41,964 nucleotides of DNA from positions 1-41,964 of the IMG/VR virus record IMGVR_UViG_3300006916_000100. One strand, 5' to 3'. The notes under the pieces were generated by a model, which was given only the letters and a program-made list of their open reading frames with translations, had not been told where the DNA came from and ran no database searches. The translations under genes and the position numbers were made by a program. This document shows, piece by piece, positions 1 to 41,964 of this stretch. Position 1 is the stretch's first letter. Each line of letters starts with the position of its first letter. This stretch comes from a virus.

Positions 1-1
1 A

Positions 2-475
2 GGAGCAGCAAGCTCCATCTTTGACTTTACGCAAAGCGCCGCCGGTATATTTATTGGCTCTGGTGTGTCTACGCTTGACGCCAACTTTACGCAAAGTAGT
101 GCGGGCATAACAGTTGTCAGCGGCATATCAGAGCAATCGTTCAACTTTACACAGGTCAGCACAGCAAGCCTGATCGCTCACGGCCTTATAAACATCAACA
201 CACAGTTTGATCAGACGACTGTCGGCATCAGAGTTAGAACCGACAGCGCCACAATGGACTTTGCGTTTGATCAGACGACGACGGCTAATCTTATTCTTAG
301 CGGTGCCGCAGAAATTATCGCTGTTTTTGTGATGACCACGGACGGCGGGCTGTTGTGGGAGCGTATAGATCCTGACGGTTCGCCGAATTGGGCAGCAATC
401 ACACACAGCGGCGACTCGTGGACAGAAATCTCTACAGGTGGTACAACAGATACATGGACAGAAACGGTGGTTTAA
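2..475 (+). CDS. Tail fibre/adhesin-like repeat protein, 5' truncated
   Basis: The reading frame is open from the left edge, so the true start lies outside the window; a GTG at 65 is in frame but has no reason to be the start. The visible part is built from five to six copies of a 20-22 residue unit whose core is F-x-F-(T/D)-Q-(T/S)-(T/S)-x-x-x-(I/L), for example FNFTQVSTASLI and FAFDQTTTANLI. This gives a low-complexity beta-rich pattern. The C-terminus is rich in W, T and G. The TAA abuts the ATG of the next fibre-like gene (476). Repeats and position suggest a virion surface or tail-fibre protein; I do not recognise a named family. Confidence 0.75.
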   Translation, partial: GAASSIFDFTQSAAGIFIGSGVSTLDANFTQSSAGITVVSGISEQSFNFTQVSTASLIAHGLININTQFDQTTVGIRVRTDSATMDFAFDQTTTANLILSGAAEIIAVFVMTTDGGLLWERIDPDGSPNWAAITHSGDSWTEISTGGTTDTWTETVV

Positions 476-1219
476 ATGGCTTCCACATATACAGTAAACA
501 GTGGCATTGAAAAACCCGGCACCGGAGAACAGTCAGGTACTTGGGGCGCAACCACAAACACAAACTTTGACATTATTGACCGTGTGCTTAACGGCGTCGG
601 CACACTTACGCTGACAGGCACAACCACTACGTTAAGCACGTCAGATGGTTCTTTGTCAGATGGTCACTACAAGGTTTTAATACTTGCCGGATCCCCCTCT
701 GGCACAAACACAATCACAATCAGCCCTAACGACCAAAGCAAAATGTATTTGGCAAACAACACTACAAACCAAAGTGTTGTATTTACGCAGGGTTCCGGCG
801 GGAATGTTACTATTCCGGCTTCTACTTCCAAGTGGATTTATGCTGATGGTGCGGGTGCTGGCGCACAGGTTAGGGTTCTTCCTAGTGAGGTTGTAGAGGA
901 CAGTTCTCCACAACTAGGTGGCAACCTTGATCTTAATTCCAACAATATTACTGGCACTGGAAACATCAATACCACCGGTACACTTACTGTAACTGGGGCG
1001 GTTTCATCAGGTGCGATTGGTACAGGTTCGGCTAACATCACAAGCACGGGCACCGTTCAGGGCGGCCAGTTTACTCTAGACAACTCATCTAACGACTGGA
1101 CGTTTACTGTTTCGTCAAACAAGTTGATTATCAGCTACTCCGGCACTGCAAAGATGGAGCTTGATACAAGCGGAAACTTAAAGGTAACCGGAAACGTGAC
1201 AGCATATGGATCTATCTAA
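476..1219 (+). CDS. Tail fibre-like structural protein
   Basis: This 247-aa protein is rich in T, S, G and N. The N-terminus carries EKPGTGEQSGTWGATTN followed by NFDIID, and the middle carries DSSPQLGGNLDLNSNNITG; I associate both with fibre proteins of marine phages. The second half is a run of short repeats such as TGNINTTGTLTVTGAVSSG, typical of a beta-helical or triple-stranded fibre shaft. No enzymatic motif is visible. The start directly follows the previous TAA, and the stop overlaps the next ATG (TAATG), so it is translated within the late operon. The role as a host-contact fibre is inferred from composition and neighbours. Confidence 0.75.
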   Translation: MASTYTVNSGIEKPGTGEQSGTWGATTNTNFDIIDRVLNGVGTLTLTGTTTTLSTSDGSLSDGHYKVLILAGSPSGTNTITISPNDQSKMYLANNTTNQSVVFTQGSGGNVTIPASTSKWIYADGAGAGAQVRVLPSEVVEDSSPQLGGNLDLNSNNITGTGNINTTGTLTVTGAVSSGAIGTGSANITSTGTVQGGQFTLDNSSNDWTFTVSSNKLIISYSGTAKMELDTSGNLKVTGNVTAYGSI

Positions 1220-2271
1220 TGAGCGCATTGCCAAGTTCTGGAGCTATATCTCTTAATGATATCCGCGCTGAATTTGTAGGCGGTAATAGCTCTATTGATT
1301 TGCAAAGTCTGTATAAAGGCTCCGCCGGGGGCAATGCCATTGTTCGATCAAAAGCCTCTAACAACAGTGGCACAGATTTAGCACCAAACATCCCTGCTTC
1401 GGGCGCAATTACCCTTAGTAACTTTTACGGTTCTGAACGTGCGTTTGCGTATGTTTATTCTTCTAGTCAGACGGATCAAAGTGCGGCCACAGTGTTTGGC
1501 GACGATTATGCGGGAAACTACAAAAAGCGTGTCACCGTCAACAACGGTGTTACGCTCAGTGTGAGCGCAGTGCTTGATTCAGCATTAGACTACCCATCTA
1601 ACGGCGGTGGTGACTTGGAGCTTATCAACAACGGCACCATTAATGCGGTTGGGTCAAAGGGCGTGGACAACAACACCTCTACAACTATTGTTGTGACTGG
1701 AAACGGCACATTTACCGCAGGCACTCGTGCAGAGTTTGTTTCTGCTTTGCAAAGCGATGGGTCAGTTCAGATAAACTACCTTGGAGGATTTGGCGGGGCA
1801 TCCGGCAGCGACATTCATCATTCTGATTACGGAGGTAGTGGGTTTAATTCAAAGTTAACTCGTAGCGGCAACACCTTTACGTTGTCATGGACATATAACG
1901 AAATGGACTATTCCAATGCGGGTGCGGGTAGTTTAGATATTTCCTCTATGTTCCCTCTTTCTGGCAGCAGCTTTGATTACACGAACACAAGTTCTTTAGA
2001 TCAAAACAGTCAAGTCGGTGCATATAGCAGAGACGTTAGAGATATTGGCATCGGTAAAAAAGTGGTTAGTGGGACCATGTATTATTGGTTTGGGTCCAAT
2101 AACAAGCCCACTAATATGGATGTGGCTAATAACAGGTACATTCAACCCGGTCATACTCAGACCACATTGACCACCAGTAACAGTCAAAGAAGTTCTGTTC
2201 TGCAAGATGCTAACGGGACTCGTCGCGAGGGAAACTTCGATACTTCTGGTTTTTCAGGGACCGATAACTAA
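1219..2271 (+). CDS. Tail fibre/receptor-contact-like structural protein
   Basis: This 350-aa protein opens with LPSSGAISLNDIRAEFVGG. About 65 residues in, a related phrase IPASGAITLSNFYGSERAF occurs, so the N-terminal domain looks like two versions of a (S/A)-SGAI-(S/T)-L-(N/S) element. The rest is G/S/N/T-rich with few charged residues and no catalytic motif, consistent with a virion surface protein. It starts on the overlapped ATG of a TAATG junction and ends with the same kind of junction to the tail-stabilisation-like gene. The fibre assignment is an inference from N-terminal motif, composition and operon position; the C-terminal two thirds are unrecognised. Confidence 0.7.
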   Translation: MSALPSSGAISLNDIRAEFVGGNSSIDLQSLYKGSAGGNAIVRSKASNNSGTDLAPNIPASGAITLSNFYGSERAFAYVYSSSQTDQSAATVFGDDYAGNYKKRVTVNNGVTLSVSAVLDSALDYPSNGGGDLELINNGTINAVGSKGVDNNTSTTIVVTGNGTFTAGTRAEFVSALQSDGSVQINYLGGFGGASGSDIHHSDYGGSGFNSKLTRSGNTFTLSWTYNEMDYSNAGAGSLDISSMFPLSGSSFDYTNTSSLDQNSQVGAYSRDVRDIGIGKKVVSGTMYYWFGSNNKPTNMDVANNRYIQPGHTQTTLTTSNSQRSSVLQDANGTRREGNFDTSGFSGTDN

Positions 2272-4148
2272 TGCCGCTTAGAAAGTTACAATTTAAGCCC
2301 GGTGTAAACCAAGAGATCACCTCGTACTCCAACGAAGGTGGTTGGCGTGATTGTGATAAGATCAGGTTTCGCTTTGGCTATCCTGAAAAGATAGGCGGGT
2401 GGGAAAAATATAGTTCTTCTACATATCTTGGCTCTGCTCGTGCGCTGCACAACTGGATCGCGCTTGACGGTTCTAATTACTTGGGCGTTGGCACTCACCT
2501 TAAATATTACATTGAAGAAGGTCAGGCGTTTTCAGACATCACCCCTATTCGCTCTACTACAGGGGCAGGTGACGCGACGTTTGCTGCGACCAACGGCAGC
2601 GCCGTCATCACTGTAACTGATAGCTCTCATGGCGCAGTCGAGAATGACTTTGTTACTTTTTCAAGCGCAGCATCTCTGGGGGGCAACATCACCGCTGCGG
2701 TTCTTAATGTTGAACATCAGATCACGCAAATCGTAGATGCGAACACCTATAAAATTACGGCAAGTGCCACTGCAAGTGGATCAGATTCTGGTAACGGCGG
2801 CAGCAACACCGTTGCAGCGTATCAGATAAATGTGGGTCTTGATTCTGTCGTCGGCGGCACCGGTTGGGGTGCAGGGACGTGGGGTCGAGGCGCGTGGGGT
2901 TCTGCGGAGCCTAACGGTTTGACAACGACAACTGAAATCAGGCTTTGGTCGCACGATAACTTTGGCGAAGACCTACTGATTAACGCCAGAGACAGTAATA
3001 TTTTTTACTGGGACAGAACAAACAACCTCTCCACACGAGCGATTGAACTGTCCACTATTTCTGGAACAAAACGAAGTGTGCCTACGATTGCAAAACAGAT
3101 CTTGGTATCTGATCAAGACCGTCATGTGATTGCCTTTGGTTGTGACGGGCTGAACTCAAGCAATACCGCAGCGCAAGGAAACGGCACACAAGACCCATTG
3201 TTGATCCGCTTTTCGTCCCAAGAAGACCCGATAGATTGGTATCCTACAGCCACAAACACCGCCGGTGACATACGTCTTGGTGCCGGTTCTACCTTTGTAC
3301 AGGCTGTTGAAACAAAGCGAGAAATACTTGTCTGGACAGATACCGCGCTAAATTCTATGCGATTTATCGGCCCGCCGTTTACTTTTGGCCTGCAACAGCT
3401 TGCATCCAACATTACGATCATGGGTCCAAATGCAGCGGTAGCTACTGAAGACGTTGTCTTCTGGATGGGTATCGACAATTTCTACGTTTATGCCGGTCAG
3501 ACGCAACAGTTGCCATGCACCGTAAAGAACAAAGTGTTCCTAGACTTTAACTTTAGTCAGACAGCTAAAGTTGTAGCGGGCGTCAACTCTGAGTTTTCTG
3601 AGGTATTTTGGTTCTACCCATCGGCGGCAAGCAATGATAATGACCGGTATGTTGTGTATAATTACGGTGAAAAAGTCTGGTACTTTGGCACTATGTCTAG
3701 AAGTGCTTGGCTTGACCGTGGGGTGCGGCAGTATCCAATCGCTGCGGAATCCTCTTATTTGTATAACCATGAGTTAGGATATGATGACGATGGTTCAGCG
3801 ATGAACTCTTTCATTGAGTCCGCTGCAATTGATATCGAAGACGGGGACCGTTTTGTTTACATAAACAAGGTGATACCTGACCTGACATTTACCGGGTCAA
3901 CAAACTTGAGTAGCCCGCAAGCCACGTTTACTGTCAAAGCCAGAAACTTCCCCGGCGCTAGTTTTGATAATACGGCGGCATCTGCGGCTATACGAACATC
4001 TGAATCTCCGGTAGAAAAGTTTACAGAGCAGTTATATTTGCGGGCGCGAGGCAGATCTTTTGCAATGCGTATCGAATCAGAGGCACTAGGTGCTAAGTGG
4101 AAACTGGGTAGCCCGCGTGTTGATATGCGGCCTGATGGGAGACGATAA
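2271..4148 (+). CDS. Tail hub/stabilisation-like structural protein
   Basis: This 625-aa protein begins KLQFKPGVNQEITSYSNEGG followed by WRDCDKIRFRFGYPEKIGGW. This N-terminus recurs in marine podoviruses and resembles the layout of P22 gp10-type phage stabilisation proteins, which close the tail after DNA packaging. The remainder alternates beta-propeller-like W/Y/F motifs (for example RLWSHDNFGEDLLINARDS and YVVYNYGEKVWYFG). No signal peptide or transmembrane segment is visible. It lies between fibre-like genes and internal virion genes, the expected place for a tail hub component. Structural role is likely; the precise equivalence to gp10 is not proven from sequence alone. Confidence 0.65.
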   Translation: MPLRKLQFKPGVNQEITSYSNEGGWRDCDKIRFRFGYPEKIGGWEKYSSSTYLGSARALHNWIALDGSNYLGVGTHLKYYIEEGQAFSDITPIRSTTGAGDATFAATNGSAVITVTDSSHGAVENDFVTFSSAASLGGNITAAVLNVEHQITQIVDANTYKITASATASGSDSGNGGSNTVAAYQINVGLDSVVGGTGWGAGTWGRGAWGSAEPNGLTTTTEIRLWSHDNFGEDLLINARDSNIFYWDRTNNLSTRAIELSTISGTKRSVPTIAKQILVSDQDRHVIAFGCDGLNSSNTAAQGNGTQDPLLIRFSSQEDPIDWYPTATNTAGDIRLGAGSTFVQAVETKREILVWTDTALNSMRFIGPPFTFGLQQLASNITIMGPNAAVATEDVVFWMGIDNFYVYAGQTQQLPCTVKNKVFLDFNFSQTAKVVAGVNSEFSEVFWFYPSAASNDNDRYVVYNYGEKVWYFGTMSRSAWLDRGVRQYPIAAESSYLYNHELGYDDDGSAMNSFIESAAIDIEDGDRFVYINKVIPDLTFTGSTNLSSPQATFTVKARNFPGASFDNTAASAAIRTSESPVEKFTEQLYLRARGRSFAMRIESEALGAKWKLGSPRVDMRPDGRR

Positions 4149-4378
4149 TGTCATCAAATCAGATTGCACCACCGCGATTACCGGAAGCTCCTTTTGAGTA
4201 TAGCCCGCAATACATGGCTGATTTGTTGCGGGCTTTAGAGTTATTTATCGCGCAAGAAAGAAATCCGGGCGAGCTTCGCGGAACACGGATCACGCTTACT
4301 GAATTGCCTACCAGCGCGACTGGTTTAGAGGTTGGTGCGTTATTTAATGACAGCGGTACAGTGAAGATCGTGACATAA
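4148..4378 (+). CDS. Small conserved phage protein
   Basis: This 76-aa protein starts in a TAATG overlap with the previous gene. An N-terminal P-rich stretch is followed by an amphipathic helix (YMADLLRALELFIAQERNPG) and a C-terminal phrase LPTSATGLEVGALFNDSGTV. Proteins of this size and ending sit beside the tail hub gene in other marine phage contigs as I recall them. No enzymatic or metal-binding motif is visible. It is probably a minor virion or assembly component; this is inferred from position only. It is the last gene before a short intergenic gap that holds a promoter-like sequence. Confidence 0.65.
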   Translation: MSSNQIAPPRLPEAPFEYSPQYMADLLRALELFIAQERNPGELRGTRITLTELPTSATGLEVGALFNDSGTVKIVT

Positions 4379-4397
4379 GCGCGTTTTTGCGTATACT
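4370..4397 (+). promoter_or_regulatory. Putative sigma70-type promoter for internal virion genes
   Basis: GTGACA (4370-4375) is followed after 16 bp by TATACT (4392-4397), each 5/6 to the sigma70 consensus. The predicted start would be near 4404, 19 bp before the ATG at 4423. The -35 overlaps the stop codon of the preceding gene. This is the only gap of notable length in the first 15 kb of the operon. Confidence 0.4.
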
Positions 4398-4422
4398 TGT
4401 AGTAGCTAATAAGAGTTGACCC

Positions 4423-5514
4423 ATGGGCTTATTTGACAAAATCGGGGATGTTTTTGAGGACGTAAAGGACGCTGTCGTAGACGCGGCTCCTGTTTTACTG
4501 CCTATAGCCCTATCTTATTTTGCTCCCGGCATGAGTTTGGTGGGCAGGCAAGCTCTTGGTGCAGGTATCGGCACATTGTTGAAGGGCGGCAAACCAGAAG
4601 ATGCTCTTAAGTCAGCGGCTATCGGCGGCGCTCTTGGTGCGGTACAAGGCGGTATTGGCGGGTTGATGCAGGATGGCGGTGGCTTTACCGAAGGGATGAA
4701 ACGTTCTTTCCAAGGAACACAAGACACTGGTATTTTTGGTCGTCCTCTTCGTGACTCCGCTGCAGGTGGAGACAGGACTTTAAGAGAGAGCTTCTTGGGC
4801 AGAAATCCATTAGCTAACCAGCCCGCCGCCAATCCGGCAGAAGCTACAATGAATCTTAATTCTTCGACAGAGTTGTTAAACAAATTGGGCAACCCCGCTC
4901 CTTCATTGGGCGACAAACCCGGAAGTTTCTTTGCAAACCCTTTTGAGAGCGGGCCAACCACAGACACTATACTGAACTCAAGCGAGTTTGCTTCTTTAAC
5001 AGAGCAGGGCATAAGCCCTGACAAAGCACTTTCACTCTTAAAAGAAGAATACACCCCGTCAGCGTTTTCTCGCTTTGGCGTTCCCGCTCTGGGGCTTGCA
5101 TCCCTCGCAGCTTTCTCTGGCGACGAAGAAGAAGAAGAAGAGTACATGGAGACAGGGGCCGACCTGTATTACGCTGACCCTGACCGGTACAATATCAATT
5201 TGTATCAAGACGGCGGCGCTGTACCAAACAATTACAAAGGCTTTTCAAAGCTGCCCGAAGCTGTTCAGGAGAAAATTGACCCCTCTCTTGCTGCAAAATA
5301 CAAGGCCGGTGGTGAAGCTTACCCACGCCGTACCGGCGGCATTGGCCCCGGAATAGGTTCTGGAACAAAGGATGATGTTCCCGCGCTTCTTATGGATGGA
5401 GAGTTTGTGATGACACGTGACGCAGTTAAAGGTGCAGGCGGCGGCAGTGTCAAGAAAGGCATTGATCGAATGTATGATGTAATGCGTGACCTAGAAAACA
5501 AGGCGACAGCATAA
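4423..5514 (+). CDS. Internal virion/ejection-type structural protein
   Basis: This 363-aa protein has a hydrophobic N-terminal third with helices and Gly/Ala-rich segments (VLLPIALSYFAPGMSLVG and ALKSAAIGGALGAVQGGIGG). The central part is polar and an EEEEEE acidic run lies near residue 240. The C-terminal domain contains GPGIGSGTKDDVPALLMDGE followed by FVMTRDAVKGAGGG, a phrase I know from internal virion or tape-measure-like proteins of many phages. Membrane-interacting segments plus this C-terminal module fit a DNA-ejection protein. It overlaps the next gene through TAATG and may start a sub-operon from the promoter at 4370. The exact role is inferred. Confidence 0.6.
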   Translation: MGLFDKIGDVFEDVKDAVVDAAPVLLPIALSYFAPGMSLVGRQALGAGIGTLLKGGKPEDALKSAAIGGALGAVQGGIGGLMQDGGGFTEGMKRSFQGTQDTGIFGRPLRDSAAGGDRTLRESFLGRNPLANQPAANPAEATMNLNSSTELLNKLGNPAPSLGDKPGSFFANPFESGPTTDTILNSSEFASLTEQGISPDKALSLLKEEYTPSAFSRFGVPALGLASLAAFSGDEEEEEEYMETGADLYYADPDRYNINLYQDGGAVPNNYKGFSKLPEAVQEKIDPSLAAKYKAGGEAYPRRTGGIGPGIGSGTKDDVPALLMDGEFVMTRDAVKGAGGGSVKKGIDRMYDVMRDLENKATA

Positions 5515-6422
5515 TGGCTACTCAAACTCAAATAGTCCGCGAAGCTCCTGAAGTAGAAGCTCTTAAACTAGGGCTCATGGAATCGGCAAAAACACTTGCC
5601 GACACTCCAATTGACATACCCGGCTATGACGTAGAGGGGCTTACAGAACTTCAAAAAGCTGCACTTCGACGTGCGGGGGGCATGTATGACCCTACCGCCG
5701 ACATTGACGCGGCCCGGTTGGGTTTAACTGGTGCGGGTCAACAGCTTACTGATGCACAGAATTTGATTCTGCAGTCTCTTGGACGCGACGGCGGTGCCGG
5801 TATTCGCGGTGCTATGGATCCGTATGTCAACGAGGTCATCGACCAAGCGCAGCAAGATATCTTTGAACAAGCTCAAATGCAGGGCAACCGGGCAACTGCA
5901 GAAGGCATTGCTGCCGCGGGTGACGCGGCATTTGGTTCTCGCGGTGAAATCCAGCAAGGTATGATTGATCGGGACGCCATCAGAGAAGCTGGGCGCATTG
6001 GCTCTCAGCTTCGCAGTGCCGCTTTTACAGATGCTGCAAATCGTCTTGGCTCTGCCGCCGGTGGTATTGCCAGCCTTGCCGGGCAAGGCGCAGGGTTTGC
6101 AGGACAAGGAGCCGGGCTGGCACAACTTCAGCAAGGTCTTGAGCAGCAGGGTGTTGGATTTGGCTTTGATGTCGGGGCACGGGAACAGGCGCAGGGTCAG
6201 GCAGAGATTGATGCGTTACGTGCGGGCAATCTGGAAAATCTGTACGAGCCATATAAGAGATTAGGTTTTGTATCTGATATATATCAGGGCGCTCCTTCTA
6301 CGCAGATGACCACCGTCACAGGAGCCGCGGGCGGCAACACGGCATCACCGTTTGAGAAACTGTTTGGTTACGGAACCGCGGCATTGTCTGGCGCGGCGGG
6401 CATACAAAGCCTGTTTGGATAG
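5514..6422 (+). CDS. Internal virion-like structural protein
   Basis: This 302-aa protein is alpha-helical, rich in A, G and Q. Helical repeats include QAQMQGNRATAEGIAAAGDA and GIASLAGQGAGFAGQGAGLA, and the C-terminus (FEKLFGYGTAALSGAAGIQS) is Gly/Ala-rich and could insert into membrane. The composition resembles small ejection proteins of P22-like and T7-like phages, though I see no motif that fixes the family. It starts in a TAATG overlap and is followed by the 982-aa gene 12 bp later. A place in the injected protein set is the best inference. Confidence 0.6.
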   Translation: MATQTQIVREAPEVEALKLGLMESAKTLADTPIDIPGYDVEGLTELQKAALRRAGGMYDPTADIDAARLGLTGAGQQLTDAQNLILQSLGRDGGAGIRGAMDPYVNEVIDQAQQDIFEQAQMQGNRATAEGIAAAGDAAFGSRGEIQQGMIDRDAIREAGRIGSQLRSAAFTDAANRLGSAAGGIASLAGQGAGFAGQGAGLAQLQQGLEQQGVGFGFDVGAREQAQGQAEIDALRAGNLENLYEPYKRLGFVSDIYQGAPSTQMTTVTGAAGGNTASPFEKLFGYGTAALSGAAGIQSLFG

Positions 6423-6433
6423 GACTGATTAGC

Positions 6434-9382
6434 ATGGCTGTTTACGATAGAAACATGTTCCGCGGATCACGGCCCACGGCTCGTGGTAATTCGCCAAAAG
6501 CCGCCACTCAGGCGGTTTCTTCTATGGCGAACATGTCACAAAGTGTTGCTGGCCCTATGATCCAAGAGGGCATTGCCGGTGTTATGAAGGACATGACGGC
6601 GGGCGTAAAAGCGGCTGAAGATTATCGTGGGGCCATGAATGCATTCCGGGGGGATGATAAGTCCGTAGAGCAGCGTCGTGAAGAGCTTGGCGGCATTGTA
6701 GGCATGAAGGATGCCAAGAAGACGCCGGAGTCTGTGCTGACTTTGGTACAGCCTGTTATGGAAATGCGTGAGATGGGTCAGGTTGATCAGGGCATTGGTC
6801 AGGTGGCACAAAAGGCCATGGACACGCCGGTAGAAGGCAAGATGGCGCAAGGCATCATGCAGCCTGTGCGTATGCAGTCTGGCGGTCAGGCAAGCTTGGC
6901 AGAGCTTTACAAGCAAAACCTGCCTATGATTCAAGAGATTTACGGCGACGACACTGACGAGCTTCGCAAGCGGGCGACGGGTCAGTTCTTGTTGGGCACC
7001 GCGGCACCACTTGGTTTGGCGATTGCTCAAGGCATGCCTATTGAGGAAGCTTTGATGCGCGGCTTGCCAGAGCTTGGCAAAGCTGGCGCAAGCGTGGACG
7101 CAGCGAAGCGCAAGACACGGGACGCACAGCGTCAGGCTGCACTGAACATGGCGTCAACTCAGTTTGCCGAACAAAATAAATTAACGGAACGCGATCCAAC
7201 AAAGGATCTTTATCGCGGGCCCACTCTTGTTAGAAAAGGCGTTCCAAAAGCTCCGGTTTTCACGCCCACCTCTCTTTATAAAGTGACTGATGGTGGCTAC
7301 GAGTCAACTTATGTAACCACTTTGGAACAGGCTCAAACTGCAGCGGGGCAAGGCTTTACAGAAAGTAGCCGACCACCGGGCCAAGAAGTAGGAAAGCCGA
7401 CGTTTTATTTTGATAAATCAATAGATGGCCTAAGACTTTATACAGACAAAGAAGTAGATGCCCTGCCGGAAGACCAGAAAAATAATTTGGGTCCGGTGCC
7501 GTCTGAACCGAAGTTCGGTAAAGATATATTTATTGTGGATCTTGATGCTCCACGTGGATTCCGGTCAATGACTATTCAGCCCGGAGATGAGGTGCCTGAA
7601 GGTTATGGTTTCACTCAACCTGACATAAAGTTTGGCGAATATTTTGATAGCGTCAAAAAAGTTGTTGTGAGCATACCAGATGCAAAAGCTCGTCAAAATA
7701 CTACCCGATACACAAAACCGGGCCCGGACACGCTTATGGACGTTTTTGATTTAGAAACCGGTAACAAAATAAAATTACCGTTTAGTGAATACGATAATGA
7801 TCGTAGTAAATATTCTATAGACGATCCGAACGCTACCGACACTGTTTACTTCAGTCAGGCAACCACCGTTAAGGTAAACGGGGCGGACACAGTATTCCCG
7901 GCGGGGACTCCGGCTGATTTCAAATTAAGCACGATTGCGGGGTTCCCAGAAGGTAGCTATACCACTACTGCGCCACCTGCCAAAAAAGACGAAAAATATG
8001 TAAGTAATTTAACGCCGATTGAAGACATTGTTCTTAACGGTGAAACACTGCCTGCTGGGCAAATGATCGCAAAAGTACCACAAGCCTTTTACGATAAAAA
8101 TAGAAGCAAGTTTCGTACATCCGAAGATGTCGCGGCACAAAGAGCCGACGACAAAGATGCTAAGAAAACAAACAATATGACGTTCTTAGAAGCTGGTACG
8201 TATCAATTACCTACAGGCAACACGATTACTGTAGAGGCTGGAGAAAGTAGACCCCTTACTCCTGCCGCGGTAGATGCCATTAATGAACAAAACCCGAATG
8301 CCTTTGGCAAAAAACCAGATCCGGTAAAGCCAAACATGATAAATGTCAGATTTTTGCAGTCTGTAAATAAAGATGGTGTTGTAGGAGCAAGGGGTCAAGT
8401 TAAGCCAGTTCCGGCGGACTTCGTTAACAACAACATGAGCCTGTTTGAAGCAGTGGATCAAGGCACGGACAAAGCACCAAAACTGACAGAATCTCAAGCA
8501 CGAACAAACTTGGAAAGCATTGTCCCTCAAATAATGACTGAGGGTTTACCAGATGCTGAGTTTGAAACACTGCGCCGTAGTTTTGAAAATAATCTTGCCG
8601 CGCTCATTGATAGGTCGGGCACTGCAAACATTTCTACGACAGTGGAAGGTGGGCAAGTTTCTTTGCCGCCGTCGATTCCAAGTTTTGTGATGGACACTTT
8701 AACTGAATTAAATCAGGGCTTAACACTTGAAGAGGCTAGAGCCGCTGGGGTTAAAACGGCCATCAATGATTTCGGGTTGTTGGCAAAGCCGACGGAATCT
8801 GCAACACCAACATTTGCAGACATGATTAGTAGCGACTTAAACTTGAGTGAATCTAATCTTGGTGTTTCAGGGAAAATTAAGAGAGGTATAGACGGGGTTT
8901 TCGTACCATTACAAAACTTGTTTTTGGGTAGAGCCACTGCGGCTTTTCCTGAATCTAGACAAGCTGTAAAAGATGTAGAGGCAGTAAACACTTATGCCTT
9001 GATTATTTATCGCAACGCTTTGCCCGCACAAACCAAGGGTTCTCTAGTAGATGAATTTCAAAAGACTTTACCAAACATTACGGGGATAACAGAGGCAAAT
9101 CAGCAAAGAGCGGCAGATGCAAAGAAAGTCGCTACCTTTCTCTATAATATGAAGGTTGACGTTATGACAGAAAGAGATAATTTGCCCGCGACCACCCGAA
9201 ACGAAAAAGAAAGGGCGCGTTTACTTTCATCGTTGTATGAACTAGAAAACTTGGAAGAACAATACATTCGGTTGAGTAACATGCTTGCTGGAAACTTTAA
9301 CGCCGCGGGCGATCCCGGTTCGACAATAAGCAATACGGACAATTCAATGGATAGTGTTTTTGATCCGGTTAAAGTTGATTAA
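6434..9382 (+). CDS. Large internal virion-type protein, unrecognised
   Basis: This 982-aa protein has three visible parts. Residues 1-230 are helical and M/Q/A-rich (MQPVRMQSGGQASLAELYKQ). Residues about 400-690 hold imperfect beta modules of about 45-55 residues with the pattern G-x-x-(L/F)-P-(A/T)-G followed by a short helix and N-x-x-x-F, for example LNGETLPAGQMIAKVPQAFY and LEAGTYQLPTGNTITVEAGE. The C-terminal third is helical with coiled-coil character. No catalytic signature is recognised. Size, order and lack of enzymatic motifs fit a large ejection or capsid-internal protein. The codons are less GC-rich in the repeat part than in the first 230 residues. Confidence 0.6.
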   Translation: MAVYDRNMFRGSRPTARGNSPKAATQAVSSMANMSQSVAGPMIQEGIAGVMKDMTAGVKAAEDYRGAMNAFRGDDKSVEQRREELGGIVGMKDAKKTPESVLTLVQPVMEMREMGQVDQGIGQVAQKAMDTPVEGKMAQGIMQPVRMQSGGQASLAELYKQNLPMIQEIYGDDTDELRKRATGQFLLGTAAPLGLAIAQGMPIEEALMRGLPELGKAGASVDAAKRKTRDAQRQAALNMASTQFAEQNKLTERDPTKDLYRGPTLVRKGVPKAPVFTPTSLYKVTDGGYESTYVTTLEQAQTAAGQGFTESSRPPGQEVGKPTFYFDKSIDGLRLYTDKEVDALPEDQKNNLGPVPSEPKFGKDIFIVDLDAPRGFRSMTIQPGDEVPEGYGFTQPDIKFGEYFDSVKKVVVSIPDAKARQNTTRYTKPGPDTLMDVFDLETGNKIKLPFSEYDNDRSKYSIDDPNATDTVYFSQATTVKVNGADTVFPAGTPADFKLSTIAGFPEGSYTTTAPPAKKDEKYVSNLTPIEDIVLNGETLPAGQMIAKVPQAFYDKNRSKFRTSEDVAAQRADDKDAKKTNNMTFLEAGTYQLPTGNTITVEAGESRPLTPAAVDAINEQNPNAFGKKPDPVKPNMINVRFLQSVNKDGVVGARGQVKPVPADFVNNNMSLFEAVDQGTDKAPKLTESQARTNLESIVPQIMTEGLPDAEFETLRRSFENNLAALIDRSGTANISTTVEGGQVSLPPSIPSFVMDTLTELNQGLTLEEARAAGVKTAINDFGLLAKPTESATPTFADMISSDLNLSESNLGVSGKIKRGIDGVFVPLQNLFLGRATAAFPESRQAVKDVEAVNTYALIIYRNALPAQTKGSLVDEFQKTLPNITGITEANQQRAADAKKVATFLYNMKVDVMTERDNLPATTRNEKERARLLSSLYELENLEEQYIRLSNMLAGNFNAAGDPGSTISNTDNSMDSVFDPVKVD

Positions 9383-9393
9383 GGGATACAGTT

Positions 9394-12300
9394 ATGGAAA
9401 CATTTGAAGGTGTAACCAAAGCAGATCAACTTTATGATTTGAACTTTGATGCTTTGAGGCAGAATGGCCTTTCTACGCCAGACATCAACGAAGCTTTGGT
9501 TCGTTTCAAAACATATGACGACGCCACAAACGCGGGAATAACGGACCCAAGTGAATTAAATACACGCATAAATCAGGCAGTGTCTAATTTTAATGAAGGG
9601 ATAGCTGCGGGCAATTATAGCCACGATCAATTTCTATATCGTTATTCAAATGTTGCGCCGAAAGCCGCCCCAATAACGCGGTTTACGCAGTTTGCTTTAC
9701 AAGGTGCTACCGAAGCCGCTTTTCAAATAGGAACTGGCATAGCCGGGGCTAAAACCGCCAGCAAATTGCCTCTTCCCCCGCAAGTAAAGCCTGCGGCGGC
9801 GGGGGTTGGTTTTGTAGGTGGAATGCTGTTAGGAGACATTCCTGCACAAAAAGCCGTAGAAACCGGGCAATCTTTAGGCATCTTTGAAGGCAGACCGTTG
9901 TTTCCTGAAAACAACGTTTTTGCAGAGATGGGTAAGGTAGCGGGATATGATGCTCTTGTTGTTGCCGCATCTCCTTACCTTTTGCCACGAAAAGCATACA
10001 ATACTTTTTCCGGGTATTTTATTTCTCAAAATCTTTTGAAAAAATCAGGCCCCTTGGCGTCAATAGCTCGCGCTCCGTATAGAACATCTAGGGCTCTTGA
10101 AACAGGTCTAGAAAAAGCTGGGGCGGCGGCTAGAGGAGAATTGGGAAAAAGCACTCGTGCGGGTTTTTTTGCAGGGGAAACAGCAGCAACTCTTGCGGCT
10201 ACTAGTGGAGCAGGTATTGCAGAAGCCTATGATCCCGGTGACGCATCCACTAGCGCCGGATTTCAGATCGCTGGGGGTGTAGCGTCAGCGTTGACACCCA
10301 CAAGTCTACTAATAAAATTTATGCCTAAAATAATAAGTGGCGCTCAGAAAGTTACCGGAAGAGAAGCTCAAGAAGGTCGCGTAGCAAATAGAATAGCTAG
10401 ATTAATTCAAGCACGAGCGCCCGGAGAATCTGTAGAGAGCATTCTACAGTCTTTAGAAAAAAATCCCGAACAGCTTAGTGCTTTGGCGAAAGAGTTGCTT
10501 GGTGATGAGAGCTTAGTCCCAGAGTTAACCCCGGCTCAAATTTCGGGCTCTCCGTTTTTAGCTCGACTGCAACAAGACACGGAAAAAGTCGCAACGCAAA
10601 CCAACGCTTTCTCTCTCTTGGATAAGGCTCTGCAAGAAAGAAACAAAGAGGGGTACGATTTTGCAATACGATTAATTGAGGCACTTGAGGCTAGTGGTGA
10701 CCCTTCAGATTTTAAGTTAGCGACAGAAATACGAATAGCGACAGATGCTTCGTTGTTAGAGCAACAGTTTCTGTTAGCAAATGCAAAAGCAGTTGCCGCG
10801 GCGGATACTTTAAACATATCTGAAAATGCAAGACCGGAAGTAATTTCTAGGAACCTATATAAGAATTTAAGACAGTTGAATGCAAATGCTAAAGCACAAG
10901 AAACTGCCTTATATGATGAAGTTGACGGCACCATTGCAATAGACGATATACGCTACATTCAAGGTGCTATTGATAACATCAGAGAGTCTTATGTTCTACG
11001 CAGCGGGACTTTGCCGCCCGCGGTGGAGAATGAACTACGTTCGTTTGAGCGGGCCTTGGGGCTTCAAATAGTTGAGGTAAGTGAACCGACGTCGCTTACT
11101 CGCGCAAAGAAAGCCTTGCAAGATATCCCACGCGGAGATGTTGCAGAGTATGATGCTTTTGTTAATAGGTTTTTCATTAAAGATGAGGGTAGTGCCGGAG
11201 GTTTAAGACCTAATACAGAGGCTTTGCGGATATATGCTCCTGATGTAGATGTCAGTGATCTTGGTAAAGGTCAGACCCCAGACGACATAATTTTAGAAAT
11301 TATGGCGGACAGACGTCGCCGTAACTTGCCCGACAGCAGATTTAAACGTTTTGAGCGTATCAACAAAGCTAAAAGTAATCTTGTTCAAGAAGAAGCTTCT
11401 TACGCAAGCGTTGAAAAAACAGCTTTGCAAGACGTACAAGAACCTGAACTTGTCTTTAATGACTTAAAAAAGTTTCGGTCTTTTCTTCTTAATGAAGCGG
11501 CAAATGCATATGGTGGGGACAACCCTAATAAGGCTTTAGCTGCTGCGCTTGGAGAACTTGCTGACGCTGTTGGCAGCGATATGGACAATAACATTGCCGC
11601 CGCGGGCGGTAGCGCAGCCTATGAACGCGCAAAAGCTTTTTCTCTCGCACGGAATCAATCCATTGTTCGCACGTTTGCGGGGGCAACAGAACTTAAATTA
11701 CCCAACCGCGGTAGGATGATTCACCCGGACCTTTTGATTGAAGAGGTTTTGCAAGGTGGATCTGGGCCTACAGCTTTGCGTATTGCAGAAATGTTGGACG
11801 CCGCTTCTACGGTGAAAAATTTAATTGAAGAGTTGGACGTTCCAGAAGATGTAGTTGTGCCTCGTGGCGGAATTTCGGATCAACCTAGAACTACCGGTCA
11901 AACAATCGGCGGCGAGCCAGAGGTAATTGATCTTGCCCCCGTGCCCATTCAAGACATCGAAAGTTCTTTAGAACAGGTTTTTCGTTACGCCGCACGTAAG
12001 ATTTTAAGGCGTGATGAAAACGGTGACTTGAAGGTTGATCCGACTAAAGCAAAAGATTTTCTTGAAGATGGAGCTAACCAGCGTCTTTTTGAGATGTTCC
12101 CACAAGTGCGCGACATGATTACCACAGGTGATCAGTTAACTGTTGCAGCAAAACTTGCTGAAACAGAGGCCGGTAAAGCTGCGCTTGATAAGCGGTTACA
12201 AGAAACAGACGCAATTGCAAATGTCATAAATTATGACAGCCCGTCTATCGCGATTGCGGAAGCCATAGAGGGCAAAAAACCATACACAGAATTAGAGAAT

Positions 12301-13275
12301 CTTGTGAAGCTCGTTTCTAGCGCAGCGAGCGACAAAGAGCTTTTAGCCTCACTTGGAGAAGGTATTACGGGCTCTGATGTAACAAACGGCTTCAAATCCG
12401 CAATAATTAAAGCAATGTGGGTGAGAAATGGCGGCACTTCCGCAAGCCCTAACTTCGCTCAAATGAAAGAATACATTTTCGGCCCTCTTGAAGCAGCCCC
12501 ACCAAAGTCCGCGTTTAAAAGACCCGCGGGAGCGGGAAAGCCCGGAAGATTTACATCACTTGCAGATATTTTGAAGGATCAAGGTATTTTTACTCAAGCT
12601 GAGTTAGATCGCCTTGAATATATAATCGACGCCGGAAGAAACATTCAGGTAGCAGAAGCTGGCGGCAAAAACGCTGGGAAGCTTGTTAAAGAAACAGACG
12701 ATATTTTGTCTGCTATGGTTCGCTGGCTTGGTGCGGGTGCTGCAGGCAGAGCGGGTGAAATGGTTCCACTTGTTCGCCCACAAGGTTTGGTGGAAGCGGG
12801 GCTTGGTGCCAAATTAGCAGGAAAACTATTTGAAAGAGTCCCCGCAAAATTTCAAATAGCGTTGCTAGAAAAAGCAGTATACGACGCCCCAACCATGGTG
12901 GCTCTTCTGCAGAAAGCAGACACACCAGAAGCAGCGAAAAAAGCGATTGCCAGAATGCGAGGCTTTTTAATTAACGCTGGTCTTACGCTTGCAGAAGACG
13001 ATATTCCAGAAGATGTAGAAACCTATTTTGAAGATCGTCGTTTTCGAGAGCCAATTAAAGCACGTGACCCTTCTATTCCGTCTACTCCAGATCAACCCTT
13101 TGGCTTTGATCTAAGCATGGCACCCGCTCCTCCCGCGGTGCCTATGCCTGCGCCGCAGACAACATCTGCCTCACCAGTCTCGTTGGCGCAGGCACCTCCT
13201 CAACCTGACACACGCCGTCGTATGGCCGCAGCCTTTCCCGGCGATGGGATCATGGGCTTAATGGGAACTGGATAA
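9394..13275 (+). CDS. Giant internal virion/ejection-type protein
   Basis: At 1293 aa this is the largest protein in the window. Near residues 90-160 lie apolar segments (GATEAAFQIGTGIAGAKTAS, AAAGVGFVGGMLLGDIPAQK) that could span or line a membrane. The middle is long and helical with many K/E/A residues. The C-terminus is proline-rich (MAPAPPAVPMPAPQTTSASP) and ends with PGDGIMGLMGTG. It sits immediately upstream of the endolysin with a TAATG overlap. In podoviruses such large proteins next to the lysozyme form the ejection conduit, and I infer that role here. No peptidoglycan hydrolase motif is seen inside it. Ribosome binding is from AAGGGATA before the ATG. Confidence 0.6.
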   Translation: METFEGVTKADQLYDLNFDALRQNGLSTPDINEALVRFKTYDDATNAGITDPSELNTRINQAVSNFNEGIAAGNYSHDQFLYRYSNVAPKAAPITRFTQFALQGATEAAFQIGTGIAGAKTASKLPLPPQVKPAAAGVGFVGGMLLGDIPAQKAVETGQSLGIFEGRPLFPENNVFAEMGKVAGYDALVVAASPYLLPRKAYNTFSGYFISQNLLKKSGPLASIARAPYRTSRALETGLEKAGAAARGELGKSTRAGFFAGETAATLAATSGAGIAEAYDPGDASTSAGFQIAGGVASALTPTSLLIKFMPKIISGAQKVTGREAQEGRVANRIARLIQARAPGESVESILQSLEKNPEQLSALAKELLGDESLVPELTPAQISGSPFLARLQQDTEKVATQTNAFSLLDKALQERNKEGYDFAIRLIEALEASGDPSDFKLATEIRIATDASLLEQQFLLANAKAVAAADTLNISENARPEVISRNLYKNLRQLNANAKAQETALYDEVDGTIAIDDIRYIQGAIDNIRESYVLRSGTLPPAVENELRSFERALGLQIVEVSEPTSLTRAKKALQDIPRGDVAEYDAFVNRFFIKDEGSAGGLRPNTEALRIYAPDVDVSDLGKGQTPDDIILEIMADRRRRNLPDSRFKRFERINKAKSNLVQEEASYASVEKTALQDVQEPELVFNDLKKFRSFLLNEAANAYGGDNPNKALAAALGELADAVGSDMDNNIAAAGGSAAYERAKAFSLARNQSIVRTFAGATELKLPNRGRMIHPDLLIEEVLQGGSGPTALRIAEMLDAASTVKNLIEELDVPEDVVVPRGGISDQPRTTGQTIGGEPEVIDLAPVPIQDIESSLEQVFRYAARKILRRDENGDLKVDPTKAKDFLEDGANQRLFEMFPQVRDMITTGDQLTVAAKLAETEAGKAALDKRLQETDAIANVINYDSPSIAIAEAIEGKKPYTELENLVKLVSSAASDKELLASLGEGITGSDVTNGFKSAIIKAMWVRNGGTSASPNFAQMKEYIFGPLEAAPPKSAFKRPAGAGKPGRFTSLADILKDQGIFTQAELDRLEYIIDAGRNIQVAEAGGKNAGKLVKETDDILSAMVRWLGAGAAGRAGEMVPLVRPQGLVEAGLGAKLAGKLFERVPAKFQIALLEKAVYDAPTMVALLQKADTPEAAKKAIARMRGFLINAGLTLAEDDIPEDVETYFEDRRFREPIKARDPSIPSTPDQPFGFDLSMAPAPPAVPMPAPQTTSASPVSLAQAPPQPDTRRRMAAAFPGDGIMGLMGTG

Positions 13276-13793
13276 TGGAAGCTAACTTTTTTAAAAGCCT
13301 TGAGATGGTATTGAAGCATGAGGGCGGTTTTGTAGATCACCCTAAAGATCCCGGCGGTGCTACCAACAAAGGCATCACGCACCGTACTTACTCAGAGTTT
13401 CTTGGTCGCCCGCTAGAAGACGTGGATGAGTTAAAAAACATCTCAGACGATCATGTCGAGCTTATTTACAAGCAGGGATACTGGGACAAAGTAAAAGGCG
13501 ACGAACTGCCCGGCGGTGTAGACTTCAGCACCTTTGATTGGGCCGTGAACTCTGGGCCCGGACGCGCAGCTAAATATCTGCAAAGTATTGTCGAGGCCAC
13601 ACCAGACGGGGCCATCGGGCCACGGACCTTGGAACAAGTCGCTCAGTTTGAGCCTGAGTACATAATTAAAGCGATGGCAGAAGACCGTGAAGGTTACTAT
13701 CGCTCTTTAAAAACTTTTGATACTTTTGGTAAAGGTTGGCTGCGGCGCAACAATGAAACGTTGGAAGCTTCGCTAAAAATGGGGAACGTGTAA
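13275..13793 (+). CDS. Endolysin, GH108 N-acetylmuramidase
   Basis: This 172-aa protein has the GH108 signature at its N-terminus: HEGGFVDHPKDPGGATNKGI (residues 15-34) with the expected catalytic glutamate at E16. The C-terminal half matches the associated peptidoglycan-binding domain (VDFSTFDWAVNSGPGRAAKY, then GAIGPRTLE and GWLRRNNETL). The length is normal for the family. It cleaves the glycan backbone of peptidoglycan. There is no signal peptide, so release would need a holin such as the membrane proteins near the right edge, or it acts from the virion as its place among ejection genes could suggest. Start and stop lie in TAATG overlaps. Confidence 0.92.
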   Translation: MEANFFKSLEMVLKHEGGFVDHPKDPGGATNKGITHRTYSEFLGRPLEDVDELKNISDDHVELIYKQGYWDKVKGDELPGGVDFSTFDWAVNSGPGRAAKYLQSIVEATPDGAIGPRTLEQVAQFEPEYIIKAMAEDREGYYRSLKTFDTFGKGWLRRNNETLEASLKMGNV

Positions 13794-15364
13794 TGGCAAG
13801 TCCAAATGAGATGCGGTTAGCGGATATAGCTGCTCGCGGCGGTCAAGAACAATACGAATTTGATAAATTCAAAGCCATGACTGGTCGTTCGGATAAAAAT
13901 CCGTATGGCGATGCCGGTATGTTTGGAAGAAACGCCGATTATAGAGGCGACCCTCTTAGCACCAACAATCGTGGCATGACGCAGAAGTCAATCGATAATA
14001 TTAACCGACTAGCCTATGAACAATTTTTAGGTTTACAAAGCGGGGAAGGCTACCAAGGTAGTGGAATGACTTCCCCAAAACAGGGGTATGCTCCAGCTTT
14101 AAAAATCGGTGAATATGTGCCCGGCGGGACAGTGCAACGTGCTACGCCAAGAGGCACCGGCCTTGGTTCGTTTTTTAAAGACGGCGGTTTTCTAGGCGCG
14201 TTTTTATCTGACATCGGTGGTAAAGCACCTCGTAGGTTTGCTCCCAATCCCCCCGCGGCCCCTTATTCGCCAGATGGTGATGCTTTAGGTGCGGTCATGT
14301 ATAACAGTGTTCCAAATCCGGCGGCAGTAAGTGCTGCACGGCAAGCACCGCAGCCTTACAATGCGGCAGAGATGCTGCAAAACAACATGCCCATAGCAAA
14401 CCCTATAAGAGAAATCGGCGGCAGCATCGGCGACAACGTATCCCCAATGGAAGCAATTGCCAACCCCGGTGGTCAGGCGTTTCCAGATCCTGCCGCAGAC
14501 ATGGTAGACATGACACTGCCAACCCCGCGCCCAACAAACGTGTCCGATTTGTTGGATTTACGAAACAGAGCCCAACAGACAACAGATTTGGTAGACAGTG
14601 CGTTAAGTAATGTGGGGCAAACTCTCGACAGAGATTATTCTCCTTCTCCTGACGCCGTTACGAGAGAGAACATAATGGACGCGATTCTGGCTAATCAAGT
14701 GCGAGACAGAAATGCTCAAAACATTCAAAACCTTGTCGGCCAAGCAGCTAACCCTAGACTCGCCGAACAACAAGAATTGGCAAATTTCAACACAATGATG
14801 GACGTGCATGAACTAGCTCGTCAATCTGAACAGCGGAAGAATATTGAAGGAATAAGAGAGGCTCAAAGACTGTTAGGAATCAATAACCCGCTGGGTGACC
14901 CAATAGCTTCGGTCCCCGAAGCCGCTGATCAAATAGATGATTTTGACATGCTCACTTTGGGCTCAACATCATTACCAACCACTGCTCCCTCATCCGTCAT
15001 AGAGGGTGCTATGGACGCCATTCCATATCTCTATGGCTATGGGCCGTCGTACAGCGGGATGTTCGACAGAGCTTCCACGTCGGCGCGAACAACCGCTCCG
15101 ACAACGACGGTGACCCCGACGTCTGTGTCTAGAGAGGCGACTATAGGTGACGAAAGAGCCCGGTTGATGGGTGAAAATAGAAGAGTTCAGGAGATAGAAA
15201 ACCAGCTTGTCGCTCAAGGCGTAGACCGCGCCGAAGCACGAATGAGAGCGAATAGAGCGGTGTACGCATTTGGAGATGCTACCCCACGTACATCTATGGC
15301 GATAGGTCGGGGCGCTGATCCAATGGCAGCGGCTTTTGAGGCCGGTCTTCCGCCGTTAAAATAA
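13793..15364 (+). CDS. Putative virion protein, unrecognised
   Basis: This 523-aa protein opens with NEMRLADIAARGGQEQYEFD, has a Pro/Asn/Ala-rich disordered middle (residues about 130-260) and a helical second half with many Q and R residues. A Ser/Thr run (STSARTTAPTTTVTPTSVSR) precedes the C-terminal helix. No domain is recognised. It is the last gene of the first plus-strand block, follows the endolysin by TAATG overlap and is closed by the hairpin at 15372. A minor structural or injected protein is plausible from position only. Its last 71 bp overlap a minus-strand zinc-ribbon ORF. Confidence 0.55.
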   Translation: MASPNEMRLADIAARGGQEQYEFDKFKAMTGRSDKNPYGDAGMFGRNADYRGDPLSTNNRGMTQKSIDNINRLAYEQFLGLQSGEGYQGSGMTSPKQGYAPALKIGEYVPGGTVQRATPRGTGLGSFFKDGGFLGAFLSDIGGKAPRRFAPNPPAAPYSPDGDALGAVMYNSVPNPAAVSAARQAPQPYNAAEMLQNNMPIANPIREIGGSIGDNVSPMEAIANPGGQAFPDPAADMVDMTLPTPRPTNVSDLLDLRNRAQQTTDLVDSALSNVGQTLDRDYSPSPDAVTRENIMDAILANQVRDRNAQNIQNLVGQAANPRLAEQQELANFNTMMDVHELARQSEQRKNIEGIREAQRLLGINNPLGDPIASVPEAADQIDDFDMLTLGSTSLPTTAPSSVIEGAMDAIPYLYGYGPSYSGMFDRASTSARTTAPTTTVTPTSVSREATIGDERARLMGENRRVQEIENQLVAQGVDRAEARMRANRAVYAFGDATPRTSMAIGRGADPMAAAFEAGLPPLK

Positions 15365-15482
15365 CCAAGTCACAGACCCTGCACTGGGTCTGTCCCTTTT
15401 TCCAAAAAGCTTGGCACTTAGGGCACAACCCATTTTTTTCTCGTTGAGCCATGACGCCGTCGCCAACAACTATTGGAACCAT
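15294..15482 (-). CDS. Small zinc-ribbon protein
   Basis: This 62-aa minus-strand ORF contains CPKCQAFWKKGQTQCRVCDL, i.e. CxxC-x10-CxxC, a compact zinc-ribbon or rubredoxin-like knuckle. The ATG at 15482 overlaps the end of the SNF2 helicase gene by 13 bp and is preceded by GAGGAG eight bases upstream, which favours it over the internal ATG at 15452 that has no such site. The C-terminal tail is P/Q/R-rich. It converges on, and overlaps by 71 bp, the last plus-strand structural gene. A DNA- or RNA-contact role with the helicase is possible but only inferred. The Cys pattern and ribosome site argue that it is real; the terminator hairpin inside it is the counter-argument. Confidence 0.5.
   Translation of the reverse strand: MVPIVVGDGVMAQREKNGLCPKCQAFWKKGQTQCRVCDLVILTAEDRPQKPLPLDQRPDLSP
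15372..15403 (+). terminator. Rho-independent terminator of the structural operon
   Basis: A perfect 8-bp stem, ACAGACCC (15372-15379) and GGGTCTGT (15386-15393), with a 6-nt loop, is followed by CCCTTTTT. It begins 8 bp after the stop of the plus-strand gene. The same DNA encodes, on the minus strand, the second CxxC of the small zinc-ribbon ORF. Confidence 0.75.
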
Positions 15483-16927
15483 TCTCGCAACTCCTCGCCC
15501 AAAACCGTACTTGCAATGTTTTGCTTGTTTTGCAACGCGGTCAATATCTTTTCATCGATTGTCCGCGGCGACACCAGATCAATGTAAGTGACATTGTTTT
15601 TCTGCCCAATGCGGTGCGCCCGGTCTTCAGACTGCACACGAATCTCCAGATCGTAGTTGTTTGAGTAATAAATGACTGTGCTAGCCTCTGTCAGCGTGAT
15701 CCCCATACCGCCGGTGCGACTGTTGCCCACAAAGAAGCGCATAGGAGAGTCGGGGTTTTGAAACTCTTCCACGATGCGCTGACGCTCATCTTGAGCGGTA
15801 GCGCCGTAGAACGCACCAAAGCTGTCAGGCCCGTATTCTTTCGACAAAACTTCACAGATCTTTTCAATGTCGTGAACATATGTGGCCCATATGATGGCTT
15901 TGCCGTCTATTTCTTCACAGACGTTCAACAACTCCTGCACACGGTTCGACGAAAGTTCACGTGTGCGCTCATCATCGTCACGCACGAAGCCGCAACAGAT
16001 TTGCTGCAGGCGCATGATCTGCGTCAGAACGTTGTTGGTAGACACCAGCGAGCCATCCTGTAGCTGCGCCAAGGCCAGCTTGCTCATCTGACGGTACAGG
16101 TTTTTCTGTTCGCTGGTCAGTTCCACTTCCCGGCGGATGTAAACCTTTTCTGGCAGATCAAGGCATTCTTTCTTCAGTACCCGCGAGCTAAAGTCGTCAA
16201 GCTTCAAATTAAGCTCGTCCAGACGCTGGAAGCCCACGATCTGTTGGAAAGACCGGTGGCCCATAGAACGCCGCTGTACGACGGCGTAGCGGCCTTGAAA
16301 GGCATAATAGTTAGGGTAGCCTAAGTAGTTGTCGCCCAGAAACAGGCACTGCGAGAACAAATCCATCGGCGACTTTGTCACCGGCGAGCCAGTCAGCAGA
16401 CGCTTGTAAGTGAAAAACTTACCCGCCGCGACGATAGCTTTGGTTCGATTGGCCTTACGGTTTTTGATGGCTGTCGATTCGTCCACCACCATCATGCCCT
16501 TCTCACCAAACTTCTTAGCAAACCACGCCGCTGTCTCCGCACCCTTGGGCGTAGAGAACGCCTCAACGTTCATTACAAATATCTTCAGCTTGTCTGAATT
16601 GATGAACGCTTGAAATTCATCCCGGTACTTTTGCGTGATGTTCGGTTGCCATGCACATACAGAATGCTCAATCCTATCAGGCAGATGCGTCGGTATTTCT
16701 TTTCGCACCCAATTATGGAAAACACCTTTCGGAGCGACGATCAGCACTGTGTTGATCTCGCCAACCTCTTGCAATAATGCAATCGTATCGACTACGATTT
16801 TGGACTTGCCTGTACCCATCTCCATAAATAAAGCATAACATTCCCTGTGCCACGAATCACGGAACACGGACCTTTGGTGGTCGTAAGGCTCTGTTTTAAA
16901 TACGTATTTGTCAAATTTACGGCGCAT
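15470..16927 (-). CDS. SNF2-family DEAD-like helicase
   Basis: This 485-aa protein has the SF2/SNF2 motif series in order: Q-like YDHQRSVF (15-22), motif I EMGTGKS (36-42), motif Ia VLIVAPKGVFHNW, motif II DEST in place of DEAH (149-152), motif III LLTGSPVTKSP, motif IV-like AIIWATY, and motif VI QSEDRAHRIGQ. It is an ATP-driven dsDNA translocase. Phage copies are usually placed with replication or recombination genes, as here. It is the lone large minus-strand gene between two plus-strand blocks and faces gene 17016 across a divergent promoter region. AAGGAG precedes the ATG. No nuclease domain is fused. Its exact task in the phage cannot be read from sequence. Confidence 0.92.
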   Translation of the reverse strand: MRRKFDKYVFKTEPYDHQRSVFRDSWHRECYALFMEMGTGKSKIVVDTIALLQEVGEINTVLIVAPKGVFHNWVRKEIPTHLPDRIEHSVCAWQPNITQKYRDEFQAFINSDKLKIFVMNVEAFSTPKGAETAAWFAKKFGEKGMMVVDESTAIKNRKANRTKAIVAAGKFFTYKRLLTGSPVTKSPMDLFSQCLFLGDNYLGYPNYYAFQGRYAVVQRRSMGHRSFQQIVGFQRLDELNLKLDDFSSRVLKKECLDLPEKVYIRREVELTSEQKNLYRQMSKLALAQLQDGSLVSTNNVLTQIMRLQQICCGFVRDDDERTRELSSNRVQELLNVCEEIDGKAIIWATYVHDIEKICEVLSKEYGPDSFGAFYGATAQDERQRIVEEFQNPDSPMRFFVGNSRTGGMGITLTEASTVIYYSNNYDLEIRVQSEDRAHRIGQKNNVTYIDLVSPRTIDEKILTALQNKQNIASTVLGEELREWFQ

Positions 16928-17015
16928 TTGTTTTCTCCTTGACTGTGAGAATATATATCATTATATAGGATACCTCAAGTGCTTAAACAGCACTCAATCA
17001 CGAAAGGAGACGAGT
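16928..17015. promoter_or_regulatory. Divergent promoter region between helicase and replication operon
   Basis: Rightward, TTGACT (16939-16944) is followed after 17 bp by TATATA (16962-16967). Leftward, TTGAGG followed after 17 bp by TATATT can be read on the minus strand across the same AT-rich core. An inverted repeat AGTGCT-N5-AGCACT lies at 16978-16994, just downstream of the rightward start, where an operator or leader hairpin would act. AAAGGAGA at 17003-17010 is the ribosome site for the gene at 17016. The overlapping promoters suggest mutually exclusive expression of the two directions. Confidence 0.55.
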
Positions 17016-17594
17016 ATGAGTGATCTTTCATCACTTATGGAAGCGGACACCCAGTCCAAACAAGCTTCCCCACTGGGTCAATTTGACGACGGCAACCTGA
17101 AAGGGGTTGCTAAATTGGCCGCAGATATCGCCAGCCGCGAAACAGAACTTGCTGAACTTGAAGAAAAGGTCAAGGCCAAGAAGAAGGATCTTCTGCGTCT
17201 GACTGATGAAGAGTTGCCCAGCATGTTGGCGGAAATGGGTGTGTCGTCTTTCAAGCTTTCCGACGGCTCGCAAGTAGAAATTAAAAAGACCTACGGTGCG
17301 AGCATACCGGTGGCAAGCAGGGAAGAGGCGTTCTCATGGTTAAGGCAGAACGGTCATGGAGACATGGTCAAGAATATCGTGTCGGTAGACTTCAAAATGG
17401 GGGAAGACTCCATGGCAGCGGAGTTCGCCGACTTAGCAAAGTCAAAGGGCCTGCACCCCGATCAAAAAGAGTCGGTTCATCCGTCAACCTTACGTTCGTT
17501 CGTAAAGGACGAAGTGGAAGCGGGGCGTCCGCTGCCAATGGAAATGTTCGGCGCATGGGTAGGTCAACGTGCTGTTATCAAAGGAGCGAAGTAA
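17016..17594 (+). CDS. Conserved phage protein with N-terminal coiled coil, first gene of replication operon
   Basis: The start at 17016 is chosen for the AAAGGAGA ribosome site; an upstream in-frame ATG at 16908 lies inside the helicase gene and is rejected. The 192-aa product has a heptad-like segment (ETELAELEEKVKAKKKDLLR) followed by a compact domain with FKLSDGSQVEIKKTYGASIP and a C-terminal PMEMFGAWVGQRAVIKGAK. I recall this family directly upstream of the SSB-like gene in marine phages but know no function. It is co-transcribed with the SSB-like gene through a TAATG overlap. A DNA-binding or replication accessory role is inferred from context only. Confidence 0.75.
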   Translation: MSDLSSLMEADTQSKQASPLGQFDDGNLKGVAKLAADIASRETELAELEEKVKAKKKDLLRLTDEELPSMLAEMGVSSFKLSDGSQVEIKKTYGASIPVASREEAFSWLRQNGHGDMVKNIVSVDFKMGEDSMAAEFADLAKSKGLHPDQKESVHPSTLRSFVKDEVEAGRPLPMEMFGAWVGQRAVIKGAK

Positions 17595-18379
17595 TGGCGA
17601 AAAATGAAGTTGTGAAGAAAGAAGAGTCCGCCGTTGCTGCGTTCGATGTTTCAATGTTTGAAGCAGATGCACATGGCGGATTGGGCAAAGTCGATCAGGA
17701 AGATATGGCGCTGCCGTTCCTGAAGATCGTATCTGGCCTTGATCCAATCCTTGATGAGCGTGAAGACGTCCGCAAGGGTGACATTCTCAATACCGTTACG
17801 GGTGAGGTGTTCAAAGGCAAAGACGGCATCAAGGTGATCCCGTGCGCTTACCAGCGTAAGTATATCCAGTGGAGCCCACGAGGTTCTGGTTCTGGAGCGC
17901 CGGTGGCAATTTACGACCCAAGCGACGACATGCCCGAAACAGAGCGTGATCCTAACGATAACAAAGAATATCTGAAGGACGGCTCTGGCGATTACATCGA
18001 ACAGACGTCGCAGTGGTATGTCAAAGTGCTGTCAGACAACGGCGCTACCAATGCCCTTATTGCTATGAAATCTACGCAGCTTAAAAAGTCGCGTAAATGG
18101 ATGAGCATGATCCTGTCTCGCGAAATGCAGGGGCAGAATGGGGCATTTGTTCCGCCGATGTATAGCCACATCTACTTGCTGAAGACTATTCAGGAAGAAA
18201 ATAGCAAAGGAAGTTGGCATGGTTGGGAGATGAGCCTTGAAGGGCCCATCACGACGCGGGGGCAGTATGACTCCGCAAAAACTTTCAACCAGTCAATTGA
18301 AAAGGGCGAGGTAAAGGTCAAGCACACTCAAGAAGGTGCTGACGCCGGTGATAAAACCGGAGACGATATCCCGTTCTAA
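17594..18379 (+). CDS. Single-stranded DNA-binding-like protein with DDIPF tail
   Basis: This 261-aa protein starts at the ATG of a TAATG overlap. The body is a mixed alpha/beta domain with LPFLKIVSGLDPILDER, GDILNTVTGEVFKGKDGIKV and QLKKSRKWMSMILSREMQ. The extreme C-terminus is acidic and ends in DDIPF, the same tip as bacterial SSB (E. coli SSB ends DDDIPF), which docks partner proteins. The family is common in marine phages beside primase and polymerase genes. I infer an SSB role from the tail and neighbours; the OB-fold itself cannot be confirmed by eye. The next gene, a primase, ends in a nearly identical tip. A hairpin follows at 18385. Confidence 0.7.
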   Translation: MAKNEVVKKEESAVAAFDVSMFEADAHGGLGKVDQEDMALPFLKIVSGLDPILDEREDVRKGDILNTVTGEVFKGKDGIKVIPCAYQRKYIQWSPRGSGSGAPVAIYDPSDDMPETERDPNDNKEYLKDGSGDYIEQTSQWYVKVLSDNGATNALIAMKSTQLKKSRKWMSMILSREMQGQNGAFVPPMYSHIYLLKTIQEENSKGSWHGWEMSLEGPITTRGQYDSAKTFNQSIEKGEVKVKHTQEGADAGDKTGDDIPF

Positions 18380-18384
18380 GCCTT

Positions 18385-18423
18385 CGGGGTGGCAGAAGCA
18401 CGGTCTGCCGCCCCGATCCTTTT
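18385..18423 (+). terminator. Intercistronic hairpin, possible attenuating terminator
   Basis: A 12-bp stem with one G-T pair, CGGGGTGGCAGA (18385-18396) and TCTGCCGCCCCG (18404-18415), with a 7-nt loop, is followed by ATCCTTTT. It lies in the only gap between the SSB-like gene and the primase gene. The short T run suggests partial termination or 3'-end protection of the SSB message rather than a full stop. TGGAGC follows as ribosome site. Confidence 0.5.
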
Positions 18424-18432
18424 GGAGCTATT

Positions 18433-19977
18433 ATGTCTGCAGAACAATTTTCACAGATTTTTGTCGGGTTGGAAGCTGCCTACGGCACTTACGAAATCCA
18501 ACGCGAACAAAACAACGGCAAGCAAGCCGGTAAAGCCAGCGTGATCAAAAGCCCGCGGACCATGGATTTATGGGAAGGGCATCTGAGCGGCGCAGGCGTT
18601 GCGCTGGGCATCATTCCCATTAATGAAGATAACATGTGTAAGTGGGGCTGCATTGATATTGATCAGTATGCAGGTTTCAACCACGTCGAATTGATAAACA
18701 AGATACGAGAGCGCGAACTGCCACTCGTTGTGGCACGGTCAAAGTCCGGGGGCGCACATGTGTTCCTGTTCACATCAGATTGGATTGCCGCAAAGCTAAT
18801 GCAGGACACGCTGTCCACTATCTCCGCCGGTTTGGGCTACGCAGGTTGCGAGATATTTCCAAAACAAATTCGCCTGCATCTTGAGCGCGGCGACGTGGGC
18901 AACTTTTTAAACCTGCCGTATTACAATGCAGAAGAAGGATTGCGGTATGCCTTCAAGGACGATGGCTCTGCAGCCACGCTTGAAGAGTTCTTTGAGTTGC
19001 ATACACGGTTCGTGCAGACGGCGGAGCAAGTCACTGGTCTTTCCGTAGAAAGCACGAGTGAAGTTTCACCAATAATGGAAGGCCCCCCCTGTCTGCAGCA
19101 CCTTTGTACACAGGGATTTCCTGAAGGTACACGAAATAATGGCCTGTTTAATATTGGTGTGTACTTACGCAAGTTCTCTCCCGACACATGGGAAGACGAA
19201 CTGATGCGCTACAACATGGAGCATTTTGAGCCGCCGCTGCCGCTGGCAGAAGTAAACGTTATCGCTAGGCAGCTTCAGAGACGCGACTACGCCTACAAGT
19301 GCAACGATGCACCTATCAATGACCACTGTGACCGTGAGCGGTGCCTGACGCGCCGTTACGGGGTGGGCAACGTAGGCACTGCAGCCACAGTTGCAAACCT
19401 TCGCAAGTATAATTCCAAGCCCCCCATATGGTTTATGGATGTCAACGGGGAGCCTTTGGAGTTGGACACTGACGCTTTGCAAAACCAAGGTAGTTTTCAA
19501 AAGTCCTGCATCGAACAGCTTAACGTCATGCCGCCGACAGTCAGTAAGCCTGTGTGGGAAAACCGTGTGGCAGCACTGCTGCGGGACATGACAGAGACAG
19601 AGGGCGGCGTGATTGAGGCCAGCACTGACGCATCTATCGACGGCGCATTCTACGAGTATCTTGAGGATTTCTGCCGCAACATGCAGACCGCCGCTGACAA
19701 GGAAGAGATACTGCTCCGCCGCCCATGGACAGATGAAGAAAATGATCTGACATATTTCCGGCTCAAAGATTTTGAAAGCTATCTCAAGCGCCAACGGTTC
19801 TTTGAATTTAAAACACACCGCATTGCCCAGCGTCTACGCGACATCAACGGCGAATCCACGGTGCTACGCATCAAAGGCCGCGTCGTGCGCGTATGGCAAA
19901 TTCCTGCGTTTGAAGAAGGAGTATCCGACATCACCACGCCAGATTACGGCGTCAACGAACAGGATATCCCCTTCTAA
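18433..19977 (+). CDS. Archaeo-eukaryotic-type primase (AEP/PrimPol-like)
   Basis: This 514-aa protein has AEP catalytic motifs: WGCIDIDQYA with the metal-binding D75 and D77, SKSGGAHVFLF (motif II, H109) and a later EIFPKQIRLHL segment (motif III region). A following helical module holds PPCLQHLCTQGFPEGTRNNG and four well-placed cysteines (C221, C291, C300, C305; the last three within CNDAPINDHCDRERC) that could bind zinc or an Fe-S cluster. The fold resembles TOTE-type or PrimPol primases rather than the T7 gp4 TOPRIM primase. It would lay primers for the PolA encoded downstream. The C-terminus ends QDIPF, an SSB-like docking tip. TAATG joins it to the helicase gene. Confidence 0.75.
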   Translation: MSAEQFSQIFVGLEAAYGTYEIQREQNNGKQAGKASVIKSPRTMDLWEGHLSGAGVALGIIPINEDNMCKWGCIDIDQYAGFNHVELINKIRERELPLVVARSKSGGAHVFLFTSDWIAAKLMQDTLSTISAGLGYAGCEIFPKQIRLHLERGDVGNFLNLPYYNAEEGLRYAFKDDGSAATLEEFFELHTRFVQTAEQVTGLSVESTSEVSPIMEGPPCLQHLCTQGFPEGTRNNGLFNIGVYLRKFSPDTWEDELMRYNMEHFEPPLPLAEVNVIARQLQRRDYAYKCNDAPINDHCDRERCLTRRYGVGNVGTAATVANLRKYNSKPPIWFMDVNGEPLELDTDALQNQGSFQKSCIEQLNVMPPTVSKPVWENRVAALLRDMTETEGGVIEASTDASIDGAFYEYLEDFCRNMQTAADKEEILLRRPWTDEENDLTYFRLKDFESYLKRQRFFEFKTHRIAQRLRDINGESTVLRIKGRVVRVWQIPAFEEGVSDITTPDYGVNEQDIPF

Positions 19978-21512
19978 TGTTTGTTATCTATGGCCCGCCG
20001 GGCACAGGCAAAACAACCACGCTGCTGAACATGGTTGAAAAAGCGATTGCCAACGGCACTGCGCCAAGCTCTATCGCTTTTCTGGCGTTTACGCGCAAAG
20101 CTGCGCGAGAGGCGCGAGAGCGGGCGGCACGTCAGTTCAAACTGGATCTTGAGAAAGACCTGAATTTTTTCAGGACGCTGCACAGCTTCTGCTACCACCT
20201 GTCGGATATCAATCAAAACAACTTGATGGGTAATGAGCATCTTAAAGAGTTCGGCCAAAGCGTTGGTTTCAACCTTATGGCAAAAGGCAGCGATGACTAC
20301 GACGACGACATAGGATCCAATTCCCGCGACAACCCTATGATGCAGTTGATTCAGTTGGCCCGGCTCAAGAAAGAGCGCATAGAAACCACATATAGAGAAA
20401 GCGCTGTCGAGGAGCCGCTGACCACGGTCAAGTATATCAACGAGGCATACGCAGCTTTTAAAACAGCTAACAACCTCTACGACTACACCGACATCCTAGA
20501 ATGGTTCGCGGAACACGGCTCACGGGTATGCCCGCCCTTCAGTATGGTCTTTCTGGATGAGGCGCAAGACTTATCCCCGCTTCAATGGGAAGTGGCACAT
20601 ATCTTGAATGACAATGCAGGCCGCATGTATGCCGCCGGTGACGACGATCAAGCTATCTATCGTTGGGCAGGAGCGAATGTTGAGCATTTCCTTGGTGTAG
20701 AAGATGGGTCAGAGGTGTTGTCGCAATCCTACCGGATACCTTCAAAGGTGCATGACGTGGCTACTCGCATCGTCAACCGGATCCAAACCCGCAGACCAAA
20801 AAAGTACCGGCCAAAAGACATGACGGGCGTTGTAGACCGTGTGTTCATGCCAGACATGAAGCGATTTGCACAAGATGAGTGGCTAGTCATGGCGCAGTGC
20901 AACTACATGTTGAATGACATATGCGAGCAACTGAAGATACACGGCTATTTCTTTGAGAACCGCGGTAGCAAAAGCATTAGCGAGAAGCTGGCGTCGGCGT
21001 TGATTGCATGGGAAGCCCTGTGTGGTGGTGGTGAGATCGACGCTATGTCTGCGCGAAACCTCTACTACTACATGAAATCAGGTAGCCGGATTAAACGCGG
21101 TTTCAAAGCTCTGTCCACTATCGACGTGCAAAGCACATACAACTTAACGACACTACAAACGGATTTTGGTCTGCTAGCTACCGGCGACATGCCGTGGCAA
21201 GAAGCAATGAACAACGTGCCAGAGCATCTGAATACCTACGTGTCCGCCCTGCTCCGCCGCGGGGAGAACCTGAGACACGAACCACGGATCAAGGTATCGA
21301 CAATACATGGGTCAAAGGGGGGAGAGGCAAACAACGTTGTCCTGTACACAGACATATCCCACGCATCTGACCAAGCAGTTTCATCCAACACGTTAGAAGG
21401 AAGACGCATGATGGATGATCTTCACAGGCTTTTTTACGTCGGCGTCACGCGGACAAAAGAAAGCTTGTACATCGTGTCGCCCATGGATGGCTTGCGTAGC
21501 TATCAAATATGA
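19977..21512 (+). CDS. UvrD/Rep-type superfamily 1 DNA helicase
   Basis: This 511-aa protein shows all SF1A motifs: I GPPGTGKTTT (6-15), Ia FLAFTRKAAREA, Ib RTLHSFCYHL, II VFLDEAQDLSP (DEAQD 194-198), III AAGDDDQAIYRWAGA, IV SQSYRIPSKVH, V ISTIHGSKGGEANNVVLY and VI RLFYVGVTRTKESLYIV. It is a 3'-5' ssDNA translocase by family. It is shorter than bacterial UvrD (about 720 aa), lacking most of the 1B/2B insertions, as phage copies often do. The TAATG overlap with the primase supports a primase-helicase pair acting at the fork. It likely replaces the ring helicase of T7-like phages. Confidence 0.92.
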   Translation: MFVIYGPPGTGKTTTLLNMVEKAIANGTAPSSIAFLAFTRKAAREARERAARQFKLDLEKDLNFFRTLHSFCYHLSDINQNNLMGNEHLKEFGQSVGFNLMAKGSDDYDDDIGSNSRDNPMMQLIQLARLKKERIETTYRESAVEEPLTTVKYINEAYAAFKTANNLYDYTDILEWFAEHGSRVCPPFSMVFLDEAQDLSPLQWEVAHILNDNAGRMYAAGDDDQAIYRWAGANVEHFLGVEDGSEVLSQSYRIPSKVHDVATRIVNRIQTRRPKKYRPKDMTGVVDRVFMPDMKRFAQDEWLVMAQCNYMLNDICEQLKIHGYFFENRGSKSISEKLASALIAWEALCGGGEIDAMSARNLYYYMKSGSRIKRGFKALSTIDVQSTYNLTTLQTDFGLLATGDMPWQEAMNNVPEHLNTYVSALLRRGENLRHEPRIKVSTIHGSKGGEANNVVLYTDISHASDQAVSSNTLEGRRMMDDLHRLFYVGVTRTKESLYIVSPMDGLRSYQI

Positions 21513-21543
21513 GCGAAAAACCAGAAACATGAGGAGTGAAAGC

Positions 21544-21840
21544 ATGTTTAAAAAATTCTTGAAACTGTTCTTCCCCACCTTTGTGGCACCGCCGGAGAGT
21601 GAAAAGCCTAAACTAAACCCCCGCAGCTTTACGATGCATTACGACGAAAAAGGTAAATTGGTTGCGGGCGAAAAGCCAGAAAGAGCCAGAGATGACAAAG
21701 GTCGTCTGGTGGCGGACAACACCAAAACACCCGCCGTCAATGAGGCTTGGGTAGGCGGTAAGGCCCCAGCTAAAAAGGCCGCTTCAAAGAAAAAAGCTGC
21801 CCCGAAGAAAAGGGGACGCCCCACAAAGGCGAAGAAATGA
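21544..21840 (+). CDS. Small basic protein with C-terminal AT-hook
   Basis: The start at 21544 is preceded by GAGGAG with 7-bp spacing; an upstream ATG at 21529 lacks this. The 98-aa product has an N-terminal hydrophobic/basic segment (MFKKFLKLFFPTFVAPPE), a KGKLVAGEKPERARDDKGRL repeat-like middle (K/R-G-(K/R)-L-V-A occurs twice) and a lysine-rich tail with KKRGRPTKAKK, an AT-hook-type minor-groove binding motif. A histone-like or DNA-compacting role near the replication machinery is inferred. It lies between helicase and polymerase genes and overlaps the next gene by ATGA. A second small AT-hook protein is encoded at 27485. Confidence 0.65.
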   Translation: MFKKFLKLFFPTFVAPPESEKPKLNPRSFTMHYDEKGKLVAGEKPERARDDKGRLVADNTKTPAVNEAWVGGKAPAKKAASKKKAAPKKRGRPTKAKK

Positions 21841-22028
21841 AGAAGCACATCGTATATTGCAGCCTTCAAAAGAAGGGTGCCCTGAATCTCGCTGTCCTGA
21901 CAAAGGACAGCGGGAAAGGGGATGACTACAACGTGTACGCCATATCGCCAGAACAGGCGCAAGAATTGGCAAGGCATCTTTTAAATCTTCTCGCTGAAGA
22001 AAGGCGTTTGCCGGATGAAGAGGAATGA
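21837..22028 (+). CDS. Small hypothetical protein
   Basis: This 63-aa protein starts in an ATGA overlap with the AT-hook gene and overlaps the polymerase gene by 14 bp. A beta-type N-terminus (MKKHIVYCSLQKKGALNLAV) is followed by a C-terminal helix (ISPEQAQELARHLLNLLAEE) and an acidic end. No domain is recognised. Tight coupling on both sides and good coding character support it as a real gene of the replication operon, perhaps a polymerase or helicase accessory. That is position-based inference only. Confidence 0.6.
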   Translation: MKKHIVYCSLQKKGALNLAVLTKDSGKGDDYNVYAISPEQAQELARHLLNLLAEERRLPDEEE

Positions 22029-23919
22029 TGGACTGCAACTGGTGATGTTTAATCAAAAGACAGATTGGACACCGCCGTCAGAGTTGCCCGACATTACCGA
22101 TAGAAAAGAAATTGCTATCGACTTGGAAACTCGTGACCCGAACCTGAAGACGTTGGGCCCCGGTTGGCCCCGCAATGACGGGGAAGTTATAGGTTACGCT
22201 GTCGCCTGTGACGGGTGGAGCGGTTACTTACCAATCGCCCACCTTGGCGGCGGCAACCTCGACAAGCGCATCGTCAACAACTGGATGAAGAAGGTGCTTG
22301 CCTGCCCCGCCGACAAAGTAATGCATAACGCACAGTATGATCTTGGATGGCTCAAAGCGAGCGGCTTTGAAGTGAACGGCCATATCAGCGACACGATGGT
22401 CGTCGCTGCGCTGCTAGATGAAAATAGATTTAGTTATAGCCTTAACTCTGTTTGTTACGACCACCTGAACAAGACCAAGTCCGAAAAGGGTCTGGTGCAA
22501 GCGGCAAAGGATTTTGGCTTGGACCCCAAGTCCGAAATGTGGAAGATGCCCGCCATGTTTGTGGGAGAGTATGCTACCGCCGACGCGGAGCTTACGTTGG
22601 AACTTTGGACATATTTTAAAGTTGAGATAGGCAAGCAGGGGCTCACCACCGTCCATGCGCTGGAGCGAGACTTGCTGCCATGTCTTGTGGATATGACTCT
22701 GCGCGGTATCCGGGTGGACACTGACGCAATGGAACGCGCCAGCCAGTTTATGCTGCAGCAAGAGAAAGCCGCCGTGAAACAGATAAAGTCTCTGGTCGGC
22801 TTCGATGTAGAAATATGGGCAGCGCAGTCAATAGCCAAAGCCTTCGACAAGCTCGACATCAGCTACCCCAAGACTGAAAAGAATGCGCCATCCTTTACCA
22901 AAGCTTTCCTGACCACGCACACGCACGATCTGCCCAAAGCAATCCTGCAGGCGCGTGAGTTTAACAAAAGCAAGAACACCTTCATGGATGGGCTTTTAAA
23001 GCACGTCGGCAAGGATGGGCGTGTCCACGGCCACATCAACCAAATCAGGTCAGATGACGGCGGTACAGTGTCCGGGCGCATATCCATGTCAAACCCCAAC
23101 TTGCAGCAAATTCCTGCACGGCACCCGGACCTTGGCCCGTTGATACGATCCGTGTTCAAACCAGAAGAAGGCCAGAAGTGGGCTTCTATAGACTATTCGC
23201 AACAGGAACCACGGATCTTGGTTCACTTTGCAGCGGCTTTTCAGGAAGCCACCGGCAAAGAAATGCCGCGGGTGGATGAGTTTGTGGACGGCTACACTAA
23301 CAACCCCGACATGGATTTCCATGACATGGTGGCTGGTATCGCCGATATCCCGCGCAAACAGGCAAAGACGATCAACCTTGGCATGATGTACGGCATGGGC
23401 GTAGGAAAGCTTGCCGATCAGCTTGACCTGTCGAAGGAGGAAGCAAAGGAACTAATGACGCAGTATGATAGCCGCGTCCCCTTTGTGAAGCGTCTGATGC
23501 GGGCGGTGCAGGAGCGTGTGCAGAACGGAAACAAAGAAGGCTCTATCCGCTCCCTGCTGGGGCGTAAGTGCCGGTTTCCTGACTTTGAGCCGCAGAGCTT
23601 CGGCATGCACAAGGCAATGCCCTACGAGGAAGCCAAAGCTTATTACGGGCCCAATGTCAGCCTGCAGCGGGCATATGCATACAAAGCCCTTAACAGGCTC
23701 ATACAGGCGTCCGCCGCCGACATGACGAAGAAGGCAATGGTAGACATCTACAAAGCTGGTGTGCTGCCCCTGCTGCAGGTACATGACGAGCTAGCCTTCA
23801 GTGTCGCCGACGAGGCAGAAGCAAAAACACTTGCAGGAATCATGTGTGATGCAATAGATTTAAAAGTGCCGATGCAGACCGATATCGAAATGGGCTCCAG
23901 TTGGGGCGATTCGATGTAG
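22015..23919 (+). CDS. Family A DNA polymerase (PolA type) with 3'-5' exonuclease
   Basis: This 634-aa protein lacks the 5' nuclease domain. Exonuclease: DLETRDP (D36, E38), NAQYDLGWL (D109) and YATADAELT (D190), so proofreading residues are intact. Polymerase: motif A ASIDYSQQEPR (D393, E398), motif B RKQAKTINLGMMYG (R447, K451, Y459) and motif C LLQVHDELAF (H590, D591, E592). Position 455, equivalent to E. coli Phe762, is leucine. The start is taken at 22015; an internal ATG at 22045 (MFNQKTDW) is a possible alternative and would not touch any motif. It ends the replication operon, followed by a strong terminator. It synthesises phage DNA from primers of the AEP-type primase. Confidence 0.95.
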   Translation: MKRNDGLQLVMFNQKTDWTPPSELPDITDRKEIAIDLETRDPNLKTLGPGWPRNDGEVIGYAVACDGWSGYLPIAHLGGGNLDKRIVNNWMKKVLACPADKVMHNAQYDLGWLKASGFEVNGHISDTMVVAALLDENRFSYSLNSVCYDHLNKTKSEKGLVQAAKDFGLDPKSEMWKMPAMFVGEYATADAELTLELWTYFKVEIGKQGLTTVHALERDLLPCLVDMTLRGIRVDTDAMERASQFMLQQEKAAVKQIKSLVGFDVEIWAAQSIAKAFDKLDISYPKTEKNAPSFTKAFLTTHTHDLPKAILQAREFNKSKNTFMDGLLKHVGKDGRVHGHINQIRSDDGGTVSGRISMSNPNLQQIPARHPDLGPLIRSVFKPEEGQKWASIDYSQQEPRILVHFAAAFQEATGKEMPRVDEFVDGYTNNPDMDFHDMVAGIADIPRKQAKTINLGMMYGMGVGKLADQLDLSKEEAKELMTQYDSRVPFVKRLMRAVQERVQNGNKEGSIRSLLGRKCRFPDFEPQSFGMHKAMPYEEAKAYYGPNVSLQRAYAYKALNRLIQASAADMTKKAMVDIYKAGVLPLLQVHDELAFSVADEAEAKTLAGIMCDAIDLKVPMQTDIEMGSSWGDSM

Positions 23920-23947
23920 TTTTCATGGTATTCCTCCCTTAGAGACT

Positions 23948-23973
23948 GGCCCCGCTCCGGCGGGGCCTTTTTT
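23948..23973 (+). terminator. Rho-independent terminator after DNA polymerase
   Basis: A perfect 8-bp GC stem, GGCCCCGC (23948-23955) and GCGGGGCC (23960-23967), with a TCCG loop, is followed by six T. It lies 29 bp after the polymerase stop and closes the replication operon. Confidence 0.9.
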
Positions 23974-23974
23974 G

Positions 23975-24005
23975 TTGACAGTAATGCCTTCGTCCTTCAT
24001 ATATT
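23975..24005 (+). promoter_or_regulatory. Putative promoter of a small RNA
   Basis: Perfect TTGACA (23975-23980) is followed by TATATT (24000-24005) with a long 19-bp spacer. CATATA at 17 bp is an alternative. It starts one base after the T run of the polymerase terminator and is followed only by non-coding sequence up to the next terminator. Confidence 0.5.
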
Positions 24006-24011
24006 GATTGT

Positions 24012-24127
24012 CGAGAGAGACACACCAGTGTTTTTCTAAAAACTTAGAACTCCCTTGTCAGAGGATTTATCCTCCTTAAAAAGCAGACTGGGACATTTAA
24101 GCAAACCCCGCTTCGGCGGGGTTTTTT
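24012..24127 (+). ncRNA. Candidate small RNA between promoter and terminator
   Basis: About 115 nt lie between a promoter-like sequence (23975-24005) and a terminator (24104-24127) and hold no open frame of note. Two hairpins can be drawn: GTTTT-TCTA-AAAAC (24030-24043) and GAGGA-TTTA-TCCTC (24061-24074). The second is followed by TCCTCCTTA at 24070-24078, whose CCTCCTTA equals the 3' anti-Shine-Dalgarno end of 16S rRNA. A phage regulatory RNA acting by base-pairing with ribosome sites is a possible reading. Existence of the transcript is inferred from signals only. Confidence 0.4.
24104..24127 (+). terminator. Rho-independent terminator
   Basis: A perfect 8-bp stem, AACCCCGC (24104-24111) and GCGGGGTT (24116-24123), is closed by a TTCG tetraloop and followed by TTTT. 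There is no gene between it and the upstream terminator, so it must end a non-coding transcript or act as a second barrier. Confidence 0.88.
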
Positions 24128-24128
24128 G

Positions 24129-24170
24129 TTGCAATCATTAACATAAAGTCTTATATTCTCTCAGAGTATA
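24129..24170 (+). promoter_or_regulatory. Promoter and inverted-repeat operator of the RHH gene
   Basis: TTGCAA (24129-24134), a 17-bp spacer and TATATT (24152-24157) form a promoter. An inverted repeat TATTCTC-TCA-GAGTATA (24154-24170, 6/7 arm match) overlaps the -10 and start point, the usual place for a repressor site. The gene 22 bp downstream encodes a ribbon-helix-helix protein, so self-regulation is likely. Confidence 0.5.
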
Positions 24171-24191
24171 ACTGTACCAGTAGAGGGTGTT

Positions 24192-24359
24192 ATGGATGTC
24201 GAGAAGTGGAAATCAATCGTAGTCCCGATGGATATTTACCGCGGGATTAAACAAATCGCACAGATGGAGAACAGAAGCATCTCCGGTCAGTTGCGCGTTA
24301 TGTTCGACGTGTTCTGCCGCACAGAGGGCTACCAAATAAAAAAGAAAGGTCAAGGCTAG
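24192..24359 (+). CDS. Ribbon-helix-helix (Arc/CopG-like) DNA-binding regulator
   Basis: A 55-aa protein: MDVEKWKSIVVPMDIYRGIK, then QIAQMENRSISGQLRVMFDV, then a basic tail ending KKKGQG. The pattern of a short beta strand (SIVVPMDIYRGI), a helix (IKQIAQMENR), a turn S-I-S and a second helix (GQLRVMFDVF) is that of RHH repressors, which bind DNA as dimers through the strand. GAGGG lies upstream of the ATG. It has its own promoter with an overlapping inverted repeat and sits at the head of the control region, so it is the most obvious regulator in the window. Its targets are unknown; the repeated 18-bp operators further right are candidates. Confidence 0.7.
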   Translation: MDVEKWKSIVVPMDIYRGIKQIAQMENRSISGQLRVMFDVFCRTEGYQIKKKGQG

Positions 24360-24410
24360 AACTTCTGGTTTTTTCTACATATCGTTATTGTTTAACAACG
24401 GGAGAAAACC

Positions 24411-24662
24411 ATGACAGCCTTACCTAACCGCCGACCATGCGTCACAGAAGATGTAGGCATGGGCCTCACTGTAACCGTCAGCTATCATCCACAAACAGGA
24501 ACGGCCTGCGAGGTGTTTCTCACAGGCCGCGGGAAAGCTTCAGACAATCCTATGCAGGAAGCTCTTTATAATCTGGGGGTTTGCGCGTCCAGTTTGATGC
24601 AAGACAAGCCTGTCGATACCCTTCCAGAAGAGAAAAACTTCAACCAACAGGCGGCACAGTAG
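24411..24662 (+). CDS. Small conserved protein, possible TSCPD-like
   Basis: This 83-aa protein opens with MTALPNRRPCVTEDVGMGLT and continues VTVSYHPQTGTACEVFLTGR and NPMQEALYNLGVCASSLMQD. The LPNRR start, a beta pair ending in (C/I)-x-E-(V/I)-F, then a helix with a C-A-S-x-x-(L/M)-Q pattern recall small TSCPD-like proteins in alphaproteobacterial phages. Function is unknown. The ribosome site is GGGAGA in an AACAACGGGAGA leader shared with three other genes here. Its 3' end overlaps, on the other strand, a zinc-ribbon ORF (24566-24736). Confidence 0.65.
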   Translation: MTALPNRRPCVTEDVGMGLTVTVSYHPQTGTACEVFLTGRGKASDNPMQEALYNLGVCASSLMQDKPVDTLPEEKNFNQQAAQ

Positions 24663-24736
24663 AAAAGCTTGCCATATGCTGTGTCGGCTTTGTCGCCGCA
24701 CTCAACACACTTTGAGTAGAACATAACTCTCTTCAT
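24566..24736 (-). CDS. Small zinc-ribbon protein (minus strand)
   Basis: A 56-aa ORF opens MKRVMFYSKCVECGDKADTA and continues YGKLFYCAACWLKFF. It holds CxxC (10-13) and CxxC (27-30), a treble-clef or zinc-ribbon spacing. The ribosome site AGGAGGGAAGG lies just upstream and is the strongest in this part of the window. Its ATG overlaps the TGA of the upstream ORF (ATGA). The last 97 bp run antisense to the 3' end of the gene at 24411. Together these support a real gene despite its size. Function is unknown; zinc-mediated nucleic-acid or protein contact is a reasonable guess. Confidence 0.5.
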   Translation of the reverse strand: MKRVMFYSKCVECGDKADTAYGKLFYCAACWLKFFSSGRVSTGLSCIKLDAQTPRL

Positions 24737-24888
24737 CCTTCCCTCCTAAAAAATCTACCGCGAGCGGCCTGAGTTGTGTTTTTTAAAGAACGCGTCTCAG
24801 GCCCTCGTCTACTGTGTTCTAGTATCGGTATGTAAAGAGCCTTTTGACGAATAGCTTGAAGAGCTTTTTTAAACTCTTCAAGCGTCAT
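24733..24888 (-). CDS. Small basic hypothetical protein (minus strand)
   Basis: This 51-aa ORF reads MTLEEFKKALQAIRQKALYI and ends in an R/K-rich tail (AARGRFFRREG). The N-terminal helix resembles EF-x-x-A-(L/I) type helices of small phage proteins but no family is recognised. It begins 17 bp after the stop of the ParB-fold gene; a GTG at 24906, overlapping that gene's TAG, is an alternative start giving 57 aa. No clear ribosome site is present for either. ATGA coupling to the zinc-ribbon ORF is the main support. The three would form one minus-strand operon. Confidence 0.4.
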   Translation of the reverse strand: MTLEEFKKALQAIRQKALYIPILEHSRRGPETRSLKNTTQAARGRFFRREG

Positions 24889-24905
24889 GTCATCACGATG
24901 GCGCA

Positions 24906-25784
24906 CTAGATTTCCATCAGCTTGTCGTCAAGGTACACTTCCATGTCGGCCTTCTTGCTCCGCTTCTTGTGCTTGAAATTGTACCAAGACCGCGTGAGCA
25001 TCACACTATAGTCATGTGACGTGATCCGCCGTTCACGGTTCATCTTCATACGCGTCAATGTTTCGACAAGATGCCGGGACGGCTGATACTTGCTTGTCCC
25101 CGAACCGCCGACGCGAAGCTCCGCAAAAAACTTATCTACAAGCTCTTCGTCGCCGTTCAAGCTGGCAAGATAGTACAGCGAAGCTGTCTGACCAATCGGG
25201 TAGCTGATTACGTTGTAAACGTTCTTAGCTGACTTGATCGCCCGCTGCATAAGCTCTTCGTCAATGTCATTAAGGTACATGTCCTTAATGATCTGGTTCG
25301 ATACAGTGCCCTGCGTGTTCGTTACACCGCGCTTCCAAGCCCGTATCATCTTCAATGCACCAGCTACCTTACCGGAGTTTGGTACACCCATGATTGCGAG
25401 AATATCGTCCCCGCCACGATTTTTTCCTGTGTCCATGTGATGGAACGTTGCAGGATCAATGCCAAAAATGACATGTGTCTTAAATGATGTCTGAGCCCGG
25501 ATGCAAGCAGCTAACCGGTTCTGACCATCTAAAAGACGCCCGTTGTCGCCGAAGCAGATTGTCTCGCCGGTCAATGACCAGTTGTGCGAAGCCATGTCTT
25601 TAGCGTAATCTACAATACGCTGCGGCTTCTGAGGACGATTGCCGATATTAAGCTTAGACAAAATGTACTCTGCTAACGATGGTGTGAACTCCATCACCAC
25701 GCTGTTCGTCGGGGACTTGCGGAGAAACTTCTCCAAGTTCTTGATTTCTGTCTCTTTTTCAGACTGTGTTTTGATGATCTGCAT
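24906..25784 (-). CDS. ParB/Srx-fold phage protein
   Basis: The start is taken at 25784 (MQIIKTQSEKETEIKN) behind AAAGAGAG; a longer frame to 25838 would run through the promoter. The 292-aa protein has a ParB N-terminal-like domain: RPQKPQRIVDYAKDMASHNW, then ICFGDNGRLLDGQNRLAACI, then FKTHVIFGIDPATFHHMDTG. The GQNRLAAC segment sits where ParB has its GERRxRAA CTP-binding box, so this is the wider ParB/sulfiredoxin fold, not a canonical ParB CTPase. The rest is helical with a basic C-terminal region (KHKKRSKKADMEV). It is expressed from a promoter containing a TATGGGA operator. DNA binding or nucleotide hydrolysis is possible; the function is not known to me. Confidence 0.7.
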   Translation of the reverse strand: MQIIKTQSEKETEIKNLEKFLRKSPTNSVVMEFTPSLAEYILSKLNIGNRPQKPQRIVDYAKDMASHNWSLTGETICFGDNGRLLDGQNRLAACIRAQTSFKTHVIFGIDPATFHHMDTGKNRGGDDILAIMGVPNSGKVAGALKMIRAWKRGVTNTQGTVSNQIIKDMYLNDIDEELMQRAIKSAKNVYNVISYPIGQTASLYYLASLNGDEELVDKFFAELRVGGSGTSKYQPSRHLVETLTRMKMNRERRITSHDYSVMLTRSWYNFKHKKRSKKADMEVYLDDKLMEI

Positions 25785-25819
25785 TTTTCTCTCTTTTGTT
25801 TGTCGTTGTTGACCTTTTA

Positions 25820-25848
25820 AAGATAGGAGCCATCCCATACGCCGTCAA
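25820..25848 (-). promoter_or_regulatory. Promoter of the ParB-fold gene with TATGGGA operator
   Basis: On the minus strand, TTGACG (25848-25843) is followed after 17 bp by TATCTT (25825-25820). The spacer and -10 contain TATGGGA-TGGC-TCCTATC (25839-25822), an 18-bp inverted repeat with 5/7 arm match to the perfect copy at 27437-27454. A repressor bound here would block the polymerase directly. Confidence 0.6.
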
Positions 25849-25857
25849 CCTTTTTCC

Positions 25858-25887
25858 TTGACGATTCTAAGAATAATCCCATATAAC
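25858..25887 (+). promoter_or_regulatory. Promoter of gene 25914 with TATGGGA operator
   Basis: TTGACG (25858-25863), an 18-bp spacer and TATAAC (25882-25887). Read on the minus strand, 25883-25866 is TATGGGATTATTCTTAGA, which matches the operator at 30100-30117 (TATGGGATTAGTCCTAGA) in 16 of 18 positions. It is back to back with the ParB-fold gene promoter, so one regulator could control both. Confidence 0.6.
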
Positions 25888-25913
25888 GGTTTGGAACAGT
25901 GGAGACTGCCAAC

Positions 25914-26183
25914 ATGTTTGATGAAGCAGAAGAAGTAGAACTGGATCCCAACGGCGGGGACTTCAGCCTTGGTCACGAAATGGGTATCGATGCCCTCGAC
26001 TTAATAAGCAAGCACGTCGATGCACAGGCCGCGGAACACGAACCAATCGTCATTCTGGGCGTGATGACCGCACTGATGCAGTACGCAATGCAAGCCTGCC
26101 GCGATGAAAACGATGTCGATGAACTGATAGGCATGGCAAAAGAAATCGCACAAAACACCTTAGACCACGGAACACGGCATTAA
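25914..26183 (+). CDS. Small acidic hypothetical protein
   Basis: The ATG at 25914 is chosen because GGAG lies 9 bp upstream; the GTG at 25899 in the same frame would place the ribosome site inside the gene. The 89-aa product is acidic and helical: MFDEAEEVELDPNGGDFSLG, then IDALDLISKHVDAQAAEHEP, then VIVTALMQYAMQACRD-like residues and DELIGMAKEIAQNTLDHG. No domain is recognised. It is a single-gene unit between a strong promoter and a bidirectional terminator, flanked by minus-strand genes. A small protein-binding inhibitor would fit its charge and regulation, but that is speculation. Confidence 0.65.
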   Translation: MFDEAEEVELDPNGGDFSLGHEMGIDALDLISKHVDAQAAEHEPIVILGVMTALMQYAMQACRDENDVDELIGMAKEIAQNTLDHGTRH

Positions 26184-26220
26184 AAAAGGGCGGTCATTGA
26201 CCGCCCTTCCTTTATTTTTT
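26182..26220. terminator. Bidirectional Rho-independent terminator
   Basis: A perfect 8-bp stem, GGGCGGTC (26188-26195) and GACCGCCC (26199-26206), with a 3-nt loop, is flanked by AAAAAA on the left and a T-rich run (TTCCTTTATTTTTT) on the right. It serves the converging genes at 25914 (plus) and 26212 (minus). Confidence 0.88.
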
Positions 26221-26487
26221 ATTCACCTTTACTGCCACAAGGCCCCCGTGAAACTCCTCACGGTCCTCAAACCATTCAAGTATCTTTGCAATCCGCGTAC
26301 TACGTTTTGATTTGTAGTTGCGGCCAAAGCGCATGATGGGGCTATCGACGTCGTCCTCATAGAAGACCACGCCGCCGTAGAGCCCCGGTTCATTGCCAAG
26401 CTCAAATCTTCTGCCGGTTATCCGGCAGATGAAATCTGCGCCGTTGTGATCGTACTGCGAAAGATGAATTTCAAGATCAAGCGCCAT
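26212..26487 (-). CDS. Small hypothetical protein
   Basis: A 91-aa protein on the minus strand: MALDLEIHLSQYDHNGADFI, CRITGRRFELGNEPGLYGGV, then VFYEDDVDSPIMRFGRNYKS and a C-terminal FHGGLVAVKVNKK. It looks like a compact alpha/beta protein without transmembrane or metal motifs. Its ATG overlaps the TGA of the upstream gene (TGATG), so the two are coupled. It ends at the bidirectional terminator. I do not recognise the family, and the operon gives no functional hint beyond early or accessory expression. Confidence 0.65.
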   Translation of the reverse strand: MALDLEIHLSQYDHNGADFICRITGRRFELGNEPGLYGGVVFYEDDVDSPIMRFGRNYKSKRSTRIAKILEWFEDREEFHGGLVAVKVNKK

Positions 26488-26786
26488 CAGCCTATCTTCC
26501 CCAATGTCTTTTGAAGATGGTCTAACTCCGCTTGTTCTTTTATCTTCTGCATAGCAGAGTCGGCTACAGCCTTCTTTCGTTTGGCACGAAGCTCGTTGTA
26601 ATGTTCAAGCGTACCACACTCGACATCCGCCGCGTTGATGGCACCGCCGTGAAGCTGCTTTGCAACCTGCCGCCGGTATTTCATCAAAAGCTTGCGGTGG
26701 GCATCTATCCCCTTCTCGTCTGTGAAGTAGACAGTGTTTAAAGCTTCCCACATTACGTTCAACTCAGTGTCGTTTAATTCAGCCAT
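26487..26786 (-). CDS. Small helical hypothetical protein
   Basis: This 99-aa minus-strand protein is mostly helical and basic: MAELNDTELNVMWEALNTVY, KGIDAHRKLLMKYRRQVAKQ, and a coiled-coil-like C-terminus (DSAMQKIKEQAELDHLQKTL). AAAGGAGAAAG precedes the ATG. A very stable GC hairpin (26818-26840) stands in its leader. It is coupled to the gene at 26212. No known domain is visible; the heptad-like end suggests oligomerisation or partner binding. Confidence 0.65.
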   Translation of the reverse strand: MAELNDTELNVMWEALNTVYFTDEKGIDAHRKLLMKYRRQVAKQLHGGAINAADVECGTLEHYNELRAKRKKAVADSAMQKIKEQAELDHLQKTLGKIG

Positions 26787-26817
26787 TTACTTTCTCCTTT
26801 GGTGGCTGGGAGGTCTA

Positions 26818-26840
26818 CCCCCCTACCGTAGGTAGGGGGG
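26818..26840 (-). promoter_or_regulatory. Strong GC hairpin in the leader of gene 26487-26786
   Basis: A perfect 10-bp stem, CCCCCCTACC (26818-26827) and GGTAGGGGGG (26831-26840), with a GTA loop. It has no T run on either side, so it is not a standard terminator. It lies 9 bp after the stop of the upstream minus-strand gene and about 30 bp before the next ATG. RNA stabilisation, processing or attenuation is possible. Confidence 0.6.
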
Positions 26841-26848
26841 CGTAGGTC

Positions 26849-27157
26849 TTATCTCCGCGGCTGCGGGGGCGTCGGCACGTGCCTCGTTTCAAGGCACTCC
26901 AACGCTACCCCTTCGTCGTCGGGGATATCATCCTTGGTTCCGAACACACCCTGATGGGTGGCGTGGAACCCGTCGTAATCTTCGACATCGAAGATGTTGA
27001 CCGGCACCTCTTCTTTAAAGGTGTACAAGCTGCTCCAGTCACGAACAAGAATGCTCGCTGCACTGGTGGCGGCTTCGTCAGCCGATGAGCCGTAGGCCCA
27101 AGAGCTTCCGCACCCAATAAAGATGATGGCAAGGAAAGACGGTTTGGCGTCAGACAT
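26849..27157 (-). CDS. Small conserved hypothetical protein
   Basis: A 102-aa protein: MSDAKPSFLAIIFIGCGSSW, AYGSSADEAATSAASILVRD, WSSLYTFKEEVPVNIFDVED, then an acidic and Pro-rich end. The N-terminal F-L-A-I-I-F-I-G-C-G could be mistaken for a lipoprotein signal, but the following A-Y-G-x-S-x-x-E-A-x-x-x-A-A helix fits a beta-alpha cytoplasmic fold better. I recall similar small proteins in phages but no function. CGGAGGTCAG gives a strong ribosome site. Its leader contains the parS palindrome and a TATGGGA operator. Confidence 0.65.
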   Translation of the reverse strand: MSDAKPSFLAIIFIGCGSSWAYGSSADEAATSAASILVRDWSSLYTFKEEVPVNIFDVEDYDGFHATHQGVFGTKDDIPDDEGVALECLETRHVPTPPQPRR

Positions 27158-27198
27158 ACTGACCTCCGTTGGTTGTTTGGTTTACGATTTCAAATAGC

Positions 27199-27220
27199 GA
27201 ATGTTTCACGTGAAACATTC
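27199..27220. promoter_or_regulatory. parS-type centromere site (ParB-binding palindrome)
   Basis: TGTTTCACGTGAAACA at 27202-27217 is the canonical 16-bp bacterial chromosomal parS sequence. The palindrome is perfect for 22 bp in all (27199-27220). It lies in the non-coding gap between divergent genes. In bacteria ParB loads here and spreads as a CTP-dependent clamp, with ParA moving the complex. No ParA and no canonical ParB is encoded in the window, so host ParB is the likely ligand. An 8-bp palindrome CGGGCCCG directly follows. Confidence 0.85.
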
Positions 27221-27254
27221 CGGGCCCGAAAGCCCATAGCCCTATTTCGAGCTA

Positions 27255-27292
27255 ACATTCTATCTTAAAGGATAACTCCCATACAGTCCATG
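27255..27292 (-). promoter_or_regulatory. TATGGGA operator and promoter for gene 26849-27157
   Basis: On the minus strand, 27283-27266 reads TATGGGA-GTTA-TCCTTTA, a third copy of the operator (5/7 second arm). TGGACT just upstream and TAAGAT 17 bp on form a weak promoter around it, the same layout as at 25820 and 27429. The resulting leader RNA would carry the parS palindrome as a hairpin. Confidence 0.5.
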
Positions 27293-27299
27293 TGACATA

Positions 27300-27428
27300 G
27301 TGTCGCACCTTTTTTATTAATGAAATCAATTAGTTAAACTGAAATGTGGTTAACTTGAAATGATTCTAATGTGCAGTCAACCAGAATATGGTTAACAAGC
27401 AAATACAAAAACATCTGCATTTTTTTGC
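27300..27428. repeat. AT-rich region with direct repeats
   Basis: GTTAAACTGAAATG (27333-27346) and GTTAACTTGAAATG (27349-27362) are 14-bp direct repeats, 16 bp apart, with 12/14 identity. A third GTTAAC occurs near 27392, and TGAAAT also occurs at 27321. The segment is strongly AT-rich and non-coding. Iteron-like repeats next to AT-rich DNA and a parS site would fit a replication origin, but nothing proves it. Confidence 0.45.
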
Positions 27429-27456
27429 TTGACTTGTATGGGACGGTTCCCATAAT
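27429..27456 (+). promoter_or_regulatory. Promoter with perfect TATGGGA operator
   Basis: TTGACT (27429-27434), 16 bp and CATAAT (27451-27456). The spacer contains the only perfect copy of the operator: TATGGGA-CGGT-TCCCATA (27437-27454). It drives the AT-hook gene at 27485 and the two genes coupled to it. Confidence 0.7.
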
Positions 27457-27484
27457 AACCGGGTCAACAACAGGAGAGACACCA

Positions 27485-27784
27485 ATGAATAAAAGCCACG
27501 TGAGCCCCACAACCGGGGACTTGACCATCGACGCAGCCGCCCGCCGGAAACTGCTCGACTCGCACAACGAACTGCGGACAGCGCTGCAAACCATCTGGGA
27601 ATGCAACGATCTCTGGATTTCCGATTTGCGTAATCTGGAAACGCTGATGCACCGGATGCAGCAAACGCTTCAATTCCAACGGCCAGAAAATACCGAATGG
27701 AACGGCTTTGGAAATTGGGTGCTGGCAGAAGAAAACAAGCCCGCGCCCAAGAAACGCGGACGCCCAAAGAAAAATGACGGTTAA
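27485..27784 (+). CDS. Small protein with C-terminal AT-hook
   Basis: The ATG at 27485 follows CAACAGGAGAGACACC, a good ribosome site; the frame extends upstream through the promoter but has no reason to start there. The 99-aa product begins MNKSHVSPTTGDLTIDAAAR, has a long helix (LRTALQTIWECNDLWISDLR) with coiled-coil character, and ends KPAPKKRGRPKKNDG with an AT-hook core RGRPKK. A small DNA-binding protein or nucleoid modifier is likely. Its promoter carries the best operator copy. It overlaps the next gene by 11 bp. Confidence 0.65.
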   Translation: MNKSHVSPTTGDLTIDAAARRKLLDSHNELRTALQTIWECNDLWISDLRNLETLMHRMQQTLQFQRPENTEWNGFGNWVLAEENKPAPKKRGRPKKNDG

Positions 27785-27965
27785 CTGGGTGTTGCTGTGG
27801 ATCACCGCGGTAGGTGTTGAAGAGTTCATCGTGAAAAACGTAGGAGTCTTCGACACCATTGCACAATGCCACGTCGCAGCAACAAAAATGTTCTGGGAAG
27901 ATATGCCCGTAAATGAAGAAGCGGTGTGCATCCGCGTCGAAACACTGGGAGTATATTGGGAATGA
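27774..27965 (+). CDS. Small hypothetical protein
   Basis: This 63-aa protein starts within the end of the AT-hook gene (ATG at 27774). It reads MTVNWVLLWITAVGVEEFIV, then VGVFDTIAQCHVAATKMFWE, and ends VCIRVETLGVYWE. The hydrophobic first 15 residues could be a membrane anchor or simply a core strand. There is no strong ribosome site, so translation probably depends on the upstream gene. ATGA links it to the next gene. No family is recognised. Confidence 0.55.
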   Translation: MTVNWVLLWITAVGVEEFIVKNVGVFDTIAQCHVAATKMFWEDMPVNEEAVCIRVETLGVYWE

Positions 27966-28186
27966 ATAGTGTCAATGAACACCAAGAAGCAGCCGCACTG
28001 CTTAATCAAGCTATCCACGCCGTCAATGACCTGTGGCTGGAAGCGCTGCCGGGCGAAAAGCCCTTCCTCGACGAAGCAATCAGCAAGCTGCACGAAGCAC
28101 AGTCCCTGATGATAAAAGCCAGAATGAGAATACCAAACATCGTCGAAGCATCCGCAACACTAAAAGTTGCAAGGAATGACGAATAA
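27962..28186 (+). CDS. Small helical hypothetical protein
   Basis: The ATG at 27962 overlaps the previous TGA (ATGA), with TTGGGA just upstream. The 74-aa protein is two helices: NEHQEAAALLNQAIHAVNDL, then FLDEAISKLHEAQSLMIKAR, ending in LKVARNDE. The pattern suggests a small helical bundle or partner-binding protein. It is the third gene from the operator-bearing promoter at 27429. No domain is recognised. A wobble-containing hairpin at 28261 probably ends the transcript. Confidence 0.6.
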   Translation: MNSVNEHQEAAALLNQAIHAVNDLWLEALPGEKPFLDEAISKLHEAQSLMIKARMRIPNIVEASATLKVARNDE

Positions 28187-28260
28187 CGCTTGACGGGGCA
28201 GAGAACGCGGCCTACGGTTCATTAACGGTTGTGTTCTTTCTCCGTGTTGTTTTGGTTTGT

Positions 28261-28291
28261 AGCGCCTCGTCCTTTCTTAGGGCGGGGCGTT
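28261..28291 (+). terminator. Probable terminator hairpin
   Basis: A 13-bp stem with three G-T pairs, AGCGCCTCGTCCT (28261-28273) and AGGGCGGGGCGTT (28279-28291), and a 5-nt loop. The T run after it is poor (ACTTTG), so efficiency is doubtful. It ends the small-gene operon 75 bp upstream. Confidence 0.45.
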
Positions 28292-28514
28292 ACTTTGTTA
28301 CACTTTTGAAAAACCAAATATGTAACGCTCAAACCCAAGGTGACAAAGGGTTCTAAAATCCAAAACTTTTCTATAGGGCTAGAAAAAAAAATAATTTTTT
28401 TTCTTCCCACAGTGCTGTGACAAATGTGAAAAGTGTAACATCGTTGAAATCCTTACATAAAGAAGGCAAATATCGTTACTTTTTTGTGTAACGCGAAATT
28501 AGAGGTGTAACACC
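28288..28514. repeat. Cluster of GTTAC/GTAAC repeats upstream of terminase small subunit
   Basis: The core GTTAC (or GTAAC) occurs seven times in 227 bp: CGTTAC 28288, GTTACAC 28297, TGTAACGC 28321, GTGTAACA 28433, CGTTAC 28474, GTGTAACGC 28486 and GGTGTAACACC 28504-28514. The last is an imperfect palindrome with arms GGTGT/ACACC. They occur in both orientations in non-coding AT-rich DNA immediately before the terminase small subunit gene. Binding sites for the terminase (packaging start) or for a regulator are the two obvious readings. Confidence 0.6.
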
Positions 28515-28573
28515 TTGTTTTAAACCCGCACTTACCCTTATATTTGGAATGATTTCAAACATAAGGGCACGTC

Positions 28574-29149
28574 ATGGAAATCGTAAAAGTAAACCCTGTT
28601 GGTCGTCCGCGGCTGACACCGGACTCCCCGCTCTCTGAAAAGCAAAAGAAATTCGTTAAGGAATACGTTTCCAACGACGGCATGATTAGTAAGAAGCAAT
28701 GCGCTTTAAACGCGGGCTTCTCTGAAAAGAGTGCGTCGGTCAAAGCTTCTGAACTTTTGAACCCCCACAAGCACCCGAATGTTGCCAAGGCGATCAAGAT
28801 GTATCGGGACGAACTGAACGAGCGGTATGCAATCACTTACCATCGTCATGTCCGTGACCTGCAGCGCATACGTGATGAAGCTTTGGACAATGGAGCATAT
28901 TCAGCCGCCGTGCAGGCGGAGTACCGCCGGGGGCAGGCGCACGGGGATATCTACATCAGCAAATCTGAAGTGCGGCACGGTTCTATTGACAGCATGAGCC
29001 GTGATGAAGTGATGAAAGAACTAGAAGAGATTAAAAAGCAATATGGATCTTCCGTTATCGATATCACGCCCGTCGAAAAAGACGCCGAAGAATCTGGAAG
29101 CGAGCTTCTACCAGAGTATAAAGAAGAACCAGAAGAAGCACCGGCCTGA
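28574..29149 (+). CDS. Terminase small subunit
   Basis: This 191-aa protein has the small-terminase HTH domain: PLSEKQKKFVKEYVSNDGMI, SKKQCALNAGFSEKSASVKA and LLNPHKHPNVAKAIKMYRDE. The middle is a coiled-coil type oligomerisation segment and the C-terminus is acidic (EEPEEAPA), expected to contact the large subunit. An N-terminal VGRPRL resembles half an AT-hook. It recognises phage DNA at the start of packaging. The last 107 bp also encode the N-terminus of the nuclease gene in another frame. It is separated from the large subunit by about 3.7 kb, instead of being adjacent. Confidence 0.85.
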   Translation: MEIVKVNPVGRPRLTPDSPLSEKQKKFVKEYVSNDGMISKKQCALNAGFSEKSASVKASELLNPHKHPNVAKAIKMYRDELNERYAITYHRHVRDLQRIRDEALDNGAYSAAVQAEYRRGQAHGDIYISKSEVRHGSIDSMSRDEVMKELEEIKKQYGSSVIDITPVEKDAEESGSELLPEYKEEPEEAPA

Positions 29150-29477
29150 CGTCAGGCTGACGCGAATAGAAAGCTGGGCATCTCAAGGCGTCCCCGATCT
29201 TGTCGTTTGCGGCGAGACAGGGGACTTTTCTTTTTGGGAGTTAAAAACGGCAACCGGCGTTGCTGTTCGGCTATCGCCTCATCAGGTTGCATGGATGGAG
29301 CAGCACAAGCACACCGCATCGTTTGTCATTGTGCGCTGCAAGGATCGACACGCCCACGTGTATCGTGCGGATCAGGCGGTTGAGCTTGTTGACCGCGGGC
29401 TTCTTTTAAAACCGCATTTTAAAATAGATGCCCCGATTGATTGGGAGCAGTTTTTCCGTTTGACAATCCCGGTGTAA
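29043..29477 (+). CDS. PD-(D/E)XK nuclease, VRR-NUC/resolvase-like
   Basis: This 144-aa protein contains LTRIESWASQGVPDLVVC, then FSFWELKTATGVAVRLSPHQ. The D of GVPDL, the E and K of WELK, and the downstream Q form the nuclease core. The order matches VRR-NUC and phage Holliday-junction-type endonucleases. The only ATG in frame is at 29043, giving a 107-bp overlap with the terminase small subunit; the first 40 residues are basic and may be linker. In phages such enzymes resolve branched DNA before packaging, which fits the neighbour. The exact subfamily is not certain. Confidence 0.8.
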   Translation: MDLPLSISRPSKKTPKNLEASFYQSIKKNQKKHRPDVRLTRIESWASQGVPDLVVCGETGDFSFWELKTATGVAVRLSPHQVAWMEQHKHTASFVIVRCKDRHAHVYRADQAVELVDRGLLLKPHFKIDAPIDWEQFFRLTIPV

Positions 29478-29487
29478 GAACTATCTT
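29460..29487 (+). promoter_or_regulatory. Putative promoter for gene 29517
   Basis: Perfect TTGACA (29460-29465), 16 bp and TATCTT (29482-29487). The -35 overlaps the 3' end of the nuclease gene. The predicted leader holds AACAACGGGAGA, a ribosome-site phrase shared with genes 24411, 27485 and 30136. Confidence 0.55.
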
Positions 29488-29516
29488 ATACGCACCAACA
29501 ACGGGAGATAAACGAA

Positions 29517-29942
29517 ATGAAGAAAGCTACCTTTCGCGTTCGTGAAATACGCACGTTTGAGTTTGACATGTACTTTGATGAGTATCTGTCGCTTGCAAAT
29601 ATGGAAAAGGCTGCAGAAAAAAAATGGTGGGACAGTGTGGATGTCATGCTGCAGGCAAGAGAGGCTGAACCGGTTAACGTTCTTGTCGGAATAAAAAGAG
29701 ATCAAGACGGGGACGTTGTGGTTGAAAGAATATCTGATAGCCCGACGCCGGACGTGAAATTATTCTGGGCAAATGGCAGCTATTGCACAACAAGCGGTAA
29801 CATGCGGGATTTTGATTTTGCCGTCCGTGACGTCAGTTTAGAAGCTGCAAGCCGCCGCGCAGAGCAAATAATAAAGGGCGATGGACGCCGCCGGTATTCT
29901 GGCAAGCTTGACATGGAAGTTTGCGCCGCGGGTAATTATTAA
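29517..29942 (+). CDS. Hypothetical protein
   Basis: This 141-aa protein reads MKKATFRVREIRTFEFDMYF, then LANMEKAAEKKWWDSVDVML, then VNVLVGIKRDQDGDVVVERI, and later VRDVSLEAASRRAEQIIKGD. Alternating strands and helices suggest a small alpha/beta protein. No motif, signal peptide or transmembrane segment is apparent. It has its own promoter-like sequence and GGGAG ribosome site. Its TAA abuts the ATG of a 36-codon ORF. Function unknown. Confidence 0.65.
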   Translation: MKKATFRVREIRTFEFDMYFDEYLSLANMEKAAEKKWWDSVDVMLQAREAEPVNVLVGIKRDQDGDVVVERISDSPTPDVKLFWANGSYCTTSGNMRDFDFAVRDVSLEAASRRAEQIIKGDGRRRYSGKLDMEVCAAGNY

Positions 29943-30053
29943 ATGTGGATATTGTCGCGCCTTTATTATTGGCTGTTTTGGGGATCGCCAGACCCGGACA
30001 AAATAAAAAGCCGATATAGCATTGAGCCCACAAAACGACGGCGGAAAAAATAA
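29943..30053 (+). CDS. Putative 36-aa membrane micropeptide
   Basis: Immediately after the previous TAA, ATG opens a 36-codon frame: MWILSRLYYWLFWGSPDPDK followed by IKSRYSIEPTKRRRKK. A short, aromatic, hydrophobic N-terminus and a strongly basic C-terminus give a small membrane-anchored peptide with positive-inside topology. A terminator starts 4 bp after its stop, so it is the natural last cistron of the unit. It could be a small lysis or membrane-active peptide, but size leaves it uncertain. Confidence 0.4.
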   Translation: MWILSRLYYWLFWGSPDPDKIKSRYSIEPTKRRRKK

Positions 30054-30057
30054 AAAC

Positions 30058-30090
30058 AAAAGGCAGGCTAGCGCTTGCCTTTTTTATTTT
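30058..30090 (+). terminator. Rho-independent terminator
   Basis: An 11-bp stem with one G-T pair, AAAAGGCAGGC (30058-30068) and GCTTGCCTTTT (30073-30083), with a TAGC loop, is followed by TTATTTT. It separates gene 29517 and the micropeptide from the cargo gene at 30136. Confidence 0.82.
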
Positions 30091-30099
30091 GCGCTCTAA

Positions 30100-30117
30100 T
30101 ATGGGATTAGTCCTAGA
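30100..30117 (+). promoter_or_regulatory. TATGGGA operator upstream of the Cys-rich gene
   Basis: TATGGGA-TTAG-TCCTAGA is a further copy of the repeated 18-bp operator, 18 bp before the ATG at 30136 and directly after a terminator. A recognisable promoter is weak here (TTGCCT at 30075 inside the terminator stem, TAATAT 16 bp on). AACAGGAGA is the ribosome site. Confidence 0.55.
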
Positions 30118-30135
30118 CAACAGGAGATTTTAAAA

Positions 30136-30876
30136 ATGTTAAAGACAGTTGAAATCAGCACCGCCAAGAAACTGAAAGGATGCGCCGTCACATATCGCAG
30201 CGGTAATAAAAACATGTTTGGCACGTGCCCGGCGGATTGCGAACTGAATCCGTCAGGCAAGGGATGCGGCGCGGGGCAGATTGACCATGATTATTTGGAT
30301 GCTGTTTTAGATAGCAAGCCGCGGGCGGGTTACAGTTTCACATATACCCATTTTAGCCCCATGCACTGGGCCCACAAATTAAGCCCGATTAAAACCGTTG
30401 TTAATTACAGCACCGCCAACCCGGAGACAGCCGCGTTTTTAAAAAATGCAATGCGGAAAGCCCCGCCGGATCAATGGCAATTTCCTATGGTGACCGTAGT
30501 GCCCCCGACGTTTTGGCAAGAGTCGCAAAAAAACCGGACAATTGACCATGTTCAATTTGTGCGCTGCCCAGAAGAAACCGGCGCAATAAGAGGATGCGCG
30601 GATTGCGGCGGGCGCGGCGGCCCGTTATGCGCCCGTTTAAATCGCGATTACATAATTGCATTTACGGCGCACGGGACGGACAAAAACCGGGCAGGCGATA
30701 GCGAGACGCAGGGCGGATGTTATGCGGGCACCGGTAACGTTGCCATTCACTGGCGGCGCATGCCGGGCCAGACGCAGGCAAAGCCCGACGGGGAAAAGTT
30801 GCGAGACTTTGCCCGCAACTTGCCGCCCCGTTCAATATTGCGGCACCACATAGCCGGGGACATCGGGAAAGAATAG
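30136..30876 (+). CDS. Cysteine-rich conserved phage protein
   Basis: This 246-aa protein has two cysteine clusters: FGTCPADCELNPSGKGCGAG near the N-terminus and VRCPEETGAIRGCADCGGRG followed by GPLCARL near residue 160. Between them lies SFTYTHFSPMHWAHKLSPIK and VVNYSTANPETAAFLKNAMR. Metal binding (Zn or Fe-S) is likely. I recall the family in phages and plasmids without a known function. The coding sequence is clearly GC-richer than the replication genes. It is framed by a terminator and an operator upstream and a terminator downstream, so it is an autonomous cargo unit within the packaging region. Confidence 0.65.
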   Translation: MLKTVEISTAKKLKGCAVTYRSGNKNMFGTCPADCELNPSGKGCGAGQIDHDYLDAVLDSKPRAGYSFTYTHFSPMHWAHKLSPIKTVVNYSTANPETAAFLKNAMRKAPPDQWQFPMVTVVPPTFWQESQKNRTIDHVQFVRCPEETGAIRGCADCGGRGGPLCARLNRDYIIAFTAHGTDKNRAGDSETQGGCYAGTGNVAIHWRRMPGQTQAKPDGEKLRDFARNLPPRSILRHHIAGDIGKE

Positions 30877-30895
30877 AACGCCCGCCCCGCTGCAG

Positions 30896-30932
30896 CCCGC
30901 CCGCCATCCCGGCGCGGCGGGTTTTCTTTTTT
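30896..30932 (+). terminator. Probable Rho-independent terminator
   Basis: A GC-rich stem (CCCGCC at 30896-30901 with GGCGGG at 30916-30921, extended by GC/GC across a one-base bulge) is followed by TTTTCTTTTTTT. It follows the Cys-rich gene by 20 bp. Confidence 0.75.
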
Positions 30933-31157
30933 TAAAAATACGTTTGCGTTTGCGGGATTAATCGCATAATCTGCCAATTGACTAGGCGAAATCGTTTTGG
31001 TCGGGATTTTCAAATTGCGTTTTTTGTTTATCCCTTGCCCCTTTTCGGTTGACGTTCGCACCCCCGCCCCGTGCTAGTCCGGGCCCGCTGCAGGGACACC
31101 ACATAGCAGCCCTATATTATGCAAAACCAAACAACCTTTTAAAATGGAGTTAAAGAC
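30933..31157 (+). promoter_or_regulatory. Intergenic region upstream of the DUF932-like gene
   Basis: This 225-bp stretch has no gene. TTGACG (31049-31054) is followed after 17 bp by TGCTAG (31072-31077), a weak -10. A second option is the TATATTATG sequence near 31116. The palindrome GGGCCC and CTGCAG occur between them. AAATTGCG near 31015 resembles the AAAATTGCG repeats at 32571 and 32595. ATGGAGT is the probable ribosome site. Confidence 0.35.
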
Positions 31158-32339
31158 ATGCTGCAAAATATCGACAATGCGAACCGCGACATGGAAACCC
31201 TTTTGCGTCACGTTATGGAGCAAAACAGCCGTTCGGTTGATTATCAGGCCAACACCGGCCAGATGGAATATCGGACGCGGGAAACCGGAAACGGTAAGCA
31301 GACAGCAATCTTTTTAGAGGGGCAGGGCGGGGAACCAACCCGCCAGCTTGACGTGAATAATGTTTGTTTTGACGGCATCGCCAAGACAGCAGAAATTGAC
31401 GTTCGGACTGCCCGCCGGTTGTCTGACAATTATCCCGAACAATGGGACGGCCTGATTAATGCAATCTGGCAACAGGAACCAAAGCCGCGCTTATTGCGGA
31501 CGTTCATGGATGATGAAAGAACCGGGACCGCCCGCGCTATGTTGTCTGATAGGTTTAAAACCTATGACAATCTGGATTTGATTGAGACGGCAATTCCCGA
31601 ATTGATCAAAGCAAACGATGAAGACAACGCCGGGTGGCAGCTTCAAAACTGGCATAGCACCGACAAAAAACTAATGGCTCGATTTAAATCAAACACCATT
31701 GTCGGCGAAGGTGCGAAAGTTGGTGATCTAATGGCGCTTGGATTGCTCATTAGCAATTCAGAAACGGGGCACGGATCAATTCAGGTTGCACAAATCAACT
31801 GGACGTTGGCTTGCCTTAACGGGATGCAAACCGAAAACAAAATCCGGTCCCCGCATCTGACCAGCAGCCGCGGTGACGCGGACGTTTGGTCAGTCCTGAC
31901 AGAGGAAGCAAAGAAAGCCGACAACGCGGCAATGTCTCTGAAATTGCGGGACATGGTGCGGGCTTTCAGCAGCCGGGACAGCTTTGATGAAATACTGCAA
32001 AAGATGAAAGACGCAGCCGCCGACGTCATCGAAGGTACGTATACAGAAAAGGCAGTCGACAAAATGGGATCGATCTTAGGTATCCCGCAAAAGCGCCGGT
32101 CCCTTGTTCTTGAGGGATTAGTGCAAACGCGGGCGCAGGATGGATATGTTGGCGAACCCGTCAGCCGTGCAACGCTGATGAATGCCATAACAGCCGTGCC
32201 GCAAATGCGGGATGCATCGGGTAATCCCATGGTGCAACCGGATGATATTGATGATTGGCAGCGTTTGGGCGGACGTGTTTTAGAAATGAAGCAATCCGAC
32301 TGGACCGCAATCAGCCGCGCATCACTTGAAGCCGCATAA
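31158..32339 (+). CDS. DUF932-like phage/plasmid protein
   Basis: This 393-aa protein has the hallmarks I know from DUF932 (phage/plasmid-like) proteins: a central RAMLSDRFKTYDNLDLIETA, then DLMALGLLISNSETGHGSIQ with VAQINWTLACLNGM. The C-terminus is helical, rich in charged residues. Such genes are frequent on phages, plasmids and integrated elements, and their biochemical role is unsettled. It lies alone between a weak promoter and a strong terminator, in GC-rich DNA between the two terminase genes, which marks it as transferable cargo. No nuclease or ATPase motif is visible. Confidence 0.7.
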   Translation: MLQNIDNANRDMETLLRHVMEQNSRSVDYQANTGQMEYRTRETGNGKQTAIFLEGQGGEPTRQLDVNNVCFDGIAKTAEIDVRTARRLSDNYPEQWDGLINAIWQQEPKPRLLRTFMDDERTGTARAMLSDRFKTYDNLDLIETAIPELIKANDEDNAGWQLQNWHSTDKKLMARFKSNTIVGEGAKVGDLMALGLLISNSETGHGSIQVAQINWTLACLNGMQTENKIRSPHLTSSRGDADVWSVLTEEAKKADNAAMSLKLRDMVRAFSSRDSFDEILQKMKDAAADVIEGTYTEKAVDKMGSILGIPQKRRSLVLEGLVQTRAQDGYVGEPVSRATLMNAITAVPQMRDASGNPMVQPDDIDDWQRLGGRVLEMKQSDWTAISRASLEAA

Positions 32340-32346
32340 AACACAA

Positions 32347-32385
32347 AAAACCCGCCGGACATCGCGCCCGGCGGGTTTTATTTTT
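32347..32385 (+). terminator. Rho-independent terminator
   Basis: A perfect 12-bp stem, AAAACCCGCCGG (32347-32358) and CCGGCGGGTTTT (32368-32379), with a 9-nt loop, is followed by ATTTTT. It lies 8 bp after the DUF932-like gene and closes the cargo segment. Confidence 0.9.
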
Positions 32386-32616
32386 GCCCGCACTACATCT
32401 AGACACCAAACAGCTGCAGGAAAGCCCGTCGCGCACAACATACGGGAACAATCCCGCAAAATATCTATTTTCCCCAAAACTTGCCCCGCGCCCCGCCCGC
32501 CCATGTTTTTAAACTTATGACAACGGCGCATGGCCCGCGATCCGGGGACCGGGTGCCGCGATCTGGCGTTAAAATTGCGTCAGCAGCGGGCCGGAAAATT
32601 GCGCCGGATCATGCCC

Positions 32617-32644
32617 GGCACGTGATCCGCGGCACGTGATCCGC
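32617..32644. repeat. Tandem 14-bp repeat
   Basis: GGCACGTGATCCGC occurs twice head to tail without a gap. An upstream CGGATCA (inverted relative to TGATCCG) gives a local inverted repeat as well. Each unit contains the palindrome CACGTG and a GATC site. Confidence 0.8.
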
Positions 32645-32821
32645 GTTTTAATAATTAGTTACACGGGGCCCCGGTAAACTTAATTTTAGCAATAAATACA
32701 GGCACATAGCGCATGAATCGCTCAAAATGAGCCCCGCACCTGTGGCAGACGACGTCAAAGTCCATGTTTTTCGCAAACAATACTGTAAAAAACGATATCA
32801 ATATGGGATAAATAGTGTATT

Positions 32822-32849
32822 CTGACTTTTCTTCAGGGGCCCCTATAAA
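32822..32849 (+). promoter_or_regulatory. Putative promoter for packaging/head genes
   Basis: CTGACT (32822-32827), 16 bp and TATAAA (32844-32849). The spacer includes the palindrome AGGGGCCCCT (32835-32844). A TATGGGA half-operator (32812-32818) lies just upstream. The predicted start is about 28 bp before the terminase large subunit ATG. Confidence 0.45.
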
Positions 32850-32883
32850 GTAGGTCAACCGAAAAAAGGTTTACTGGCTTATT

Positions 32884-34341
32884 ATGAGCGATGAAATCCA
32901 AGATAAAGTAGTCAAGTTACAGCTTCGACTAGCTCAATTAAATCGTGTTGAACACTGTCAGACGGACTTCTTGGGATTTGTGAAAGCGGTCTGGCCGGAC
33001 TTCATTGCTGGCGAGCATCATCGTATAATTGCAGAGAAGTTTGAGCGCGTAGCCAAGGGCGAATTGAAGCGTTTGATCATCAACATGGCCCCGCGTCACA
33101 CAAAGTCTGAGTTTGCCAGTTATCTTCTGCCTGCGTGGTTTATTGGGCAGAACCCGGCGATGAAAATCATTCAGGCAACGCACACCACGGAGCTTGCTGT
33201 ATCCTTTGGCCGTAAGGTGAAGAACCTTCTAGAGCGAGAAGATTATGCTGAGATTTTTCCTGAAGCGAAATTATCGGCGGATTCCAAGGCGTCAGGCCGG
33301 TGGGACACTTCACGTGGCGGCATGTACTATGCTGTCGGCGTTGGCAGTAATCTTGCTGGCCGCGGCGGCGATCTAATTATTATTGACGACCCCCATTCTG
33401 AGCAGACGGCTATGTCGGCGTCGGGTTTTGACAATGACTGGGATTGGTACACAGGGGGCCCCCGACAGCGTTTGCAGCCCGGCGGGGCGATCATTTTGGT
33501 AATGACTCGTTGGTCACAAAAGGATTTGACCGGTCAGCTTATTCGTCAAATGGGTAAAGATGAGAAAGCGGATCAGTGGGAAGTTGTGGAACTTCCTGCG
33601 ATTATGGACGATGAGGAACCTTGTTGGCCGGAGTTTTGGTCAAAAGACGATCTTGAAAGGGTCAAGGCGTCTATCCCGCCGTCAAAGTGGAACGCGCAGT
33701 ATCAACAGCGTCCTACAGGTGAAGAGAACGCAATTATCCCGCGAGAGTGGTGGAAGCGGTGGGAAAAAGACAACGTCCCTAATCTTGAGTATGTCATTCA
33801 AAGTTATGACACGGCGTTTTCAAAGCGCGAGACTGCTGACTACAGCGCTATAACGACGTGGGGTGTATTTCGCCCGGAAGAAATTGGGGGGCCCCCGGCG
33901 GTCATTTTGTTAGATAGCAAGAAGGGCCGGTGGGATTTTCCAGAGTTGAAAGCAGAAGCTTATGAAAGCTATCAGTTCTGGGAACCCGATACTGTAATCG
34001 TGGAAGCAAAGGCGTCAGGGACTCCTTTGACACACGAATTACGTAACATGGGCATTCCTGTTGTGAATTTTACGCCATCTCGCGGCAACGATAAGGTGTC
34101 GCGTGTCCATTCTGTATCTCCTTTGTTTGAGGCGGGGATGGTGTATGCGCCGGATGAGACATTTGCGGACGAGCTTATTGAGGAAGTTGCGGCTTTTCCC
34201 AATGGTGAGTATGATGACCTTGTCGATAGTATGACCCAAGCTCTGATGCGATACCGTCAGGGCAATTTCGTATCGTTACCTACGGACGATTGGGACATAG
34301 ACGAGGACAACTATACTCAGGTACGCTCGTATTATGGCTGA
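32884..34341 (+). CDS. Terminase large subunit
   Basis: This 485-aa protein has a packaging ATPase domain with variant Walker A APRHTKSE (69-76), Walker B LIIIDDP (164-170) and a coupling-type motif near VMTRWSQKD. The nuclease domain shows SYDTAFSKRETADYSA (D309), VIVEAKASGTPL and a late GEYDDLVDSMTQAL, which supply the acidic residues of the RNase H-like fold. Its length is normal. It pumps DNA into the procapsid and cuts it. The 3' end overlaps the next gene by 8 bp. The small subunit gene is 3.7 kb upstream, separated by cargo genes. Confidence 0.95.
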   Translation: MSDEIQDKVVKLQLRLAQLNRVEHCQTDFLGFVKAVWPDFIAGEHHRIIAEKFERVAKGELKRLIINMAPRHTKSEFASYLLPAWFIGQNPAMKIIQATHTTELAVSFGRKVKNLLEREDYAEIFPEAKLSADSKASGRWDTSRGGMYYAVGVGSNLAGRGGDLIIIDDPHSEQTAMSASGFDNDWDWYTGGPRQRLQPGGAIILVMTRWSQKDLTGQLIRQMGKDEKADQWEVVELPAIMDDEEPCWPEFWSKDDLERVKASIPPSKWNAQYQQRPTGEENAIIPREWWKRWEKDNVPNLEYVIQSYDTAFSKRETADYSAITTWGVFRPEEIGGPPAVILLDSKKGRWDFPELKAEAYESYQFWEPDTVIVEAKASGTPLTHELRNMGIPVVNFTPSRGNDKVSRVHSVSPLFEAGMVYAPDETFADELIEEVAAFPNGEYDDLVDSMTQALMRYRQGNFVSLPTDDWDIDEDNYTQVRSYYG

Positions 34342-37300
34342 AAAAGAAGAAACCATTGTAGGATTGCCCGAACCTGATGCAGGCGGGGGCATCTATAAAT
34401 TTCTGTCTATGTTATCGCCAACAAGGTTTTCTGTTGTGGAGCCCCGGCGCTCTGCTGTGGTTGACGACATGGGCGGTTACGCTCTGGTAAAGCCGGGGAA
34501 GTATGCTTTTGACAGTTTCACAACGCCACAAATAGTTACATCGGGGATTGATGCTTTTAAAGCTTTCATGGACGACCCTGTAGAGTCTGCAAAAACAGGT
34601 GTCGTTGGTGCCATAGAAGGCATGGGAGAAGAAATAGATAAAGGAATATTGGCGGCGAGTACCGGAATTACGGATACCTTTGACCCCGAAACAAACACTT
34701 ATGACCGTTTTGATCCTTTGTCTTTGAGTGTTGCCGCCGGGGCCCCAATAGCTTACGGAACTATGAGGGGCATCAAGGCAATGGCCGACGCGCCCGATGG
34801 GAGCGGCGTTCCAGTAGGTATGTTAGGTGGCGGGGATAGCGCGTTCACCTCTCAAATACAGCGTTTGATGAAAGACGCCAGAGAAATTCGCACACGCACA
34901 GACAGGGAGTCTGCGTTCAATGGCGTTGCTAACCTGCAACGCGGATTCCCAGAGTTAAAAATGGGCCAATTGCAGGGCTATATGGGCGGCGGCGTAAACA
35001 GCTATGCGATTGAACATGGTGGGGATCTTTTGCACCGTATGATGGAGTACGGCGGCGATTTCTCAAGTAACGCAAAGACCAAGATTAAAAATCTTACCCG
35101 TGTTTTAAACAGCCCGTATGGTTTTGAACGAGAAATTCAAGAAAACACGCAAACGAATTATAGGTTTGATCTTGAAACTGCAAAAGAACGTGGAGAGGCC
35201 GCCAAAGCTACAACTTTGGAGGAGTTTGAACAAAACATAGACAAGGGGCTGGGAGAGTACGCAGCTTTTCACGCTAATCTTCCTGTATTTAATGAGTTGC
35301 AGCTTGCGGCGCGTAATTTTGCCGTAGCTTTGGGCCGAAAAGATTATGACGAAGCGCGATATAATTTAAGTGTTTTGGACGAAGCCATAGATGACGGGTC
35401 ATTTGATGCGCGGAACCAAGAGTTTGACCCTGAGTTTGAAACAAAAGCAGGTGCGCCCGGTTCAAATTTCACCGTTTTGGGTATGTTGGGCGGGGGCAAG
35501 CCCGTAACCACACGCTCCCTGCGCGGCGGCAGAGGCGGCATAAGAGGGTTGGCCCACGGTATTAAGTATTATGATGGGCAAAAGAATGTGCCTGACCATA
35601 TGGTGGAAGCCTTTTTTGGCACTGGCATCGGCGGGGGCATTGCGTCGATGTACGACACATACAGAGGCGCACCCGCATTAGTTTCTCCTTCGGAGCGTTA
35701 CGCTATTTCACCAGAAGTTTTGAAGGCGGCGGAAGGTGCAAACATGACCATTGGTGATTTGGTTAAGGAATTTGGCCTTAGTAACCGGGTTAGAAACATT
35801 GTTTCCGACAGTCGTGCCGCCAGCGCAGAAATAAATCGGCCCGGATTTTCTGTGGGTACAGACCCTGTGTTGTCGTTGACAACCTTCACTGCAACAGAAA
35901 GTGGTCTTGGCCCACGTGCCGCGGATCGCACAGAGGGCGTTGTCGCCATAGAGCCAAAAGAAAATATTTTTGTAAAGACGGGCGAAGTGGACGCGGATGG
36001 TTACCCTGTGTATGCGCCACGTGAAATGACCATGCACGATGTTCAGGATCTGTCGCCGTCGCAGTATTTGTTAGCTGCGTATGACCCGGACAAACCACTT
36101 TTGAGAAAGCCCAACACAAAATTTAATGAAAGTGAAGTTCATGTCGCAGAAGACGCATCTCATGCGTTGAATGTTCGTCCTTTGACTGACAGAGAAGAAG
36201 AAGATCTTGTTGCTTCTTTAAATTTTGAACAAAAATCTACAGAGTTTGCAAGGAAAGCTGACGAGGCGATGGCCGCTGTGAGTGGGTTCGACCCGCGCAG
36301 TTTAGATTTTAAAGACGGCGTTGATCAATCCATGCGAATGATGGCTTTAGCTGTGGACAACCCCACCGCCGTCGGCCAAAAAAGTTTGTCTATTGTTGAA
36401 GAATACCTTGGGGGTTTTGCGAAAAACGTAGTTCAAGGCTATCGGGACGGTTATTTGCGGTTAGATGAGCTTTACCCCGAAGGTTCTGCGGCTATTTCTG
36501 ACGGCAGGCGTTTGTACGACGCTGCAAAGAAATTTTCCACGACTAAGTCGCTTTTAAAGGTTGGCCCTTACGAAGGGTTGGTTCGCAGAGAGGCTGCAGA
36601 GTTACAGACACAAATTTTGCGGGATTCTTTCACTGGGGAGTCGAGAAAGTTTGCACCATTTTTTGAGTTTAAGTCACCTTTCGGGCAGTCAAGTTTGCCG
36701 ACTGAAATAGACTTGGTCAGTTTTAATGACATGTTCACCCCGGAGCAGGTCATTGATTTAAACAGAATTGAATTGGCAAGAACCGGGTATCTTACTCAAT
36801 CGGGAATATTAGGTAATAAACCTGCTGACCCTAAAAAACTAACAGACAAGTTTTTGCAAAGCCCTAATGCCGCCGCCATCGTGGAGTTGCTTGGGTATAT
36901 CGACGAGGACGGTGTGTTTAGGCGCAATTCGCTTCCGGCTACAGGCGATCCTTTCCCAGATGTGGGTTCTCCCAAGGCTTTCTTGGAAGGGGATTTAAAA
37001 CAGCAGTATTTAACAATTCAGTTTGCAGTAACCGCTGCCATGAACAAACTTCATGGGTCTAAAGATAAATTTGATGAGAGGGTGGACGAAGTCCCGGCGG
37101 CATATCTCCGGCCCGCTTTGGCGCAGATTTTTGACAGCAACACCGATAGAGAACGGGCGCTTACTGGTCAAGTCAACAAGGGTCGTCATGCAAAAGCATA
37201 CAACGATCTTTTCCGGCAATATCGCAACGAGCGAGATGAGTTGTTTAATATAATTAAAGAGCTTGCTAATAAGGGTGTCCCCGGCTCTCGCCAGAGAACA

Positions 37301-37867
37301 GGGCAAGTTACTGCGCGGCTTGCGGGCGACGACGCGTATTACCAATTTAGAGAAGCCGCTAGAGAAAGACTAAGACGGGGGCCATTGACGGGGCCTGATT
37401 TAGATCTCTATGAGGGCATTGTAGACAGAATGCGCTTTGGTCCGCGGCCCGGTGCCAAATTGTACGAGGACGGTGGCGACGTATCATCTGCAGATCGTGC
37501 ATTTCAACTTGTCGCCGACGCAGTAAACAGAACAGGCCGTATGCCGTTGTTTATAAAGAGAGTTTTGGATCCCAAGTCTCCAAAGACTGCGAACAACGAA
37601 ACAATGCGTTTGTCGGACTCTGAAATGGATGGCAAGTATTATGTTTATCCTACGATTTTTCCTACGATGACGCCGGATGGCCCGCGGCTCACGCGTCTTG
37701 ACGACAAGCCCGCGTTTAATCGGGCGATTGACAGTGGGGAATATTTAGTTTTTGACACGGAAGCAGAGGCTTCTACGGTAGCGCGAGGTTTTAGCGACAA
37801 CATTAAGCCACAGGGACGGCCTATTGATAGCGGCGTTGCCGGTTTTATACCTTATATGGTACAGTAA
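34334..37867 (+). CDS. Very large unknown phage protein between terminase and portal
   Basis: This 1177-aa protein overlaps terL by 8 bp. The N-terminal part contains GGIYKFLSMLSPTRFSVVEP and an apolar stretch (SLSVAAGAPIAYGTMRGIKA). A Gly-rich linker (GMLGGGKPVTTRSLRGGRGG) lies near residue 390. The C-terminal 130 residues form a separate module with DGKYYVYPTIFPTMTPDGPR and KPAFNRAIDSGEYLVFDTEA, a phrase found at the end of other large phage proteins. No protease, ADP-ribosyltransferase or polymerase motif is apparent to me. A virion-internal or portal-associated role is inferred from size and place; it is unusual to find such a protein between terL and portal. Confidence 0.6.
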   Translation: MAEKEETIVGLPEPDAGGGIYKFLSMLSPTRFSVVEPRRSAVVDDMGGYALVKPGKYAFDSFTTPQIVTSGIDAFKAFMDDPVESAKTGVVGAIEGMGEEIDKGILAASTGITDTFDPETNTYDRFDPLSLSVAAGAPIAYGTMRGIKAMADAPDGSGVPVGMLGGGDSAFTSQIQRLMKDAREIRTRTDRESAFNGVANLQRGFPELKMGQLQGYMGGGVNSYAIEHGGDLLHRMMEYGGDFSSNAKTKIKNLTRVLNSPYGFEREIQENTQTNYRFDLETAKERGEAAKATTLEEFEQNIDKGLGEYAAFHANLPVFNELQLAARNFAVALGRKDYDEARYNLSVLDEAIDDGSFDARNQEFDPEFETKAGAPGSNFTVLGMLGGGKPVTTRSLRGGRGGIRGLAHGIKYYDGQKNVPDHMVEAFFGTGIGGGIASMYDTYRGAPALVSPSERYAISPEVLKAAEGANMTIGDLVKEFGLSNRVRNIVSDSRAASAEINRPGFSVGTDPVLSLTTFTATESGLGPRAADRTEGVVAIEPKENIFVKTGEVDADGYPVYAPREMTMHDVQDLSPSQYLLAAYDPDKPLLRKPNTKFNESEVHVAEDASHALNVRPLTDREEEDLVASLNFEQKSTEFARKADEAMAAVSGFDPRSLDFKDGVDQSMRMMALAVDNPTAVGQKSLSIVEEYLGGFAKNVVQGYRDGYLRLDELYPEGSAAISDGRRLYDAAKKFSTTKSLLKVGPYEGLVRREAAELQTQILRDSFTGESRKFAPFFEFKSPFGQSSLPTEIDLVSFNDMFTPEQVIDLNRIELARTGYLTQSGILGNKPADPKKLTDKFLQSPNAAAIVELLGYIDEDGVFRRNSLPATGDPFPDVGSPKAFLEGDLKQQYLTIQFAVTAAMNKLHGSKDKFDERVDEVPAAYLRPALAQIFDSNTDRERALTGQVNKGRHAKAYNDLFRQYRNERDELFNIIKELANKGVPGSRQRTGQVTARLAGDDAYYQFREAARERLRRGPLTGPDLDLYEGIVDRMRFGPRPGAKLYEDGGDVSSADRAFQLVADAVNRTGRMPLFIKRVLDPKSPKTANNETMRLSDSEMDGKYYVYPTIFPTMTPDGPRLTRLDDKPAFNRAIDSGEYLVFDTEAEASTVARGFSDNIKPQGRPIDSGVAGFIPYMVQ

Positions 37868-37888
37868 ATAAATTTTTGAGGGTTTATC

Positions 37889-40294
37889 ATGGCTAGACCG
37901 CCCATTTCGCTTGTAGAGAACCAGAATCCGCAAGTAGAAACAGAAGAATTGCTGGCAGAGATTGAGATTGAGGCCCCCGGCACGTTAGACATGTCGGGCG
38001 AAGCTTCTGATATTGACATTGAAGTGGATGAAATGGGCGGTGCAGTCGTTGATTTTGACCCTATGTCGGAGATGCCCAGCGGAGATTTTTCTGAAAACTT
38101 AGCAGAAGATATGGACGAGCGTGAGTTGGGCGCGGTTGCCAGTGAATTGACCGCGGACTACGATGCAAACAAGGCGAGTCGCCAAGAATGGGAGGATGCA
38201 TACGCGGATGGCTTGGAATTACTTGGGTTCAACTACTCCGAAAGGACTGAGCCGTTTAGAGGTGCTTCTGGCGTCACCCATCCCCTTTTGGCGGAAGCTG
38301 CTGTGCAGTTTCAGGCCCAAGCGTTCAATGAGTTGTTGCCGCCGGGAGGGCCCGTGCGGACTGCGATAGTTGGTTCGCAGAACAGTGCGACGTCAGATCA
38401 GGCCCAGCGCGTAAAAGATTTTATGAATTTCTACATCACGAACGTGATGGAGGAGTACACGCCTGAATTTGATCAAATGTTGTTCTATTTGCCGCTGGCG
38501 GGCAGCACTTTTAAGAAGGTTTACTATGATGAGAGCATGGATCGTGCGGTTAGTAAGTTCGTTCCTGCAGAGCATCTTGTTGTTCCCTATGATACCGCGG
38601 ATTTAGAGACGTGTCCGAACATCACGCATGTTGTTCGGATGAGCTTGAACGACCTTCGGAAGCGTCAGATTGGCGGTTTTTACAGGGACATACCTGTTTT
38701 GCCACAACAATCAGACACAGACGATCTATCCGACGAATTGAACCGGATAACGGGCATTGAACCGTCGTCCGTGGACTATGATTGCACATTGTTGGAGTGT
38801 CACGCAGACTTGGATCTGGAAGGATTCGAGGATATGGGTGAAGACGGGGAGCCGACAGGCATAAAATTGCCTTATGTCGTGACGATTAGTCAGGATAACG
38901 GGCAAATTCTGTCAATTCGTCGTAATTATCGCGAAGATGACCCCGACAAGAAGAAAATACAGTATTTTGTTCACTATAAGTTCTTGCCGGGCTTTGGTTT
39001 TTACGGTTTGGGTTTGATTCACACCATTGGTGGCTTGTCTCGTTCTGCGACGGCGGCACTGCGGCAGTTGATTGACGCGGGTACGTTGTCGAACCTGCCT
39101 GCAGGCTTCAAGGCCCGCGGCCTACGGATCAGGGACGATGACGATCCGCTGCAGCCGGGTGAGTTCAGGGACGTAGATGCGCCGGGCGGGGCTATCCGTG
39201 ACAGCTTGATGCCGCTGCCGTTCAAGGGGCCGGACCAGACGCTCTTTCAGCTTCTAGGCTTCGTTGTGGACGCGGGAAGGCGGTTTGCCACCATAACTGA
39301 CATGAAGGTCGGGGATGGCAACCAGCAGGCCGCTGCAGGCACTACAATCGCCCTTATGGAGCAGGGTTCTCGTGTAATGAGTGCGGTGCATAAACGCCTG
39401 CATTATGCGATGCGTTTAGAGTTCAAGCTTCTTGCCAAGGTAATGGGCGAGAGTTTGCCGCCGGTATATCCATATGCCTTGGAGGGTGTTGATGCGGCGG
39501 TAAAAGCAAAGGATTTTGATGACCGGATTGACGTGATCCCGGTATCGAATCCTAATGTTTTCTCACAAGCGCAGCGTATTGCACTTGCTCAAACGCAGAT
39601 GCAGTTAGCGGCACAGGCTCCACAGATGCACAACATGTATGAAGTGTATCGTGACATGTATGAGGCTTTGGGTGTTCGGGATATTGACAAGTATCTGAAG
39701 AACGAGCAATCCGTACAGCCCGTTCCGAAAGACCCGGCGCAAGAGAACATGGATGCCCTTGATGGTGTACGACTCATGGCCTTCCCAATGCAGAGTCATC
39801 AGGCGCACATTTTAGCGCACTTGGTCTTTGCCGGGTCACCTCTTGTTGGAGCAAACCCCTCTATAGCGGTGGCGCTTCAGAAGCATGTCATGCAGCACGT
39901 GCAGATTGAGTCCCGCGAACGGGCGATGCAGCAGCTTGGTCTAACCGGTCAAGAGCAGCAGTTGCCGCCGCAGGCGCAAATACAGCTAGATGCCATGGCC
40001 GCGCAGTTTATGGCAGAGGGTATGAAGACGGTTCAAGACCTTGGTCGCCAGTTGTCCGGCGGTGGCAAGCCAGACCCTGTAGTTCAGTTGAAACAACAGG
40101 AACTGCAGCTAGATGCGGTTAGGGAAGAGAACGACAAGATGATGGAAGAGCGTGAGCTTAACCTGAAAGAAGCTCAGATGATGGATAAGTCTCGCCAGTT
40201 TGACGAGCGCATTCAAAGTCAGGAAGAGCAGACGGCATCTAGAATTAATGCGGCGATGGAAAGAGAACTTTTGAAACAAAGGAGTGTAGAATGA
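37889..40294 (+). CDS. Portal protein
   Basis: This 801-aa protein matches podovirus portal proteins in layout. An acidic N-terminus leads to SRQEWEDAYADGLELLGFNY, then RGASGVTHPLLAEAAVQFQA, and LFYLPLAGSTFKKVYYDESM, typical of the P22/marine podovirus portal family. The crown/stem region includes GRRFATITDMKVGDGNQQAA. The last 100 residues are a Q/E-rich coiled coil (LDAVREENDKMMEERELNLK), as in the long barrel of P22-type portals. It forms the ring through which DNA enters and leaves. GAGGG precedes the ATG. Its stop overlaps the next start by 4 bp (ATGA). Confidence 0.9.
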   Translation: MARPPISLVENQNPQVETEELLAEIEIEAPGTLDMSGEASDIDIEVDEMGGAVVDFDPMSEMPSGDFSENLAEDMDERELGAVASELTADYDANKASRQEWEDAYADGLELLGFNYSERTEPFRGASGVTHPLLAEAAVQFQAQAFNELLPPGGPVRTAIVGSQNSATSDQAQRVKDFMNFYITNVMEEYTPEFDQMLFYLPLAGSTFKKVYYDESMDRAVSKFVPAEHLVVPYDTADLETCPNITHVVRMSLNDLRKRQIGGFYRDIPVLPQQSDTDDLSDELNRITGIEPSSVDYDCTLLECHADLDLEGFEDMGEDGEPTGIKLPYVVTISQDNGQILSIRRNYREDDPDKKKIQYFVHYKFLPGFGFYGLGLIHTIGGLSRSATAALRQLIDAGTLSNLPAGFKARGLRIRDDDDPLQPGEFRDVDAPGGAIRDSLMPLPFKGPDQTLFQLLGFVVDAGRRFATITDMKVGDGNQQAAAGTTIALMEQGSRVMSAVHKRLHYAMRLEFKLLAKVMGESLPPVYPYALEGVDAAVKAKDFDDRIDVIPVSNPNVFSQAQRIALAQTQMQLAAQAPQMHNMYEVYRDMYEALGVRDIDKYLKNEQSVQPVPKDPAQENMDALDGVRLMAFPMQSHQAHILAHLVFAGSPLVGANPSIAVALQKHVMQHVQIESRERAMQQLGLTGQEQQLPPQAQIQLDAMAAQFMAEGMKTVQDLGRQLSGGGKPDPVVQLKQQELQLDAVREENDKMMEERELNLKEAQMMDKSRQFDERIQSQEEQTASRINAAMERELLKQRSVE

Positions 40295-40485
40295 GCGTGG
40301 TAAAAATTGTCACCAATACTCCCGCAGCGGCACCAAAAGCACAGCCGTATGCGGAGATTGACAAGCAGGGTCGTATTCCATACGGCGGGGCAAAAGAAGT
40401 AAAAACCCCTACGGGCATGAAGAAGATGACTGTTCGCGGCATGGGTGCTGCCACAAAAGGTGGCAGCTACATGGGTTGTGAGTAA
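40291..40485 (+). CDS. Small conserved phage protein
   Basis: This 64-aa basic protein reads MSVVKIVTNTPAAAPKAQPY and ends MKKMTVRGMGAATKGGSYMG plus CE. The RGMGAATKGG ending is one I associate with small proteins next to portal genes in marine phages. It starts in an ATGA overlap with the portal gene and has AAAGGAG upstream. There is no catalytic motif. A head-assembly or decoration role is possible but not shown. Confidence 0.7.
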   Translation: MSVVKIVTNTPAAAPKAQPYAEIDKQGRIPYGGAKEVKTPTGMKKMTVRGMGAATKGGSYMGCE

Positions 40486-40493
40486 AAAATTAA

Positions 40494-41186
40494 ATGGATC
40501 CGGTATCTGCAATGGCAACCGCTTCGGCGGCATTTGGAGCCCTTAAAAAGGGCTTCGCCATTGGCCGGGACATTGAGTCTATGGCCTCTGACCTGTCAAG
40601 ATGGATGGGCGCTTTATCTGACCTTGATCAGATGGAGAAAGAGGCAAAGAACCCCCCTATATTTAAAAAACTGTTCGGTGGTCAAAGCGTAGAGCAAGAA
40701 GCCATAACGACTTTTGCCAACAAGCAGAAGGCGCAGCAACAACGTTACGAGTTACAACAGTGGATTTCTTTGACTATGGGTAAGTCAAAATGGGATCAAC
40801 TTGTAGCAATGGAAGGGCAAATACGCAAAAGGCGTAAAGAAACATTGTATCGCCAGCGTGAGCGTAGACGAAAGTTTGTTGAAATCGTGGCGTGGGTACT
40901 TACCGCAGCCGTAGGCACGACAGCTTTGGTTATTTTTGTGCTGTTATTAAAGTCCCATACTGCTAACGCCGAACAAATGACAACCTGTCGTAAAGTTAAA
41001 TGCGAAAAGATGGACAACCGTCAGGTAGTTTGTGTGTTCCGCGGGCAAAACTACACTATTGAATCTCAGATATTTGAGTATTTGGAATTTATTCCTTCTG
41101 AATATCAGTGCAAGTATGATCCAAACGCTAAGAAAGAGATGACGGTGCAAGAAACCTTAAAAGCGGTGAGGGACAGTCAGAAATGA
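40494..41186 (+). CDS. Conserved phage membrane protein with one transmembrane helix
   Basis: This 230-aa protein has an N-terminal helical module (FGALKKGFAIGRDIESMASD, LSRWMGALSDLDQMEKEAKN), a strongly basic segment (RKRRKETLYRQRERRRKF), a transmembrane helix (IVAWVLTAAVGTTALVIFVL) near residues 130-150, and a C-terminal domain with four cysteines (C-x5-C, then VVCVF and YQCKY) that would be periplasmic if the basic side stays inside. The family recurs in marine phages near the portal. A role in lysis or membrane contact is inferred. It overlaps the EF-hand gene by ATGA. Confidence 0.7.
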   Translation: MDPVSAMATASAAFGALKKGFAIGRDIESMASDLSRWMGALSDLDQMEKEAKNPPIFKKLFGGQSVEQEAITTFANKQKAQQQRYELQQWISLTMGKSKWDQLVAMEGQIRKRRKETLYRQRERRRKFVEIVAWVLTAAVGTTALVIFVLLLKSHTANAEQMTTCRKVKCEKMDNRQVVCVFRGQNYTIESQIFEYLEFIPSEYQCKYDPNAKKEMTVQETLKAVRDSQK

Positions 41187-41500
41187 GCAAAAAGTTCCAA
41201 GAAGGCACAGAGTATGCGCGGTATGATCTCGACGGTGACGGCGAAATCACAGATGAAGAATTAGAACACGCCAAAGAAATACGAGAGACAGAACGTGATT
41301 TGCGAAAGAGCTTGGCTCAATTGCGTATGGCGCGGTTTACACTGATTGGCATGGGTGTTTTTACGGCGGCGATGTTTACACCATGGGTGTCAGTAGAACG
41401 CATACAAGCTTTGAGTGAAATCAGTAGTTTATTCTATATTTCCGGCGCGGGAATAGTCGGGGCGTATATGGGGACCACAGCTTGGATGGCGCGAAAGTGA
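41183..41500 (+). CDS. EF-hand membrane protein, holin-like
   Basis: This 105-aa protein has an EF-hand loop, YDLDGDGEITDEELEHAKEI, with Ca-ligand positions D, D, D, I and E filled. A linker helix follows, then two hydrophobic segments: ARFTLIGMGVFTAAMFTPWV and LFYISGAGIVGAYMGTTAWM. A C-terminal MARK is basic. Two transmembrane helices and small size fit class II holins. A calcium-binding loop on the soluble side is unusual and may tie membrane action to ions. It is coupled to the genes on both sides. Confidence 0.7.
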   Translation: MSKKFQEGTEYARYDLDGDGEITDEELEHAKEIRETERDLRKSLAQLRMARFTLIGMGVFTAAMFTPWVSVERIQALSEISSLFYISGAGIVGAYMGTTAWMARK

Positions 41501-41728
41501 ATGATCGACGCCTTTTTGCTTATGGTTTATTTAGGCACCGGTGATTTTCGCAAACTAGAAAGCGGAAACATGCATTTTTATTCTATAGTTGAATGTAACT
41601 ATTTTGCGGAACAAATATCTAAAAGATACGGCAACTATGGTTTTTCTGAATATATTGATGCAAAAGATAGGGTGACGGCATATTGTGTGCCTAGACAAGT
41701 AGACCCTGAATTGGTGAAAATTTATTAA
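41501..41728 (+). CDS. Small hypothetical protein
   Basis: This 75-aa protein starts directly after the previous TGA. It reads MIDAFLLMVYLGTGDFRKLE, then MHFYSIVECNYFAEQISKRY, then RVTAYCVPRQVDPELVKIY. A short hydrophobic N-terminus is followed by an aromatic, soluble domain with two cysteines (in VECNYF and AYCVPR) that could form a disulfide if exported. The N-terminus could serve as an uncleaved signal. Its place between two membrane-type genes suggests a part in lysis, as a spanin or regulator, but this is guesswork. Confidence 0.6.
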   Translation: MIDAFLLMVYLGTGDFRKLESGNMHFYSIVECNYFAEQISKRYGNYGFSEYIDAKDRVTAYCVPRQVDPELVKIY

Positions 41729-41742
41729 GAAGGAATAGTCAC

Positions 41743-41964
41743 ATGTTTCAAGCTCTATTGGGACCGTTATCGTCACTTGCGGGCTCTTTCTTGGAAGGAC
41801 AGATATCTAAGCAAAAAGCAAAAGCCTCACTTGCTCAGACAGAGGCAGAAGCAAAAGCTGAGATTATGAAGACCGCCGCCACCCATGACTCCAAGTGGGA
41901 GATCATAATGGCGCAGGCCACAACAACGAGCATCAAAGACGAAATTGTAACCGTAATCGTGTTG
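41743..41964 (+). CDS. Holin-like or membrane-anchored protein, 3' truncated
   Basis: The ATG at 41743 follows AAGAAGGAATAG. The 74 visible residues read MFQALLGPLSSLAGSFLEGQ, then a charged helix (KQKAKASLAQTEAEAKAEIM), then ATTTSIKDEIVTVIVL at the cut edge. A short amphipathic start, an A/E/K helix and a (W/I)-KDE segment leading into hydrophobic sequence match a marine phage family often called a putative holin. The transmembrane part would lie beyond the window, so the call is tentative. Confidence 0.5.
   Translation, partial: MFQALLGPLSSLAGSFLEGQISKQKAKASLAQTEAEAKAEIMKTAATHDSKWEIIMAQATTTSIKDEIVTVIVL

Follow-up and report, generated by a model that had tools for sequence, protein, structure and literature searches.

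Why would a phage with no visible partition genes carry an exact copy of the bacterial chromosomal centromere, and whose ParB would use it? The question is raised by one site in the DNA analyzed here, a 41,964-bp IMG/VR record of a marine phage that we refer to as the window. An earlier note had taken this site for a parS of the chromosomal type, open to use by the ParB of the host, in a phage with no visible ParAB of its own. Our analyses support that reading, in the absence of binding data.

The site and its surroundings

The 16-bp palindrome TGTTNCACGTGNAACA served as the criterion for a chromosomal-type parS, and the window satisfies it by an exact match. The consensus 16-mer described previously is present and, as had been stated, non-coding: no listed ORF lies over it, and the gap that holds it (Table 1) is bordered by a mostly minus-strand block (24906-27157) on one side and a plus-strand block on the other. 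The symmetry had also been said to continue to 22 bp. It is perfect over that length in the window, but symmetry beyond 20 bp is not general among the 61 distinct sites of the clade, and flank statistics identified the inner AATGTTTCACGTGAAACATT as the sole part of the 22-bp palindrome that recurs in other sites. No second parS was detected in the window even when up to 3 mismatches were allowed; shuffled sequence gave a mean of 0.16 matches at that threshold. The adjacent 102-aa ORF is 96% conserved in close relatives.

Table 1 Coordinates of the parS site and of neighboring features and landmarks in the window
Feature	Position	Strand	Remark
Chromosomal-type parS TGTTTCACGTGAAACA	27202..27217		Exact match; kept in relatives
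Perfect 22-bp palindrome GAATGTTTCACGTGAAACATTC enclosing parS	27199..27220		Sequence
Non-coding gap with parS, between divergent gene blocks	27158..27484		
102-aa ORF, function unknown	26849..27157	-	parS 45 bp upstream of its start codon
Sigma70-like promoter TTGACT-16-CATAAT	27429..27456	+	Kept in L122 and L125
310-aa protein, phrog_5931, weak ParB/sulfiredoxin-fold resemblance	24906..25838	-	Not co-distributed with parS
Terminase small subunit (terS)	28574..29149	+	Landmark downstream of parS
Terminase large subunit (terL)	32884..34341	+	Landmark; sister-lineage parS 25-155 bp upstream of terL
DNA polymerase A	22015..23919	+	Used for finding relatives

The promoter in the gap is likely the start of the plus-strand block. 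Its spacer contains an imperfect palindrome, TATGGGACGGTTCCCATA (27436-27453), and an extra half site occurs at ~27275; together they look like the operator of an unidentified regulator. We also considered the site as a marker of the replication origin and rejected this, as cumulative GC skew climbs broadly across the region in five genomes with no clear switch at parS.

Conservation, relocation and loss among relatives

We collected relatives without reference to parS. One set comprised 20 non-redundant contigs, each extending at least 6.5 kb upstream of terL and reaching 75% or more in terL identity; 14 of these carry the site, 13 of them exactly. A second set of 40 contigs (551 kb in total) required at least 1.5 kb upstream and had no identity cut. 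The two commonest palindromic 16-mers in this set are TGTTTCACGTGAAACA (14 contigs) and TGTTCCACGTGGAACA (6 contigs), both canonical parS forms, and the two-sided T/C-A/G change between them preserves parS identity. Composition-matched random palindromes had no match in the same 40 relatives. The outcome that would have counted against the earlier reading, absence of the motif from all related phages, was therefore not met: many keep the site. Flanking bases were compared as well. Across the 61 distinct clade sites, A occupies position -1 in 75% and position -2 in 62%, with nothing strong further out, and in a sample of bacterial chromosomes parS is flanked by A at -1 in 52% and at -2 in 54%. 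The flank bias of the phage sites matches that of chromosomal parS.

The enrichment extends beyond the clade. Within IMG/VR, a control palindrome of the same composition, ACAAAGTGCACTTTGT, matches 1 contig, versus at least 120 stretches for parS; 36 of the stretches listed (approximately one-third) fall in the present phage group, as assigned with a 20% homology cut. No nucleotide-level relatives of the window were detected among deposited phages. We searched deposited phages with a 20-bp parS query, accepting matches down to the 16-bp core, and retrieved 356 records, versus 0 for the control palindrome; a query with the asymmetric form retrieved 231. We note that these are counts of records, not of independent lineages, and that many of the records named 'Listeria phage LM' are unannotated fragments that may contain host DNA. 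The chance expectation had been put at ~1e-5 per window, and a simple calculation agrees with that figure, although we counted the comparison of parS with the control palindrome in IMG/VR as stronger evidence than any single-window expectation. The occurrence of parS in the window is not chance.

The position of the site is less constant than its sequence. In the window's subclade, parS lies ~1.3 kb before terS, and a second copy occurs in the same gap 147 bp away in one relative (L122) and 173 bp away in another (L236). Another large clade has parS 25-155 bp before terL, where some sites are paired, with TGTTCCACGTGGAACA and TGTTTCACGTGAAACA 23-24 bp apart. The motif is conserved at this locus in close relatives; other lineages place it elsewhere. 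On a terL tree of 38 rows, scored as near terL, elsewhere or none, the site requires 8 changes versus 17.4 in shuffles, so that the sites were inherited over long times and sometimes relocated or absent. Some sister lineages have no site within 2 mismatches over 56-61 kb, and it is missing from the L284-L288 lineage and from L313; parS is therefore not essential to the group. A chance site, or a recent and functionless capture of host DNA, could account for this patchiness among sister lineages, but would have to be reconciled with a more than 100-fold enrichment over controls in IMG/VR, with the 356-to-0 result in deposited phages, and with long-term conservation combined with independent placements, and we consider it scarcely credible.

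These placements also bear on whether ParB, spreading outward from parS, could form a roadblock or silencer that insulates the terminase genes or the divergent control region. The location in an intergenic control region here, and 25-155 bp before terL in many relatives, favors such a role, and raised ParB levels are reported to strengthen the repression of promoters adjacent to parS3/parS4 in Pseudomonas aeruginosa (PMC5521831). The neighbor varies, however, being terL in one clade and an ORFan upstream of terS in another, whereas a promoter-specific operator would be expected to stay with its own gene. We regard a roadblock as improbable. Constant sequence combined with a changing neighbor indicates that the site is not the simple operator of one gene.

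Partition genes, phage affiliation and host

Terminase, polymerase, primase and portal genes place the window with the HTVC023P-type podoviruses (HTVC027P, HTVC023P and 023Pt_psg01) and phage DSL-LC04, which share these genes with it and are the nearest deposited members of its group. Unlike the window, HTVC023P, 023Pt_psg01 and DSL-LC04 have no parS within 2 mismatches. HTVC027P (L204), a cultured SAR11 phage, contains a one-mismatch parS, CGTTTCACGTGAAACA, at 16412 inside an unannotated VRR-NUC-like ORF, and four contigs related to it (L014, L023, L088 and L103) have exact sites. In a further relative (G002, alignment A3), four members match the SU10 adaptor family within one phage genome, which suggests duplicated adaptor-like genes.

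We searched for partition and integration genes that could explain the site from within the phage. ParB_N was not detected in the window or in 14 related IMG/VR records, and HTH_ParB, ParA-type AAA_31 and phage integrase were not detected in the window, 13 related IMG/VR records or HTVC027P. Five of the related records searched are 54-65 kb, and one has a 127-bp terminal repeat and is therefore probably complete. The linked parA and parB expected of a self-encoded ParABS were thus not found, PF02195, PF17762 and PF13614 being absent from the window and the related records. Among 50 parS-bearing IMG/VR contigs, many of them short, only 2 have a ParB_N match; two other observations in IMG/VR are contigs L017 and L044, each with five exact parS in ~1 kb and neither with a ParB_N match. 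The absence of ParA and canonical ParB noted for the window holds and extends to near-complete relatives, and the concern that the rest of the genome might encode its own ParB was not borne out, since these relatives lack any ParB/ParA family match.

An integrated prophage was rejected because no integrase was found in the window or the relatives searched. Pfam scans of the predicted proteins of two relatives (largest ORFs excluded; first 25 families listed) revealed no plasmid replication or partition genes. A plasmid-like state is the least supported of the uses suggested earlier, because no plasmid or lysogeny genes were found. With neither integrase nor par genes, the window fits the description of a virulent phage that has parS and lacks ParAB, although it is uncultured. 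HTVC027P, a member of the wider group, is described as obligately lytic (PMC12753301).

One neighboring protein required closer attention. The 310-aa protein encoded 1.4 kb from the site has no Pfam or NCBIfam match, and a sequence search with its family against solved structures gave no meaningful match. Its predicted structure is of fair confidence (pLDDT 80, pTM 0.58), and the best Foldseek matches of this model are to ParB-N, ParB-CDP and sulfiredoxin, with E-values from 0.04 to 0.5 and low TM-scores. On the strength of the model, it may be a divergent, perhaps new, family of the ParB/Srx fold. The family has an invariant DGQNRL motif. The protein is missing from eight parS-bearing relatives (G005, G008, G009, G013, L132, L167, L170 and L186) and present in L237, which lacks parS; given this mismatch, it is not a general partner of parS. 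A phage-encoded ParB as a trivial explanation of the site was rejected on the negative family searches and on the failure of this protein to track parS.

The same evidence is relevant to whether the site is an operator for a phage-encoded regulator, its likeness to parS having arisen by convergence. Candidate regulators are available, namely the ParB/Srx-like protein in the window's subclade and, as a weak match, the RHH-like protein encoded by these phages, and the region includes a promoter with an imperfect palindrome. Yet each of the 16 positions agrees with the chromosomal consensus, the variant corresponds to the second parS form of chromosomes, and the flank bias is chromosomal; moreover, neither candidate follows the site, as the distribution of the 310-aa protein shows and as the RHH gene is likewise present where parS is missing (L284, L287). 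We find an operator of this kind very unlikely.

The host could not be assigned. The MAGs in which related phage contigs occur are labeled inconsistently, with taxa from unrelated phyla, so we make no host call for the window phage. A SAR11 phage is unlikely, an inference from GC content (49% in the window versus 35% in SAR11 phages). Of 142 genomes sampled from the class to which a Rhodobacteraceae MAG belongs, 100 contained the exact 16-mer and none the reversed control. The same sequence is therefore found on chromosomes of a candidate host class, although the actual host is not known.

Host ParB and possible uses of the site

ParB dimers recognize parS, close as CTP-dependent clamps, slide off, and recruit ParA and SMC (PMC12704722). 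We propose that, after entry, host ParB would recognize the phage parS, close on the phage DNA as a CTP-dependent clamp and slide across the neighboring kilobases, and that the phage genome would thereby gain a partition complex able to engage host ParA and SMC. Recruitment of host ParB by the site is inferred, with high confidence but without binding data. It is also probable that we are dealing with a true parS of the chromosomal type, one that loads this protein onto phage DNA, because the site has an exact core, a chromosomal flank bias, conservation in the clade and shifting intergenic positions, and the phage has no ParA or canonical ParB.

What the phage gains is less certain. Tethering, a plasmid-like state, silencing and titration had all been suggested; none is established, and sequence data do not separate positioning, titration and roadblock. 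Our tentative choice, which could well be wrong, is that the phage genome is positioned or retained alongside the nucleoid of the host while the lytic cycle runs slowly or is deferred. The site could instead be a decoy, replicating phage genomes with one or two parS each titrating host ParB from origin-proximal sites and disturbing chromosome segregation and division. Lytic replication would raise the number of sites far above the host's own, and a parS on a mobile element destabilizes the resident ParABS replicon in the SGI1/IncC system (PMC10954446). Clade genomes have one or two sites, and the large arrays that would suit a pure sponge are absent; CTP loading nevertheless lets a single site take many clamps. 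We consider a decoy unlikely but not negligible. A gain other than positioning, titration or roadblock is also rather improbable.

We compared the site with known systems. It shares the 16-bp sequence and the flank preference of bacterial chromosomal ParABS-parS and differs in having no linked parA/parB. Phage-plasmids (P1 and extrachromosomal mycobacteriophages) also have parS on a phage genome; they have their own ParABS, whereas for the window phage we found neither par genes nor an integrase or an initiator of plasmid replication. SGI1 stole parS from IncC plasmids and exploits IncC ParABS (PMC10954446). Like the phage in our reading, it is mobile DNA whose parS uses the ParABS of another replicon, which stabilizes the element and works against its helper; in that case, however, the ParABS belongs to a plasmid and the element is an integrative one of Enterobacteria, where here the partners would be a lytic phage and the ParB of a chromosome. 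Lambda given a parS has served, together with CFP-ParB, as a reporter, and those infections ended in lysis (PMC13190303).

The closest parallel is phi29, which is virulent and has a chromosomal-type parS, as does the window phage. Its entrapment in spores is ascribed to host Spo0J/ParB, which is reported to act on its genome (Meijer et al. 2005 as cited in PMC9437464). In the phi29 record (L371, NC_011048), the parS variant TGTTTCACGTGGAACA occurs without mismatch at four positions (10445, 15903, 17243 and 18760), in keeping with the part that Spo0J is reported to play in spore entrapment. The differences are a spore-forming host, packaging into spores with Spo0A control, and four copies where genomes of the present clade have one or two. 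The candidate marine hosts are not known to sporulate. Capture of a foreign ParB thus has precedents; the novelty here lies in a large group of marine lytic phages that has conserved the tactic outside the known spore formers. We found no report of a natural parS in lytic phages of non-sporulating hosts, although only open-licence literature was searched and absence is unproven.

The capture of host ParB through a chromosomal parS may be a general, repeatedly evolved tactic of lytic phages without ParAB, one that tracks the presence of host ParB; we incline slightly towards this view. It would cover marine podoviruses, phages of Pseudomonas, Arthrobacter, Stenotrophomonas, Vibrio and Bacillus, and small single-stranded DNA phages. 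Enterobacterales are not known to have chromosomal ParABS. No phage of an enterobacterial host was present among 120 rows sampled (two evenly spread lists of 60, from two queries), as expected if host ParB is needed. Plasmids matched in 25 of 72,556 records, far fewer than phages, under a stricter E-value limit. In phage DSS3P8 of Ruegeria pomeroyi DSS-3, an exact site lies between gp001 and gp002.

If this generalization is true, phages commonly target the centromere machinery of bacteria that do not form spores, and lytic infection involves either active positioning of the phage genome or active disturbance of the host centromere. It would also give grounds, from sequence, for examining ParB, ParA and SMC both in phage take-over and in defence against phages. 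A direct test is possible in existing laboratory pairs, namely Ruegeria pomeroyi DSS-3 with DSS3P8 and Bacillus subtilis with phi29-family phages.

Two further placements were observed. Vibrio phage phi 3 (L373; 821 and 2934) and Pseudomonas phage phiPsa267 (L374; 373) have parS forms in their terminal repeats, as if the site in these unrelated large lytic phages were on the DNA that enters first or is present twice. The bajarodino viruses (H61-H68), of ~6 kb and some with a Zot-like gene, match at 10-12 places each, which corresponds to about five or six parS copies because a palindrome is counted on both strands.
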